From NCBI GenBank assembly GCA_025201365.1, contig JAIXMF010000009.1, positions 806,001-870,000 on the forward strand: a stretch of DNA of 64,000 nt. Reading direction: 5' to 3'. This stretch comes from Syncephalis plumigaleata. Taxonomy: Eukaryota > Zoopagomycota > Zoopagomycetes > Zoopagales > Piptocephalidaceae. Under the pieces are notes generated by a model, which was not told the origin of the DNA, ran no database searches, and saw only the letters and a program-made list of their open reading frames with translations. Shown here one piece after another: positions 1-64,000 of the stretch (position 1 is its first letter; each line of letters opens with the position of its first letter). The position numbers were made by a program, and so were the translations under genes.

Positions 1-983
1 TACATACGTACATACGTGTGTGTGTGTGCGGGTGTACGTACGTGCGTGCGTGCTAATAAACGTGCGGCCCCTTTGTCCACCGGTTTCGCCCTATTCCTTG
101 AGAGTGCTCCTTTTCCCTCTTACTCGTTCGCTCACTCCATCCATCAATCAATCTATTCAGCAATCAATCTATTTCTGATTGATATTCGACACTTGTTATT
201 GCCGCCGTTTACTTACGCAGTATTACTACACACTACTACATGTGTACATACGCGAGCATCCTCACCTAACCTACCTTGATCTCTATTTGTGATCATTCGA
301 TAAGCACTTGTATCATATTATCCCACTTGTGTATCCCACGTGAGCGGTGAACCTATCGCCCTTGCAACTTGCTCTTTTTTTCCTTGCCATCCTACCTCCT
401 ATCCTTTACTAAGCACTCGTAGTAGTAATAGGAAAGCAAGGTAGCATCAATTTCCCTTTTTACGAATGGTGTGATATTGTGATCGATATGCTAGTTGCCA
501 TCATCATTACTATTACTCTACAACCAGCAAGTATTCTTTTACGCTTCTCGCTACACCATTCAAGTGCTTCACTGTGAATCACATCATTGTTCACTTCACA
601 CTATTCACCTATTCACTCGCTTGCTCATTATTACACACGTACACGCACACTCGTACGTACAATCATCATTGATCGCTCATCGTTACTTGGCCTTGTTCAT
701 TCGTTCATTCATTAGTATATGATACAACCTTTATTCCCTAAACACATTCAAGATAACTTTAAACCTGTATTGTTATTTCTTATACCCCAATCACAACGAT
801 ATATATATCCTTCCTCTTTACTCTTGAGTCTTTTATTTCTACTGCTTGTAAGACTATAGTTTTACCTCGTTCGTTCCATCAGTCTATAAGCTTATTATTT
901 ATTTATCGCTTGTTTCCATACAACACAATCCTATCTATTCCGTGTATCCCTGTGACTGCTACTGCCTCATTCTAGCGAGCACG
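1..983. other. Intergenic, no gene seen
   Basis: The stretch is T/C-rich, with TG/CA-type simple repeats at the left edge. Its short open frames have skewed composition and no recognisable motif, so I call no gene. The last part is probably the promoter and 5' leader of the gene starting at 984. Confidence 0.6.
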
Positions 984-1898
984 ATGACAACTTTCATTCC
1001 AGTTCTACTGACACCAGCACTGTTGTTGATCGGTTGCATGTTGGCGCCGTTCCTATTGATTCTAAGCTTCACCTGTCTATTCGCTCTACTATTTATCTAT
1101 GCGCTTGTATTGAAACACCAATCCAGAACGGCAGCGTATTCCTTTCAGCAATGGTCGCGCGAACATCCCAGTCATCATCATCATCATCCATCGAATAATT
1201 CCACCAACTCACCAATGTCATTGCTAGATCAACTGCGATCACACTGGGCCTATCAGCTTATTGCACGCTCCAAATCAGTAGTGCTGACAGGTCTACAGAT
1301 TGCCAGTGGTTTAGGCGCATTATGGCAAGCAGGCGGCTTATCCAGAATTAGAGATAGACGTGCATCAGTCGTCACTAATCCTCATCTTATCACCAATAAC
1401 AGCAATAACAGCAGCAACAGCAGCAACAGTGCCTATAGCCATAGTAGTCATCCTATTAACAATCGTATAGACACAAATATCACTGAATACAATAGAAAAG
1501 GACAAAATAGCAATAGCAACAATACCAGCAATAGCAATAATATTAGTGAAACCACCTCACATACAACTTCAAATACCAATCATACTAATAATAGTAGCAG
1601 TAGTAGTAATCGGCATCATTATCGTTTAGATAACAAATTAGATACTGCACTATCCATACGAAAATACCATTCAAGACATACTACTACCACTACTACTACT
1701 ACTACATCGTTAATGGGTGTTGCATTTGTACGACGACCCACCACGAGTATGCTAGATGATACGCGTATTCTACCAACAAAAATATTGCCTGCTTCTTCTA
1801 GTCGACTAAAAAGCGGTAGGGATGATATTCATCGTTTACCATTTATGATGCCATCTAAAATAACCGCTAAACGTCAGTATACCACTCATTCATGTTAA
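984..1898 (+). CDS. Small membrane-hairpin protein with Asn/Ser-rich tail
   Basis: A single-exon frame of 304 codons from the ATG at 984. An upstream in-frame ATG at 942 would add 14 residues, but the hydrophobic segment begins directly after 984. Residues about 5-45 form one long or two back-to-back membrane segments with a short break, as in a hairpin. Next come a moderately conserved-looking stretch with W and basic residues, a His run, and then about 150 residues of Asn/Ser/Thr low complexity and a basic C-terminus. I recognise no family. The layout would fit a membrane-inserted hairpin protein with a disordered cytosolic tail, but that is inference. A polyadenylation-type AATAAA lies near 2096. 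Confidence 0.6.
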   Translation: MTTFIPVLLTPALLLIGCMLAPFLLILSFTCLFALLFIYALVLKHQSRTAAYSFQQWSREHPSHHHHHPSNNSTNSPMSLLDQLRSHWAYQLIARSKSVVLTGLQIASGLGALWQAGGLSRIRDRRASVVTNPHLITNNSNNSSNSSNSAYSHSSHPINNRIDTNITEYNRKGQNSNSNNTSNSNNISETTSHTTSNTNHTNNSSSSSNRHHYRLDNKLDTALSIRKYHSRHTTTTTTTTTSLMGVAFVRRPTTSMLDDTRILPTKILPASSSRLKSGRDDIHRLPFMMPSKITAKRQYTTHSC

Positions 1899-3416
1899 GG
1901 TAGATTCTGTTAAATGAACTTGGATAGATTCTTTTTTATTACTACTACTATTACTACTTCTATTATATACTATTTCGACACCTTCATGTGTTCTACTTTG
2001 TTACCAATACAAATCAACATTTCATTCAACTCTATATTTCATTTCTTGGTGTGTATTCCTATAAATTATTGTAACATTGTCGTATTGACACAATGAAATA
2101 AAGCAATGCTTCATGACATCTCCCTTGTCTTCATTGTACGATTACATTTGAATCAGCATGATACAATTTAGCCGAGTGTGATCAAGATGATAGATTTCTA
2201 TCACATGCTAAGCATCATGGTTGCAATGCAGTAAGCATCGTATTATAGCACATAGCAAGCATGATAACAACCATTACTCCTGAATCGCTTACTGCCATTA
2301 CATGACATGCGGTGTATGTATACACACACACACGTGTATCTCCATGGCAAACATTATGGAGAAATGTACAACCGTGCCATGCGATGAATAAAGAAAGGAC
2401 GATGTGTGTGTATGTGCGTACAAGCATCCTTGATCCTTGTAAGGCTACTTTCTGTACTACTTCTCCTTTACTGTTAAACCTATTCGATAGTCAATGTCAA
2501 GTGTGTGTGCACAATAACTGCTGCAACTACCATTGCTGTTTCTTATTGCTGTTTCTTATTCTGCTTATTGTCTTTCGCTTTTCTTTCCTATTCTATGGTC
2601 ACTATCATTACCATTTCCCTTTCCTTGTTTCATCGCCATATTGTCTCTAGGTTCTTAACGAGTAAATAACCACATTTGAAACTATTCACTACTATCGAGT
2701 TACTTACCACCTTCGGTATTACTTACTGTCCGATACAAAGACATACACGCGTGTGTGTTCTCCGACGCACACACCCACACAAGCGCTGTCTTCTCCGCCT
2801 CAGGTTTATCTTCAGCTGCTTTCCTTCTAGATTGCTAATATTTACTCTACCTTTCTATTAGTGTGTGTGTGTGTATGCATGCCTATCTATTCCTCTGTTG
2901 CCTTACTTATAATATTGAATCTCGCTTTTTACATCTGTGCACTACTACTAGTACTAGTACTTTTTCTTTTTCAAAAAGTGTGCTTACTCAGTGATTCAAT
3001 CGTAGAACTCTTCATTGGTCTTGTTGGCATTGGTCTCATATCCACCAAGTGTAATAGCAGTATTTGTTAAAACTGCAGTAAATCAGCGTTATTCAGTAAT
3101 TGGTGGCATATACCGATTGCGTTGCAGCATCTCTCTTTCGCTCACTCGCTCACTCACTCTTCCTTTCTCTCGCTTTCGCTCTCTCTCTCGTTTTCTATCT
3201 ATTCACAGTCCCTTCTTATTCTATACTTGAATTCATATTTTATTATAGTATTCATTATTACATTGCCGTTATAGTTGCACAGCCCTCATCTTTTTAGTTT
3301 ATACGTTTGTTAAACACAATAACAGTTGTCGTAGTTGTTGTTTTCGTTGCTATATTTATCTAGCATATTCTATGCTGTATACCTTGGTCGTTTAGCGCGG
3401 TTATTCACGTCAAATC
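1899..3416. other. Intergenic, no gene seen
   Basis: The region holds the 3' end of the previous gene, an AATAAA signal near 2096 and CA/TG and CT-rich simple sequence. Several short frames here are rich in Leu, Phe, Cys and Ser from pyrimidine-rich DNA and resemble nothing known. The CT-rich block at about 3120-3200 probably belongs to the promoter or leader of the TBC gene. Confidence 0.6.
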
Positions 3417-5776
3417 ATGTCGGTCGTCGCTGCAATGACAACTAATGCCAGCTCGTCTTCTACCGCCACCGCCACTACTGCGGAGGTTACGAGCGCCGAG
3501 ACGGCCACCACCTTCATCGATACTATAATTGGAGACAATAAGGGGTTATCTGCACTGCATTTGGACAATGCAGACGAATGTGGCAATACCACGCCGATAG
3601 TAAATATCATCAAGGACGACACGGTCTATGGCGAGGATTCAGACGATGAAAGTCTTCCCGTAACACCGGATCCTGGAGATACTAGTGCTGAACTCGATTC
3701 ACATCTACCACTACCTAATGCATCGAGCACTTCATTGTCATTAGACGCGGAAACGGAATCACTATCGTCAACTGGTGACCAGAGCGGGAAACGACGTCGT
3801 CGAGCGGCTAACCCACCACCTCGTCCATCAGACGGACTAGCTACTCCCGATGAGCTATTACCAACCAGTCGACCTAGCAGCGGTATACGCCGATCTCTGC
3901 TGGACCTCCCGCATAATGTTAGCTCGCACATTGTTAACCTAATGCCACGTCCGATGTTAACACGATCACGTAGTGAGGGCGCTGGTCGATTTCGTCTTCG
4001 TAGTTCTCGTTCGCAAACGGATCTACGTACCGTTTATGGCCCGCAAGCGAACAAACCGATACGTGTTCCTAGTGCCAATGTCGTTACCGGATCACGACGT
4101 AGCGGTCAATCGAAACGTCGGAGTAAGCAGGGTGCATCTAGCGGATCAATTGGCGGTCGACCAGAGGCGCAGACTAACGGTAATGACGATGATCCCGCTG
4201 AAGTTGAACGCGATCAATACGGATTCCGTAAGGGCAATCAGTATTTATCACTCGAGGATATTCATAAATTCGAGGCTCAGTATGAACAGGTACTTCAACG
4301 ACGACAAGAGAAATGGACGGCATTACTGCGCGAATATGAGAATGGTCAGTTACCGCCACTCTCCTCGAAGGTGAAACGATTTATTCGTAAGGGAGTACCC
4401 GCAAATATACGTGGTCAAGTAGGTAGAATTTATAATATAGTAAATGAATCAACCTACTTACTTACGTATATATATATATTCAATTAGTGTTGGTTGCATT
4501 ATAGCGGTGCTGCCGATTTGATGAAGCGAAATCAAGGACGCTACCATCAATTGGTCGCACTCTCAGCTGATCGTAAATATCGCGAATGTCGCGACTTGAT
4601 TGAACGTGGTGAGTATTTATTCCGGATTAAGGAGAGTAATCGATCCAACTAATGATGAAAATAGATTTGCATAGAACATTCCCGGAAAACATACGATTTA
4701 CATCGACAGCGGTGAAGGCGCCCTCCTCGAACGGTAGTATCACCGTTCCAACATCGAATGAACGACGTGATCGACGTCCCAGTCCGGTAACTTCGCGATT
4801 TAGACAGCAACCAGCTAGTTCGACTGTACCCATACTACAACAATTGCGTCGTGTGTTGACAGCATTCGCCGTACGTTGTCCGAGTGTCGGCTATTGCCAA
4901 TCGCTTAACTACGTCGCCGGTCTGTTCTTACTATTTATGTCAGAGGAGGAAGCATTCTGGATGTTATGCACGGTCGTTGAACAAATCATGCCTGAAGGAA
5001 TGTACGGCGTGAAAATGGAGGGAGTAACGGTGGATCAAGACGTACTTATGCAACTACTCGAGGATCGTATGCCATCCATTTATTATCGACTGAATCGCGA
5101 TGAAGAGGAAGTCGGTGCACCACCCATTACATTCGTCACTAGTCATTGGTTCCTTACACTATTCGTTGATGTATTACCAGTCGAGGTAAGTAATACTAGG
5201 ATGATATAGATATATGTATGTATGTATATTATGATTACTAACACTATGAAATGTTCTAGTGTAATCTACGCGTATGGGATTGTCTATTCCTGTAAGTATA
5301 CGATAACAATAACGAGTAAATTACTAACAACAGTATCGATCATCATCATTATTATTATTACTACTGCACTATAGCGAGGGAAGTGAAGTACTCTTCCGTG
5401 TTGCATTAACACTATTCAAGATGCATGAACAACAAATCTGTAGTATTGATGATTCACTAGAACTATTCCAATACTTACAGAATATGCCGAAACGAATGGT
5501 GGACTGTCATTCATTGATGGAGGTAATTGATATGAACATAATAGCTACTTAACTAGAGTGTAATACTCATCATATACACATGTAATACTATGATTGTAGA
5601 ATTGTTTCCGCAAATACGCTAGTCTCTCTCATGTCGGTGCCAAAGATCTAGAACGTCGACGAAAAGCAGCTCGTGATGCAATGCGACGTCGTGTATCAAA
5701 TGCAACAAATGTACCCGAAAAACTACCAACTCGCAATAAGATCGGTCATGATTTCGGTTCATTTTTCCGTAATTAA
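3417..5776 (+). CDS. TBC-domain Rab GTPase-activating protein
   Basis: Six exons give 666 residues: 3417-4418, 4488-4608, 4665-5185, 5260-5291, 5375-5522 and 5600-5776. The first about 260 residues are Ser/Thr-rich and basic, likely disordered. The TBC domain begins near the exon 1 end (RRGVPANIRGQ-type entry, then CWLHYSGAADLM). It contains the arginine-finger block IERDLHRTFPEN, assembled across an intron, and the glutamine-finger block YCQSLNYVAG, so both catalytic fingers are present. The late block with HWFLTLFVDVLPVE and a conserved Trp-Asp pair follows. Known proteins of this family speed GTP hydrolysis on Rab proteins and control membrane traffic. It is closest in feel to the Gyp/GRTP1 type. 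Which Rab it acts on cannot be read from sequence. Confidence 0.9.
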
Positions 5777-6615
5777 GGCATCCTATATTTATTCTTATTA
5801 CTATACTTCATATCTTTACTATTTACTATTACTATTCTTACTACTAGTATACTTACAGAGTCTCATTCTTTCTATCGGCAAAGGAGTAGACTTTATTATA
5901 TCACCTTTTTATTGTCATCTATTTTTCTTTTTCTTAACTCAAGTTGTTATTACACTACACTTACACAATGACGATAATGCATGCTAATTTACGAACAATT
6001 ATTTTTATTACTCTTTGCCATTTTATTACTAATAATCTTGAGTTTACTATATGATATATTTACTGCATAAATGATTAGTTACTTGTCATTGTATTGTTTG
6101 TAATCAAATACATGTTAATGATCATATAGATTGATTAGATATCATAATCATCTGCATTGTAATACGATCTTTTCTTCTCCGCTTTTCACATGAAAATATT
6201 TTAATAAAGCGTGTGATTAGCATCGTTACACGACCAATGCTTTCGATTCTTAATCTATAAGCTAGTTTTTATTATTCTACTATTCTATCAAGTAGTACAC
6301 TCGCGCGTATTCATAACAAGTTGTACATTTGCAGTAGCTTAAAATTGGTTGATAATCAACACTTGTAAAAGATCTACATGAACAAGTAGTGATAAATATA
6401 TATGTACATACATACGTATATTATTAATTGAGGTTCCTTGACAACCTTTACTGCATAGACATAGTATCATTGTTGTTTCGATTGAATACACGTATAAATA
6501 CATCATTGCTTGGCTATTGTACCTCGGGGGGGGGGGGAGATTACACTCATCCAATTCCTTATTATCATCACTTTGTAGTACGTTGACCGTTTCTTCATTG
6601 CAAACTGCAACAACA
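5777..6615. other. Intergenic with a G-run and TATA box
   Basis: It is AT-rich, with no credible gene. An AATAAA lies near 6203. A TATAAA lies at 6493-6498, about 120 bp before the next start codon, and a run of about twelve G follows at 6526-6537. The G-run is unusual for this window and is also a likely site of length error. Confidence 0.5.
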
Positions 6616-7686
6616 ATGGATACGCAGAAACTCGTGTCATTCTCGATTTCAAATGTCATTACCACCGCAGCCATTGATGCAGCGAGTGTATTGAGTACAG
6701 CCACAAATGCCATGCTTAATGCTGTAAAACCATCAGCCAGTCTATATGAATTGCGCGATTCGATTGCCATGAAAAGTAAAGGCACAATGGATCAAACGAC
6801 CGAGGATAATGAGGATGTTGACACGCTAGCGAGTCCCAATGATGATGGTGATCATGATTCATCGCGTTATACGCCACTTTCACCGAGTAATTTGTATGAA
6901 GCAGCATCAAAGTTGAGTCGAGCTGCAGAGGCGGCGACCAATGGAGAAGATGAAATTGCGTGTGCACATTATCGTTCTGCATTAGCAAGTACATTAGCTG
7001 CTGCCACTACCACTACCACTACTGCTTCTGGTGAGTTGAGTTTTGTGTGTAAATACTGGTATCTAGGGTGGCATAGCCTACATACATACATACTAAATTA
7101 TGCGTGACTTGTGCGATTAGACAACTATACGAATTGGTATTCGAAAGCCGTACACATGATGCCAAATGTCAAGCCAGTGCATAATGACATGATAGCGATG
7201 CATGACATGGAGCAACTCGTCTATAGCGATAATGGCATGCGATATAGGGAATCAAATGTCAATAGACATTCGTCACCCTCGATCGATACGGATGGTTCGT
7301 TGCATGCCTCGGATACATCGACGCCTCAGACTGCTGTATCGTTGGGGCAAGCAATTACGGATGTCATGGTAGCGCTAGCTATTCTAATTCGCCAATCACC
7401 CATACCATCGGCGTGTCAGGCCATTCTAGCTTATTTATGGCAAATGTTGGTGCAACTGGAGGCCAAATGGAATCTACGAGGACAAGCGATGCAAGGCGTC
7501 ATTTATCTGGTGAATGCTGGCATTGAGCTGGATCGTAAGCATCATTTAATGGCAAGATTAGGCCATATAGCTACGGGAGCAATTAGTGCCGTGGCTACTG
7601 CCGTAAAAGCCTATAATGATACCGCTCCTTATAATGAACGAGCGAAACGATACACAACGGGGGAAAGCGTGTTCATGTCCAGTTAA
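6616..7686 (+). CDS. Two-exon protein with an MIT-like helical hairpin
   Basis: Exons 6616-7030 and 7121-7686 give 326 residues. I chose the ATG at 6616 because the open frame upstream runs through the G-tract and a poor context. Near residues 95-135 the pattern LYEAASKLSRAAEAA...ACAHYRSAL resembles an MIT domain (microtubule interacting and trafficking), the family that binds ESCRT-III tails. The N-terminal 45 residues and the C-terminal about 100 residues are Ala/Val-rich, amphipathic and mildly hydrophobic, and end in a conserved-looking TAPYNERAKRY. The middle is acidic and Ser-rich. The MIT assignment rests on pattern only and may be wrong. Neither exon looks damaged. Confidence 0.65.
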
Positions 7687-7840
7687 TCTTCTATTCTATG
7701 ATGCTTTATTTCTATGAAATAGTGCGGTTTGTTCCATCATGCTTGCACGACACTAATATTATTATAATATACTATTGAAATACATTTGAATTAAGCAATA
7801 AATGTTGTAATCCGTAGTCTATATTTTATTATTATCATCG

Positions 7841-9367
7841 CTAGTTTACTCTATAATGGCTTAGATAACTACTTGGCGTGTGTCGTTTATCGCTATCATC
7901 GATCATGATACGCTTTATCATATCGACTATCTCGGTGAACTTGTCCAAATGGGCATAATGTACGGCATCCATATCAACGAGAATTCCCAATTTGAAGAAC
8001 GTATTGAGTAGTAGTTTCGCATTATGGTCCTCCATAGCTGGATTAAAAAGAAAGGTAGCCCTCAATAGACTAACCATTTTCCTTGGTATGCGTAATGCTT
8101 TGATGGTCTTGGAGAAGTAATCTAGAACGCTATTCTCCGGGAAACCTCCATTCTCATGAAGTATTATGGCAGCGGTCCGAGATGGTCTACCCCCATCATG
8201 CTGGTAAAACTGCCTGACATACACTGTAAACCTTTCCATAGCATAATTGGCTATTCTATCGTCATCCTCTGTAACACCAAGAATTCTTTTGTCCACTATT
8301 TGCACCAGTGACGTTATCGTCATGTGAGCTAGATAAGTTTCCATTTCATTGGGCATTCTAGAAAACATGCCCAGGCATAGTAATTCACCAAGGAACCACA
8401 TATCGGATTTCCGTGGATCAACATTTACTTGATTAAGCCATTCTGGCGCGTATATAATGTGATTTGCAGCCGGCTGAATTGGTGGCATAGATTTACGACG
8501 ATTGGTCTTAGTCAATACAAAATCATCATGGAGATTTATATTGATACGGGGTTCCGGTCCATCTTGACCGTGCTTGACAATAATCGATCTAGGATCTAGA
8601 TTGTGGAAGGCCACACCATGCTGATGTACGTAGTTGATGCCTATTACAACAATAATTAGTAAGAGGTTGAGAAAATATCTTAGAACCTTATAATGAACAA
8701 ACAAAAAAACAACCTTTCATTAACTTTATGATAAAACGTGGTAGTATGGTAGCCTTTTCTAATGGTTTCAAATCCTTCACGTAATTTATATACCAGTTCT
8801 CTTGTATTGCTGCAAAGATGTAGCAGTATGAATAGGCATTGGGACGGAAATGACTTATGGGCATATTAAGGTATTGTCGTCCCTCGAGACCTTGTAATGC
8901 GGAATCATTTCTGATCAATTTCTAATGTTACATCATTGCAGTGTTACTATGATGACTCTGCATACTACGCGGTATTGATACATACTTTATAAAATGAGGA
9001 CTTTGCGTTCAATGGACTATCATTCCAACATTCAACGTAAACCCAAGCATTATTGTATAGTTGGCCCCAAGTGCAGTCCAATGTATTCACATTGCAATTA
9101 GCGTGATAGTGGATACCTTCTGGGATATAGTAAGCGTGTTGCTGCTGCTGCTGTTGTTGCTCTGGAAGTGGCGTAAAATGTGCTAATAATCAATATGTCA
9201 GCTTCTCTTGTTTAGACTAATCCCTATTGATACTTACTTCTAGCATCAATCGGTTTATCATTACTGCGCGGTTCACGTGGTATAGCTGTTGCCAAGCGAA
9301 AACAAGCGGCTAATACTAAGGTAACTGTAATCAGCATGATATCATAAGTACTTCGTGTAGCAATCAT
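7841..9367 (-). CDS. Secreted protein with a degenerate kinase domain (pseudokinase)
   Basis: Four exons on the minus strand (9367-9238, 9182-8986, 8921-8714, 8640-7841) give 444 residues. The first exon encodes a signal peptide: a short basic start, a hydrophobic core (IMLITVTLVLAACF) and then polar sequence. A Gln run and a short Cys/Asn-containing stretch follow. The rest reads as a protein-kinase fold: an N-lobe with a hinge-like stretch, then HGVAFHNLDPRSII where active kinases have HxxHRDLKPENIL, then DDFVL where they have DFG, then an APE motif (IIYAPEWL) and a C-lobe with DMWFLGELL. The catalytic Asp is Asn, the following Lys is Asp, the metal-binding Asn is Ser and the DFG Gly is Val, so phosphotransfer is unlikely. 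Being secreted, it may be an extracellular binding protein. Confidence 0.85.
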
Positions 9368-9898
9368 CCTCTAGGTGTATCGTTTTACGTAGAATAAATG
9401 TAGGAAAAACAAGTAATTTTTTTACATTTCTTTGACTAGTATACTTTTCGTGCTGTTTAAATAGTAGCTAACTTATCATTCTTGTAAACGTGAAACTAAC
9501 CACGACTCAACTTCCTAATTGATTATTATTTACGCTTTTAGATGTACCAGTGTACATTTGGATTACCTGATTTGTTATTGATATCAACTCTTTTATGTAC
9601 GTCATATCAAGGAAGCTGGGTCGCAATAATACCAAAGTAGACCTACCCGTTTGGATAGATGCGCAATCTAATGCGCATTGTGTAGTATTAGAATCTAGTG
9701 TATAATTTAGTTCAATTATAATTACAAGTGTCTATTTAATGACTATATGACCATCACTATACGCTATTAATTGAGTATTTGTTTCTAAAGTGAATGGTTT
9801 ATTTTTAGGTGTTAAACAATATAAAACGAATTGCTTTATGATCTTTGACCCAAAAGAAAACATTTTTGTTTTTATTTCTTGCTCTATATGAATTTAAA
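9368..9898. other. Divergent promoter region
   Basis: This interval lies between the secreted pseudokinase (leftward) and PSD1 (rightward). It holds no open frame of note. A TATAAA at about 9820-9825, 75 bp before the PSD1 start codon, is the clearest element. Confidence 0.5.
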
Positions 9899-11588
9899 AT
9901 GCTAACTACGCGATTAGCTTATCGTCGTGGACAGCATTTTCAATATGCGTTGACGCGATATGCGCGCACGCAACACTTACGATCACTTAGCACTGCCACT
10001 ATTCAGCATAATGTCACAAGTTTAGCTTCTAGACAATGTCAACGACGAACATTCGCCACGTCTTCCTCGCCCAAATCACGATCCTCCCGTCTCGTTCACT
10101 TATCGCTACTTGTCACCGGTTTGGGTATTGGTTATGTGGCGGGTAATGCATATCTTAATCCAAAGGGTGTGGTAGGTCCTTGGCAAGTAAGTTATCGTTT
10201 ACTATTCACGTAGATTCATAACTTCGTATCTATGGATGGTCGGTTGGCTGGTCATGTTGCTTACTCGTGCTGCTCGTTAGGTTCATTTTGCCACGGCACT
10301 ACCACTAAAGGGTTTGTCGCGTTTCTTCGGTTGGTTCAACGAGCTAACACTGCCCATGTGGTTTCGTCGTCCGGGTCTTCGTTTCTACGCCTGGCTATTC
10401 GGTTGCAACTTGGACGAGATGAAAGATCCCAATTTGATGCACTATGACAATTTGGCCGATTTCTTTTATCGCGAATTACGCGACGATGCTCGTCCCATCG
10501 ATGACACATCCATTCTAGTAAGTAATACCTCGCATCGTAGCTGACAATAGGATAAGCCTAACCTTGTCGCTCTGTTACACTTGCTAGGTTAGTCCAGCTG
10601 ATGGTCGTGTGCTACATTATGGCGTGGTGGTGGGTCGCCAGGTGGAACAGGTCAAGGGTGTCACGTATAGTTTAGACGCTTTTCTCGGTACACGAATAGC
10701 GAAACTACCGCATGAAATTGAGAAAGTACTCAGCGATACGCATTCCTCCAGTGTGGCGGGTGATCGTGAATTCGCCGAGATTAACGGTATTTCCTATACA
10801 CTCGACGAACTATTATCCGGTGGTACTCGTGTAGAGACGAGCGATCATGATACAGCCGCTGCCGATACTACTACCGCCATTGCTACTACCGATTATAATA
10901 GCACGGTAATTACTACGACAGAGGATCAACCACGACCTGATCCAGTATTAAAACTCTTGCAACCCGGCAATCGTCTTTACTATTGTGTTATTTATTTGGC
11001 ACCCGGTGATTATCATCGATTCCACTCGCCTACCAACTGGGTCATTCATAGTAGACGACACTTTGGTGGCGAACTCTACTCGGTGTCACCGTATATGGCC
11101 AACATTCTAAAGGATCTATTCGTACTTAACGAACGAGTGGCATTATTCGGTAGATGGCGTCACGGTTTCTTCTCGATGACACCGGTGGGTGCCACCAATG
11201 TAGGATCCATTCGTATTAGATTTGATAAGGCAAGTATAACTATGGTCATCTAGTTGGATAGCATGATCATAGGTTACATTCTCTCTCTATTGACTAGCGT
11301 ACTAATTATTATGGAATTCATTTTATTCAGGAATTGGCAACAAATCGAGTGGAGAAACATTTGCCGTATGGCACCTTTACCGAGGCTTCCTACGCTTCAT
11401 TCAGTCAAATTCTAGGAGGCAAAGTAACCAAGGCCGGTGAGGAAATCGGTGGATTCCGTCTAGGATCAACGATTGTCTTGCTGTTTGAAGCACCGGAATC
11501 ATTTGAGTTTACCCTTACACAAAACCAAAAAGTCCTAGTAGGCCAGAGTATAGGCCGATTAAAGGACACACGAACGGAAAACGAATAA
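9899..11588 (+). CDS. PSD1: Mitochondrial phosphatidylserine decarboxylase
   Basis: Four exons (9899-10186, 10281-10517, 10588-11229, 11331-11588) give 474 residues. The start at 9899 precedes an Arg-rich, Ser-rich presequence typical of mitochondrial import, then a single membrane segment (LVHLSLLVTGLGIGYVAG). The decarboxylase core follows, with the blocks VSPADGRVL, IYLAPGDYHRFHSP, FFSMTPVGATNVGSI and the LGST motif near the C-terminus, where the family cleaves itself to create the pyruvoyl group. It converts phosphatidylserine to phosphatidylethanolamine at the inner membrane. The third intron (11230-11330) begins with GC inside a strong AAG|GCAAGT donor. The block GVTYSLDAFLG is echoed about 40 residues later by GISYTLDELLS, followed by a Thr/Asp-rich insert. 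The yeast enzyme, as I recall it, lacks this echo. Confidence 0.96.
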
Positions 11589-11702
11589 AGAAATGCAAAC
11601 TGTTTACTAGAATTGAGAAAGAAGAGAAGAAAGAAGAGAAAGAAAGAGATACATGAAAGTAAAGTATACATTGACCTAATCAATTACTCGGCCAGTAAGG
11701 CT

Positions 11703-14700
11703 TCATTCCACCATTTGAGCCGGTAATTGCGGTAATGGCTTATCCTCCTTGGATGCTGATGGTGGTGTCGATTCAGGCTTAGGTGATGGCTTCCTACCCC
11801 ATGCAATATAAATGTTAATGAATCCTTTGGTTTGTTCCGTTTCCTTCTCTAACGCATCGAGTGCTTGTTCCAACATGATACGCGTCACGCCAATGGCCGT
11901 AAAGTGCATTGCTAATCCTAGTATAAACTGACGATACGTTTGCTGATGCGTATTGCCAATGCGACCACCCCATTCGCCTAATGGGCATGGTAATGTTTGA
12001 TCGCGTACACGTTCGAATTTAGATTTACGTAAAATACTACGTAATGTCTGTGGCATGTCCACTTGTATGGCGTGATGTTCGCATAGACGCTTGAACCAGT
12101 CATTCAACTGATCGCCCTGTGGTCCAATGGATCTCAATAAATGATCGGTCTCCACTAGTTCAATATGTCCACCGTGTGATAGGATACGCTGCCATTCCAG
12201 TCCGATAGTTGGCCATCCGTCATTAGTAGCAGGGAAGGCGAGTAGCATTTGTCGTTGATAAACATAGTCGAAATAGCCATCAGGATAGGGTAGACCTATG
12301 TCATTATTAACATTAGCATTAACACTAATTAGTCATTACGACAGTGGCTTACCTTTCATAATATCGCCATATTGAAAACTGCATTGCGGACTAATGGATG
12401 CGGTTGGCATGATCTCTTCGTCATTATCACAACCGTGTATCTCGCAGAATGGATACTCTTCCGCCATACTCTAAGCAATAACAAACAAGTGTACATGATG
12501 ATGTTTAGCTCCTTCTTCATCTTCTATATGACAATGCCATGTTATTACCTTTACCCATCCACCGGTGCCTGTGCCTAGATCTAATACACGTTTTGGTTGT
12601 GTAATAGGTGCCATGCATAGTGTGCCTAGAAAGTGTAGTAGCATGTTGTGTTGACTGTCCAATCTAGCATAATATAATATAATATAATTGATTAGTGAGC
12701 ATAACCTTGTTGTACGTGTGGTTTACCTTTCCAATTCCTCGGTACATCTTGGTATCAAGTAGACACGCTGATGATGTACCGCTAATGATGACAAGATGTG
12801 ATGTGGTGCCGTACCCGATCGTGGCCATGACCAACTGTTACGTAGTACTTGGAATCCTTTCCTTACTCGTTTCGTTAGTACCTCTGCGGGTGGACGTAGT
12901 TTCGACGACGAAGACAACACTACGGCATTTGACGTAATAATCGATGATGCCGATGATTCCATGTCTATATGGCTGGAATTGTTGCCATTCTCATCGGATG
13001 GTCGATACGCCAAGTAGCAGTAGAGCTGCAGGTGGACATGATGCTTCGTGTCGCATTCCTCTTCCAACTCTTGTAGCATCGCATTCAATTCCTCTACCGT
13101 CACACCGAGTGTTTGTATAAATGGAAACAAGTGTTCCACGCGTGCTCTATAGTATCGCTTAGCGCAGATCCCTTCGAGTCCGGCCCATTTGCCCATACGC
13201 AGCTGACGAATAGTACGTGTGATATCGTGGAATCCAGTGGACACTAGTCGACGATCGATGGTGGCCACTCGACCTACACCCAGCTTATGGCGTGCTGCCG
13301 CCGTTGTAATCAGTCCGTTCAGCTTACGACTCGCTTGACTCTTTCCGGTGATTTGCAAATCACACTCGATGATCTCGATTAATCCACCGGGCAATAGCAT
13401 TCGGTACATTTCCTTGAATGCTGACAACCACTCGATTTCCGCATTGGCTACATCTAGTGCCATATCACGCTGATAAATATAATCGAAATAGGTATTAGGA
13501 TAAGGTAGACCTAAGTACTAATTATTAGTATACATACATACATATACATACATTATTGTTACAATGATAATTACCTTGAACAATGTTGCCCTTGGCTAGT
13601 ATGCAATTAGATGCTAATGGAGTATGTGTATCGAAATGCTGTTCAATAAGATCAATACCGGTAAATTCAGTCATTGGATATTTATTAGCGGTATCCTATA
13701 ATAATAGTAATAATAATAAAAGCGATATTATTGTTAATCTACTTTGGTATATTATTGTAGCATCAATAATGATATCGCACCTTGATCCATACACCGGTAC
13801 CGGTGGCAACGTTAAGAATACGACGTGGTTGTTGCAAGATAGCCGCATGTGTACCGTGCAATGCAGTCATCATAGCTACATGAAGTGTATCCGCACTAAT
13901 AATAATAACATCGATCGTTCATTACTACGACTATCCCGTATGACTTATTCATATTACTTACTCGTGTACATGACGACCAAATCCCATGACCGTTTGTCGA
14001 CGACGTATTGTACGCTGTTTCTTTAGCGTGCCAACAAACTGCGAGAATGTATGAGCCACCGAGATACGACGCTGATGCGTGGGTGTGGCTGTCGTGGCAG
14101 TTGCGGCAATCATAGAATGCGGTCGATTATGTATCACGGATCGTCTACGTGCTTGTGCCAGAATAGATGGCGATGTTGCGGTATTGATGCTAGCAGCATT
14201 GATCTCCTCCGGTGAAGATGCACCACCGAACAGCGTGTGTCGCCATTGTGATGGTGAAGATAGTACCTTGTTCCTTAATCGAACGGGTACTGCTGATTCG
14301 GATTGAACTTGATCGACAGACAATGATCTAGTGCCATCGTTATTATATAGTTATATATACATAGCTGTATAGATAGATTGCTTACCTACGATGACTTGTC
14401 ATTGGTATGGATTTGGGTGGTGATGGATGTTCATTCATGGAGGAGCATGATGATGAGGATCGATGTCCTGATGACGATGACAGTCTAGGTAAAGTGGTGG
14501 CACGCCATACACTAATAAACATCTTACTGCCGGACTTTTGTATTGCTTCATGATACTCCTCGATGGCTGTGTCCAACTGCGATTCCGTCACTTCTGGCAA
14601 GGTTAGAATACGTTCGCGTAATTGCTGCCATGCTTGACGTGAACACGCTAATCCCACCGATGGACTGGATGTATTCATGGGAATGGCAATGACACTTTGT

Positions 14701-15189
14701 TGTACACTATTACAATGTTGACGCAATGCCGTATTGATATGATCGGCCGGTATGATAATCGAGGTGTCACTGTCATCCGGACAATGGAGCCGTTTAAGCC
14801 ATCCTCGCAGTTGATGTCCGGCCGGCAAGTCTAGCGGGATTAGATTCGGGGGTAGGAACAAGTCGAGACGAGCACCTGGTCGGGCTACCCGACACAACTC
14901 CGCGATAACTTGTGCCCAATTAGTAGGCCTATACTCGCTCCATAATAATGGAACGCAAAAACGAATATAATCGAATTGGTGGTCAGCAAGTGACAGTCCT
15001 ATGTGGAGTAAACAGATGAGTGATCACCGAATTAGTCTATATGTAGACATATGTAGACATATGTATGTGTATGTACATATGTAAGCTAGTGTGTTACCTT
15101 GTCGAATGTCTGCTTTAATGGCCACGCATCCCGGTGGCAGTGGGTGATAGTCGGTGTTTTCACCTTGACTATCACTCGTATTATTATTA

Positions 15190-15221
<32 letters not shown>

Positions 15222-15508
15222 GAGTAGCGAACCACATGCAATGTGTCGTCCACCCGGATGAGTCTTGACCGTCTTCTAAACTCTCGTCATTCGTGTTAGT
15301 TCACCTTGTTATACCGTTCTTAAACGTGGAACAAAGCAACTTGTATACTACGCTAACTCACCTCTATCCATTGAGTGTCGCAAGCCTCAACGTCCAACGT
15401 CGAGTTACTTGACGGTAATGGCGACCATAAATGACCCAAATGTGATTCCAACCAGTGGTTCTGTCTTTTGACAAGTTCGACACGCGCTTGCTCTGAAGCA
15501 ACTGCCAT
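11703..15508 (-). CDS. Triple-domain SAM-methyltransferase-like protein
   Basis: Ten exons join in one frame: 15508-15362, 15275-15098, 14998-14386, 14327-13962, 13895-13781, 13695-13575, 13510-12727, 12663-12549, 12470-12353 and 12295-11703. Every junction keeps phase, giving 1049 residues. It contains three tandem copies of the same fungal methyltransferase layout. Domain 2 has the SAM-binding motif I RILNVATGTGVW and the later blocks GLPYPNTYFDYIYQRDM and LLPGGLIEIIECD. Domain 3 opens with the typical entry IPRCTEELERLDSQH, then motif I RVLDLGTGTGGW, GLPYPDGYFDYVYQRQ and HGGHIELVETD. Domain 1 keeps the later blocks (GLSLADHQFDYIRF, RPGARLDLFLPP), but its motif I region reads GGRHIACGSLLN followed by a Thr run, so the glycine signature is gone. 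Exon borders fall at matching places in domains 2 and 3, evidence for duplication with introns. The substrate is unknown. Confidence 0.85.
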
Positions 15509-16752
15509 GACTAACTAGATAGATAGAGTAATATTATTATTATTATTGTTATAATTATTTAAGGCAAAGGCAAGGAAAGAAGATAAGTGGTGGTGCGTGT
15601 GCTACAACTACAACAGTAATAAAAAGCAGTAAACGAAAACAGTGAACGTCCACTTGTGTACGAATAACCATAAAATAAATAGTGAATGAATGAATGGATG
15701 GATGGAGCGAGCTGCGTAAAAAGGACAGTTGGCGGCGTTTTTTGTCTTCCTTTTGATTTGGTCCGTCCCCTTTCGTGATATGTGCTTGTCACTTCTTTTC
15801 TTATGAGACGGGTAACCTATCTATCACTCACCCTCACACCCACACCCTCAACCTCATACTCCTTCTCTCTCTCTCTCTCTCGCTGACTTGTTCAGTCGAG
15901 ATGAATGACTGAGAGCGTAAATGAGTGCGCGCATCTTCTGCAGGTTTAACGGCAGATAAATCCAGTTATTAAAACGAATAGCACGTGTATATGTAGTGAA
16001 CATGTAGTAATGGTATACACCTCATTCATAAGCACGTGTATTAGTCAAAGAGTGTGCTACTTATCACATAACAATTGTAAATGTGCATATATACAATAGA
16101 ACTATTGTATTAGAAACAAGAACAAAGCCATGTAGATTAACAATTAGGCAGTTAAGATGATGGTAGGTGAGATCGTCGTTGTCACATTATGTCAACTAGT
16201 TCTGTATTGGCAATCATTACTGAAACCTTTTATACCTGCATGAATCTAGTGGTATTATCACTACTTACTATTGCCAAGTGCAGTAACACATACTCTCTTC
16301 TAGCTTCTATATATATATATATAAACTATAGATATTGATATTCATGCTATCTAGTCAATACATCATTTGTGTAGTAGTAGTAATAAAAGGGTAATCTATG
16401 AAGCGGTAATGACGTTTATCATTCATCATTACTAAAAGTGACGTCACAACTTGTTACTTCTATACTTTTCTATAACCGTCTCATTACAATCCGATTCTCG
16501 CTTATAAAACCAATTCGTTTCGCTTGCCATAAACACGATTCATCATCATCACACTCCACTCTCTACTTGATTACAATAAACGTAAAATATCAATATCCAT
16601 TTGTTTATTCATTCTTCACTCTTTCTTTTCTTCATTTTCTTAACAACTATTGACTTGCCATCTTTTACGTCACTTTACCAAGTGTTAACCACCACTACCA
16701 CCACAAGCTATTGTTTTTTTACTTACTGTTTACTCTACACAACATTATCATC
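15509..16752. other. Divergent intergenic region
   Basis: It separates the triple methyltransferase (leftward) from the Rtc3-like gene (rightward). A CT-rich tract lies around 15855-15885 and a TA repeat near 16310. I see no gene. Confidence 0.55.
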
Positions 16753-17536
16753 ATGGTCAAACGCGCCTCAGGAAATACCGGTGACCGCGTGGTATACAAG
16801 GCCGATAACGGCGAGGAGTTCTTCGTATTCGTTGAACCTAACATGGTACGTGTTCAATAATAACTGTTGCTCATTGTCATAAGCATACTAGACACTCGTA
16901 CTAATCATTGTTCTTTTCGTTCTACATTCCATAGTATACAAGGTACAAGAAAGGCAAGTCATACATATTATAAGTCTAGTGTATAATTTTAGCATCATAC
17001 TTACCATTGAATCGTTTAACAGATCCATCTACTCCATTGGTAGAAGTAGTGCAATGTAAGTAGAGTAGATAAACTATAAACATTCTAGATGATTAACATG
17101 TAACTATTGACTAGCATTCGACGTCTTCTCCACTCTACAAGGTGGCGGTACTGATGGTATTGCCGGACGTGCTTCACTGCAAAGTCTAAGGTAGGTAAAC
17201 GTAATCAATAATGTGGCAATACGTCATCACCCTTCCATTTTTGTGTGTGTACGTACTAATCAACGCCCTGTTCATTCGTAATGCATTTTCTAGTAATGCC
17301 ATGGATGTCAAGAATATGGACGACGCCGTCAATTATGTTATTAATCATGGTGAACTACGTGGACAGCAGAACTTGGGTACCACGGATCTTCGTGCACGTA
17401 AGTAATGCTTCTCTTTCTTTCTTTCTTTCTTTACGACATGCAAAGTCAATCAAGTACAAGGTTTATTAATAATAATGATAAATATTGTTACAATATAGCA
17501 TTGAATGCCTCTCGAGGATATGATGGCAGGGTATAA
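16753..17536 (+). CDS. RTC3: Rtc3-like protein with SBDS N-terminal-type fold
   Basis: Six small exons (16753-16845, 16935-16953, 17023-17055, 17115-17190, 17294-17397, 17499-17536) give 120 residues. The pattern matches the single-domain yeast protein Rtc3/YHR087W: GEEFFVFVEPN, YKKDPSTPLVEVVQSFDVF, a Gly-rich GGGTDGIAGRAS, then DAVNYVINHGELRG. This fold is the N-terminal domain of SBDS/Sdo1, a ribosome maturation factor. The yeast single-domain protein has been linked to RNA metabolism and stress. Exon 2 is only 19 nt and is followed by an intron with a GC donor (AAAG|GCAAGT at 16954). Choosing that donor is the only way to keep the conserved KKDPSTP and FDVF blocks in one frame. Confidence 0.85.
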
Positions 17537-17746
17537 GAAGATAGCTAGCAGTAGTATATGGATATGGATATGGCATCTTCCCCCTCTAGGTGTTGTTGTG
17601 TTTATTTCCACTTTCTTTCTTTCTTCTGCTACAACTGTGTTGTTGTATATAATTCAGTTGTACGACAGAATTGGTTGAAAGCATCAATAAACATAGTAAT
17701 GATTACTATTTTGAAATACATGATGAGTAATAGTAGTAATATTCGA

Positions 17747-19939
17747 TTATTGTCCATCAATTGAACTACGGTGTTTTGTCTTCTTTACAGGAGGAGCAAG
17801 ACCAAGTTGACGGAAATAAGCATGCTCCAGTAATGTGTGAGCGTGTGGTCGATCTTCAGGATTAGGTGCAAGCATAAGTGTCACCAATTCAGCTGCTTCA
17901 GCATTGGGAATCTTTGCGGTAAACGCTAATCCACTGCATGATCGATCTTTAAGCGTTGACTTGGACCATGTCGGGTAATTCTGCTCGTAAGAGCGATAAG
18001 TAGCATCATCTGTTGATTTCGCTTGTTGCCATGGATTTCTACCACATAGCATAGTCACATAGACAATGCCACAAGACCTAGCATTATTATTATTATTATT
18101 ATCAGAGATGATAGTGTATACAATGATTACAATCCAACTTACCAGATATCTGCTTTACGTGCATCATGCCATTGATCGTTGAATGTCTCGGGTGCCATGT
18201 ATGGTCGACTACCCGCTTGACCTCGCGTCAAACTGATCTGCTTCTCCCAGCATTGTTTAAACACCTCGGCTGATCCTAGTTAATAAGTGTGAGTTATTCC
18301 GTAATAATCACCACTCTTAATCATGAATACGATCTAGATATCTTACCGAAATCTGCTATTTTCACTCGATCCTCATTATCAAACAGGATATTCTCCGGTT
18401 TAATATCCCTGTATTCATAATGTTAATATGTTGAATAATAAACAATTGGTTGTTGTCATTGCTAACAAGTGTTATGCTTACCGATGTGCCACACCTTTAG
18501 CATGCATGTAAGCGATGCCTCTTAGTGTTTGATAGAGTATACGTCCTGCTTCTCCAGGATTGATGGTTTGTTTGCGTATACGTGCAAAAAGATCACCATT
18601 AGGACAATATTCCTAGATGACGATTAGCGTATTTAGTAACTTGAATCAAATAAGCCACTATTCAATCATTACTTACTAGTATTTGACACCAATGGTCAGC
18701 ATCGAGTCGTACCAGATCCAATACCGGTACTAAATGTGCATGGCGTAGTGTGGATTGTATACAGAACTCGGCAGCTACAATCTTACTGAATTGTCGATCG
18801 GAAAAGTGGTGTTGCTCACGCGTACGAAATATCTCCTTAACCGCGAGCAGTTTCGTTCCATGAGGTCCCGCGGTAATTCTACTCATCTCGGTAGCGGTAC
18901 TCTGCGAGGCACGCCGATGATGAGGTCTAGCGGAAGGCGGTGGATGGTAATGGAATGCTTGCTCGGTAACAACATCGGAGGTGGAGGCACGTCGTCGTGG
19001 TAGAGCTAATCGCACTACAGCGGTGGCACCACGTCCGATAATATGCCTATTCTGATACCACTCGTAGTTGGTCGAGAACCAACGCTGACCATACGGTGAA
19101 TGACTCGACACTGCCGCTGCTGCTGGTGGTGGTTTGTTAGATGAGCCGGACGAGCTTGCCATTTTGTGAAGGGTATTCGATGTGACTGGCGATAAAGGAT
19201 TAGTGAGCGTAGATCGAGTTGTCTTCTTTGATGATGTCGATGCCGATAATGCGGATGGTCTACCTATAAGTAACTTCTTGAAGAATGATCGTTTACCAGG
19301 TTCCACCATTATGGCGTTCATTGTGCCTGCATTCTTTACCGGCATTGATAGCGAGCGATAGGGCGGTATCTGCGGAGGTTCTAGCATGTCTACAGGCAGA
19401 TGCTCATGAAATCCCGTCTCCTCAGGACTTGGCTCGTCGCATAACATCGGCAGTTCCGTACATATATCTGCATGCATCCCATTGTTTCGTGCGGTATGAT
19501 GGATGATTCGTTGCTGCTTAGCATTACTCGCACTACTATTGTTGTTGTTGTTGTTCATGTAGTTGGGAGTGAAGAATGCTCTCAATCGATTACGGGTGTT
19601 TTCCCTCGATGATGCAGTCCAAGTGACACGACGTTGCAACTCGCGAGTAATGGAGAACGACTCCTGTGACTTGGATGGTGTTACAACTAAGTCCATATGA
19701 TGCGTGGGTGTCAATTCCACTAGTGATGAATAATGAGCGGCAATAGGTAGATCGCTTAAGGACGATCCAGAGGTTGAACAATCTGTAACAGCAGTAGTGG
19801 TTGCAGCAGTTGTATTGGTAGTGATAGTATCGGGTGAATAAGGAGAAGTTGCTAGTAACGCGGTTGACGACTGCTCAATTAAACAAGTTGCTAGTTCAGG
19901 GCCTGTTCCACGATCGAACATAACGTGATTTGTATCCAT
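17747..19939 (-). CDS. Serine/threonine protein kinase, HAL/NPR1-like
   Basis: Five exons (19939-18677, 18612-18482, 18408-18347, 18275-18143, 18077-17747) give 639 residues. About 310 residues of Ser/Thr/Asn-rich sequence precede the kinase domain. The domain starts with the glycine loop IGRGATAVVRLALP and contains a roughly 45-residue insert before the lysine block LLAVKEIF. It continues with EYCPNGDLF, the catalytic loop HRDIKPENILF (split by an intron after His), ADFGSAEVF, SRPYMAPETF and IWSCGIVYVTMLCGRNPW, and ends with a PEDRPHAHTLLEH block. All catalytic residues are present. The PYMAPETF plus SCGIVYVTML wording and the long N-terminus recall the fungal Hal4/Hal5/Npr1 kinases that regulate transporters. 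The family placement is by memory of these motifs. Confidence 0.9.
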
Positions 19940-21494
19940 GTCTTATATTTATAGACAAAACGATACGCGATGAGAATAGTAAAGCTTGGTGTTGTATTGC
20001 GATATGATGCCAAGTGTTGTTACGTGCACTTTAACTGTCTGCCAATCAATATGAATAGTAAATAGAATAACAAAATAAACCGTGAAAAGGGGATGTCTCT
20101 TGATAATTATGGTCGATGACAAGGCTAATAAGAGAGAGTGAGAGAGAGTGAGAGTATAGTAAGGACTGTAGGGACAATAATAACAACAGTAACAACAATA
20201 ACAGTAACAGTAACAAAGAGACGACGTCTTAAGAACAGGAGAGACAATGGTAATTCGTTTGATATCAAAGTAGATGGAGTATGAACAAAAAATGACCACA
20301 AGGAGTGTCGCCGTAAGATTTATAATACGATAATGTGTATATGTACGTAAGATTTATAATACGATATATAGATATTTTGTAGATATATCTATTTGGTTTC
20401 GTAATCAGAGTGACCGCTTATAGTCTTTTGGTTTGCTCGTTTACAAAAGCCTAGACGTTTATAACTGTGTATATACACACGTACACGTATGCACTATTAT
20501 CGTGTTGCGTAAGAGATACCAGCCCCCTTATGGTCTACGTAAGCAGTAGTAGAAAAGATGTAAAGAAGTAGATATGAAGCTACGCCACACACCTACAATA
20601 AACAACAACAATAAACAGTAGCAGCAGTAGTAGCAGGCTGTACTTGTTTGTAATAACTTAATAGCGGTGATATCAAGTAATATCGAGGATAGAATAAAGA
20701 GATAACACAAATAATAGAACTAGAGAAGTGTAGAGTAGAGTAGAGTAGAGAGTGAGAGAAGAGAGAAGCGTGCGATACTGGTATGGATACTTGGTAGTGG
20801 TGGTGGTGGTGCAAGAGTGACTTTTACCGTTCCATCGACATCACATGGGCCTTTAATGGTGAGGAATGCCATGTACAAAAGAAAATGCCATTTGGAATTA
20901 TTCACGCATTCATGCATGATTGAGGAGAAAAGTAGGAGAGGTTAATGCATTGAATGACCAGTATTCCTACCATAAACGATGAAGATGGCAGGCCTAGTAT
21001 TCCATTTATTTAGTGCATTCCTTTGTATGTGTGTATATTCGTTTGTACCAATTGCAATACTTGTATTGGGATGGCTGTGTAACCGTGTAATAATAAACAG
21101 TGGTTACAATTACGGTGTCATTAATGGAATGTGGTCGTATTGTCATGCACTAGCTACCATACTATCTTGCATCGCGTATTGCGTTGGCCATGCTTGTTTA
21201 CCGTTCCTTGACATGGCGTGTTTTTCCGTTCTCCCTCTTTCTCCACCCAACTAACGCATGATCATATGATGCCTTGATAGGTCGAGTTGCAGAATTATCG
21301 GTTAAACAGAAATATAAACATGTTATAAGACGTGATGCATTTGAATACATTAGCGATGTAGCATCACGAAACAAGTTTTAATGCAGTAAAATAGAAACCG
21401 GCTCAATAGTAGTAGTAATGAAGCAAGAAGTGAACAAACAAGTGACAGTATCAACATCAATCTCTCCTATTCATCATTGATATCGTCTTCTTTA
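19940..21494. other. Intergenic, no convincing gene
   Basis: It lies upstream of the kinase and downstream of APM1. It contains AG-rich blocks around 20130-20160 and 20735-20775 (CT-rich on the kinase sense strand, typical of leaders here). A 91-codon hydrophobic frame at 20979-21254 has no recognisable feature and is not called. Confidence 0.5.
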
Positions 21495-23489
21495 TTATAT
21501 GGGAGCCATACGTACGGTACCACTACCACTCGCGGTATTGGCACCTGTACTGCCATCAGGCATACGCAGTTGATAATCTAATAAAACATGATAGATACAG
21601 TATGAATAAAGGGAATGTACACGTATAGTATGAACATTGCTAAGGAAATCTAATAGATGCCAAGCAATGTGTATGACAACAGAATAGAATGCTTACCTCC
21701 ATTTCGTGTAATATAACGAACCCATGGTAAGGCTTGATAGCCGCTCTTCTCGACCACCTTTAGATATCGTACTTGAATACCACTTACGGTAAAGTACGGA
21801 ATCTCGAATTGTACATTAATGGGTGGTCGTTTAATCTCAGGATCCTCTATCATTGAGTAATACGTCAATACAGTCGATACAATCGAATGGCATGTGTCAA
21901 CTTACCATCACGTACACTCGGTAGACCGAAATGTGCTCGCATGTAGAATTCGCGTGCTCCTTGGAATTGCTTAATCTTCCATACGCAGCATGACTTTTCG
22001 GGAACATAGGTCACGGTACCAATACTGGTCTATGATTACGGCAGATTAGTTAGTATTAATAACAATAGTCATGTTTTCATTATTGTTTACCTTGAATTTC
22101 GGTGAATCTGCATCGTCTGGCACGGGAATACTGATTTGCACGTTGTTAGCCGTGGAACGTCGTTTAAACTGAGCCTTCGCCTATATCGATTACTTGTATG
22201 TTATTATTATAGTTCATTCCTCATTGATGCCCTACTTACCTTGATCATGTACTCGATACGAGAATTGTTGTGCACCTCCACCATGGCTTCACACCAAATC
22301 AATGGTTTCACCTAATCGATGATCATCAATACATTGGTTAGTAATGATGATCGTATCTACACTAGTCATGCATTGTATCCTACCTGTGTATTAAGCCGAT
22401 AGCTCATCAGTTCGAATTCACCATCAGGTGGAATGAACGAAATGGTACGGTCCGTCTCGAATCTCGACAATCGAACACATTGATGGAATTTAACATCCTC
22501 CATCTCGATTGCTTTCCCTTTGCCTGTAGCTAATCAATAGCAGCATTATTAGCAGATTGCTGCCATCACTAATATACTCTTTCTCTTCTTCTTACCACGT
22601 CCGCTACTTTCGAATAGTACTTTATCATTGAGACCCAAGCGTAGTTCGGGCATACCCGACAGGTAGCACTTCATTTTGACGGCACCTAATATCTCACTTC
22701 GTAGTACGTTGCCAGTGGCACTAACCATGAGATTGATGGATTCAATGACATCGAGGAATACTTCATTTTTACGATATTTAATGCCTTCTGATCGCCAACT
22801 AACCGCATTCGTGACAGCATTAGGCGGTCGAACCGGTGTACGTTCAAGTTTAAATCCTTCCTGAGTGATATACCTAATTGACCACTAGTTATAGCTTACA
22901 TGCTAAATGTTCATCATCGAGGATTACGTACTCTTTCAGTATCTTCGTTTCGGTAATTTGAGGATAGCCGAAATCCATCATTTCATCGAGTAACTCGTAC
23001 GTCAAGACAAAGTTGTCACGAATCGATTCCTCCTCCAGTGTTTTAAAGTATTCTGTATACACCTAAGAGACAATCATGCCAGTATTTATTCAGTATTCGT
23101 TGTATACGTGTACACTATCTATTTATTACTTACTTGAGCCAGCTTATGCAAATACAAAAGAATAGATGTTGCATTCGAGTTTTTACGTGTTAATGCCAAT
23201 ACTATCGTGCAATAGTCATTCATCTATAGTTAAGCGATATTATTACTACTATTATTATTGCACATTAACTAGATTGCTAATAAAGGATACAGTAGACGTT
23301 GTTATGTCGAATATACATGTAATGAACGCCCTTGTCGGATAGTACGGGTGTTGGCGTTTGACCATCTTCCTCCAACTCTTGCAGTATAGGCATGAATCGG
23401 TCGACAGCCGCCATATTTACATCGCCGCGATAATTGCGCGAGATAAGTACCTTACCCTTAAGGTCGAGAATAAAGACGGCAGATGCCAT
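21495..23489 (-). CDS. APM1: AP-1 clathrin adaptor mu subunit
   Basis: Ten exons (23489-23291, 23201-23134, 23062-22932, 22873-22596, 22529-22384, 22311-22240, 22180-22091, 22029-21906, 21846-21697, 21577-21495) join in phase to 446 residues. The N-terminal longin-like part starts [20 protein letters not shown], the AP-1 form. The C-terminal mu homology domain holds [59 protein letters not shown] and [18 protein letters not shown]. It is the cargo-reading subunit (YxxPhi and related signals) of the AP-1 complex at the trans-Golgi and endosomes. The end differs from most relatives: after GDYQLR, where they usually stop, there are about 22 extra small and polar residues. The exon 1/2 junction was set so that HNNVYLLALTRKN is continuous. 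Confidence 0.96.
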
Positions 23490-24579
23490 GATGACAAGCG
23501 ATAACCGTAATTAAGAATAGTGCGTAGACGATAAAAGAGAAGTAGAAGAGGAATAGGAAGCAAGAAGAAGGACCGTTCGTGTAAAGAAGTGATAGCAATA
23601 GCAATAATTGCGGTAGTAGTAGTAGTAGTAGAACGATCAAGACAGTTCATCCGCCAATAATAATCAAGACGTGTCATAATCTTAATACTCATCACACATG
23701 TCATTATCATTGGTTAAGCTAAGTAAATATCCTGTCATACATCCCATATTCATTTATAATTGCTGCTTTAAATAGCGAACACGTCATAATATTTATGTCT
23801 TAATTAATGAGTAAGGATATAACTGGCCTAGGGTAATGCCTGGCCGTCGTTTGTCGCGACTTTGGTCGTTGTCACAAATGACATCCATAATATTTGGCGG
23901 GTTCTCACTAGAAAGGCGTGGCCATCGAATTGAGCGTGTATTTGCCGCGTAAATGTTACTGTGTGTTTGTTATTTGTATGAATAGCACTCATGTAGTGAC
24001 ATCTACAAAGCAATGCTCTTCGATGATTGCTGGCCTCCGTGTGATACTTGATTTTTTTTGTTCTTTTTTGCACTGTTTATTGCTTAGCAAGGAGAACACG
24101 ATCATTGTTACATGTTATGCACTAGATAATAAGAGATAAATAAACTATTCTATTAAATATATATGTATATGTTATAAGAGATATGAAATGTCTAATATAG
24201 GAGCAGCCACTATTGTCAACATACTACATCGATTCTATTTATACAGTGGCGCTAGCACAACAACAACTGCTACTTTGATAATAATATGTTAAACGTAATG
24301 CAATCAATAATAGATTGTTATTGAATATGCTAAATGTCAGTCATAAACGATGGATATAAAAATGGGAGCAGCTATAGTGCAGCAATAACAGGAATGTAAA
24401 CTAACGGAGAAATGTTACGGTGACTCGTGCCAGTTGAATCTACAACTAGCCATGCATAGATACACAAGTAGGTATAGGTGGTGGATGCTGTGTTAGGGTG
24501 ATTAGGCTACCATTCGATATGTCTAGTATAGAATGATGACTAGACACAATATGGTACGCATAATGGTAGGATATATTTT
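23490..24579. other. Intergenic, no gene seen
   Basis: This is the APM1 promoter side followed by the 3' flank of the membrane protein at 24580. Only short frames occur, without motifs. CT-rich leader sequence (on the minus strand) lies at 23490-23640. Confidence 0.55.
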
Positions 24580-26420
24580 TTAGAAATCTTGTGGGAAGAA
24601 TGCTGAGTCACGTCGAACGAATGAAGGCGTACGTGGTTCCTCGAATCGTGTGGCAATGGTGGCCGAACTGCCACGACGATTGGAACGAGAACGACTGCCG
24701 CCATTCTCCGTGCCATCTTCATCCTCATCACCGGTAGTGTTACTGTAGCTACGACCAGCGCGCGGTGCATTACTGTTAGCGGGAATGCCGAACATCAGCT
24801 CGGGGTTAAAGTTATCCGACATTAGCTTGGATAGTGTGGTGGATCGGTCTACCGGTTCTGCTTGATCACGTAGTGGTGCACTAGATCCGGCCTCGGCACC
24901 ATCACCACTTTCCTCGTTCACGGCGGTTAACGGGCCACGTGGTGAGAAGAAATGAGACGGAGCACTGGATGCGACTGAACTAGCATCAACCGAGCGACGT
25001 GGTGGATCCAACGGTTCCAGATCATCACTCGAGCGTGCGTTCAACACGGCAGCCGCCATTTGACTGAGGGTCGGTGTCATGGCGGAGGAGGTGCTAGGAT
25101 CCTCGCCCGATTCAATTCGACTTGCCGCGGCAACTGCCGAAGCAATGGTTGGATCGAACGAGTCGCCCATATTGTAGCTGAGTCGTTTGTTCTTCCTCGC
25201 GCTAAGTCGACGGGTAAGCGGCGATTCGGGCACGGGCAATTTCGAGCGTTCACTCTGGGATGAATCGGTCTCTGACTCATCGTCGCTATCCATGCCCACG
25301 CGTTCTTCCTCGATCTCAGTGTGAATACGAAGTGCCGTATGGCCACCGTTGTTCATTGGACTGGGAAGATCAGAGTAGGAATCGGAAACACGGCGTGCGT
25401 TCACGTTCGATAAACGAAGTCGATGCGGTGTGGCGGGCTCGCTGTCTAGCGTAGTCGTACTATTGGACATTGAGGATGCGGTAGCTGGTTTGGGCGAGCC
25501 ATTAGGCGACCAAACAGGTCCCGAGATTTGCAAGGGAGGCGGGCTAGTCGTGCGATGTTCACGTATCTCAAGTGTTGGCAATGGTGGTAAGGCGCGAGCA
25601 CCAGCACCATAAGGTGATGATTGTCCGGACATTGCTGCCGCATTACCCGGTGAAGGTGCACGATTAATCGATGTCGTATGATGAAGGAATCCCGGTGTAT
25701 GTGAATGAGCCACCGTGGCAGCAGCGGCAGCAGCTACCGCTCCAGCGGCAATGGAACTAGAAGCATTGCCCATACCGCTATTATTATAGGCGGCGTTGCT
25801 TGGTGTTACTTGGCGTGTAAACATGCTGTCGTCACTTCCTGCACTAGCCAGTCCTTTCTCCGCGGCACCGGTAGAAGTTGCATTGGCGGCGAATAGACCG
25901 CTGGCAGCACCAGATCCGAATTCCTTACCGGTAAACACCATATGTTGACGACGACGACGACGATAAATGAACAGACCAACGACAATTAGTGCCACGATCA
26001 ATCCACCGAATACACCGCCAACAATACCACCAATGGATGCGGTACTTGATGATGGAGCATTGTGCCATCAACAACTGCATTGGAATGCACGTCAGGTTGC
26101 TTGCCACCAGATCCAGTAGTATCGATATTGATGATCGGTTTCGAGGGATCAGGCACGGTGGGTGAAACGGGGTTGTTAGTCGGTGATGTTTCACTAGAAG
26201 GTGCTGCAGGTGTAGAAGAGGATGAGGAGGAAGTAGAAGTCGGGGAGGACACGGATGATGGCGCTGAATTCGCTGCACTTGAAGTGGGCGATGTTGCCGC
26301 ATTGGTCGGCGATGCTGCTGCATTATCAGTAACCGAAGCACCAGGTACCACGGTCATGCCTGGAGGTGGCACGATATCCGATGGACGTGGTCCTACCCAG
26401 CTTGTAGACCATCCGGACAT
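24580..26420 (-). CDS. Single-pass membrane protein with Ser/Thr/Pro-rich ectodomain
   Basis: Two exons are proposed: 26420-26089 and 26044-24580, together 598 residues. The N-terminal about 110 residues are Ser/Thr/Pro/Ala-rich, as in heavily glycosylated wall-facing domains. The membrane segment (IGGIVGGVFGGLIVALIVVGLFIY) is followed by RRRRRQ, placing the long Ser/Pro-rich tail in the cytosol. The change of frame just before the membrane segment needs explaining. A 44-nt intron with a GC start (26088-26045) restores the frame, and the related protein at 31192 has a normal 44-nt GT-AG intron at the same place. A one-base sequence error is the alternative. The 5' end is uncertain: no signal peptide is seen, and the ATG at 26420 is the first usable one. 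The topology resembles fungal wall-stress sensors, but no domain is recognised. Confidence 0.6.
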
Positions 26421-29400
26421 TTTCAATCAGTTAAAGTGGAAAGTGGCTACGTAAAGCAAAAGTAAATAAAATAGAATATAGAAATTAGTGTACTGGTCAG
26501 TACTGAGGAAACCAGGTATGATTATCGTTCAATTAGGTGTAATAGTACGTGATAATTAATGAGAAATGATATGAGGTAAATAGTCAAAGAAGAGAGTTGA
26601 AGAAGAAGAGAATACTAATTGATAATGAGGTATATATATTACGTATTAGAGCCTTATAGGATGATGGCAAGTAACCCCCCCCGCAAATAGAGAGATAGAG
26701 AGAGATAGAGAGAAGGGGTGAGCAAACACAGACACAAGCACACCGTACACACAGAATAGTTTACTACCTGTCTAACTAAACAAAGAAAGCTGCTAAATTA
26801 GACAAATAATTCACAGAATTGCGTATTGGATGATGATTATGAGTATGAATATATATGTATGTAATAGTGGTGTGGTGATGTAAAGAATTGTTCGTGAAAC
26901 AGTAATAGCGTATCGCAATAAAGCAAAGTTATCGTTGGCTGTGTGATTAGCAAACCTTGAAACAACAGTGTCTAATCTACAACAGATTCCTTATTGCCTC
27001 GCGTATTGTAACCAGCAATGGTGGTAAATAAGGACTAATGTCAAACGATGAACGACCGTATGCTATGTAACAATGCCACTCTTATGATTGATTACTGTTT
27101 AGTCAATGACGTACCGACCCTCCGATACATTCAATAATTAGACTAGTATATATTATTATAATAATATAATTAATGTAAATGAGCGAGAGGGAGAGAGAAA
27201 GAGAGAGATTAGGAATGCACGCGAGCGAACGAGCAAGTAAGTAAGGAAGACGGCCAAGCTGGCCTGAATACTGATAAGTAACTAATAAAAGTGGAAAAAA
27301 AGCAAGAAACAAGGCAAGCTAGTAAAAGGCCTATAGAAGAGAGTATGGCAATGCAAGTGTGTGTGGTGTGTGTGCAAGAATTCAAGTTTAAACAAGTATT
27401 GTGATGTTCTCCCAGCAACAATATAATACGCTTAAATTAGCCACGCTTTCCCTATTACTACTACATTACCAGTATTGTTACTGTTGTTATCTTGATGGTT
27501 AACATCAACACATATAATGTACTATTAATAAATGTCAACAAAATGAAACAAGAAACGATAGAGTTGAAGCGGATACTCAAAAGCAATGAAAATAGAGCCG
27601 GAATAGTGCGCTAGATAGTAGCTCAGCTTCAAGTGGGAGATATAAATGTAATCATTATTGCCGTAATATACTTGTACGTTCATCGTCCGCCATCATTGAC
27701 GACAGCCACGGCATTTCGGATATGCCGTTCGTTCATCGTTGTTAACATCCGCTATGAACCTGACATGTCCGAAATGAGCATGTATGGTGTATGTGTAGCG
27801 CACACACACACACACACTACAATGGCAATATGTTACAATAATGAGCGAATGATGCCAACAGGTTATTTTTCTCACTCGGTCTATCTGTCTGTCTATCTAT
27901 CTGACTATCGGTTCCTTCGTAGACGGATAAATGGAAAAATAACCACTTCCTTCCTTTCGCAGTCAAGCCCCCCTTGTTACTGGTAGCTGCTTGTATCATT
28001 ACTACCTCTACTACTAGCATGACTAATACTCGCATTACTATTTTACACAATACAAGCACACAAATACACACACACATACACACACGTACACATAGGCCTA
28101 TCCAGTTGACCCACACACACGACCTGTCTCTATCGCCATTCATGGCTCCTTGGCCGGTAGTACCAATGAAGGAAAAAGAAAATAAACATGTACCACCTAT
28201 TATGTCAATCAGACGTGATAACACTTACTTGATTTATCTGCGATATTTTTTTACGAAAGAAACCAGTCCTTGAACGGTCAAGTAGTGTAGAGTAATACTA
28301 GTATTATCAGAGAGAGAGAGAGAGAGAGAGAAGGATGGTGTCTCTAATACGATAATGGTGTAGCAATAGGACCCGTTAGTAAATAGAGTGATGATAGTTG
28401 TTGTTGTACGAATGGATGAAGTAAATTCAAAATCAGCAAAAATGAAGTGAACATTGTCCAACAACAAACAAACAAAAACAAGTCTACGAGGAAAATAAGA
28501 GTTGCGAAATAGCGAGATGAATGGAGAGAGACGTGGAGAATAAAGAGGAGTAGCAGTAGTTGCAGTAGTAATAATCGTAATAGTAGGACTATATGACCAC
28601 TAACTGCACTGTAAATGTAAGGATGAGGGGTCGATTAATATTAGCAGATAGCCGACGAATGAACAGTGTATAATAAAGATCGTCGCTACTGCAGCGTAGT
28701 ATAATTATATCAATAAAGTGATGGAAGATATAGTAGCAGTAGTAGTAGTAGCTGTTATTATTGTATTCGTAATATATGTAGTAGTCGTAATTTCTCTATA
28801 CTATCATCAACAATCACGAACACAACCACTATAATAAAGAAAATTGGAGAGAGTAAAAAGATGTATAAAGATTGAAGGAAGGAGTGTAAAAAAGAGAAAA
28901 TCTACGCGTCAACAGCAATACAAATTACTAAATGAACAATGTGGCTAGACTAAGCCAGCCATTGTTTCTATTTATACTATTACAGCTACTAATCATCATT
29001 ATCATAATTGTCATCATCATCATCATCAATAGCAACACCGCTTTTCTTTCTTGGCTCATTTCGAGTATCAGCATTGTTAAAGCAATGTATGAGGAGAAAT
29101 ACGCTGTCCATCAGAAATATATTCAAGATCAGCGGCTATAGCAAATGAATTGGCATAGAAAAACAAGAATTATCCACGTGGTTCGCCTGAAGTGGAATGG
29201 TACATCAACCTCCATGTTAGATCTTGTTTTTCTTTTCTTACGCCAATATCCACCGTAATGGATCCATTTTGGCAAGTCTCGCTCTACGTGCACACACGCA
29301 CAAACGCCATAAAGAATCGACGCTCGCACATTCTATTAGAAAGTCTAGTTCATACACTTGTCACAACACACACGTGTCGTCTCCCTTCCGAGTCAAAAAC

Positions 29401-31191
29401 CATCTGAGGATCAGCTTAGATTGGTTATGACAACATGCACGTTAAAGTATTTAACGATCTGCTCGTCATGGCCTAATTCCTCATTTGTCATGTAGCTACA
29501 TGTTCAAGAGCATTGCTATTCTATGTCGAGATAACAGCATTGACAATGATGACAATCAATTGCTACTAGTTTGTTCACTAGGATCGGACTACGCGAGATG
29601 TTTCGCTAAAATGGCGTGTGCCATCTATTTGCCATTATTCCATCCTATTCGATGTTTGGCGTCGTCCTGTTTTTTAACACGGGTGCACTGCATTATGACG
29701 CAGTTTCACAATTATCATACAGACAATCAACAGGTGTGTGGATACGAAACATGAACAAGTAAACGGTATCAGGCCGAATTAAGTTATGGCAATATTGGTT
29801 GAGCAAAGAAAGCAAGAGAAAGCAAGAGAAAGCGAGAAAGCAAGAGAGCAAAAGAGCAAGAGACAAAAGAGCAAGAGGAGACGCGGGTAAAGGGATAAAC
29901 CAGCAGCGAACGGACGGGTCAATAATGCTTACCGTATATGTGTATGTAATAACAAGTTCGTCGTTACAAGTCAACCTGGAGACTACCTTATTGCTGAGTG
30001 TAGAATGAATTAAGAGCGATGTAACGGAAGTAAATGGAGGTATACTAGTCGAATGACAATGCTACTAATCGAGTTATATAGCCGAACAAGTCAATTGAAG
30101 CAGAATAACAATTACGGATTAGAATAATCGACAATAAATAATAGTACCACTATTACTAGTTGCATGTACGATTTCAATAGGATGATTATTGACGAATAGG
30201 AGAAATGTTAACAGAAATTAGGAGATAGAAAAGATGTATAGTAGTATTGGTAGACGAGTATACCGCAATAGTTGATACTTTCAAAGAATCACGAATTAGA
30301 ATAAATATACAGAAAGGGAAACACAACTAGCGACAGAAGGATTAAAAAGAGTAGGAACGGCAGCAGTAGAGGAACAAGGTCAATGCAGTCATCATCTACT
30401 TGCATGGTAGTAGCAGTAGTAATGGTAGTGGCCGTGGTGGGTTTTTTTTACCACGTCAAATGACGGTGAATCCTTCTTCAATTGTCCATACAAGCCGTAA
30501 AAATAGACTGACGCATTGCGAGTACATGGTCCATCATGTCTACCTCGCTCTCTCCACTCTTCTGCCTAGATTCCCCAATAGTTATGCATGCTGCAAGTGA
30601 ACATGTGAGTTGTTACATGCGATGCATGCTTCAGACTAGGAAAAATGATGAAACAAAAGCCTATCATGCCAAACAACAACAACAACAACAACAACAACAA
30701 TAGCAACAACAATAGCACATGCTGTTCCATAAATGATAATAGAATCGTATTCACATGTACACGCGTATGTTTGACCACGCGTGTTCAACTAGCAGTGATG
30801 TCGAGTGTATGACTCTACTAATTTGGTCGTTTATCGTACAACGTTCAATAAAAAGGGAAAACTTTATTAACCTAAGAGTGAATGAGCTGATACTAGGCGG
30901 CATGATTGATAATAAATGGTAAACAGCTACAACTCACACACACACAAACATATACGATTCATCGACTAGATGGAGTGAATAAATGTAATAATACTTGATA
31001 ATAGAAAGCAAGTCTAACTTGGTATGCTTCTATCACCATTATCATTATCTTCATCTTTATCTTCACCATGTTCACCATGTTCAATCGTCAATAATAACAT
31101 TAGAAATCATTAAGGGAAATTATGCATCTCACAGTCATTATCCGATAGGTGCACACCAATGTCATGTTACTATTATTCTGACATCTACTAT
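26421..31191. other. 4.8 kb gene-poor region rich in purine tracts
   Basis: I find no conserved coding segment on either strand. It contains an eight-C run at about 26675-26682, GA tracts at 26690-26715, 27185-27210, 28309-28332 and 29808-29875 (CT-rich for leftward transcription), an AAC repeat at about 30673-30700 and GT/CA repeats near 27800 and 28060. Short frames (for example 28932-29141, an Ile/Leu run) follow from this base composition. It may be a long promoter or leader of the gene ending at 24580, with non-coding 5' exons that I cannot resolve. Confidence 0.5.
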
Positions 31192-32571
31192 TTACGGAGT
31201 CTTAAGACGTGCATCATCTGGTGAAATGGCCGGTACATGCGGGAATTCCTCAGTAGCATCGAGATAGACCGCGTCACTACCATAAGTGCCAACGTTCAGT
31301 TGATTATCCTCATGAATAGCATGCTGAAGATGCGGTTGATTCATGTAAGAGTCAGCGCGTAGACTGTCCAAACAATAGCCGGCATCATTAAGCGTAGTTG
31401 GCGATGTAGGAGACAAATCAGCGGAATGCACCACATTGTTAGTCATAGTAGTATCACCATAGATATGTTCGCCGAATACATCATCCGGTACCTCGACTGG
31501 ATGATAATCATCTACCGCCACACCAGTTGATGTTGCAATGGCTACACCGGCACCGGGTGACACGATCGCATCATTTTGTCCGTAATTTGGATTAGTATAA
31601 GAGGCCAGTATAGGATCATTAGCGTAGGAATTGTACGCGTTGGATGGTTGTGGTACAGGCGCTGGACCATTACCATTGCTATGGTTGTTATTATTATTAT
31701 TAAATTGATCCAATCCAGCTGCTGCCATATTAGCGGTAGCATCAAAGATGAATGGATCATTCAATGGGGCAGGCGCTACATTACGTGTTTCGTAGATGGG
31801 CATCATGGCGGGTGGTGCTGATCCAGTTGGTGAGGCTGGTGCTACGTTACCCGCCTCAATGTCAGCTTCACGCATGTAAGCCACGCTAGGTGGTGATGGC
31901 ACTAGATTAGGTGGTGGCATATCACGTTGTGCACCATTATGAATGGCGTAGGCGGCCATTGCTTCCTCTTGACGACGACGACGATTACGCGCCACACGAA
32001 TACCAAGGAAAATGAAGAGTGCCACGACGATTGCTGCTGCAACACCTACACCAATGTAGACGGCCGTCATCGAGCCAGTTTGCCCGCTCTGATTAGCATT
32101 CTGTGCACTGACACTATTATTGTTATCGGTAGGGAATGGATTACCCCGGAAGATGGGAATGGCATACCACTCGACGAGGATGAAGGCGAGGAGGGAGACG
32201 GGGATAATCCATCTGGTAGAGCAGTATTAGCTTTCATACTATTGGCATTTTTATCAGTAGAAGCCGTATTACCGGATTCTGTGGAAGGTGAAGGTGCCGG
32301 CTCTTGACGACTATTATCATTCGATGCAGGTACTGGTGCAGGAGCAGGAGCAGGTTTCGGTGGCTGCTGGCTCGATGGTGGGAAGGGCGATGTCGATGGT
32401 GGCGGACTTGGTGCAGGTGCCGGTTCTGGTGCCGGTTGTCATTACCTGGTGCAGGTGCCGGCAACTTGCCATGTTCCGTATCCCATTTCTTACAGATACC
32501 GTCACGAATGAATTTAATCAAGTGGAAAGTGGCACCGCAGTATTTATCCTCTAACCACCCATATTGATTTA
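31192..32571 (-). CDS. Single-pass membrane protein with Pro-rich ectodomain (5' end unresolved)
   Basis: The last exon (32100-31192) encodes QTGS, a membrane segment (AVYIGVGVAAAIVVALFIFLGI), RVARNRRRRQ and a cytosolic tail of about 260 residues rich in Pro, Asn and acidic residues. A 44-nt intron (32144-32101) precedes it. The upstream exon, to about 32571, encodes a Cys-containing block (KYCGATFHLIKF, GICKKWDTEHGK), then a Pro-Ala-rich stalk and Ser/Thr-rich stretch. Within the stalk the frame changes. Either a 20-nt GT...AG segment (32426-32445) is removed, or a 59-nt intron with a weak donor is used, or the sequence has an error. The exon with a start codon or signal peptide was not found. 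Layout and intron position make it a relative of the protein at 24580. Confidence 0.55.
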
Positions 32572-33925
32572 CTACTACTACTAATAATAATAATTAATTA
32601 TTGAGTGTGTGATGATGATCTTCACAGTATTCGTTAATTGAAGAAATGTCGTATGGATATACTATTTTTCGTAAATAAAATAATGATGGTCGTTGTTGCT
32701 ACTATAATTCCTATTGATATAAATAAAAATCCATTTACGAAGAACAAGAATAGTGCTAATAGAAATGGATAAGAAAGCTATGGAATTAAATAAAAAGTGT
32801 CAAATCGTTATAATACTAATAATGAGCGGTAATACGCGTAAAGGAAAGATAGGAACAAACGACCAACAAAATAAAGCAGCAACCGCAACAAGAGAGCGTA
32901 AGCGTAAGAGAGCGTAAGAGAGAGAAGCAAGAACGAAAGAGAGAGAGAGAGAGAAAGGCAAGAGGAAAACCGAGACTTGGGTCTAGCTAGGTTATGCGTA
33001 TCAATACACTACTACAAGTGGTAGCAGCTGTAGTATTCTCCTCACAATAGAGGCCAATCCATCTCACCCCAGTCGAATGATGTTTTCTTTTCTCTTAATT
33101 CGTATTCCGCCAAACAACGGAGTGTACGATCCACGTGTACATTAAATGAAGAAAAAGGAAACCACACTTCAAGTGGCGTTTATAATTTAGCAGTTCACAT
33201 GTTGGTTGCATAACTAAATTGATACCAAGATTTGTAAGGACAAGAGTAGCCTTGTAGGATGCATTTCTAATACATATATACATTGATAGATGTAATGATT
33301 ATAATAACAAATAGACATTGATCAATAGAGTGATAAATAAATGTATAAAGAGGCGTACACCTACAGACATATGATGATGAAACAATAGGAATAACCTGTG
33401 AATTAACAGGCCACAAATAATAGAACAAGAAAGAGAGAAAGAGAGAAAGAGAAAAGGTGTGTTACTGCATGTAACACGTGTGTATTTCTAGAAAAGAAAA
33501 GCGCCAGTTAATAGACAATACCATTATTACCATATAGCCATAGTAAAGATATTCCTCATCAGTGTAGGGATCCTGTTGACAGGATTCTCGTCTACGTAAC
33601 ATATGCTTACTTGCCCTGAATCAATCTGTCATACAACGAGTGTAGTATGATCGAATAGGCACACTTGCAATAGTAGCACTACTCACAAACCATAGAATAG
33701 AATAGGCTAAATGAGAAAGGAAAAGAGGGTAGATACACATTATAGAATAGAATATAGTCTTAATAGGACATGTCCTATGTTCTTATCATGAGTACTACTA
33801 CCCTGTCTCGCCTTAAGCTTCAATTCTACATAGCACAATAAGGCGATGATGTTCATTTATTATTACTACTATGATTATGATTATTATAATTACGATTGAA
33901 TGCAAGTGTATTGCTGCTATACAGT
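32572..33925. other. Intergenic, no gene seen
   Basis: It probably contains the missing first exon and promoter of the preceding membrane protein. GA-rich simple sequence lies at 32890-32960 and 33428-33455. No recognisable coding segment was found. Confidence 0.45.
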
Positions 33926-36115
33926 TTATGCACCGCTTGCTTTGTCGATGGCGGCATCCTCCTTGTCCATGGTATCGCGCTTTCTTTTCTCCTTCACTTG
34001 AAGGAATCCTTGTGCCGCATCAAAGTAACGACTTGTGAGTTGTGCCATCTTTTGTGCACGCGCCTCTGGATTCTCGAGTTCAATGCCTTGCACCGGTGTA
34101 AATGCCAATGATGATGCTAATCCGGATGTTGCACCAGATGAACCGGAACCATACGCCTTAAGTCGCCGTTGCATAGCATTACTAACCGTGGCTATCATCG
34201 AGTAATATTGGTTGTGATTGTTGTCAATGTTAAGTTAACTAGACATGTAAATTCGCTTACCTTTATTACGAGTTTCAGCGGCAGCCGCACGAATACGACC
34301 AATTTGTTTGGTCATCATACCGAGTCCTTTCGTTTCATCCATGGTATAGGACTCGTCTTCAACGCCACTAAAGTGAACTCGATTCTGCTGACGTCGTAGT
34401 TCCGTCATCTCGTAGGCTTCCTTTTGTTTACGTACACTGTATATCGTGATGATTAGTCAATGAAGCATCAATGTCATACTATTCGCTTACCGTCGACCAC
34501 CTCGTTTCTTCTTTGATGATTCAATGGGTGCGGGTAGAGCACGGGTATTCTTATTCGGTGGTGGTTCCTGCAGCTTCTCAATACGTTTTCTAATCTCTTC
34601 TAGCATTGCTTGTCCGCTTTCACCTAATATTACAATGAATTAACAATTAAGGTATCGACTAATACACGTTTACTACCTTTTGATGTTTTTTGACAACGAT
34701 CAATACGAGCAGCAAGTGTGCATCTATAATCAATAAGGGTATAACATGTTAATATGAATATCGACTATTGCATCAACGGCTGCTTCTTACTTGGCAGCAA
34801 CAATACGTGTTGCTTTAGAACGAAGATCCGATGGAACACGGGAGATAAGATTGGAGTAATAAATGAATCCTGCATGACGTTGCATGCCAATATTCGAGAA
34901 TCCTGTACGTGCTTTTGCCGATGCACCCAATACCTAATAGTAATGTCATAGTTAGAGAAAAAGGATGAAATCAACATTAACATGCACACACGAATAACTC
35001 ACCTGTACATTGCAAGCTGGCATCTTACTTAGTGCGTTAACCCGCCAGCTGCACCCATCATTTTTGCTGCAGTCGATGTACCAACAATGGCCGATAAATT
35101 TGGAGCAATCAACTGCATACGGATTCTACATAATTCAACATCTAACAAAATATACATAATGCATTAAGAAAGAGTGAACTCATAATAACCTATGTCACGA
35201 TATTTACCTTCTCGCGTGCTGCATCTAGGGAAAGTGCCATATTACATGCATCATCTACCAATTCCATTCCTCGTCACTTAACGACGACCCCGAGTAGTTG
35301 AACCCGCCATTGTAACCACCATAATGGTAGCTGATGGTAGCACGTCATCGAGTTTGAGTTGACCTAGATCCTATGGTTATTATTGATATGGTTAGTTAGT
35401 CATTGATGACGTAGTAAATATATATATCTCAATTGCTTACCTTTGCATTACCATGGCTTTCACTGTTTGTACATAATCATACGGATTCAACACAAGTGAT
35501 TCCAATTCAGGGAAACGTGCAGCATAATGATCCCGAATAAACTATGCCAATGAGCCATAGTTAGTCAATCGTAAACTAGTGCTATCGTCGTCATTCGTTA
35601 CCTTATGTACAGCAAGTATTTCATTATCGACATCTGCCGTCAAATTGTTCGTCTGCACAATAGTGGCATATTCCGGATGGCTCTCCACTGGTCCTGCAAA
35701 GTGTTCAGCAGTCGCTTGCTCCTGTGTAAACTCCTCGATTCTCTAATAGTATCATATGATAAGCAAGAGCTATTAGGGCTGCGAATCAATGCATAGCAAA
35801 TACCTGAAGTATACCCGTCATTGTTTTGGTACTCAATAATTTGGCAACATCACGAATACTTTTAGCATTGGCGACAAGCTCGTTGATACGTCTTTCCGTC
35901 TCCTCCTCTTCCTGTTTCGTGATAGCCACCATATCCATAGCATCCAGTGTGGATTCCTGACCTTCCATGTCTACATCTTCACCGAAACCCGTTCCTTCCT
36001 CCATACGAGCTGTTGAGTTGCCATTTGCGGCAGTAGCGTCGTCTAAACCAACTTCATCCTCGAGATCGTTGCCTAGATCGTCGAGATCGGCGAGCAATTC
36101 ATCAGCGAGAGACAT
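33926..36115 (-). CDS. PRP31: U4/U6-U5 snRNP splicing factor Prp31
   Basis: Ten exons starting at 36115. Recognisable in order: an acidic N-terminus; the NOSIC-type part with GPVESHPEYATIVQTNNL and DNEILAVHKFIRDHYAARFPELESLV; ATIMVV and the Nop domain (LSAIVGTSTAAKMMGA, SKMPACN, VLGASAKA); basic KKKRGGRR; and the C-terminal SLAFTPVQGIELENP. It binds U4 snRNA with Snu13 and bridges U4/U6 to U5. Exons at 36115-35602 and 34933-33926 are clean. Between 35003 and 35541 the conserved frame needs one extra base at five places (about 35452, 35280, 35268, 35121 and 35036), each in a run of identical bases. Prp31 is essential where tested and this is the only copy in view, so consensus error is the likelier reason than a pseudogene. 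Confidence 0.92.
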
Positions 36116-36269
36116 GTTGTTTGAAATGAATAAGAGTAAGAAGAGTAAGAGTAAGAAGAGTGAGGAAAAACAGAACTGCTTAATTATTTTAGAATGATTG
36201 TGTGATACCATTATCGATCAACCGTCATTTCTTTCCTTACTTCCCCATACTTTCAAGCAATAGTCCAGT
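36116..36269. promoter_or_regulatory. Bidirectional promoter PRP31 / AS3MT
   Basis: Only 154 bp separate the two divergent start codons, so the promoters must overlap. The PRP31 side is CT-rich in its own sense. No TATA box is evident. Confidence 0.55.
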
Positions 36270-37755
36270 ATGTCTTGTTGTCCTAGTAAATCAACCTGCT
36301 GTCCTCCTCCAGCCAAGGAGGCGGCCGTACATGACGTTGTAAAGGACTATTACGGCAAAGTGCTATCAAGTAGTAAAGACTTGAAAACTTCAGGCAAGAA
36401 TGCATAGGTATCGTTTACTCGCAAAGACTAACAGCCCAGTCATCTATAGCTTGCACAACGTGTACTCCACCTCCGGATGTCGTTCGTGACGCCTTCAAGC
36501 TTATACCCAGTCCAGTACTTGGTAATAATAATGGAATACACATTGATACAATTAAATCATAGCATTAAACACAACGCTTAGACAAATTCTACGGCTGTGG
36601 CTCGCCATTACCTGTGGGCATCAATGGATTGACCGTATTAGATCTTGGATCAGGATCGGGTCGTGATTGTTACGTGGCAGCGAAGCTCGTTGGACCTACT
36701 GGTCGTGTCATTGGTAAATGACTATGATGTAAAAGTGTTGGCACAATTCATTAACATTGTTTATGCTTATGCTTACAGGTATTGATATGACTGAAGAGCA
36801 GCTTGATGTAGCACGCGCGCACATTGATGAGTTTGCTACACGACTTGGTTGGAAGCCTGATTTGACATTCAAGCATGGCTACATTGAACGAATTGAAGGT
36901 AACTCATGAATAGTAAATGATAGGATGCGAAATAGTAAATAACAATCATCATTGGATCATTTGTAGATGCGGGTATTGCTGCCAATTCCATTGATATTAT
37001 CCTATCCAACTGTGTGGTGAATCTATCACCGGATAAACCGGCAGTGCTTAAGGGTGCCTATCAAGCATTACGCAATGGAGGCGAGTTCTACTTCTCAGAT
37101 GTGTAGTATGAAATGATAGTGATGTAGTTGTTGTCACATTTCTGATTTAACTATATTACTGTATCCAATCACTAGTTATGCTGATCGTCGTTATCCGATG
37201 AAATACGTAATCATGACGTTCTAGTTGGAGAATGCATCGGTGGGGCATTATACACTGAGGTAATTGTAAAACACTGCATCTACTATCTTATGTACTTAAG
37301 TATATCATTAGGACTTTCTTCGTATCTGTAAACAAGTGGATTTACGAATCCTCGTGTCGTGTCACAGGAACCGGTAGCCGTGGAAGATGAAGCATTGGCT
37401 AGCATTGTAGGCGATGCCAAGTTCTACTCCATTACTTATCGACTATTTAAGGTGGATGGACTTGAAGATAAAGAAGATGAAGAAGGAGAAGGGCATGAAT
37501 ATGTTGCCACTTATTTAGGTTCCATTAGCGATAGTCCAGATGCTTACGTGTTGGACAAGGTCAGTTATACGTATCATCTTATTATTTGCTATGATTGATG
37601 ATGTTCTATGCTAACCATCACGTTAGAATGTCAAGTTAACTGCTAATCAGCCCATATCAGTAAGCAGTAATGTTGCTCGTATTCTACAATCAGGATGGCT
37701 CCATGATCACTTCCGTGTATCGACCAATGATGCAATGACATCATCAGCGAATTGA
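36270..37755 (+). CDS. AS3MT: Arsenite methyltransferase (ArsM/AS3MT type)
   Basis: Eight exons starting at 36270. The N-terminus carries Cys pairs ([14 protein letters not shown], then ACTTCTPPP). The SAM-binding motif is [26 protein letters not shown] and the hallmark [12 protein letters not shown] supply further arsenic-binding Cys. [16 protein letters not shown] and [15 protein letters not shown] complete the match. The enzyme methylates trivalent arsenic using SAM. The first intron (36394-36449) starts with GC (TCAG|GCAAGA). Exon 6 (37176-37259) and exon 7 (37312-37559) each need one more base (near 37196 and 37339) to continue the conserved frame, following the pattern of one-base losses seen in the neighbouring genes. 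Divergent neighbour of PRP31. Confidence 0.93.
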
Positions 37756-37845
37756 ATACTATTCGTAATTGCTATTAGCTTTTGAATAAATGAAATAACA
37801 TATAATTGTTATTGATATTCAATGGAATCAATCAATGTTAATATT

Positions 37846-40346
37846 ACAGGATTTCTCCTTCTGATTATCGTTGTTAGCCTTTTGTTTCTACGAATAAGTA
37901 ATGATTATGATAATACGTATCTATGTGAAAGCTATAGCATCACGGATAAGTTGTTCTTCGTTGCCCTTCTTTTCTTGAACGTTTAGAAGTAATGGCACTT
38001 TGATGTAATTGTGTTGGAACACCTTTCCATTGCAAGACTGAGAATAATCTGAATAACATTCAGACATGCTGCCATATCCCGATTCCATACACGATACTCG
38101 AATCATTTACCTTTCATGTCATCTTTACAATTCTGATGACATATCATTACTATCTATTCTGAATATTAATCAATGATATTACTACTATTTTACTATGCTG
38201 TGCAATGGAATATATCTTTATCGTAATGTGACAAACACTAGGCATGATTGTGTCAATGATGATAATCAGTAAATCAACTATAGTAGCAATTGAGACATCA
38301 ACAGATGTGTGATCTTCCATACATAAATGACGTTATTATGTAAGACTCATATCGCGTCATTATTACATTCTGCTTGACTGAAGCTTGTTATGCATCCTCT
38401 CGCACTCCATTATAAAGATGCACTGAACAAAGCAAGCACCAATATTGTCTTTATTCTTTTTCATCATGTCTACTTCTACTCCTACTGAAATGCCGGTAAT
38501 CCAACTCATCTTGTAGATTACTAGACTGTCTGAATTGTCTTCCATTTCATGACCAGTGTGCTTCCGTAGTCTACTTGGTCATATCGAATTAGTGCGTTTA
38601 TCAGCATGTTGTCGCTCGTTAAAACAGTATTCGAAATGATAGACATTATGGCAAGCACTATACATAGGGATTTCTTATCAGGACCTATTATATTAAAGAA
38701 ATGGTTTCGTATTATGGTGTGTACGCACGGATGTCAACAATCCATGTACATCGGATAAACGAGCCGATCTACTAGAGAAGGTGGACTGGTACAACACATA
38801 TCGTCGACGAGTGAGCACCGAAAGTAATTGGCGATTTGGACGATGCAAGACCACCCATATCGATATGGAAGCTGATAAGAATGGAAAATATTATCGCGAA
38901 GGTGTTAATGATAATCGTATCATTATCGCACAACAAGATTGCTCAGGCGAAACATCAATCTATAATTATACTTTAGAATATTTGCCGCATTCAAATCTTA
39001 GATCAAGCAATAACATTGTGTATAACAGTACATTATCCACATCGCCAAATGTTATTTTGCTGGATATTGTAATGAAGATGAGTATACTTATGTCCTGGGT
39101 GATCATTACATAGCCGTATTCCTATAGAGATTGAAGGTACCAACTATAATGTAAAAATACTTACTCGCAAGCATGGTGTGTTTTCATTACATTCGATGTT
39201 CCAGTACAATATCGAGTGATGACAGTCGGGGAAAATGGGTATTATTAGTGCATGAATCACGTGTGTTAGACCTATTTGCGCCAGCTTGTATAGGTAAGTT
39301 AGTAATTGTACAATGATGCAATATAACTAGTACTAATAATCAATGGATTTAGTCAATGTAATGGTATTCGATATAGATAACAGTATCATGTGTCCAGGAA
39401 GCATTGATGATACATGGAATGCAGTCCATTTCTACAAAACAACCAACAATAGAGCAATAGTATACACAGTAAGAATAGTCAAAGATAATACAGATCGTAT
39501 TGAATGGGCATTATACGAGTTCTCGAGCAATAATCCTGTTGTACAACTGCGAAATGGCTGGTTTCAACTACCTGAAGGGATTAGGGCTGTGTCAATATTT
39601 GCTCGTAATTCATATGATTTGCATATGATCATAGACTTACGTGGCTTTCTTGGCTATAGTTTATACATAATGCATAGTGTAGCATCCGATAATCAAAGCC
39701 ATACTCCACGTAATTGCTACACTTTAACTGCCCGACATATACCTACTCCATTATTAAGGGCTGGATGCGATTATGTATTATTCAGCTCAACAAAAGTATG
39801 GACAGACTTATCCTACAATAACGATCAAGTATTACAAATCCGGGTACAACTTCCATCAGACATATTATTGGAGATCTCTATATTTTTATTGTAAAAGATC
39901 ATAATGATATAGAAAATCGATGGCTTGTAGACATCAATACAAAAGAAACAATACGTACATTGGAAGCACCAAATACGGACTTTAAGTTGCCTAATTATGC
40001 ACTGGCTGGCATGCTATGTGATCCCAATGACAGATATGCGCTAATAATACATGAATATGGTGAGCTATAACAAGCATCAATAAACCATGTTATATTGCTA
40101 TCGATCCATTAGAACGAGCAATATGTTTTATTAACTACAATGTGAATTAATAATGAGTAATAGCTATTATTTATTATCATCATTGCAATATATGATATCG
40201 CGATCATTAACATCTCCTCAACTGCTAGGCCATGACAACTACTCAATAATAATAGTAATGCGATAATGGTATTAACAATTGTGTTAATCTATTTATTAAT
40301 ATACACGAAAGTTATAGGCCAATGTTAATCAGTTGAAAAACCCTGT
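37846..40346 (+). mobile_element. Inverted-repeat DNA element, copy 1, carrying an F-box gene
   Basis: About 2.5 kb, sharing its whole length with an inverted copy at 52001-54551 and its two ends with a remnant at 57136-57368. The left end starts ACAGGATTTCTCCTTCTGAT. The right end, read inward from the other strand, starts ACAGGGTTTTTCAACTGATT. So the ends form imperfect inverted repeats of about 30 bp. Inside, from left to right: a minus-strand fragment resembling the C-terminus of TnpB/Fanzor proteins (about 37921-38160), a shared promoter block, then the F-box gene. I could not find a clean target-site duplication. This copy has about 50 fewer bases than copy 2, mostly as scattered one-base gaps. 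Confidence 0.7.
38466..40070 (+). pseudogene. F-box protein gene, copy 1, frame interrupted
   Basis: Same gene as 52281-53911, carried by the element. From the ATG at 38466 the reading frame breaks after 16 codons, where copy 2 continues smoothly. Intact-looking blocks reappear in changing frames (38781-39113, 39343-39894) and match copy 2 closely (WYNTYRRRVSTESNWRFGRCKTTHID; VFDIDNSIMCPGSID). Most differences are single missing bases, as in the conserved genes on either side. It is therefore open whether this is a dead copy or an intact gene in poorly corrected sequence. Some substitutions near 38610-38680 suggest real divergence as well. Confidence 0.65.
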
Positions 40347-40491
40347 ACTTTAATTATTATAATCATGTGGCAAACATTCAGCAATATGTATTATTACTAT
40401 GCTGCAAAAAAGAGTAATACGAGCAATTGATGTCATGTAATTTCTTATAACCAACTTTACCTGTAATCGTACTATACAATATGCAATCCTA

Positions 40492-41163
40492 TTATGATGC
40501 TGATGGTCGTTTAATATACGGTTTACTCGTGTCTTCCGATAGCACTTTCGGTGGACGTAGTTCCTTACGCTTCTTCTTCTTGCCCGCCATGAAATCCCTC
40601 CAGTTACCTACACGTTTATCGCGTGTATCCTCCCAGTCTTTGTCGGCTTGTCGTTTACGTCTACGCTTCTCGATCTCCTCGTCTACCTTACGCGCCTCGT
40701 TACTCTCTCGTTCCATTTCCTTCTTTAGTAGACGGCGACGACGTAACTCCTCCTCGATAAGCAATCCCTTAAATTTCTCGCGTACTTCATCCTTAAATGA
40801 CGTCGATTCTTCGTCCAACTGAGTATCGGTACTCGCTTGACGTATCAAGTGTTGTGCCTCTGCCACCAATCGTAGCAACCAGGTTCGCTTCTTTTCGTCG
40901 TTCAACTCGGTTTCCGCACGTTTCAAAAGATCGAACGCCTCTTGTGAGCGTGGATGCTTCGTCTTATCCGGATGAATGAGCAACGACTTGCGACGATACG
41001 CCATTTTTACGTCCTTCTCCACAAATTGATAGGATAGCTGAAGAATACCAAAGGGATCCATCTTGAAGCAGGCAAGCACACGCTCCACCTCTTGTTCACG
41101 CTGGAATTGAGTTGCCTCATTTTGCAGGTATGCTTCTAGTTGTTTCTCTTCTTCAGATGCCAT
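40492..41163 (-). CDS. DNAJC8: J-domain protein of the DNAJC8/Spf31 type
   Basis: A single exon, 223 residues. The ATG at 41163 starts MASEEEKQLEAYL. An upstream in-frame extension (to 41286) is hydrophobic, comes from leader DNA and is not used. The J-domain follows: DPFGILQLSYQFVEKDVKMAYRRKSLLIHPDKTKHP, with the HPD tripeptide that stimulates Hsp70 ATPase, then AFDLLKRAETELNDEKKR. The rest is a long charged helix rich in Arg/Glu/Lys, ending with NWRDFMAGKKKKRKELRPPK. This is the arrangement of human DNAJC8 and fission yeast Spf31, found associated with the spliceosome. It is head-to-head with LSM4. Confidence 0.92.
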   Translation of the reverse strand: MASEEEKQLEAYLQNEATQFQREQEVERVLACFKMDPFGILQLSYQFVEKDVKMAYRRKSLLIHPDKTKHPRSQEAFDLLKRAETELNDEKKRTWLLRLVAEAQHLIRQASTDTQLDEESTSFKDEVREKFKGLLIEEELRRRRLLKKEMERESNEARKVDEEIEKRRRKRQADKDWEDTRDKRVGNWRDFMAGKKKKRKELRPPKVLSEDTSKPYIKRPSAS

Positions 41164-41379
41164 ACCGACGATAATATAGTAAAAGTAGTAAAAAGGAAAA
41201 TAAAACAAAACGATAACAATGGAATAACGTATAAAAGCGAGAGAGACACACGCACACGAAAGAAATAGAGAGAGACAGTTGTCCAAGTAGCCACACGACT
41301 TTACTTCATTTCTTCTCCTTCTTTCTCGAAATCAATAAACCCTCTCCAGTTTATTCCACCTGTTACAGTATTGTTAGTA
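41164..41379. promoter_or_regulatory. Bidirectional promoter DNAJC8 / LSM4
   Basis: 216 bp lie between divergent start codons of two RNA-splicing genes. The left half is purine-rich on the plus strand (CT-rich for DNAJC8), and the right half is CT-rich for LSM4. No TATA box. Confidence 0.55.
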
Positions 41380-42083
41380 TGGTAAGTGTAATATTACCAT
41401 AGATTCAAGCTTGCCTGTCTAATAACACGATAATAATAGTTGCCACTATCACTTTTAGTGACCTCAAAGGGTCATCCTATGGTAAGCATCGCGTCATACA
41501 TAGGATATCGATATCGCTTTGTTAATCAATACTATTTGCTAGTTGGTAGAGCTAAAGAACGGCGAGACTTACAATGGACATTTGGTCAATTGCGACAATT
41601 TCATGAATCTTACGCTTAAAGGCGTGATCCAGACTTCACCGGTGAGTTTGAGCGCATGTCCTATACTGTATCATACTAGACTGACGGCAACATTTTCTAG
41701 GATGGTGATCGATTCTGGCGATTAAAAGAATGCTACATTCGTGGTAGTACGATCAAATATCTACGTATTCCTGATGTGGTAGGTTAGATGATATATGTGT
41801 TGCATTACTGTATTAACGAACTATTCAATATATGTATATAGGCAATAGATATTGCTAAAGAAGAAGCATCCAAGAATCGTAATAGTGGTGGTGGACGTGG
41901 TGGACGTGGTGGATCGGGAGGCGGTTCAGGACGTGGCAGTACTCGAGGTGGCACGGGTCGTGGTGGTGGCAGTACTGGACGTGGTGGCATGCGTGGTAAG
42001 CACACTAGTTAGTGATATGTAATCATTATGAATAGTTATTAATCATACAATATGTGATATACTCTCAAGGTCGTGGTCGCTAA
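41380..42083 (+). CDS. LSM4: U6 snRNA-associated Sm-like protein Lsm4
   Basis: Six exons: 41380-41382, 41440-41481, 41543-41641, 41701-41778, 41842-41995 and 42070-42083, giving 129 residues. The first coding exon is only the ATG. The Sm fold follows: [39 protein letters not shown] (Sm1) and [14 protein letters not shown] (Sm2), with the usual GDRFW...ECY between. The C-terminus is an RGG-type tail (repeats of GGRGG and GRGST) ending GRGR. Lsm4 is part of the Lsm1-7 (mRNA decay) and Lsm2-8 (U6 snRNA) rings. No frame breaks. Confidence 0.96.
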
Positions 42084-42232
42084 TTCTATGTATTAATGGC
42101 AATAACTGGCTATTTACAAGAAAACAAATACTAATAATTATATATATAAAGCATGATTTATTGCTACTAATATACAGTAGAAGCGTTTTTGTTATAATAT
42201 TATCACGTATCATTTGTTACTTGTACGATGTA

Positions 42233-42910
42233 TTAACCCCAAGCCGGTGTAATACAATAGTTAATAATCAATTGACCATCTACGCTAAAGCACTACAAAT
42301 TTATATATGGATATGTGTGAATACTTGTATTGTGCTGTTGTCATTTCATAATGAATTACCTTGTGTAAATTCGACATGACTTCATCAGGTGCTGGAGCAA
42401 ATGCACTATTAATGTAGAGAAACTACATCTATTGTATTAGATATATACTATGTATGCATTATTCATCGACTCACCAATGGATCATGTGGTTTAAGACGTA
42501 GTTCCTTGCGTAGAAACACGGCAACCGTATGAAAACGATGTGAGGCATTGATCTGAAATCGATTCTCCTTCATAATAGGCGCATTACCAATGGCTCTAAA
42601 TCGAACGGCCACTATACATGCACAAGTAGATGTTAGCTAGTATCATCGATGCATAGATGGCATGCATTACATTTGGTAGTATTACGCTGACGTAGTTTGT
42701 CTAATGTCTCTTCAAGTTGAGCAGTTGCCTGTTGTATCGTTGATTCATCAAGTGATATCTGAGATGACGTCGTCGTCGTTGTTCCTGTTGTTGTTTCTTC
42801 ACATCTAGAGTGCTCTTTGGTATATTGTCAGGTTGACTACTTGAATCCACTTCTACACTGGCAGTGTCATCAGTAACAGGTGTACTGGTATGATTGGAAT
42901 CTTCATCCAT
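42233..42910 (-). CDS. ATG12: Ubiquitin-like autophagy protein Atg12
   Basis: Four exons (42910-42671, 42611-42475, 42422-42360, 42292-42233). After a Ser/Asp/Gln-rich N-terminus comes the ubiquitin-like domain: LAVRFRAIGNAPIMKENRFQINASHRF, VFLRKELRLKPHDPLFLYINSAFAPAPDE, then CFSVDGQLIINYCITPAWG. The protein ends exactly at the Gly that is conjugated to Atg5. Exon 1 changes frame within about 42780-42835. It is 240 nt long, whereas the phase of its junction asks for 241, so one base is probably missing. It is head-to-head with RPT3 (217 bp between starts). Confidence 0.93.
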
Positions 42911-43127
42911 GATGCGCACTACGCAAAGTCACTAGTGACGTATGTATCAGGAGTGTTAAGTGTTAATAGCAGAATGGAATAGCAAAGCGCCTATCTCTTC
43001 CACTTTTCCTACGATTCCTTTTAAATACGCTTCCTCACTCACTCCATTTCCATCTCATCTGTCTACCTGAGCTATTCGTAATCTCGTTGAATAAACAGTA
43101 TATTTTGGCTCTATTCCTATAGCAATC

Positions 43128-44611
<1,484 letters not shown>

Positions 44612-46066
44612 GAATAAATACAACTATGCGTATCGCTTATTGATCGTATTTTCCTCTTTTATCCAAGTTGATTTGATATCAATTGTATTGCATTGTACTC
44701 AGTTACTCCAATCTAATCTGCTTATTACTTGTTAATGGATCATTCAAACGCTTACAGCACAAGGTGAGTGAATACACATGTCAATAATGGTCATCCGGTT
44801 TCATGGCCATACGACATTGAATACCATATTTATAGTTTCTATTTAGAATGAATAGCGAGTGGTTCTACTACCACTGTTTACGCTATTCATCATATTGCAA
44901 TAGCAGTTAATCATACAATATATTTCTCAATGTTCAAACATGACATTTGTCTATATCTGTATAAAGAATAATGAAAACATCACTTGTATTGTTAAGTACG
45001 TAATGATGCTTCATTATCATCTTTGTTATGGTGATTGTCTTGTTCATTAGTATAACGCATATTCAACATCTTTATCCTTCTTTTGTTAGTACAACCATTG
45101 TTGCCCCTTTTCTTCTTGTTCTTGTTCTTCTGCATCACATGCTTTGTTTATCCGTGTAGCAACTATATTGTACTTACTAGACGTGTTCTATCATTGTTAC
45201 TATTATTATAGTGTGTATGTATGACGATAGGAGTGGATACCTTTTGTAAAGCAACGTGGCTATACTCACTCTCGTTATTGACAAAGCTCTCCTTTCATTG
45301 ATATTACACACTCGTTTACTACTCTAATACCTCATGCTTAGTCACATTTTTTAAATTCAATCCTTGACTCCATTAAAGAAGTAACCCTTTTTTATTATTG
45401 TTGCTGTCCTTATTGCCGTTTATTAGTTCATTACCCTTAGTATTGTTGTTACTACTACTACTATTCTATTATTCTATTATTGATATTGCTATTTACTGCT
45501 ACGCTGTATCTGTTCTTGTTTCTATTGCTACTTTCCGTTATAGTTACATAGAGCGAACGGATATAAAAGAGCGTAGTAACAGTGGCAATCTATTCATCAT
45601 CATACATCATTCATTATAAGCGTAATAACTCATACGTACTTGTTGGTCAGTCCACCTGTCTACTACTTGGCTTGTGTGTTCATTGTCTGTACCGTTGTGT
45701 ACTTGATACAAGGGAGGAATTCCTTGTTTAAGCCATACAACTCTATTGTACGTCCTTGTTAACCGTTTACTCGCCTACATTATATCTATTAAATTGAACT
45801 ACTACCACTCTGACAACTATTATCCTAGTGGACATACCTGGTACAGATATATCAGTATTGAGATACTCAATCGTGCACTGATAGTATAGGTAGGAGGTGT
45901 ATCTACTACAACTGCAACAACGACAACGACTACAACGATATCGATTATATTCATAGAGATACACACACACAAGTGCTGAATGGTTATCTTCGCCATTCCT
46001 GTTGAAGAACAATCATTCATCTATTCTTGACATATTGGCACCTATTCGATTATCTCGTACACTAGA
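44612..46066. other. Intergenic, no gene seen
   Basis: It is AT-rich with T/C-rich leader-like sequence. Short frames at 45398-45619 and 45767-46020 carry simple-repeat composition (Leu/Ser/Ile, Cys/Arg/Tyr) and are not called. Confidence 0.55.
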
Positions 46067-48172
46067 ATGTATCCTTGTTTATTAGGGCGTTGTGATACAG
46101 CTTCGGTGTATTCGTTGGATTTAACGACACCGACACACATTGATTCATCGCGTAAATCATCAGCGACACCGCATCGTAGAACATCACATAGCCATGATCA
46201 ACTGGATTGGATGATGGAAACGGCTAAAGCAACCACTGCTACCACTCATGGTGGTGGTGTTGATACATCCACCACACCATCAACACGTCGATCTTCACTT
46301 TGTTATATGGGTACTACTAATACCAATACTGCCACTGCTGCTGCTGCCAATCGACGTGCAGAAACTGGTCAAGCTGCATTAGGACGAAACTCGACTTGTA
46401 CCATAGAGTTGGCATCGAATCAGCCATCGATGACTAGTTCAACCACGTCTTTACCGTATTCTCATCAAGCAACGAATGAAGCACGAGTGCATGAAAAGAG
46501 TTCAAGTCGATCTGGACTATTTTGGCGACGTACCACCGTGCCTGGTAGCGGTAATGGCAGTACATCTGCCGATGTCTCTCTAATGACTTGTTTAATGGCT
46601 AGACGTTCGGAAAAGAAATCCGATAGATTATTACGGAAAAAGAAACGATTAGAAAGGGCGGGACATGCAGTAGCACGTCAAGTTTACATCTATCAAAATT
46701 ACTATCCAATTTAGGCGGATTAGACCATGATACAACTAGAATGATGCCATCCCATTTGCAGAATAGTAATAATGATAATGAGAATGAAGAAGGAGGAGAA
46801 GGTAATCTATTTCATTCTTCGGCGAATAGAAGACGTCATTCGGCCGATGATACACAAAGCCGTACACGAACGATAACAGCATGTGCATCTACGACAATTA
46901 CAAGGCGTCAATACCCGGCAGGTACTTCTCGACTAGAACGAATGCTGCCCGAACTATTCTACAGTCTGGCGGAATGGCTATTTGCTGATCCGGTGGCATT
47001 AGTACGCGTGTCGCATTTATCACGACGTATGCGTGATCAATTATCGGAGGTTATCTGGCGACAAGCTTGTTTATTCTGGGATGCACGCCACTTACCGAAA
47101 GGATGGTTCTCTAATTGGCGGGACTTTTTCATTCTATTCGGTAATTAGTTAGAATGAATACTATGGTTGCAATCTAATTGACTGATTATTCATTAGTATG
47201 TCCTACACGATTTCCCAAATTACAAGTATTACACGATAAGGGTTGCGCCACTTGTCATACGGCATGTCCGATTACCGGTCAATTCCGTAACAATGATCGT
47301 GGGCTTGTACCGAGGGTTGGGCTAAGCGTAACTTTCTTAAATTGCATCTATCGGAGACAAGTCGACAAAGATTCGATTACTCGCGTAATGGCAATCTACT
47401 TTATTGTCCAACGTGTAAGCATAAGCAACGACTACCGGATGATCAGGATGAACACTGCACGCTATGCTCCAGTCCAACACCATCGGCTTACGTACGTTTC
47501 CGTGTAGTATTGTCGCGAGATGTCGTACTGCGACGACAAGCGGAACAAGCGCGTGATCGTGCACTGGCTAGCTTTGGTTCTGCGGCAGCGGCAGCAGCAT
47601 GGGCTGTCACCACCACACCTACAGTGACTACATTTGCCGAGGCCATGCCATCTAGCACGAATCATAGCACTACTCTTCAGTCTATAGATCATTCCACTCG
47701 TCTAGCACCGTTGGTATCGTTGCCGACTTCTTCCTCCTCATCCTCATCCTCAACCTCATTGCCCGATCGTCATCCTACAACGATAACCACCATCGAGGAT
47801 CATCCTTCTTCTACTACTCATCATGAATCGCCATCCGCACCACCACCACTAGTAGTAGATCATAGTGGGACAGTTATGGGATCGCATAGACCATCGGTGC
47901 CCTTTAGCGTGGGTGCCTACACCACGAATGTATCCTCTACCACCGATTATGAGGATTACGACGAGAGTCGTCCCACATTCTGGGCTCAAGTATGGAATGA
48001 CACGGTGAGATGTGCTCAAGGTATTCGTTTCCTCTACGGTAGACCATCGTTTATCGAGTCACAAGCTAGTATTTGCGGTGATTGTGTACGGACACTGGCT
48101 CGTCTCGGTTATGGTCGACTTGAGGTGGCCGTACGACATGAAGGCACCTGGGCACTCTCCAATGAACGATAA
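46067..48172 (+). CDS. F-box protein with zinc-ribbon-like Cys pairs
   Basis: Two exons (46067-47140 and 47197-48172) with two probable one-base frame breaks (46650-46720 and 47285-47320). The first part is Ser/Thr-rich. Residues encoded at about 46930-47140 form an F-box-like segment (MLPELFYSLAEWLFADPVALVRVSHLSRRMRDQLSEVIWRQACLFWDARHLP), the type that binds Skp1 in SCF ubiquitin ligases. The second exon has Cys pairs (CATCHTACP, LLYCPTCKHKQRL, HCTLCSS and later CGDCVRTL) suggestive of metal-binding knuckles, with a Thr/Ser-rich disordered stretch between. I know no named family with this combination. The function as a substrate receptor is inferred only from the F-box. Confidence 0.7.
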
Positions 48173-48729
48173 AAGCTAGCTAACTTACTTTCTCTCTTTC
48201 TCTCTTTCTCTTTCTCTCTTGTTTTATCTATCATGGTTTCTCTCGCTTTCTTTCTATCATATATCTATCTATATATATATTCATTTGATGCTACTTTATA
48301 CATACACCTATTTCTAATACTGCTATTCCATTTTACTACTACTTTACTTTTTATTATGACTACTTTGTGGCACTTGCTATTTTACTTACTCATTCATTCA
48401 TTCATTCATAGTAAATAATATTAATTCATGATCAATAATGGAAAGCAATATCACAATGATACATACATGTCATCACATTAATATCACAATTTGTACATTA
48501 TTTATGAGAGCAATCATAGTAATGTTATAGTAATTGTAATAATAATTGTAATAATGATAGCAATAATAGAGAGAATCGCCTATAATATGAATGAAATAGG
48601 ATAATGGTAGAAAGTCGCAAGTATTAGTTAACTTTGACCTAAACGACTATTGAAACTAGTTCCCTTAGATCTAGTAATAATAGTAATAAGAATAGTAAGT
48701 GGCATGTACTTGTTTCTCTAATAGTTCAA
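48173..48729. other. Intergenic between convergent genes
   Basis: It holds the 3' flanks of the F-box and Spo12-motif genes. A CT-repeat tract lies at 48190-48220, followed by AT-rich sequence with ATA/ATAG repeats. No gene. Confidence 0.6.
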
Positions 48730-49576
48730 TTACCTTGGTAAACGTCTATGACGATGTAATTGCAATTGTTGTGATGCCGGTGACATTAACTTGTCTGATG
48801 GACTAGATACCGCACTATAACATCATGTTCATGATTATTACTATTATGCATGTATAGTACATGTATGTGTATAGATTACCTTGCTCTATAACTAGAGCGT
48901 AATTTCATCAATGATGGATGTCGTAATGATCGCTTGGGTAGCGCTGTGATGAATGAGGCATTATCGCTTGATTCATCGATTGTTTGTTCATTCTCGTTCG
49001 CTTCAACATCACCTACATCCATGCCAGGCATCTCCTCGAGTGTAGCTGATGCCTCAATCATCACTGATGACTCGGGTGTATCCTCCGCCAATGTCATCAT
49101 CATATCCGAGTCATCTTCTGATGTATTGACAGGAGCAGTGTGTGACTTATTCGCAGATGATGACGAGGCAGAATCAGTACAACTCATGACACTATCGCTA
49201 TCGTCGTTGACGGCATCTTTAAGCTGTTGTGTCAAATTGATACCTTTAGTTCTAATCAATCATTATCAGTTCATCCAACTGGTTACAGGTTACAAGTATT
49301 CATGATTGATAGACACGTACTTCATGAGATTACGCTGTCGCTGAGCGGTAATTAACTTGGTGGCTGGCGACATGATATTATCAGAGGGACTAGAGAACAC
49401 GCTGTAGCAAGTGTAGATAATGTTAGTAACGCGTGTCCTATGGTTATTCCTCTTACTGTCTACCTGGTTTGTGCACTAGCTCGTAGTTTCATTAGTGGAT
49501 TCTTTAAGGGTAGACGTGCTGGCATGGCACTAAATGTCGGTGCATCGTCACTAGTGGAAGTTGGCTGGTCAGACAT
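48730..49576 (-). CDS. Spo12-motif protein with the motif present twice
   Basis: Four exons (49576-49464, 49401-49321, 49251-48880, 48814-48730) give 216 residues, all in phase. The conserved Spo12 signature (Pro-rich lead, then SPSDxxxSPAxxxL and a basic end) occurs twice. Residues about 22-65 contain NPLMKLRASAQTSVFSSPSDNIMSPATKLITAQRQR. The last about 45 residues contain HPSLMKLRSSYRARAVSSPSDKLMSPASQQLQLHRHRR, with the same intron position in each. Between them lies an acidic Ser/Thr/Glu/Asp stretch. Spo12 family proteins are small nuclear regulators of mitotic exit (FEAR network in budding yeast) phosphorylated at this motif. They normally carry it once, so the doubled form is notable. 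Confidence 0.8.
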
Positions 49577-49891
49577 GGTTACAAGTTCGACGAGTGGAGT
49601 AACGAAAGAAAGAAAGAAAGAGAGTGAGAGAGAAAGAGAGAGAAAGATAGGGCTGATTAGAAATTGCGTGTTTTTTTTTCTGTTATTGTTGATATGGTGA
49701 TATAATAAATAAACAAATAAACACACGTAATTCATCCATGCTAGATGTTTGCAATGATATATGATGTATTATTAAGTGTAATATTTTACTTTCATTCATT
49801 TCAATTATAGTGAGAAATTAGAGAAAGCTAGGAGTGTGCTGATTGTGGGGGGGGAAGACAAGCAAACATGTACGCGTATGTTGTGTATAAT
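49577..49891. other. Intergenic
   Basis: It combines the leader of the Spo12-motif gene (GA-rich on the plus strand at 49605-49650) with the 3' flank of the carrier. A run of eight G lies at 49848-49855. Confidence 0.55.
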
Positions 49892-51262
49892 CTAGAGCAA
49901 GTGTTTACGAATAAACGATGACACTTGATCGAATACCACTAGTAGAATACCGCCACCCGGTCCAAGACGTAGTACTTTAGGCGTGAATCCTTTGTAGAGT
50001 GCGCCGAATCCTTCCTCCTTGACAATGGTACCGAGAGCAGGCCATGCCCAACCGTATTTCGCCGGTTGACCTGGTAGTTGACCTTGTACACGCGTTTTAA
50101 TCACATCGAATGGCGTGTTTAGCATTGTGCCTACAGTCCACCAATGGCACCAGCTACAAAGTTACGGAATAGTACACCTTCCTTGGTCTAGTACAAGAGC
50201 ATAAAGCCAGATGAATAGATATTCTAATGAGTTGATCATGATGCTACTTGTACTTACATGAGCTTCTGGTAAGGAGGCACGAACACCATGAATGACACCA
50301 AAGTAACCGCCACTCCAGATGGCGTGACGCCATAAACACGATTCAAGTCCTTTGAAAAAGGCGGATGCACCTATATATTACAGATATAAGTAATTATAAG
50401 TAATGATTACTGGATCATTACCTTCTTCGGCGTAAATCTTTTGAACAGCATCCATGGTACCTTTGTATTTGCCAGCCTATAATTGATAATAGATAAACAT
50501 GAGTAATGTATATGTTTAATGGATGTATCACTTACATTGTTCTTATCCTGTAAACGAATCTTCACTAATTCGAATGACACGACGAGGAATGCCTCGGTAG
50601 CACCGGCACTCATACCCGTTAGAATGGACAACGGCTGAGTTACCTTGTCCATGCCGAATAGACGCTTATACATCTCGGTGTATTGCTCGTTGGCAGCGAA
50701 TTTCACCGCACGTTTAGGTGCTTCTACGGCAATGGGTGGCAGAATACCACGATACAATGCAGCAGGACTATTGTAATAATGATGATGATGATGATCATGT
50801 CAGTATCCATCATTTATATTAGCGTATCATTATATGAATTACCCTTCATGACGAACAATTTTACGAAGACAATCCATAATGGAGGTGTATCCATCTTTGC
50901 CACCTTTACCGACTTGTAATTGGAAACGAGTCTTTACCACTAATAATAGTAGATAGATAGATTGATCACAATAATGATTTATTAGTATCGATCTAACTGA
51001 AGCTACTACTACTACTATGATTATGGATATCGATATTTACAGTCTAGCGGATACATTACAAGAATCTCGGATACACCAGCAATGGCACCTGCCATAAACT
51101 GATAATGGAATGGTAGTGCTATACATGATATATATATATAAGCAAGTATTAGTCTATAGGGTAGATATATATATATATCGTTGATAATGTCGTAGCATTA
51201 TGGAATTACGTACGCGCCAAAGGTGGTGCCGGTGTTTTTTCAGACGAAGTTGTAGTGGCCAT
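49892..51262 (-). CDS. ODC1: Mitochondrial 2-oxodicarboxylate carrier
   Basis: Seven exons (51262-51214, 51118-51041, 50939-50843, 50767-50536, 50476-50422, 50370-50258, 50187-49892). Three solute-carrier repeats are visible, each with its Px[DE]xx[KR]x[RK] signature: MYPLDLVKTRFQLQ; SFELVKIRLQDK, where Ser replaces the usual Pro; and NTPFDVIKTRVQ. Wording such as PLPFHYQFMAGAIAGVSEILVMYPLD, ILPPIAVEAPKRAVKFAANEQYTEMYKRLFG and YNWAWPALGTIVKEEGFGALYKGF matches the yeast Odc1/Odc2 type. These exchange 2-oxoadipate and 2-oxoglutarate across the inner membrane, linked to lysine and glutamate metabolism. The last exon lacks one base near 50138 (GAIGG-TVGTML), as its length shows (296 nt instead of 297). 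Confidence 0.93.
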
Positions 51263-52000
51263 ATTGACTAGTTGACAAGTGGTAGACAGGCACGAGATGT
51301 AGTAAAGCTAGTAGGAAATAAGAAAGAAAGGCGTCAAGGGGTGAGTGAGTGAGCTAGTGAGTGGGTGAGTGGTGGTGTATGGGATACGCGTAGTCGCGTC
51401 GTAGTAGTAGTGGCAATAACGAGAATGATATGGAATATTATAGAGATATACCACAGAAACGTAGATAACCAAAGGGGAGAATGGTAGGCAGTAGTAGCAA
51501 TAATATCAAGGCTTAGTCCTGTAAAGACACGCAACAAGCCAAAGATACCACTTGTTATTCAACTAGATAAAGGAAAAGATAAAAGTAGTAGAAAGGGTGG
51601 CGGCGATAGAGTAACAATAACAATTGTAATGATGATACTGAGAATGGGGTACAACGTATATACACACGTACACGCGTGATTGCTTCCTTATTATTCCCTT
51701 CGTGTACCGCGCTCAATCAAGTAGCATACCAAATCATTGAATGATGTCGTCACAAATGGATAGGCTATATCGGAATCACACGGAACCATTCCGAGTCATT
51801 ATCACGTGATAATAGATCATGAATGGAAGGTAATCTGCTGTTCTAATGCATTATTCAGGTATATCATGCATTATTGTTGTCAATGAAGACACTAATGGTA
51901 TCCATCTAAATGGACCAGATAAGAAGCAACTCGTTATTCTTATACTAATAGATGGTTATTAGATACACTCAGTAACTTAGAAGATGTGGTTACTAAAAAT
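51263..52000. other. Intergenic before the transposon copy
   Basis: Leader and promoter of the carrier, AG-rich on the plus strand, followed by AT-rich sequence up to the element boundary at 52001. No gene seen. Confidence 0.6.
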
Positions 52001-52280
52001 ACAGGAGGTTTTCCAACCAATTAAAACATTGTTAATTTTTAACTTTTGCTGTTTATTAATAAATAACTATGCACAATTGTTAATACCATTATCGCATTAC
52101 TATTATTATTGAGTAGTTGTCATTGTCCTAGCAGCTGAGGATTATTGCTACTCACATATTACAATGAGTGATAATAAATAATAGGTATTCCTCATTATTA
52201 CTTCACATTATTAGTTAATAGAAACATATTGCTCGTTCTAATGTAATCGATAACAATATAGCATGGTTTATTGATGTTTG

Positions 52281-53911
52281 TTATAGTTCACCATATTCAT
52301 GGAATACTTGCATACTCATGTCACGGAGACCACATAGCATGCCAGCCAGTGCATAATCAGGCAAGTTAAAGTCCGTATTTGGTGTTTCCAATGTACGTAT
52401 TATTTCCTTTGTATTGATGTCTATAAGCAATTGACTTATTGTATCATTACGATCATATGTAATAAAAATATAGAGATATCCAATAACATGTCTGATGAGA
52501 GTGGCACCCGGCATTTGTAATACTTGATCCTCATTGTAGGATAAGTCTGCCCATACTTCTGTTGATCTGAAACTGAGTGTGAGATGTTTGCATCCAGCCC
52601 TTAACAATGGAGTAGGTATATGTCGGGCAGTCATAGTGTAGCAATTACGTGGAGTATGGCTTTGACCACTGGATGCCACGCTATGCATTATGTATAAACT
52701 ATCATTTGAATTGTCACATAATCTGATGATTATATACGAATCGTATGAGTTATGCACCTTTAGCCACGTATACCTTATCTTCTCAGGTAAATGAAACCAG
52801 CCATTTCGCAATTGTACAACAGGATTATTGCTCGAGAATTGATATAGTGCCCATTCAATACGATCCACATCATCTTTGACTTCGACTAGTCTTGCCGTGT
52901 ATACTATTGCTGTATTGTTGGTTGTTTTGTAGAAATGAGTTGCATCCCATATGCCATCAATGCTTCCTGGACACATAATACTATTATCTATATCGAACAC
53001 CATTGCATTGACTATTCCATTGATTATTAGTACTAGTTATATTGCATCATTGTATAGTTATCACACTTACTTTTGCAACTTAGCGAATCATTGACTAGCG
53101 CATGTGATATATGTTCTAATGACACCCATTTCCCCTTAATTGTCTTCACTTGATATTGTACTGGAACATCGAATGTAGTGAAAACATCGCCATGTCTGCG
53201 AGTAAGTATTTTTACATTATACTTAGGCTTGTTGCTGATTCCCCTAGGAGCTACAGCTATGTAATGATCACCCGTAACATAAAAATACTTAATTTCATTA
53301 CCAATATCCAATAAAATAGCATTTGGCGATATGGATAACGTACTGTTATACACAATATTGTTGCTTGATATAAGATTTGAATGGGGCAAATGTTGTAAAA
53401 TATAAGTATGACTCTGTGTTCCGTCTGGGCAATTTTGCTGTATGATAACTAAATTATTACATCCGCCTGTGCGATAACAATCTCCATCCTTGTCCTGTTC
53501 AGTATCGATATGGGTGGTCTTGCATCGTCCAAATCGCCAATTATTCTCGGTGCTCGCTCGTCGACGATATGTGTTGTACCAGTCCACATTCTCTAGTAGA
53601 TCGGCTCGTTTATCCGATGTACATGGATTGTTGACATCTGTGCGTACACACCATAACACAAAATCCATTTCTTTAGCATAATAGGGTCCTGATAAGAAAT
53701 CACTATGGTATAGTTGTTGCCATAATACTTTATCATTTCGAATACTGCTTGTTAATGAGCGACAACATGCTGATAAACGCACTAATTCGATATGACCAAG
53801 TAGACTACGGAAGACACACTGGTCATGAAATGGAAGACAATTCAGACAGTCTAGTAATCTACAAGATGAGTTGGGATTACTCGGCATTTCTGTAGGAGTA
53901 GAAGTAGACAT
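52281..53911 (-). CDS. F-box protein carried by the repeat element, intact copy
   Basis: Two exons (53911-53071 and 53011-52281) give 523 residues. Residues about 18-60 form an F-box (LLDCLNCLPFHDQCVFRSLLGHIELVRLSACCRSLTSSI), the Skp1-binding module of SCF ubiquitin ligases. The remainder is a beta-rich-looking region with repeated aromatic and Asn/Asp patterns (FGRCKTTHID, VYNSTLSISPNAILLDIGN, VFDIDNSIMCPGSID, RIEWALYQFSSNNPVVQLRNGWF). It could be a propeller-like substrate domain, though I cannot assign it. It differs from copy 1 by substitutions that mostly keep the protein, which suggests selection in at least one copy. The promoter lies inside the element. Confidence 0.8.
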
Positions 53912-54239
53912 GATGAAAAAGAATAAAGGACAATATTGGTGCTTGCTTTGTTCAGTGCATCTTTATAATGGAGTGCGAGAGGATGCACATAACAAGCTTC
54001 AATCAAGCAGAATGTAAAAATGACGCGATATGAGTCTTACATAATAACGTCATTTATGTATGGAAGATCACACATCTGTTAGATGTCTCAATCACTACTA
54101 TAGTTGATTTACTCGATTGATCATCATTGACACAATCATATCTAGTTGTTAGTCAACATTACGATTAAAGATATATTCCATTGCACAGCATAGTAAAATA
54201 GTAGTAATATCATTGATTAATATTCAGAAATAGATAGTA

Positions 54240-54449
54240 ATGATATGTCATCAGAATTGTAAAGATGACATGAATGGTAAAGGATTCGAGTATCGTGTAT
54301 GGAATCGGGATATGGCAGCATGTCTGAATGTTATTCAGATTATTCTCAGTCTTCGTAATGGAAATGGTGTTCCAACACAACTACATCAAAGTGCCATTAC
54401 TTCTAAACGTTCAAGAAATGAAGGACAACAAAAAACAACTCATCCGTGA
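54240..54449 (+). pseudogene. TnpB/Fanzor-like C-terminal fragment
   Basis: A 69-codon frame containing CHQNCKDD, then RVWNRDMAACLNVIQIILSL. The order Cys-x-x-x-x-Cys then W-x-R-D-x-x-A-A-x-x-N is how the last RuvC segment of IS605 TnpB and eukaryotic Fanzor nucleases usually reads (RDxNAAxN). The nuclease parts that should come before it are absent, since the F-box gene's promoter lies there instead. The copy in element 1 (minus strand, about 37921-38160) shows the same block. I treat it as a left-over 3' end of a Fanzor-like gene. Short motif only, so the assignment is tentative. Confidence 0.45.
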
Positions 54450-54914
54450 TGCTATCGCTACTCACATCTAAATACGCAAGTTTTATTGTCATTACTATTA
54501 TTTATTCGTAGAAACAAAAAATTAACTGCGTTAATTAGGAGGAGAATCTGATAAAATGGATCGATAAACACACATACACGCATGCTATTGTTGGTAATTG
54601 CATTAATACACTGTCATTATCATGATATGGATTGATTTACATTCAGCTATACTCATATACATGATGTTCAATACAATGATAATAGAATAGAATCAACCAT
54701 GATGGTTGTAATAGGTGTACGCGTCATTATTGATGGTGTATTCTGAAATGATGATGATGTGTAGATTCAGACAATTGACAGAGCATGCGGTTACACGACA
54801 TGACAGACATTCACCATTCATCACTGATTGGTACTAATCTGCTTGGTGTACTCCCTACAAGCAATGGATTTACAACGCCGCTATATCAATATCCGCCATC
54901 ATCATCATCTCGCC

Positions 54915-54920
54915 TATAAA
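54915..54920 (+). promoter_or_regulatory. TATA box of the microexon gene
   Basis: TATAAA in a C-rich surrounding, 185 bp before the start codon at 55105. The interval between is pyrimidine-rich without upstream long frames, as in leaders of other genes in this window. Confidence 0.5.
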
Positions 54921-55104
54921 TCGAGCACTTTTGACACATTCAACTTCTCATTTTCATACTCGCTCTTCTACTCTATTCTAGCTACTACTATCACTACTCG
55001 TATATACCACTGCCTTATACTCTCGTTCTATTCTACTCTCACTACTTTTTACTCTCGTTCTAGTCTGTTTATCTGTCTATCCACTCCACTAGGCCAACAT
55101 CAAC

Positions 55105-57006
55105 ATGAAGTTCTCTGCCGTTATCGCTATTGCTGTCGCCGTCGTCGCTGTCGCCAGTCTGGTCGCCGTTGAAGCCAAGCCCACTAGGATCCGCCGTCGT
55201 GGTATGTCACAGGAACAACAAGAACAATAATGATAATGGACTTTAGCTGACTCATTAATGATTGCTCGATAGCTGGCAAGTCTACCATCTGACCACAATG
55301 TCCCGTGTATTAACCATGCTGTATCACTATTTGTACATTTATTCCGTAAATAGTTGGTATGTTGTCAGTGTAATAATGATCCGATTCAATGTGCTAACTG
55401 TAATACAATCATGCTCAATCCTCATGTGCGTGTGTGTGTGTCTATTCCGATAGTCGAACGTAGGTTTGCCGATAAATAAATAAACCACCTGACATGCTAC
55501 TAATCATATTGTCATATCGACACGGTACATGGATCAATAGGCCGTAAGTAGTAGTCATGCCATGCTGACCATATCATACAATGAGCTAACACCATCCAAA
55601 TGGAACTATTCCACAAATAGGTGGTACGTATGACTACTATGGCCGTATCAGTTGATGTACTAATTGTAGTCTATTGTTTCATTGTCTACCGATGATTATC
55701 GATAGCTCGTAAGTTTATGTGCATTAAATGGCTGTTTTGACGTGCTAATCACACTATAATGTTTATTCCACATATTAATCTGTTAGCAAATCCTCGTAAG
55801 CTAGTCTATTGACCGTAACAAGCACTATGCTAATCGTAATATAAATCAAAACCATACGTGAATGCATTTTCAAGTGCCCGTAAGTTACCATTCTAGCTGG
55901 AATGAGTGAGGCGCTAACCACAATATGACATACGATTCGCATATGTTCCTGTATGATAGGATGTAAGTCAATACTTCTAATCTTAATGAATAGTGTGCTA
56001 ATTATGCTATGGCAACTAATTCATATGTTTTCGTTGATAGTCTGTAAGTTATTATTTCAGTAATAAGCTATGGATGTACTAATAACAAGATGGCATACAA
56101 TTCGCATATGTTCATGTATGATAGAAAGTAAATTACCATTCTGGCTAGAATGGATACTGTACTAACTACAATATGACACGCCATCCACGTATGTCCCTGT
56201 ATGATAGGCTGTAAGTCATCACTCTGGCCGTAATTAGTAATGTATTGATCATAATATGATACGCGATTCACATATGTCCTTGTATGATAGTCTGTAAGTT
56301 ACCATCTTGACTGAATGAGTGATGTACTGATTATACTATGGCAACTAATCCACATATGCTTGTATGATAGCAAGTAAGTTACCATTCTGACTGTAATGAA
56401 TGGTTGTGCTAACTACAACGTGGTATATGTTCCTATATGATAGCAAGTAAGTTACCATTCTGGCTGTAATACATGGTTGTGCTAATCGCACTATGACGCA
56501 TGGTCCATATGTTCCTATATGATAGGGAGTAAGTTCACACTCCAATTATAATGGATAGGTGTACTAATCACGCCAGGCCACATAACTCGCATGTCTGCGC
56601 ATAATAGCAAGTAAGTAATCATTCTGACTGCAATGTATGGTTGCACTGATATTAATACGGCATATAATTTTCATATGTCCCTGTATGATAGGGAGTAAGT
56701 TACCATTTCAATCGTCATCTATGCGAGACTGATTATAATACGATATACATCATCTGAATAACAGCATCCTTAAGCAGTAAGTAATAATTCACAATAATAA
56801 TTTCAATACTAATCCATTATGATTACAGAGCAAGACAAGGACATCATCAAGTAAATATTATAGGTATTCAAGTCAAGAATGGATTGGCGCAAGACCCTTT
56901 AGTGTCCATGCCATTCAAGAAGTCATTATTCCTTGGTACAACAACAACAACAAGCATATCTACAAAATCATTCAATCATTTATTAAATAAATATGTCGTA
57001 TTTTAA
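55105..57006 (+). CDS. Microexon gene for a small secreted basic peptide precursor
   Basis: Exon 1 (55105-55201) encodes a signal peptide (MKFSAVIAIAVAVVAVASLV, then AVEA as likely cleavage site) and a basic end KPTRIRRR. It is followed by a series of tiny exons, each framed by a TAG-type acceptor and a GTAAGT-type donor: ctg 55273, ttg 55354, tcgaac 55454, gcc 55541, gtg 55621, ctc 55706, caaatcctc 55787, tgccc 55875, gat 55960, tct 56041, aaa 56125, gct 56208, tct 56291, caa 56371, caa 56444, gga 56526, caa 56608, gga 56692 and ca 56775. The last exon is at 56829. Joined, they read on without a stop as AVVERRAPNPLP, DSKASQQGQGQ and a 58-codon tail. If the 2-nt exon is skipped, the last exon stays open in another frame to 56990, so the end is uncertain. 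RRR and ERR are possible Kex2-type processing sites. The second intron starts with GC. Confidence 0.7.
55202..56828 (+). repeat. Tandem array of related introns, period about 80 nt
   Basis: About twenty intron units of 51-97 nt, most 77-82, follow one another with only 2-9 nt between. Several share most of their sequence: GTAAGTTACCATTCTG, then TGTAATGAATGG, then GTGCTAACTAC or GTACTAATNAC as a branch site at a fixed distance, then CATATGTTCCTGTATGATAG at the end. Units from 55880 to 56691 are most alike. Earlier ones share only the splice sites and branch. The array evidently grew by tandem duplication of one intron plus its three-base exon. The AT-rich units have no coding frame of their own. 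Confidence 0.85.
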
Positions 57007-57135
57007 TCATTACATCAATGGACGATATGTGTTGTTAATACCACGTAAAAGTAGTCAGTATCATCAAAGAGTCTTTCCTAATGGAATGATGATGATTAAT
57101 GGAAAAGTGAATCGTATTTGCTAATATCCTCTTTT

Positions 57136-57368
57136 ACAGGACTTTTCCTTATGATTAACGTCGTTAGCTTTTTGTTTATGAATAATAGCTATGATGATAG
57201 GGCTTGCGTGTTTAGATGTGGAAGCAATAACCCTCAACTGCTAGAATCATGACAACTACTCAATAATAACAGCAATGCGATAATGGTGTTAACTATTGCG
57301 CATAGTTATTTATTAATAAACAGCAAAAGTTAAAGACTAACAATGTTAACTGGTTGAAAAAACGCTGT
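57136..57368 (+). mobile_element. Remnant of the F-box-carrying element, copy 3
   Basis: 233 bp, beginning ACAGGACTTTTCCTTATGAT and ending GTTGAAAAAACGCTGT. The left about 95 bp match the left end of copies 1 and 2, and the remainder matches their right end, starting from CTCAACTGCTAG. The whole centre with the F-box gene is missing. Its two ends, read inward, agree with each other for about 30 bp. It could be a deletion derivative able to move in trans, or debris. Confidence 0.65.
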
Positions 57369-57469
57369 ACTTTTTTCTGACTTGTTTCGTTTGTCATTCG
57401 TATTGTTTGGTCATGTCGTTAGATCATTTATTACCGTAACTATTAGAAGAGACGATTAACTACGAGGAA

Positions 57470-58782
57470 ATGGATACAGACACTAGTGACAATGTTGTAG
57501 ATAGATGCATGACACGAAAGGAGCGTCGTTTACACGCTAAACTAGTACGTCGACGCAATGAGATTCATTGCTCGTTAGCTTCAAATACCGGTCAACCTAT
57601 ATCGACCATTATCTCGAATGTACCCACACGTATACTCTGTCTGTTGAATGCAGCATCGGGTGGTGTGGCATCGGTGACCTATGAAGAACTAGAGGCTACG
57701 CTAAAGCAATATCATGGATATATGGCAATACAAATGACATTAGGCAAGGTAAATGCATTGCATGATCATATGGCATACCATTTATTGACTATCTCGAGTG
57801 TAGCCATGTTCATTCGCTATATTTGATACGGCAGAGAATGCAACATCTGCTCGAGTAGCATTAGACGGGAAGATTAGTCCATTATTATGCAAGGGAAAGG
57901 GCAAGCTACTTCTTGTGGATTACGCTGTTGGACACAATCTAGCATCTACGAATACACTAGTTGACAAACCAATTATAAACGAAAACAATGTGATAATGCG
58001 ATCATTCGAGCATACAACAACATCTACCATTAATATAGAAGAAGTACCAGGACTCACACTAGTGACCGAGTACATTACACGCGATGAAGAACTAATGCTA
58101 TTGAATGAATTTGCACCTAACAATGAGATAGCAACTAATGACTGGACACAAGTACAAGAACGATATGTGGTAAGTGAACATATATATTGCATGATGTATA
58201 CCGCTCTAATCATTAATACTCGTACACGACTATCACGATTAGCAACATTATGGCCATCTATTTGATTATGATACCAATCGTGTACGAAACACTCAGAAGA
58301 ATATACCCGAATGTATTGAACAACTACTAGATCGTTTACCTGATGTATGGCCACGTCCCAATCAACTTACCGTCTCCTATTATCCAACAGGATCGGGTAT
58401 ACCACCACATGTTGACTCGCATCAAGCATTCGGCGACACCGTTTATTCATTTAGTTTAGGCAACCCGATTATGATGGAGTTACGACCGACTACCGCGGCT
58501 ATCAAGTCTAATCTAGCATCATCATCAACATCATCATCGCGTACGACACTCATTATTGATCTACCACCACGATCAGTATTGGTAATGCGTGAGGATGCAC
58601 GCTATCTATGGGAGCATAGTATTCGAGCACGTCATTCAGATGTATTGCCTAATGGTCAATTACGTCCACGTCGTGTACGCGTTTCATTTACGATGCGACC
58701 GATCAATGAACGCGGTCGATGTAATTGTCCCTGGCCGGAAGTGTGTCAATTGCGTAATAAAGGATTACCAGCTCGTGACTAA
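57470..58782 (+). CDS. ALKBH8: ALKBH8-like tRNA/AlkB oxygenase
   Basis: Three exons (57470-57748, 57804-58169, 58243-58782) give 394 residues. An RNA-recognition-like N-terminal part is visible (VPTRILCLLNAASGGV; CSFAIFDTAENATSARVALDGK). The 2-oxoglutarate/Fe(II) oxygenase domain follows: LTLVTEYITRDEE, QHYGHLFDY, YYPTGSGIPPHVDSHQAFG with the iron-binding His-x-Asp, YLWEHSIRAR with the distal His, and RRVRVSFTMRP with the Arg that holds 2-oxoglutarate. The closing CNCPWPEVC is a zinc-like Cys cluster typical of ALKBH8. That enzyme hydroxylates the wobble uridine side chain of certain tRNAs. The animal protein carries a C-terminal methyltransferase (a Trm9 relative). Here the protein stops right after the Cys cluster, so that domain must be a separate protein if present. 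Confidence 0.9.
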
Positions 58783-58833
58783 TCTACATTTTATATTTTA
58801 TTTTATATTTTTTCTTTTTTTTTGTTTGTTACC

Positions 58834-60120
58834 ATGTCGGATTCCTTAACTAAAGTGTACCATCAGCTTTATATTAGCGAGTAAGTAGACGTGCAAGTTC
58901 ATAGTCTACTTGTCATACAATACTGACTATTGAATAGTTATGAAACAGCACAGAATATTAGCAAGTTACGAGAAACGGGTATTACTCATGTCGTTCGTTG
59001 TCTAGTCGATGTTGACGAGGAGCAATGTCACGATGGTGTAAGCATATTAGTATATGGCTACAATAGTATTGAATAACCACTTATTAATACTGCTATTGTT
59101 GTTAGATTACGTATTTGAATATTGAGATTCAAGATGTGGAACAGGCTAATCTACTACAACATCTTCCGTCCACTTGTAATTTTATTCAAGAGGCTCTGAC
59201 TAGAAATCAAAGCGTATTAGTGCATTGGTAAGGGGAATAGAGCTATTGCTAGCATCTAAATAGTAACGATGATAATACAGTCAAGCCGGTGTTTCACGTA
59301 GTGCTGCCGTTGTTATCGCGTATATAATGAAGATGGAACAACTATCCTATGAACAAGCATTGATCTACGTACAAAAGACACGAGCATCTGTATTGTAAGT
59401 AAATGGAATGAAGATGTTATAATAGTTGATATCATGTAGAATAACCATTTGATCTCTAGACCAAATACTGGATTCCGTGATCAATGTAATCTATTTGCAG
59501 AAATGGATTATACCATCAATGAGGAACACGCACAGTATCGTCGATTTATTATGCAACAAACTAGAAATGGTAACTCATTAATAAGAGAGTAATAGTAATC
59601 CTGTTTATTAACATATACTATTAATATATCATCTAGGCAATATGAATACTACTAATACGACTAGTATAACTTCAACTGATAATACTACATCCCCTCCACA
59701 ATCTTTATCGATTCGTTGTCGTAAATGCCGGTAATTACTCGTAGACAATACAAAAGAGAGAGAGAGATTATCGGCTTACCTGCTTCCTCTTGTATGCACT
59801 CATTTAGATGTCCATTACTTACTGATGAGCATATGATAACACACACCGCTGGATCAGGTCAGTCGGCCTTTTCACCACATCGACGTAATCAATCGTATGG
59901 TCATTATACACCCACACAATGTTCCTCTTACTTCATAGAACCCATGGAGTGGATTGACGGTATCATGGATGGTGACAACGAAGGCAAGATACAATGTCCC
60001 AAATGTTTAGCGAAACTCGGTCAATACAGTTGGTCTGGTACTCAATGCTCGTGTGGTGCCTGGATTACCCCGGCCGTGGCACTTCATAGAAATCGTGTCG
60101 ATGCCATACAACTAAAGTAA
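58834..60120 (+). CDS. YVH1: Dual-specificity phosphatase Yvh1/DUSP12
   Basis: Six exons (58834-58880, 58938-59037, 59106-59227, 59281-59394, 59460-59569, 59637-60120). The phosphatase domain has the P-loop HCQAGVSRSAA (CX5R, nucleophile Cys) and a preceding block LNIEIQDVEQANLL with the general-acid Asp region. The C-terminal zinc-binding part begins CRKCR and continues THTAGSGQ, CSSYFIEPMEWIDG, KIQCPKCLAKLGQYSWSGTQCSCGAWITPAVALH, matching Yvh1. Yvh1 helps release Mrt4 during 60S ribosome maturation, a role of the zinc part. One base seems missing near 59731, where CRKCR runs into a stop while the remaining zinc domain lies in the next frame. It begins 51 bp after the ALKBH8 stop, on the same strand. 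Confidence 0.92.
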
Positions 60121-60578
60121 AGCAAATACGTAAATTATCCATATTGTGTATGACGTGTCATGGGATCGATATTTGTATCAGTTGATTGGATCCTACTTTC
60201 ATATCAGGGGTAGTGTTCTAGTCCCCTGTTTTCCCTCTCTCACTCGCTTAAAGTGTCGTCATCAGCCATAACTCACCACCACCACCATTTTAATGTCTCT
60301 TTTCCACCGCCACTATCATCATCTCCCCCATCTTTCCGTGGATTATTTCTTTTCTTTCTGCTTGTTCGTTTTGTCGTTCACACTCTCTTTCTCACTTCGT
60401 CTACGTACGTTTCTCTTCTTTCTCTTCTTTCTTTCAACGCTCAACACAATATCATCTTGTTCTTTAGCTGGCGTTTGTTAGTTAGTTGTAAACTCTCCTA
60501 TATTGTTATTCGTCGTCGTTCTCTACTTGCCTTGTGACATTTTCATCTCTCTCTCTCTCTCTATTTCTCTCTTTCATC
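60121..60578. other. Promoter and leader of VMA3
   Basis: Strongly CT-rich, ending in a run of CT repeats immediately before the start codon. The short Ser/Phe/Leu-rich frames inside follow from composition. No gene. Confidence 0.6.
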
Positions 60579-61367
60579 ATGACTGACTACTGTCCCGTAT
60601 ATGCTCCATTCTTTGGTGCTATGGGCTGCACAGCAGCTATTGTATTTAGCTGTAAGTATCTATTTAGTTATTTAGTATTGGGTTGTCATCAGAATAGGTG
60701 TAGACCAGCTTAAGGGTTATGTTATGGCCTTTGAAGCATAGTCGCTCATCTGATAGTTGTATATACAAACACAGCTACTAATTAATTGCGCGCATATATC
60801 CACCTCTATGATATAGGCTTTGGTGCTGCTTATGGCACAGCCAAATCAGGTGTTGGTCTATCAGCCATGGGTGTACTTCGACCAGATCTCGTGATGAAGG
60901 CTATTGTTCCAGTTGTTATGGCGGGTATTATTGGTATTTATGGTCTTGTTGTCTCCGTACTTATTAGTGATGGACGTAAGTAACAATAACAATACTATAA
61001 ACAATAACAATAACCATGATGATGATAATGATGATTGCTTCTATTTACATATGGACTATAGTCAGGATGAAGATGGCACTCTACACGTAAGTATAATACT
61101 ACTACCTAGTGTATTATTGATTAACATTTTACATCTAGTGGCTTCATTCAATTGGGTGCTGGATTGGCTGTAGGATTGAGTGGATTGGCCGCCGGTTTCG
61201 CTATTGGCATTGTGGGTGATGCTGGTGTACGAGCAACAGCACAACAACCACGTCTCTTCGTCGGTATGATTCTTATTCTCATTTTCGCTGAAGTACTCGG
61301 TTTGTACGGTCTCATCGTCGGCCTTATCCTTAACACTAAGGCTACAGGCGGTGACGTACAATGCTAA
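60579..61367 (+). CDS. VMA3: V-type ATPase proteolipid subunit c
   Basis: Four exons (60579-60651, 60817-60975, 61062-61086, 61139-61367) give 161 residues with four membrane helices: [96 protein letters not shown]; and [22 protein letters not shown]. The last holds the proton-carrying Glu (IFAEV). Subunit c forms the rotating ring of the vacuolar proton pump. The third exon is only 25 nt. The tail after LILNTKA is slightly longer than usual (TGGDVQC). No damage. Confidence 0.97.
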
Positions 61368-61658
61368 ATTACAACATGCTCCATCATTATTATAGGAGCA
61401 TGACAACAATAAGATTGTTTTTCTCCTAAGATGTAATGATGATCATGGTCATCTCATTTGTTTAAACATATAAATCTACATTGTGTGTGTGCGTGTGTGT
61501 GCGTGTTTCTCTATTCCTTTAGAACAAATGTCACCTATTAATATGTTCTCATCTCGTTCCTATTTGTAGTACAATGCAATAGACGTAATTCTCTAGAAGG
61601 ATTAGAGTTATTTTATTATTGTTCTGCTATTTGATCTACAACTAACATCGATCAACGA
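61368..61658. other. Intergenic between convergent genes
   Basis: Contains a TG/GCG-type repeat at 61482-61506 and the 3' flanks of VMA3 and TRAP1. No gene. Confidence 0.6.
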
Positions 61659-63965
61659 TTAGTTTTTCTCATTCTCTTTGATGTTGGTTGACGATGACAA
61701 TGGTAGTTCGGGTACTGCTTGTGTCTCTAGAACAGTGGCCAACAAGTGATTAAGTCGTTTCAACATTGAACGTGGATCATCGAGTGCACCAGCGGCAATT
61801 TGAGCATTGGCAACCACCTAATAACATGGTTAATATATAGTAATTGTTATAGTGTTACTATTATTACTTACCTGTTCCGCCACTTCTTTAGCCAATTCCG
61901 GGCGTTGTTCCCTAGCATGGTAGAGGCCATAGATGACAGGATGATTTGGATTGATCTCTAGGTTAACCGGGTTGGGTGGCATCATAATACCCTTGTTGGA
62001 ACTAGAGATCATTTGCATCATACCTAATGGTTGTTGTGGTGATTATTATTAGATGATGTATACAACATCTAGATTACTCGTATAACTTACGTCGCATAGT
62101 AGGTGATTCAGGGTCAACTACAATGGCCGGATGAGATACAAGTCGTTTACTAGCCTATAATAATAGTAATAGTAATAGTAATAGTAATGATGGTTATATT
62201 ACTCGTTTCTCTATGGATATCGCGATAGAACAATAGTGAGTATTGCTGCTTACCTTGACTGAACGTAGACTTGTACCAAGTTGACTTAACATCCAATCAG
62301 ATAATGTTTGTGCTTGTTCATCGGTTAACTGGTTAGATTGCGTATTCGTGTTGTCGGCACTCTCGGTGGATAATGCCTTGAGTGCTTCCTCGGAATCGAT
62401 ACTGATCAAGCGTTTATCGCTTACTTGTCCCAGATTATGCATGACAAATTCATCGACCGAGTCGTACAAGTAAAGTACCTAATAAATGGTTATTATAAGT
62501 ATGTATTTAGTGTATATCATAATGACAATACCTCGATATTCTGCTCTTTGAATCGTTCGCTATACGGGCTTTCCTCGCCAAATTCACGACTTGGCACGCA
62601 TAAATAGTAGATGGCCGTTTGACTGTCGGGCATACGTGCTATGTAATCCTTGAATGAGGTAACCTTGCCCTTCTCGAGTGTTGACGACTCGAATCGTAAT
62701 AGCTTGCCAATGGCATCCTAGTTATTAAGTATTAGCAACTAGTATGACTAGTGTCATTGTTGCTGTTTTACCTTATGGTAGGAATCGGTACAAACACCTT
62801 CCTTTAGGAATACACCGAAATCACGCGCAAAATGATTGTATTTCTCGGGATCACGACGTGCCTCCTCGTCCAACCATTTACAAATACGCAGAGTCATCAC
62901 ATCACGTAGTCGCTTGATCAACGCGCTATCCTGTAACATCTCGCGTGACAAGTTCAATGGAATGTCCTCGGAATCAATAACACCTAATGTATTGTGGTTA
63001 GCCATTGTATTCCCAAAACTATTCTAGATGGATGTGCGTACCCTTAATGAATCGTAACCAGGCTGGTAACAAGGCTGCCGATTTGGACTGAATAAGCACT
63101 TTACGCGAGTAGAGACTGACACCGGGATCCATACGCTCCATGCCAAATTGTTCGGCATGATTCTCTGGCACGTAGAGTAAACTGTTAATACTCAATGGTG
63201 CATCTGTCTTGTAGTGTAATCGGAATCTTGGAAGATCCCACGTCTAGATGGAGCAATGATTAGTTAAGCTATTCCACGTACAAGCAAGTAATGATCTAGT
63301 TGTTGTTGCAGTTGTTGCTACTTACCGAAGCAATAAAACGATAGAATTCCTTGTGTTGCTCATCGGAAATGCTATTCTTATCCTAATATGAATAGTGATT
63401 AGCATATACAGTGAAATGAATGAGTGCTTATTATTAGAGTTACCATTGTCCATAAAGCCTCGACTGTATTGATCTTTTTACCGTTTAGATAAATAGGGAA
63501 TCCCACAAAGTTACTATACTTGAATACAATACCTAATCATCATAGCTTATTAGTATACGAATATGGCACTATTGTAAGATTTGTTAATTACTTTCGATTT
63601 TAGCACGATCTGCGAATTCCAAGCATTGATCACGTAAATCTACGACAATCTTCGTGCCTATATCCACATTGTCGGCCTCGGCAATAGTATAGGCACCCAA
63701 ACTGAATAATGATAATAATAATTAGTAATTATAGTGACTAGTAATCTGCTGGTACATACCCGTCTGAAGTCCAGCAGTAACCTTTGGCGTCCGGTTGTGC
63801 AGATCGAGTGTAGACGCGTACTTTATCGCCCACCATGAATGACGAGTAGAAACCAACGCCAAACTGACCGATAATCTTCTCGCGTGCATCGGCATTCTTA
63901 TCGCCAGTACTGTCGAGTTGTTCGATAAACGATTTCGAACCGGAACGAGCAATGGTGCCCAAATG
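61659..63965 (-). CDS. TRAP1: TRAP1-type (mitochondrial) Hsp90 chaperone, 5' part outside window
   Basis: Twelve visible exons (63965-63760, 63701-63592, 63532-63444, 63382-63326, 63243-63042, 62983-62772, 62717-62532, 62478-62254, 62154-62091, 62023-61872, 61817-61659), with the exon at 63965 joined to others beyond 64000. All phases agree. It contains [10 protein letters not shown] and [20 protein letters not shown] (the ATP lid and Gly-rich loop), [56 protein letters not shown] with the catalytic-loop Arg, [19 protein letters not shown], and the C-terminal dimer region [11 protein letters not shown] and [22 protein letters not shown]. The YVP, SRELGSS-like and LDDPR wording is that of TRAP1 and not cytosolic Hsp90; there is no charged linker and no MEEVD end. 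The N-terminal ATP-binding half and targeting sequence are off the edge. Confidence 0.93.
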
Positions 63966-64000
63966 CTACGGAATTATTAGATCAAATGTAGTTGATGCCA

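Follow-up and report, generated by a model that had tools for sequence, protein, structure and literature searches.

The window, a 64,000-nucleotide stretch of the genome of Syncephalis plumigaleata, a fungus of the order Zoopagales and the family Piptocephalidaceae, contains a gene in which an exon with a signal-peptide-like start is followed by a ladder of micro-exons at 55273–56776 (Table 1). The ladder is real. A Viterbi splice search that was started at the exon-1 donor and is blind to reading frame, scoring donor, branch point, acceptor and intron length with no coding information, returns 19 micro-exons, 15 of them exactly 3 nt long. Their lengths in order are 3, 3, 6, 3, 3, 3, 9 and 5 nt, then ten of 3 nt and a last one of 12 nt, and the introns preceding them are about 80 nt each (range 70–97 nt). 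This bears out the original prediction of nineteen or so putative exons, mostly of 3 nt, behind a signal-peptide exon. The TAG and GTAAGT pairs around the triplets, which it described as perfect, are so at 11 of the 15 three-nucleotide exons, but the other four have GCAAGT, GTATGT, GTACGT or GTAAAT donors. The ladder also lies within the extent that was proposed for the gene (55105–57006), but the coding part stops at 56773.

When exon 1 and the micro-exons are joined, the spliced product reads MKFSAVIAIAVAVVAVASLVAVEAKPTRIRRRAVVERRAPNPLPDSKASQQGQGHP and then a stop. As had been predicted, the reading stays open through its phase transitions, in the frame of the putative signal peptide, as far as the TAA at 56771–56773 in the last, 12-nt micro-exon; the exons are in phase 1 until the 5-nt exon at 55875 and in phase 0 after it. 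The signal-peptide-like character of MKFSAVIAIAVAVVAVASLVAVEA was judged by eye. The two wrong frames contain three stops and a single stop (at its first codon), respectively; with just one stop in the second of them, the window gene taken by itself supports the frame only weakly. The introns of the single-codon run match the ladder-intron profile described below, which was built with those introns included.

The splice model was set by hand after the window ladder, its product and the pattern matches of paralogs were known, and was left unchanged for the later gene models. Per-intron penalties of 9 and 11 agree, and a penalty of 13 drops the weak third intron, upon which the window frame breaks. 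A strict model, trained on exact GTAAGT units only, missed weak donors and broke the frame, and was dropped. For the last window intron the blind search picked the acceptor at 56863 and not that at 56829; the latter was chosen because an uninterrupted paralog, L081, is fused there.

Table 1. Features of the ladder gene in the window (positions are those of the window).
Feature	Position	Strand	Description	Basis
Exon 1	55105..55201	+	Start codon, signal-peptide-like MKFSAVIAIAVAVVAVASLVAVEA followed by KPTRIRRR; phase-1 end at donor GTATGT	
Micro-exon CTG	55273..55275	+	Phase 1, donor GCAAGT	Splice search
Micro-exon TTG	55354..55356	+	Donor GTATGT; the next intron (97 nt) is the weakest-scoring	Splice search
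Micro-exon TCGAAC	55454..55459	+	6 nt	Splice search
Micro-exon GCC	55541..55543	+		Splice search
Micro-exon GTG	55621..55623	+		Splice search
Micro-exon CTC	55706..55708	+	With the five preceding exons gives AVVERRA, uninterrupted in paralog C130	Splice search
Micro-exon CAAATCCTC	55787..55795	+	9 nt; paralog L081 has CTC CAAATACTC joined	Splice search
Micro-exon TGCCC	55875..55879	+	5 nt; shifts phase 1 to phase 0; acceptor CAAG	Splice search
Run of ten single-codon exons	55960..56694	+	Phase 0, product DSKASQQGQG, introns 70–81 nt	Splice search
Run, first five codons		+	GAT 55960, TCT 56041, AAA 56125, GCT 56208, TCT 56291	
Run, last five codons		+	CAA 56371, CAA 56444, GGA 56526, CAA 56608, GGA 56692	
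Exon CATCCTTAAGCA	56765..56776	+	12 nt, with stop TAA 56771–56773	Splice search
Final intron	56777..56828	+	52 nt, in the 3' untranslated part	L081 junction
Final exon	56829..57006	+	3' untranslated; end approximate (from the original prediction)	Homology to the uninterrupted 3' part of L081

An unanchored scan of the rest of the window returns two 3-nt exons on the + strand and one on the − strand, and in the window as a whole exons no longer than 15 nt form runs of up to 19 on the + strand (the ladder itself) and up to 2 on the − strand. In 40 Markov versions of 54001–58000, no version has more than one 3-nt exon, and runs of such short exons never exceed 4. In an ordinary window gene, which encodes the proteasome subunit RPT3, an 89-nt intron supported by homology has the donor GTAAGT and the acceptor AAG, and the ladder signals thus resemble those of at least one ordinary intron. 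Rfam and tRNA scans of the window were empty.

A family of ladder genes

The expectation of a single gene with one-codon exons holds insofar as the window gene has the ladder, but this gene is a member of a family: at least 150 genomic matches to exon 1 exist, counting the window copy itself (of 173 candidates, 150 were scored). From these, 34 copies were examined with their flanks, a non-random sample selected for resemblance to the window copy and for location on contig C1. Of these 34, 28 carry both a ladder and the exon-1 donor, and six lack that donor. Removal of three duplicates and of two copies with a run of fewer than four 3-nt exons leaves 23 distinct ladders. Of these 23, 20 have the single-codon run in phase 0, and 19 of the 20 can be read without a stop from the start codon to the end of that run. 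The series of exons ahead of the run vary between copies (3+9+5, 3+9+2, 3+3+5, 3+3+6+5 and longer), yet the frame is kept.

The splice sites of the family are similar throughout. Among 27 family ladders (one exact duplicate dropped), 377 of the 458 exons are 3 nt long and the 458 introns have a median length of 80 nt, with the donor GTAAGT in 316 and the acceptors TAG, CAG and AAG in 347, 85 and 26, respectively. A YTRAY branch-point motif, most commonly TACTAAT or TACTAAC, is found in 217 of the 227 training introns, and the branch A is followed by 42 nt in 127 of those 217. Nine of the 28 ladders, the window gene included, have an exon that ends in a stop followed by GCA or GCG; many of the other gene models end at the edge of the sequence examined. 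Throughout the genome, tandem TAG-NNN-GTAAGT pairs lying 55–85 nt apart number 931, compared with 2 for the reversed pattern. The same search with 4-nt exons finds none (reversed, 2) and with 2-nt exons one (reversed, 0).

Existing gene models follow these structures in part. NCBI model P0001 traces the ladder at C362:262196, uses most of its single-codon exons and leaves out four that the blind search finds; it is probably an ab initio model and not RNA evidence, since read aligners would hardly be able to place exons of this kind. NCBI model P0002, considered as a spliced ladder product, was dropped because it maps to a single location with hardly any interruption. For a 52-residue piece of P0008, a search of the genome gave no uninterrupted match; this fits a ladder, but an empty result of that kind proves little.

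A second ladder is seen in a gene unrelated to the window family, at C1:1417405–1411368 on the minus strand. It has 73 exons, 61 of them of 3 nt, and by eye there is no signal peptide at its start. Over 117 codons one frame contains no stop, as against 6 and 14 in the other two; the frame may be broken by an 8-nt exon close to the end. The presence of a second, unrelated ladder gene suggests that the single-codon architecture may reflect a genome-level process in S. plumigaleata.

Several family members depart from the regular structure. The run is in phase 2 in C1:1848082 (where an alternative acceptor would restore the frame), in C367 (which has a 20-nt exon with a TAA stop) and in C16 (where the acceptor is missing at the phase-switch exon). 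C329:653023 is in phase 0, but the blind model leaves 92 nt unspliced there, and these contain 6 stops. Other broken ladders are C1:1707181, with a 2-nt exon, and C226, with a 2-nt exon and then a TGA; C89 has no acceptor at the phase-switch exon. Such frame breaks, together with the very large number of copies, would fit a scenario of real exons in which only a few genes work and the window copy is among the many that have decayed and are not expressed. In the early part of the gene exons and introns have diverged alike, and among nine genes sharing the early exons there is no signal of purifying selection, exon divergence (0.087) not being below intron divergence (0.062). Against this scenario, the window copy has an intact start, frame, donor series and stop, and the 19 ladders that are open and in phase 0 through the run make up most of the 23 distinct ones; we regard widespread decay that includes the window copy as unlikely, although not negligible.

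Ladder introns and the probable growth of ladders

The introns of the family ladders were aligned to a single profile of 81 nt. The scan with this profile covered the window, the family-ladder stretches, the second ladder gene and the pattern matches of C1. It gives 6–37 hits in each stretch with a family ladder and 34 in the second ladder gene, so that one profile fits two unrelated ladder genes, and seven isolated pattern matches on C1 give none. The window contains one weak hit away from the ladder, at 5292–5346 (E 0.031; the best in the reversed window has E 0.15), and the ordinary genes of the window thus appear not to have been invaded. Identity between introns of different genes is 0.64 on average; by another scoring, introns of nine genes are 0.71 identical as opposed to 0.64 when shuffled. 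As pairwise identity barely exceeds the shuffled baseline, the homology of the introns rests on the profile scores.

A different relationship is seen within genes. Intron pairs that are more than 0.8 identical make up 1.1% of comparisons between genes and 7.5–8.8% of those within genes at lags of one to four units. In eight of 24 genes the most alike pair is 0.95–1.00 identical and lies at a lag of 1–4. The best pair in C1:1743917 is at lag 2 (0.95), and its peptide repeats KA (KAKAKA); that in C329:726486 is at lag 4 (1.00), and its peptide contains HHGHHGGHH; in the window gene the best pair is adjacent and 0.82 identical. This clustering of near-identical introns at short lags suggests that ladders probably grow by tandem duplication of intron-plus-codon units. 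Duplication of a unit of about 83 bp, an intron and its codon, would add one codon and leave the frame intact, and loss of a unit would remove one.

Ladders could also have formed by repeated insertion of introner-like elements between codons. Fungi do have such elements, and less than 1% of single intron gains in one fungus came from tandem duplication within a gene, according to the parts of the report available to us (PMC4457414). The fit of one profile both to the family ladders and to the 34 introns of the unrelated second ladder points in the same direction. This origin sits poorly with the single weak profile hit in the window outside the ladder and with near-identical introns in units at most four apart in a third of the genes compared. 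To enter every codon boundary along tens of codons, an element would moreover need a targeting rule, and no element known to us has one. Insertion is accordingly a doubtful source of the ladders, and tandem duplication of intron-plus-codon units is the reading we prefer.

The triplets as probable codons

The triplets enclosed by GATAG and GTAAGT, counted genome-wide, include 27 TGG and one TAG, and 37 TAY or TGY as against three TAA or TGA, the latter two occurring ten times in the reversed control. The rarity of TAA and TGA may be partly related to splicing, because both create an overlapping donor-like string. The comparison of TGG with TAG is free of this problem, and triplets ending in AG do occur in the runs (AAG 8, GAG 7). 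Within the 23 runs, 255 in-frame codons contain no stop, and the two shifted frames, of 232 codons each, contain 1 and 34. Position-specific base frequencies predict 4.1 stops in those 255 codons (P of none, 0.016); with so few expected, the test within runs is modest by itself and the genome-wide count of stop triplets is the stronger one.

Uninterrupted paralogs provide a second line of comparison. C130:10791–11051 is a single open frame without stops that reads IRRAVVERRAPRA, including IRRAVVERRAP, and is 100% identical to NCBI P0015; the residues AVVERRAP are in one piece here and are spread over eight exons in the window gene. P0015 was considered as RNA evidence but represents an uninterrupted gene, which is better evidence. 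In L081 (C223:1333480) CTC, CAAATACTC, AATTC and further codons are contiguous and can be divided as 3, 9, 5, 3, 3 and so on, as in the ladders. From the end of exon 1 onwards, L081 and the spliced window gene are alike at 17 of 19 bases. The stop region of L081, TAAGCAAACAAGACAAGGACATCATCAAG, agrees with the spliced window junction, TAAGCA/AGCAAGACAAGG, at 28 of 29 bases, with the junction fused. A plausible scenario is that the uninterrupted paralogs are copies that lost their introns by way of reverse-transcribed message and are thus fossils of the spliced RNA. Part of the region upstream of L081 is 85% identical over 345 bases to that upstream of the window gene, which would fit replacement in place.

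The second ladder has an uninterrupted counterpart as well. Its product matches the gene at C318:1455923–1456237 (BLASTP E 8e-13, 39 of 101 residues identical) with a score of 130, the best of 2000 shuffles of exon order reaching 80. Within this match LDLFGTIAFEKKQKD, 15 residues encoded by fourteen micro-exons, aligns to LDLFGAAAFEKRQKD with a score of 63, and none of 2000 shuffles scored above 35; taken by itself, the first single-codon block is weak (43, as against 45 for the best of 2000). No relatives of the C318 gene were found outside this genome at E <= 1.

Stop rarity, phase, the uninterrupted paralogs and the second gene family all support the proposal that the triplets are true exons encoding a secreted precursor, rather than recursive splice sites or fossil repeats. 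In a recursive arrangement, one long intron would be removed in steps and the triplets would be non-coding ratchet points, either joined briefly and then lost or never joined. The acceptor and donor are only 3 nt apart, much as at ratchet points, and the same signals would serve. A spacer that is 3 nt, and not 2 or 4, and that avoids stops is hard to reconcile with this, as are the frame kept in most of the copies examined and residues that match those of uninterrupted paralogs; we consider recursion without coding triplets highly improbable. Least probable of all is that the exon-1 donor goes unused and an unspliced 41-residue peptide ending in GMSQEQQEQ is made, with the ladder untranslated: the open frame does run through the donor in the window, many exon-1 matches have a short open frame of about 44 aa, and gene call P0006 and NCBI model P0009 end in that way, but the rarity of stop triplets and the keeping of frame would go unexplained, and the uninterrupted paralogs continue as RR-AVVERRAP or RR-APN.

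Splicing, the peptide and known systems

Taken together, the comparisons indicate that the window gene is very probably a protein-coding member of a large S. plumigaleata family of short secreted precursors, the variable part of which is encoded mostly by single-codon exons separated by spliceosomal introns of about 80 nt. More generally, small-secreted-peptide genes of this fungus appear to be split into runs of single-codon exons, such that the peptide would be built almost residue by residue. The same architecture is perhaps also present in relatives whose first exons matched in a protein search.

The factors that recognise 3' and 5' splice sites can hardly sit together on 3 nt, and this leads us to infer intron definition and stepwise joining. 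Each ladder intron would be recognised across itself, and its removal would join one codon to the growing upstream exon, placing that codon directly before the next donor. Splicing would then proceed as a stepwise ratchet, with one residue added per cycle. Because the donors and acceptors of a ladder are mostly alike and its units mostly frame-neutral, numerous donors could each be joined to a range of acceptors further along. We regard as evenly balanced the fuller proposal that splicing proceeds codon by codon in 10 to about 60 single-codon steps, with intron plus codon as the unit of mutation and a combinatorial library of in-frame peptides from each gene.

S. plumigaleata is an obligate parasite of other fungi, and RR and RRR are processing motifs of Kex2-type proteases. 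The secreted peptide would presumably be cut at these positions, and its variable part may change residue by residue in evolution and perhaps also by exon skipping. The candidate secreted peptide predicted for the window gene is APNPLPDSKASQQGQGHP. Ladder products vary widely (HHGHHGGHH, LLGALGGDVQMTPPGL, CIKISNRCCYENSD, CEWYENGLCCHVVG and CPPIHWKDGKTYEMHFENGKGCMFSNG), and the spaced cysteines in several of them suggest folded peptides. A Pfam scan of ten ladder products found no family at or above the cut-off, and a PDB search with the C362 product gave a best E of only 0.32. The likeliest putative role is that of an effector or peptide toxin directed at the fungal host.

If correct, this organization would mean that single amino acids can be gained and lost through DNA duplication of introns, and possibly through the choice of splice sites. 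How small an exon can be would be put to the test under the most demanding conditions, with single-codon exons by the tens in series, and the ladders would offer a natural system for studying intron definition and the order of splicing. They further suggest that routine annotation and read mapping cope poorly with a large secreted-peptide family of S. plumigaleata. Among the open-access papers listed by literature searches we found no report of single-codon exon runs or of Syncephalis micro-exons, and the only paper found there that names the species, as far as its accessible text goes, uses it as a genome for binning (PMC7865070).

The ladders have likenesses to several known systems. By the structure of its ladder, the window gene would count as a micro-exon gene in the general sense of very short exons in series (about 30 nt at most, mostly multiples of three) that encode a secreted protein, and the uninterrupted paralogs lend indirect support to the inclusion of these exons in mature RNA. 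The micro-exon genes of Schistosoma are alike in outline, in that a parasite's secreted, variable proteins are encoded by a multigene family with many tiny exons, mostly multiples of three. As described in portions of a published account, there are 35 such genes, each with 10–20 very short exons of 6–81 bp (3–81 in the abstract), mostly 15 bp, and with introns of 0.1–5 kb (PMC10526429). The Syncephalis ladders differ in having mostly 3-nt exons and introns with a median of 80 nt, as well as one-codon runs, a single intron sequence family and an occurrence in a fungus. The bicycle genes of aphids are likewise candidate effectors with many micro-exons; from excerpts of their description they average about 17 exons, nearly all internal exons are in phase 2, and a related aphid gene has more than 100 micro-exons (PMC9168663). 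In contrast, the Syncephalis run is in phase 0 in 20 of 23 ladders, and those excerpts make no mention of single-codon exon runs in bicycle genes (PMC9168663).

Isolated exons of 3 nt and 1 nt in animals and in Arabidopsis APC11 show that spliceosomes can include exons of 1–3 nt; in the sections of these papers drawn on here they stand singly, whereas the Syncephalis ladders have tens in a row (PMC4674806, PMC8042270). Recursive splicing resembles the ladders in that an acceptor lies beside a donor and removal occurs in steps; at ratchet points, as outlined in part of one source, acceptor and donor are juxtaposed with no exon between them, whereas the Syncephalis spacer is 3 nt and appears to be coding (PMC8605326). 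Fungal introner-like elements, for which partial texts describe near-identical introns multiplied in the genome and also tandem duplication as a source of introns, may be comparable in that multiplication; the copied unit in Syncephalis differs in that it includes a codon and forms arrays inside one gene (PMC4457414, PMC4974935). These genes are thus best seen as an extreme form of micro-exon gene, set apart by runs of single-codon exons, and a category of their own would be defensible if RNA shows inclusion codon by codon.

A second ladder gene and similar first exons

The second ladder gene (Table) includes two 27-nt exons, translated as PSYNHIPEE and PSYNHTPEE. NCBI model P0009 (BDF22DRAFT_742100, contig C318) fuses the uninterrupted paralog of this gene to a peptide-family first exon that is left unspliced, which is probably an annotation artefact. 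First exons similar to that of the peptide family are also seen in ten proteins from JGI and, in one case, ENA sources (P0019, P0020, P0022-P0027, P0029 and P0030). The ends of some of these look like read-through into intron 1, and P0027 contains RRAVVQRRAPP without interruption.

Variation among the ladder copies

The frame of the 35-exon ladder at C1:1707181 is broken at +2214 by a 2-nt exon (AA) flanked by good splice sites. Downstream of this exon the codons are sensible in phase 0 and the ladder has a normal TAA end, and either the 2-nt exon may be skipped or the locus may be a decayed copy. The copies at C16:4210 and C89:8782 both lack the acceptor before the phase-switch exon, the short exon that moves the frame from phase 1 to phase 0; each has AAAATGGA at the same position instead of CAAG. 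Two pairs of ladder loci are near-identical, with 18 of 1285 intron bases different between C329:653023 and C359:12773, and 23 of 1359 between C338:49023 and C1:2456795. Each pair perhaps represents haplotypes that were assembled separately.

The last exon and neighboring genes

Reading by eye shows that the last exon of the window gene is open at 56829-56990 (SQEWIGARPFSVHAIQEVIIPWYNNNN), and that skipping of the 12-nt stop exon would join this frame to the preceding codons in frame. The frame is similar to the tail of NCBI model P0002. That tail has repeated matches across the genome, and in many of these a frame of about 53 aa is open. The open frame of the last exon would encode an optional C-terminus or else belong to a conserved 3' end.

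Elsewhere in the window, the two related MVFDIDNSIMCPGSID reading frames (Table) constitute a local gene family. Next to one of the two lies a frame whose start, judged by eye, is F-box-like.

Table. Coordinates of the second ladder gene and of other genes in the window
Feature	Position	Strand	Remarks
Second ladder gene, unrelated to the peptide family	C1:1417405-1411368	-	73 exons, 61 of them 3 nt
Proteasome subunit RPT3 (26S subunit 6B)	43354-44199		best PDB match E 7.9e-141
Related reading frame with ..MVFDIDNSIMCPGSID..	52281-53911	-	by eye
Related reading frame with ..MVFDIDNSIMCPGSID..	39343-39894	+	by eye
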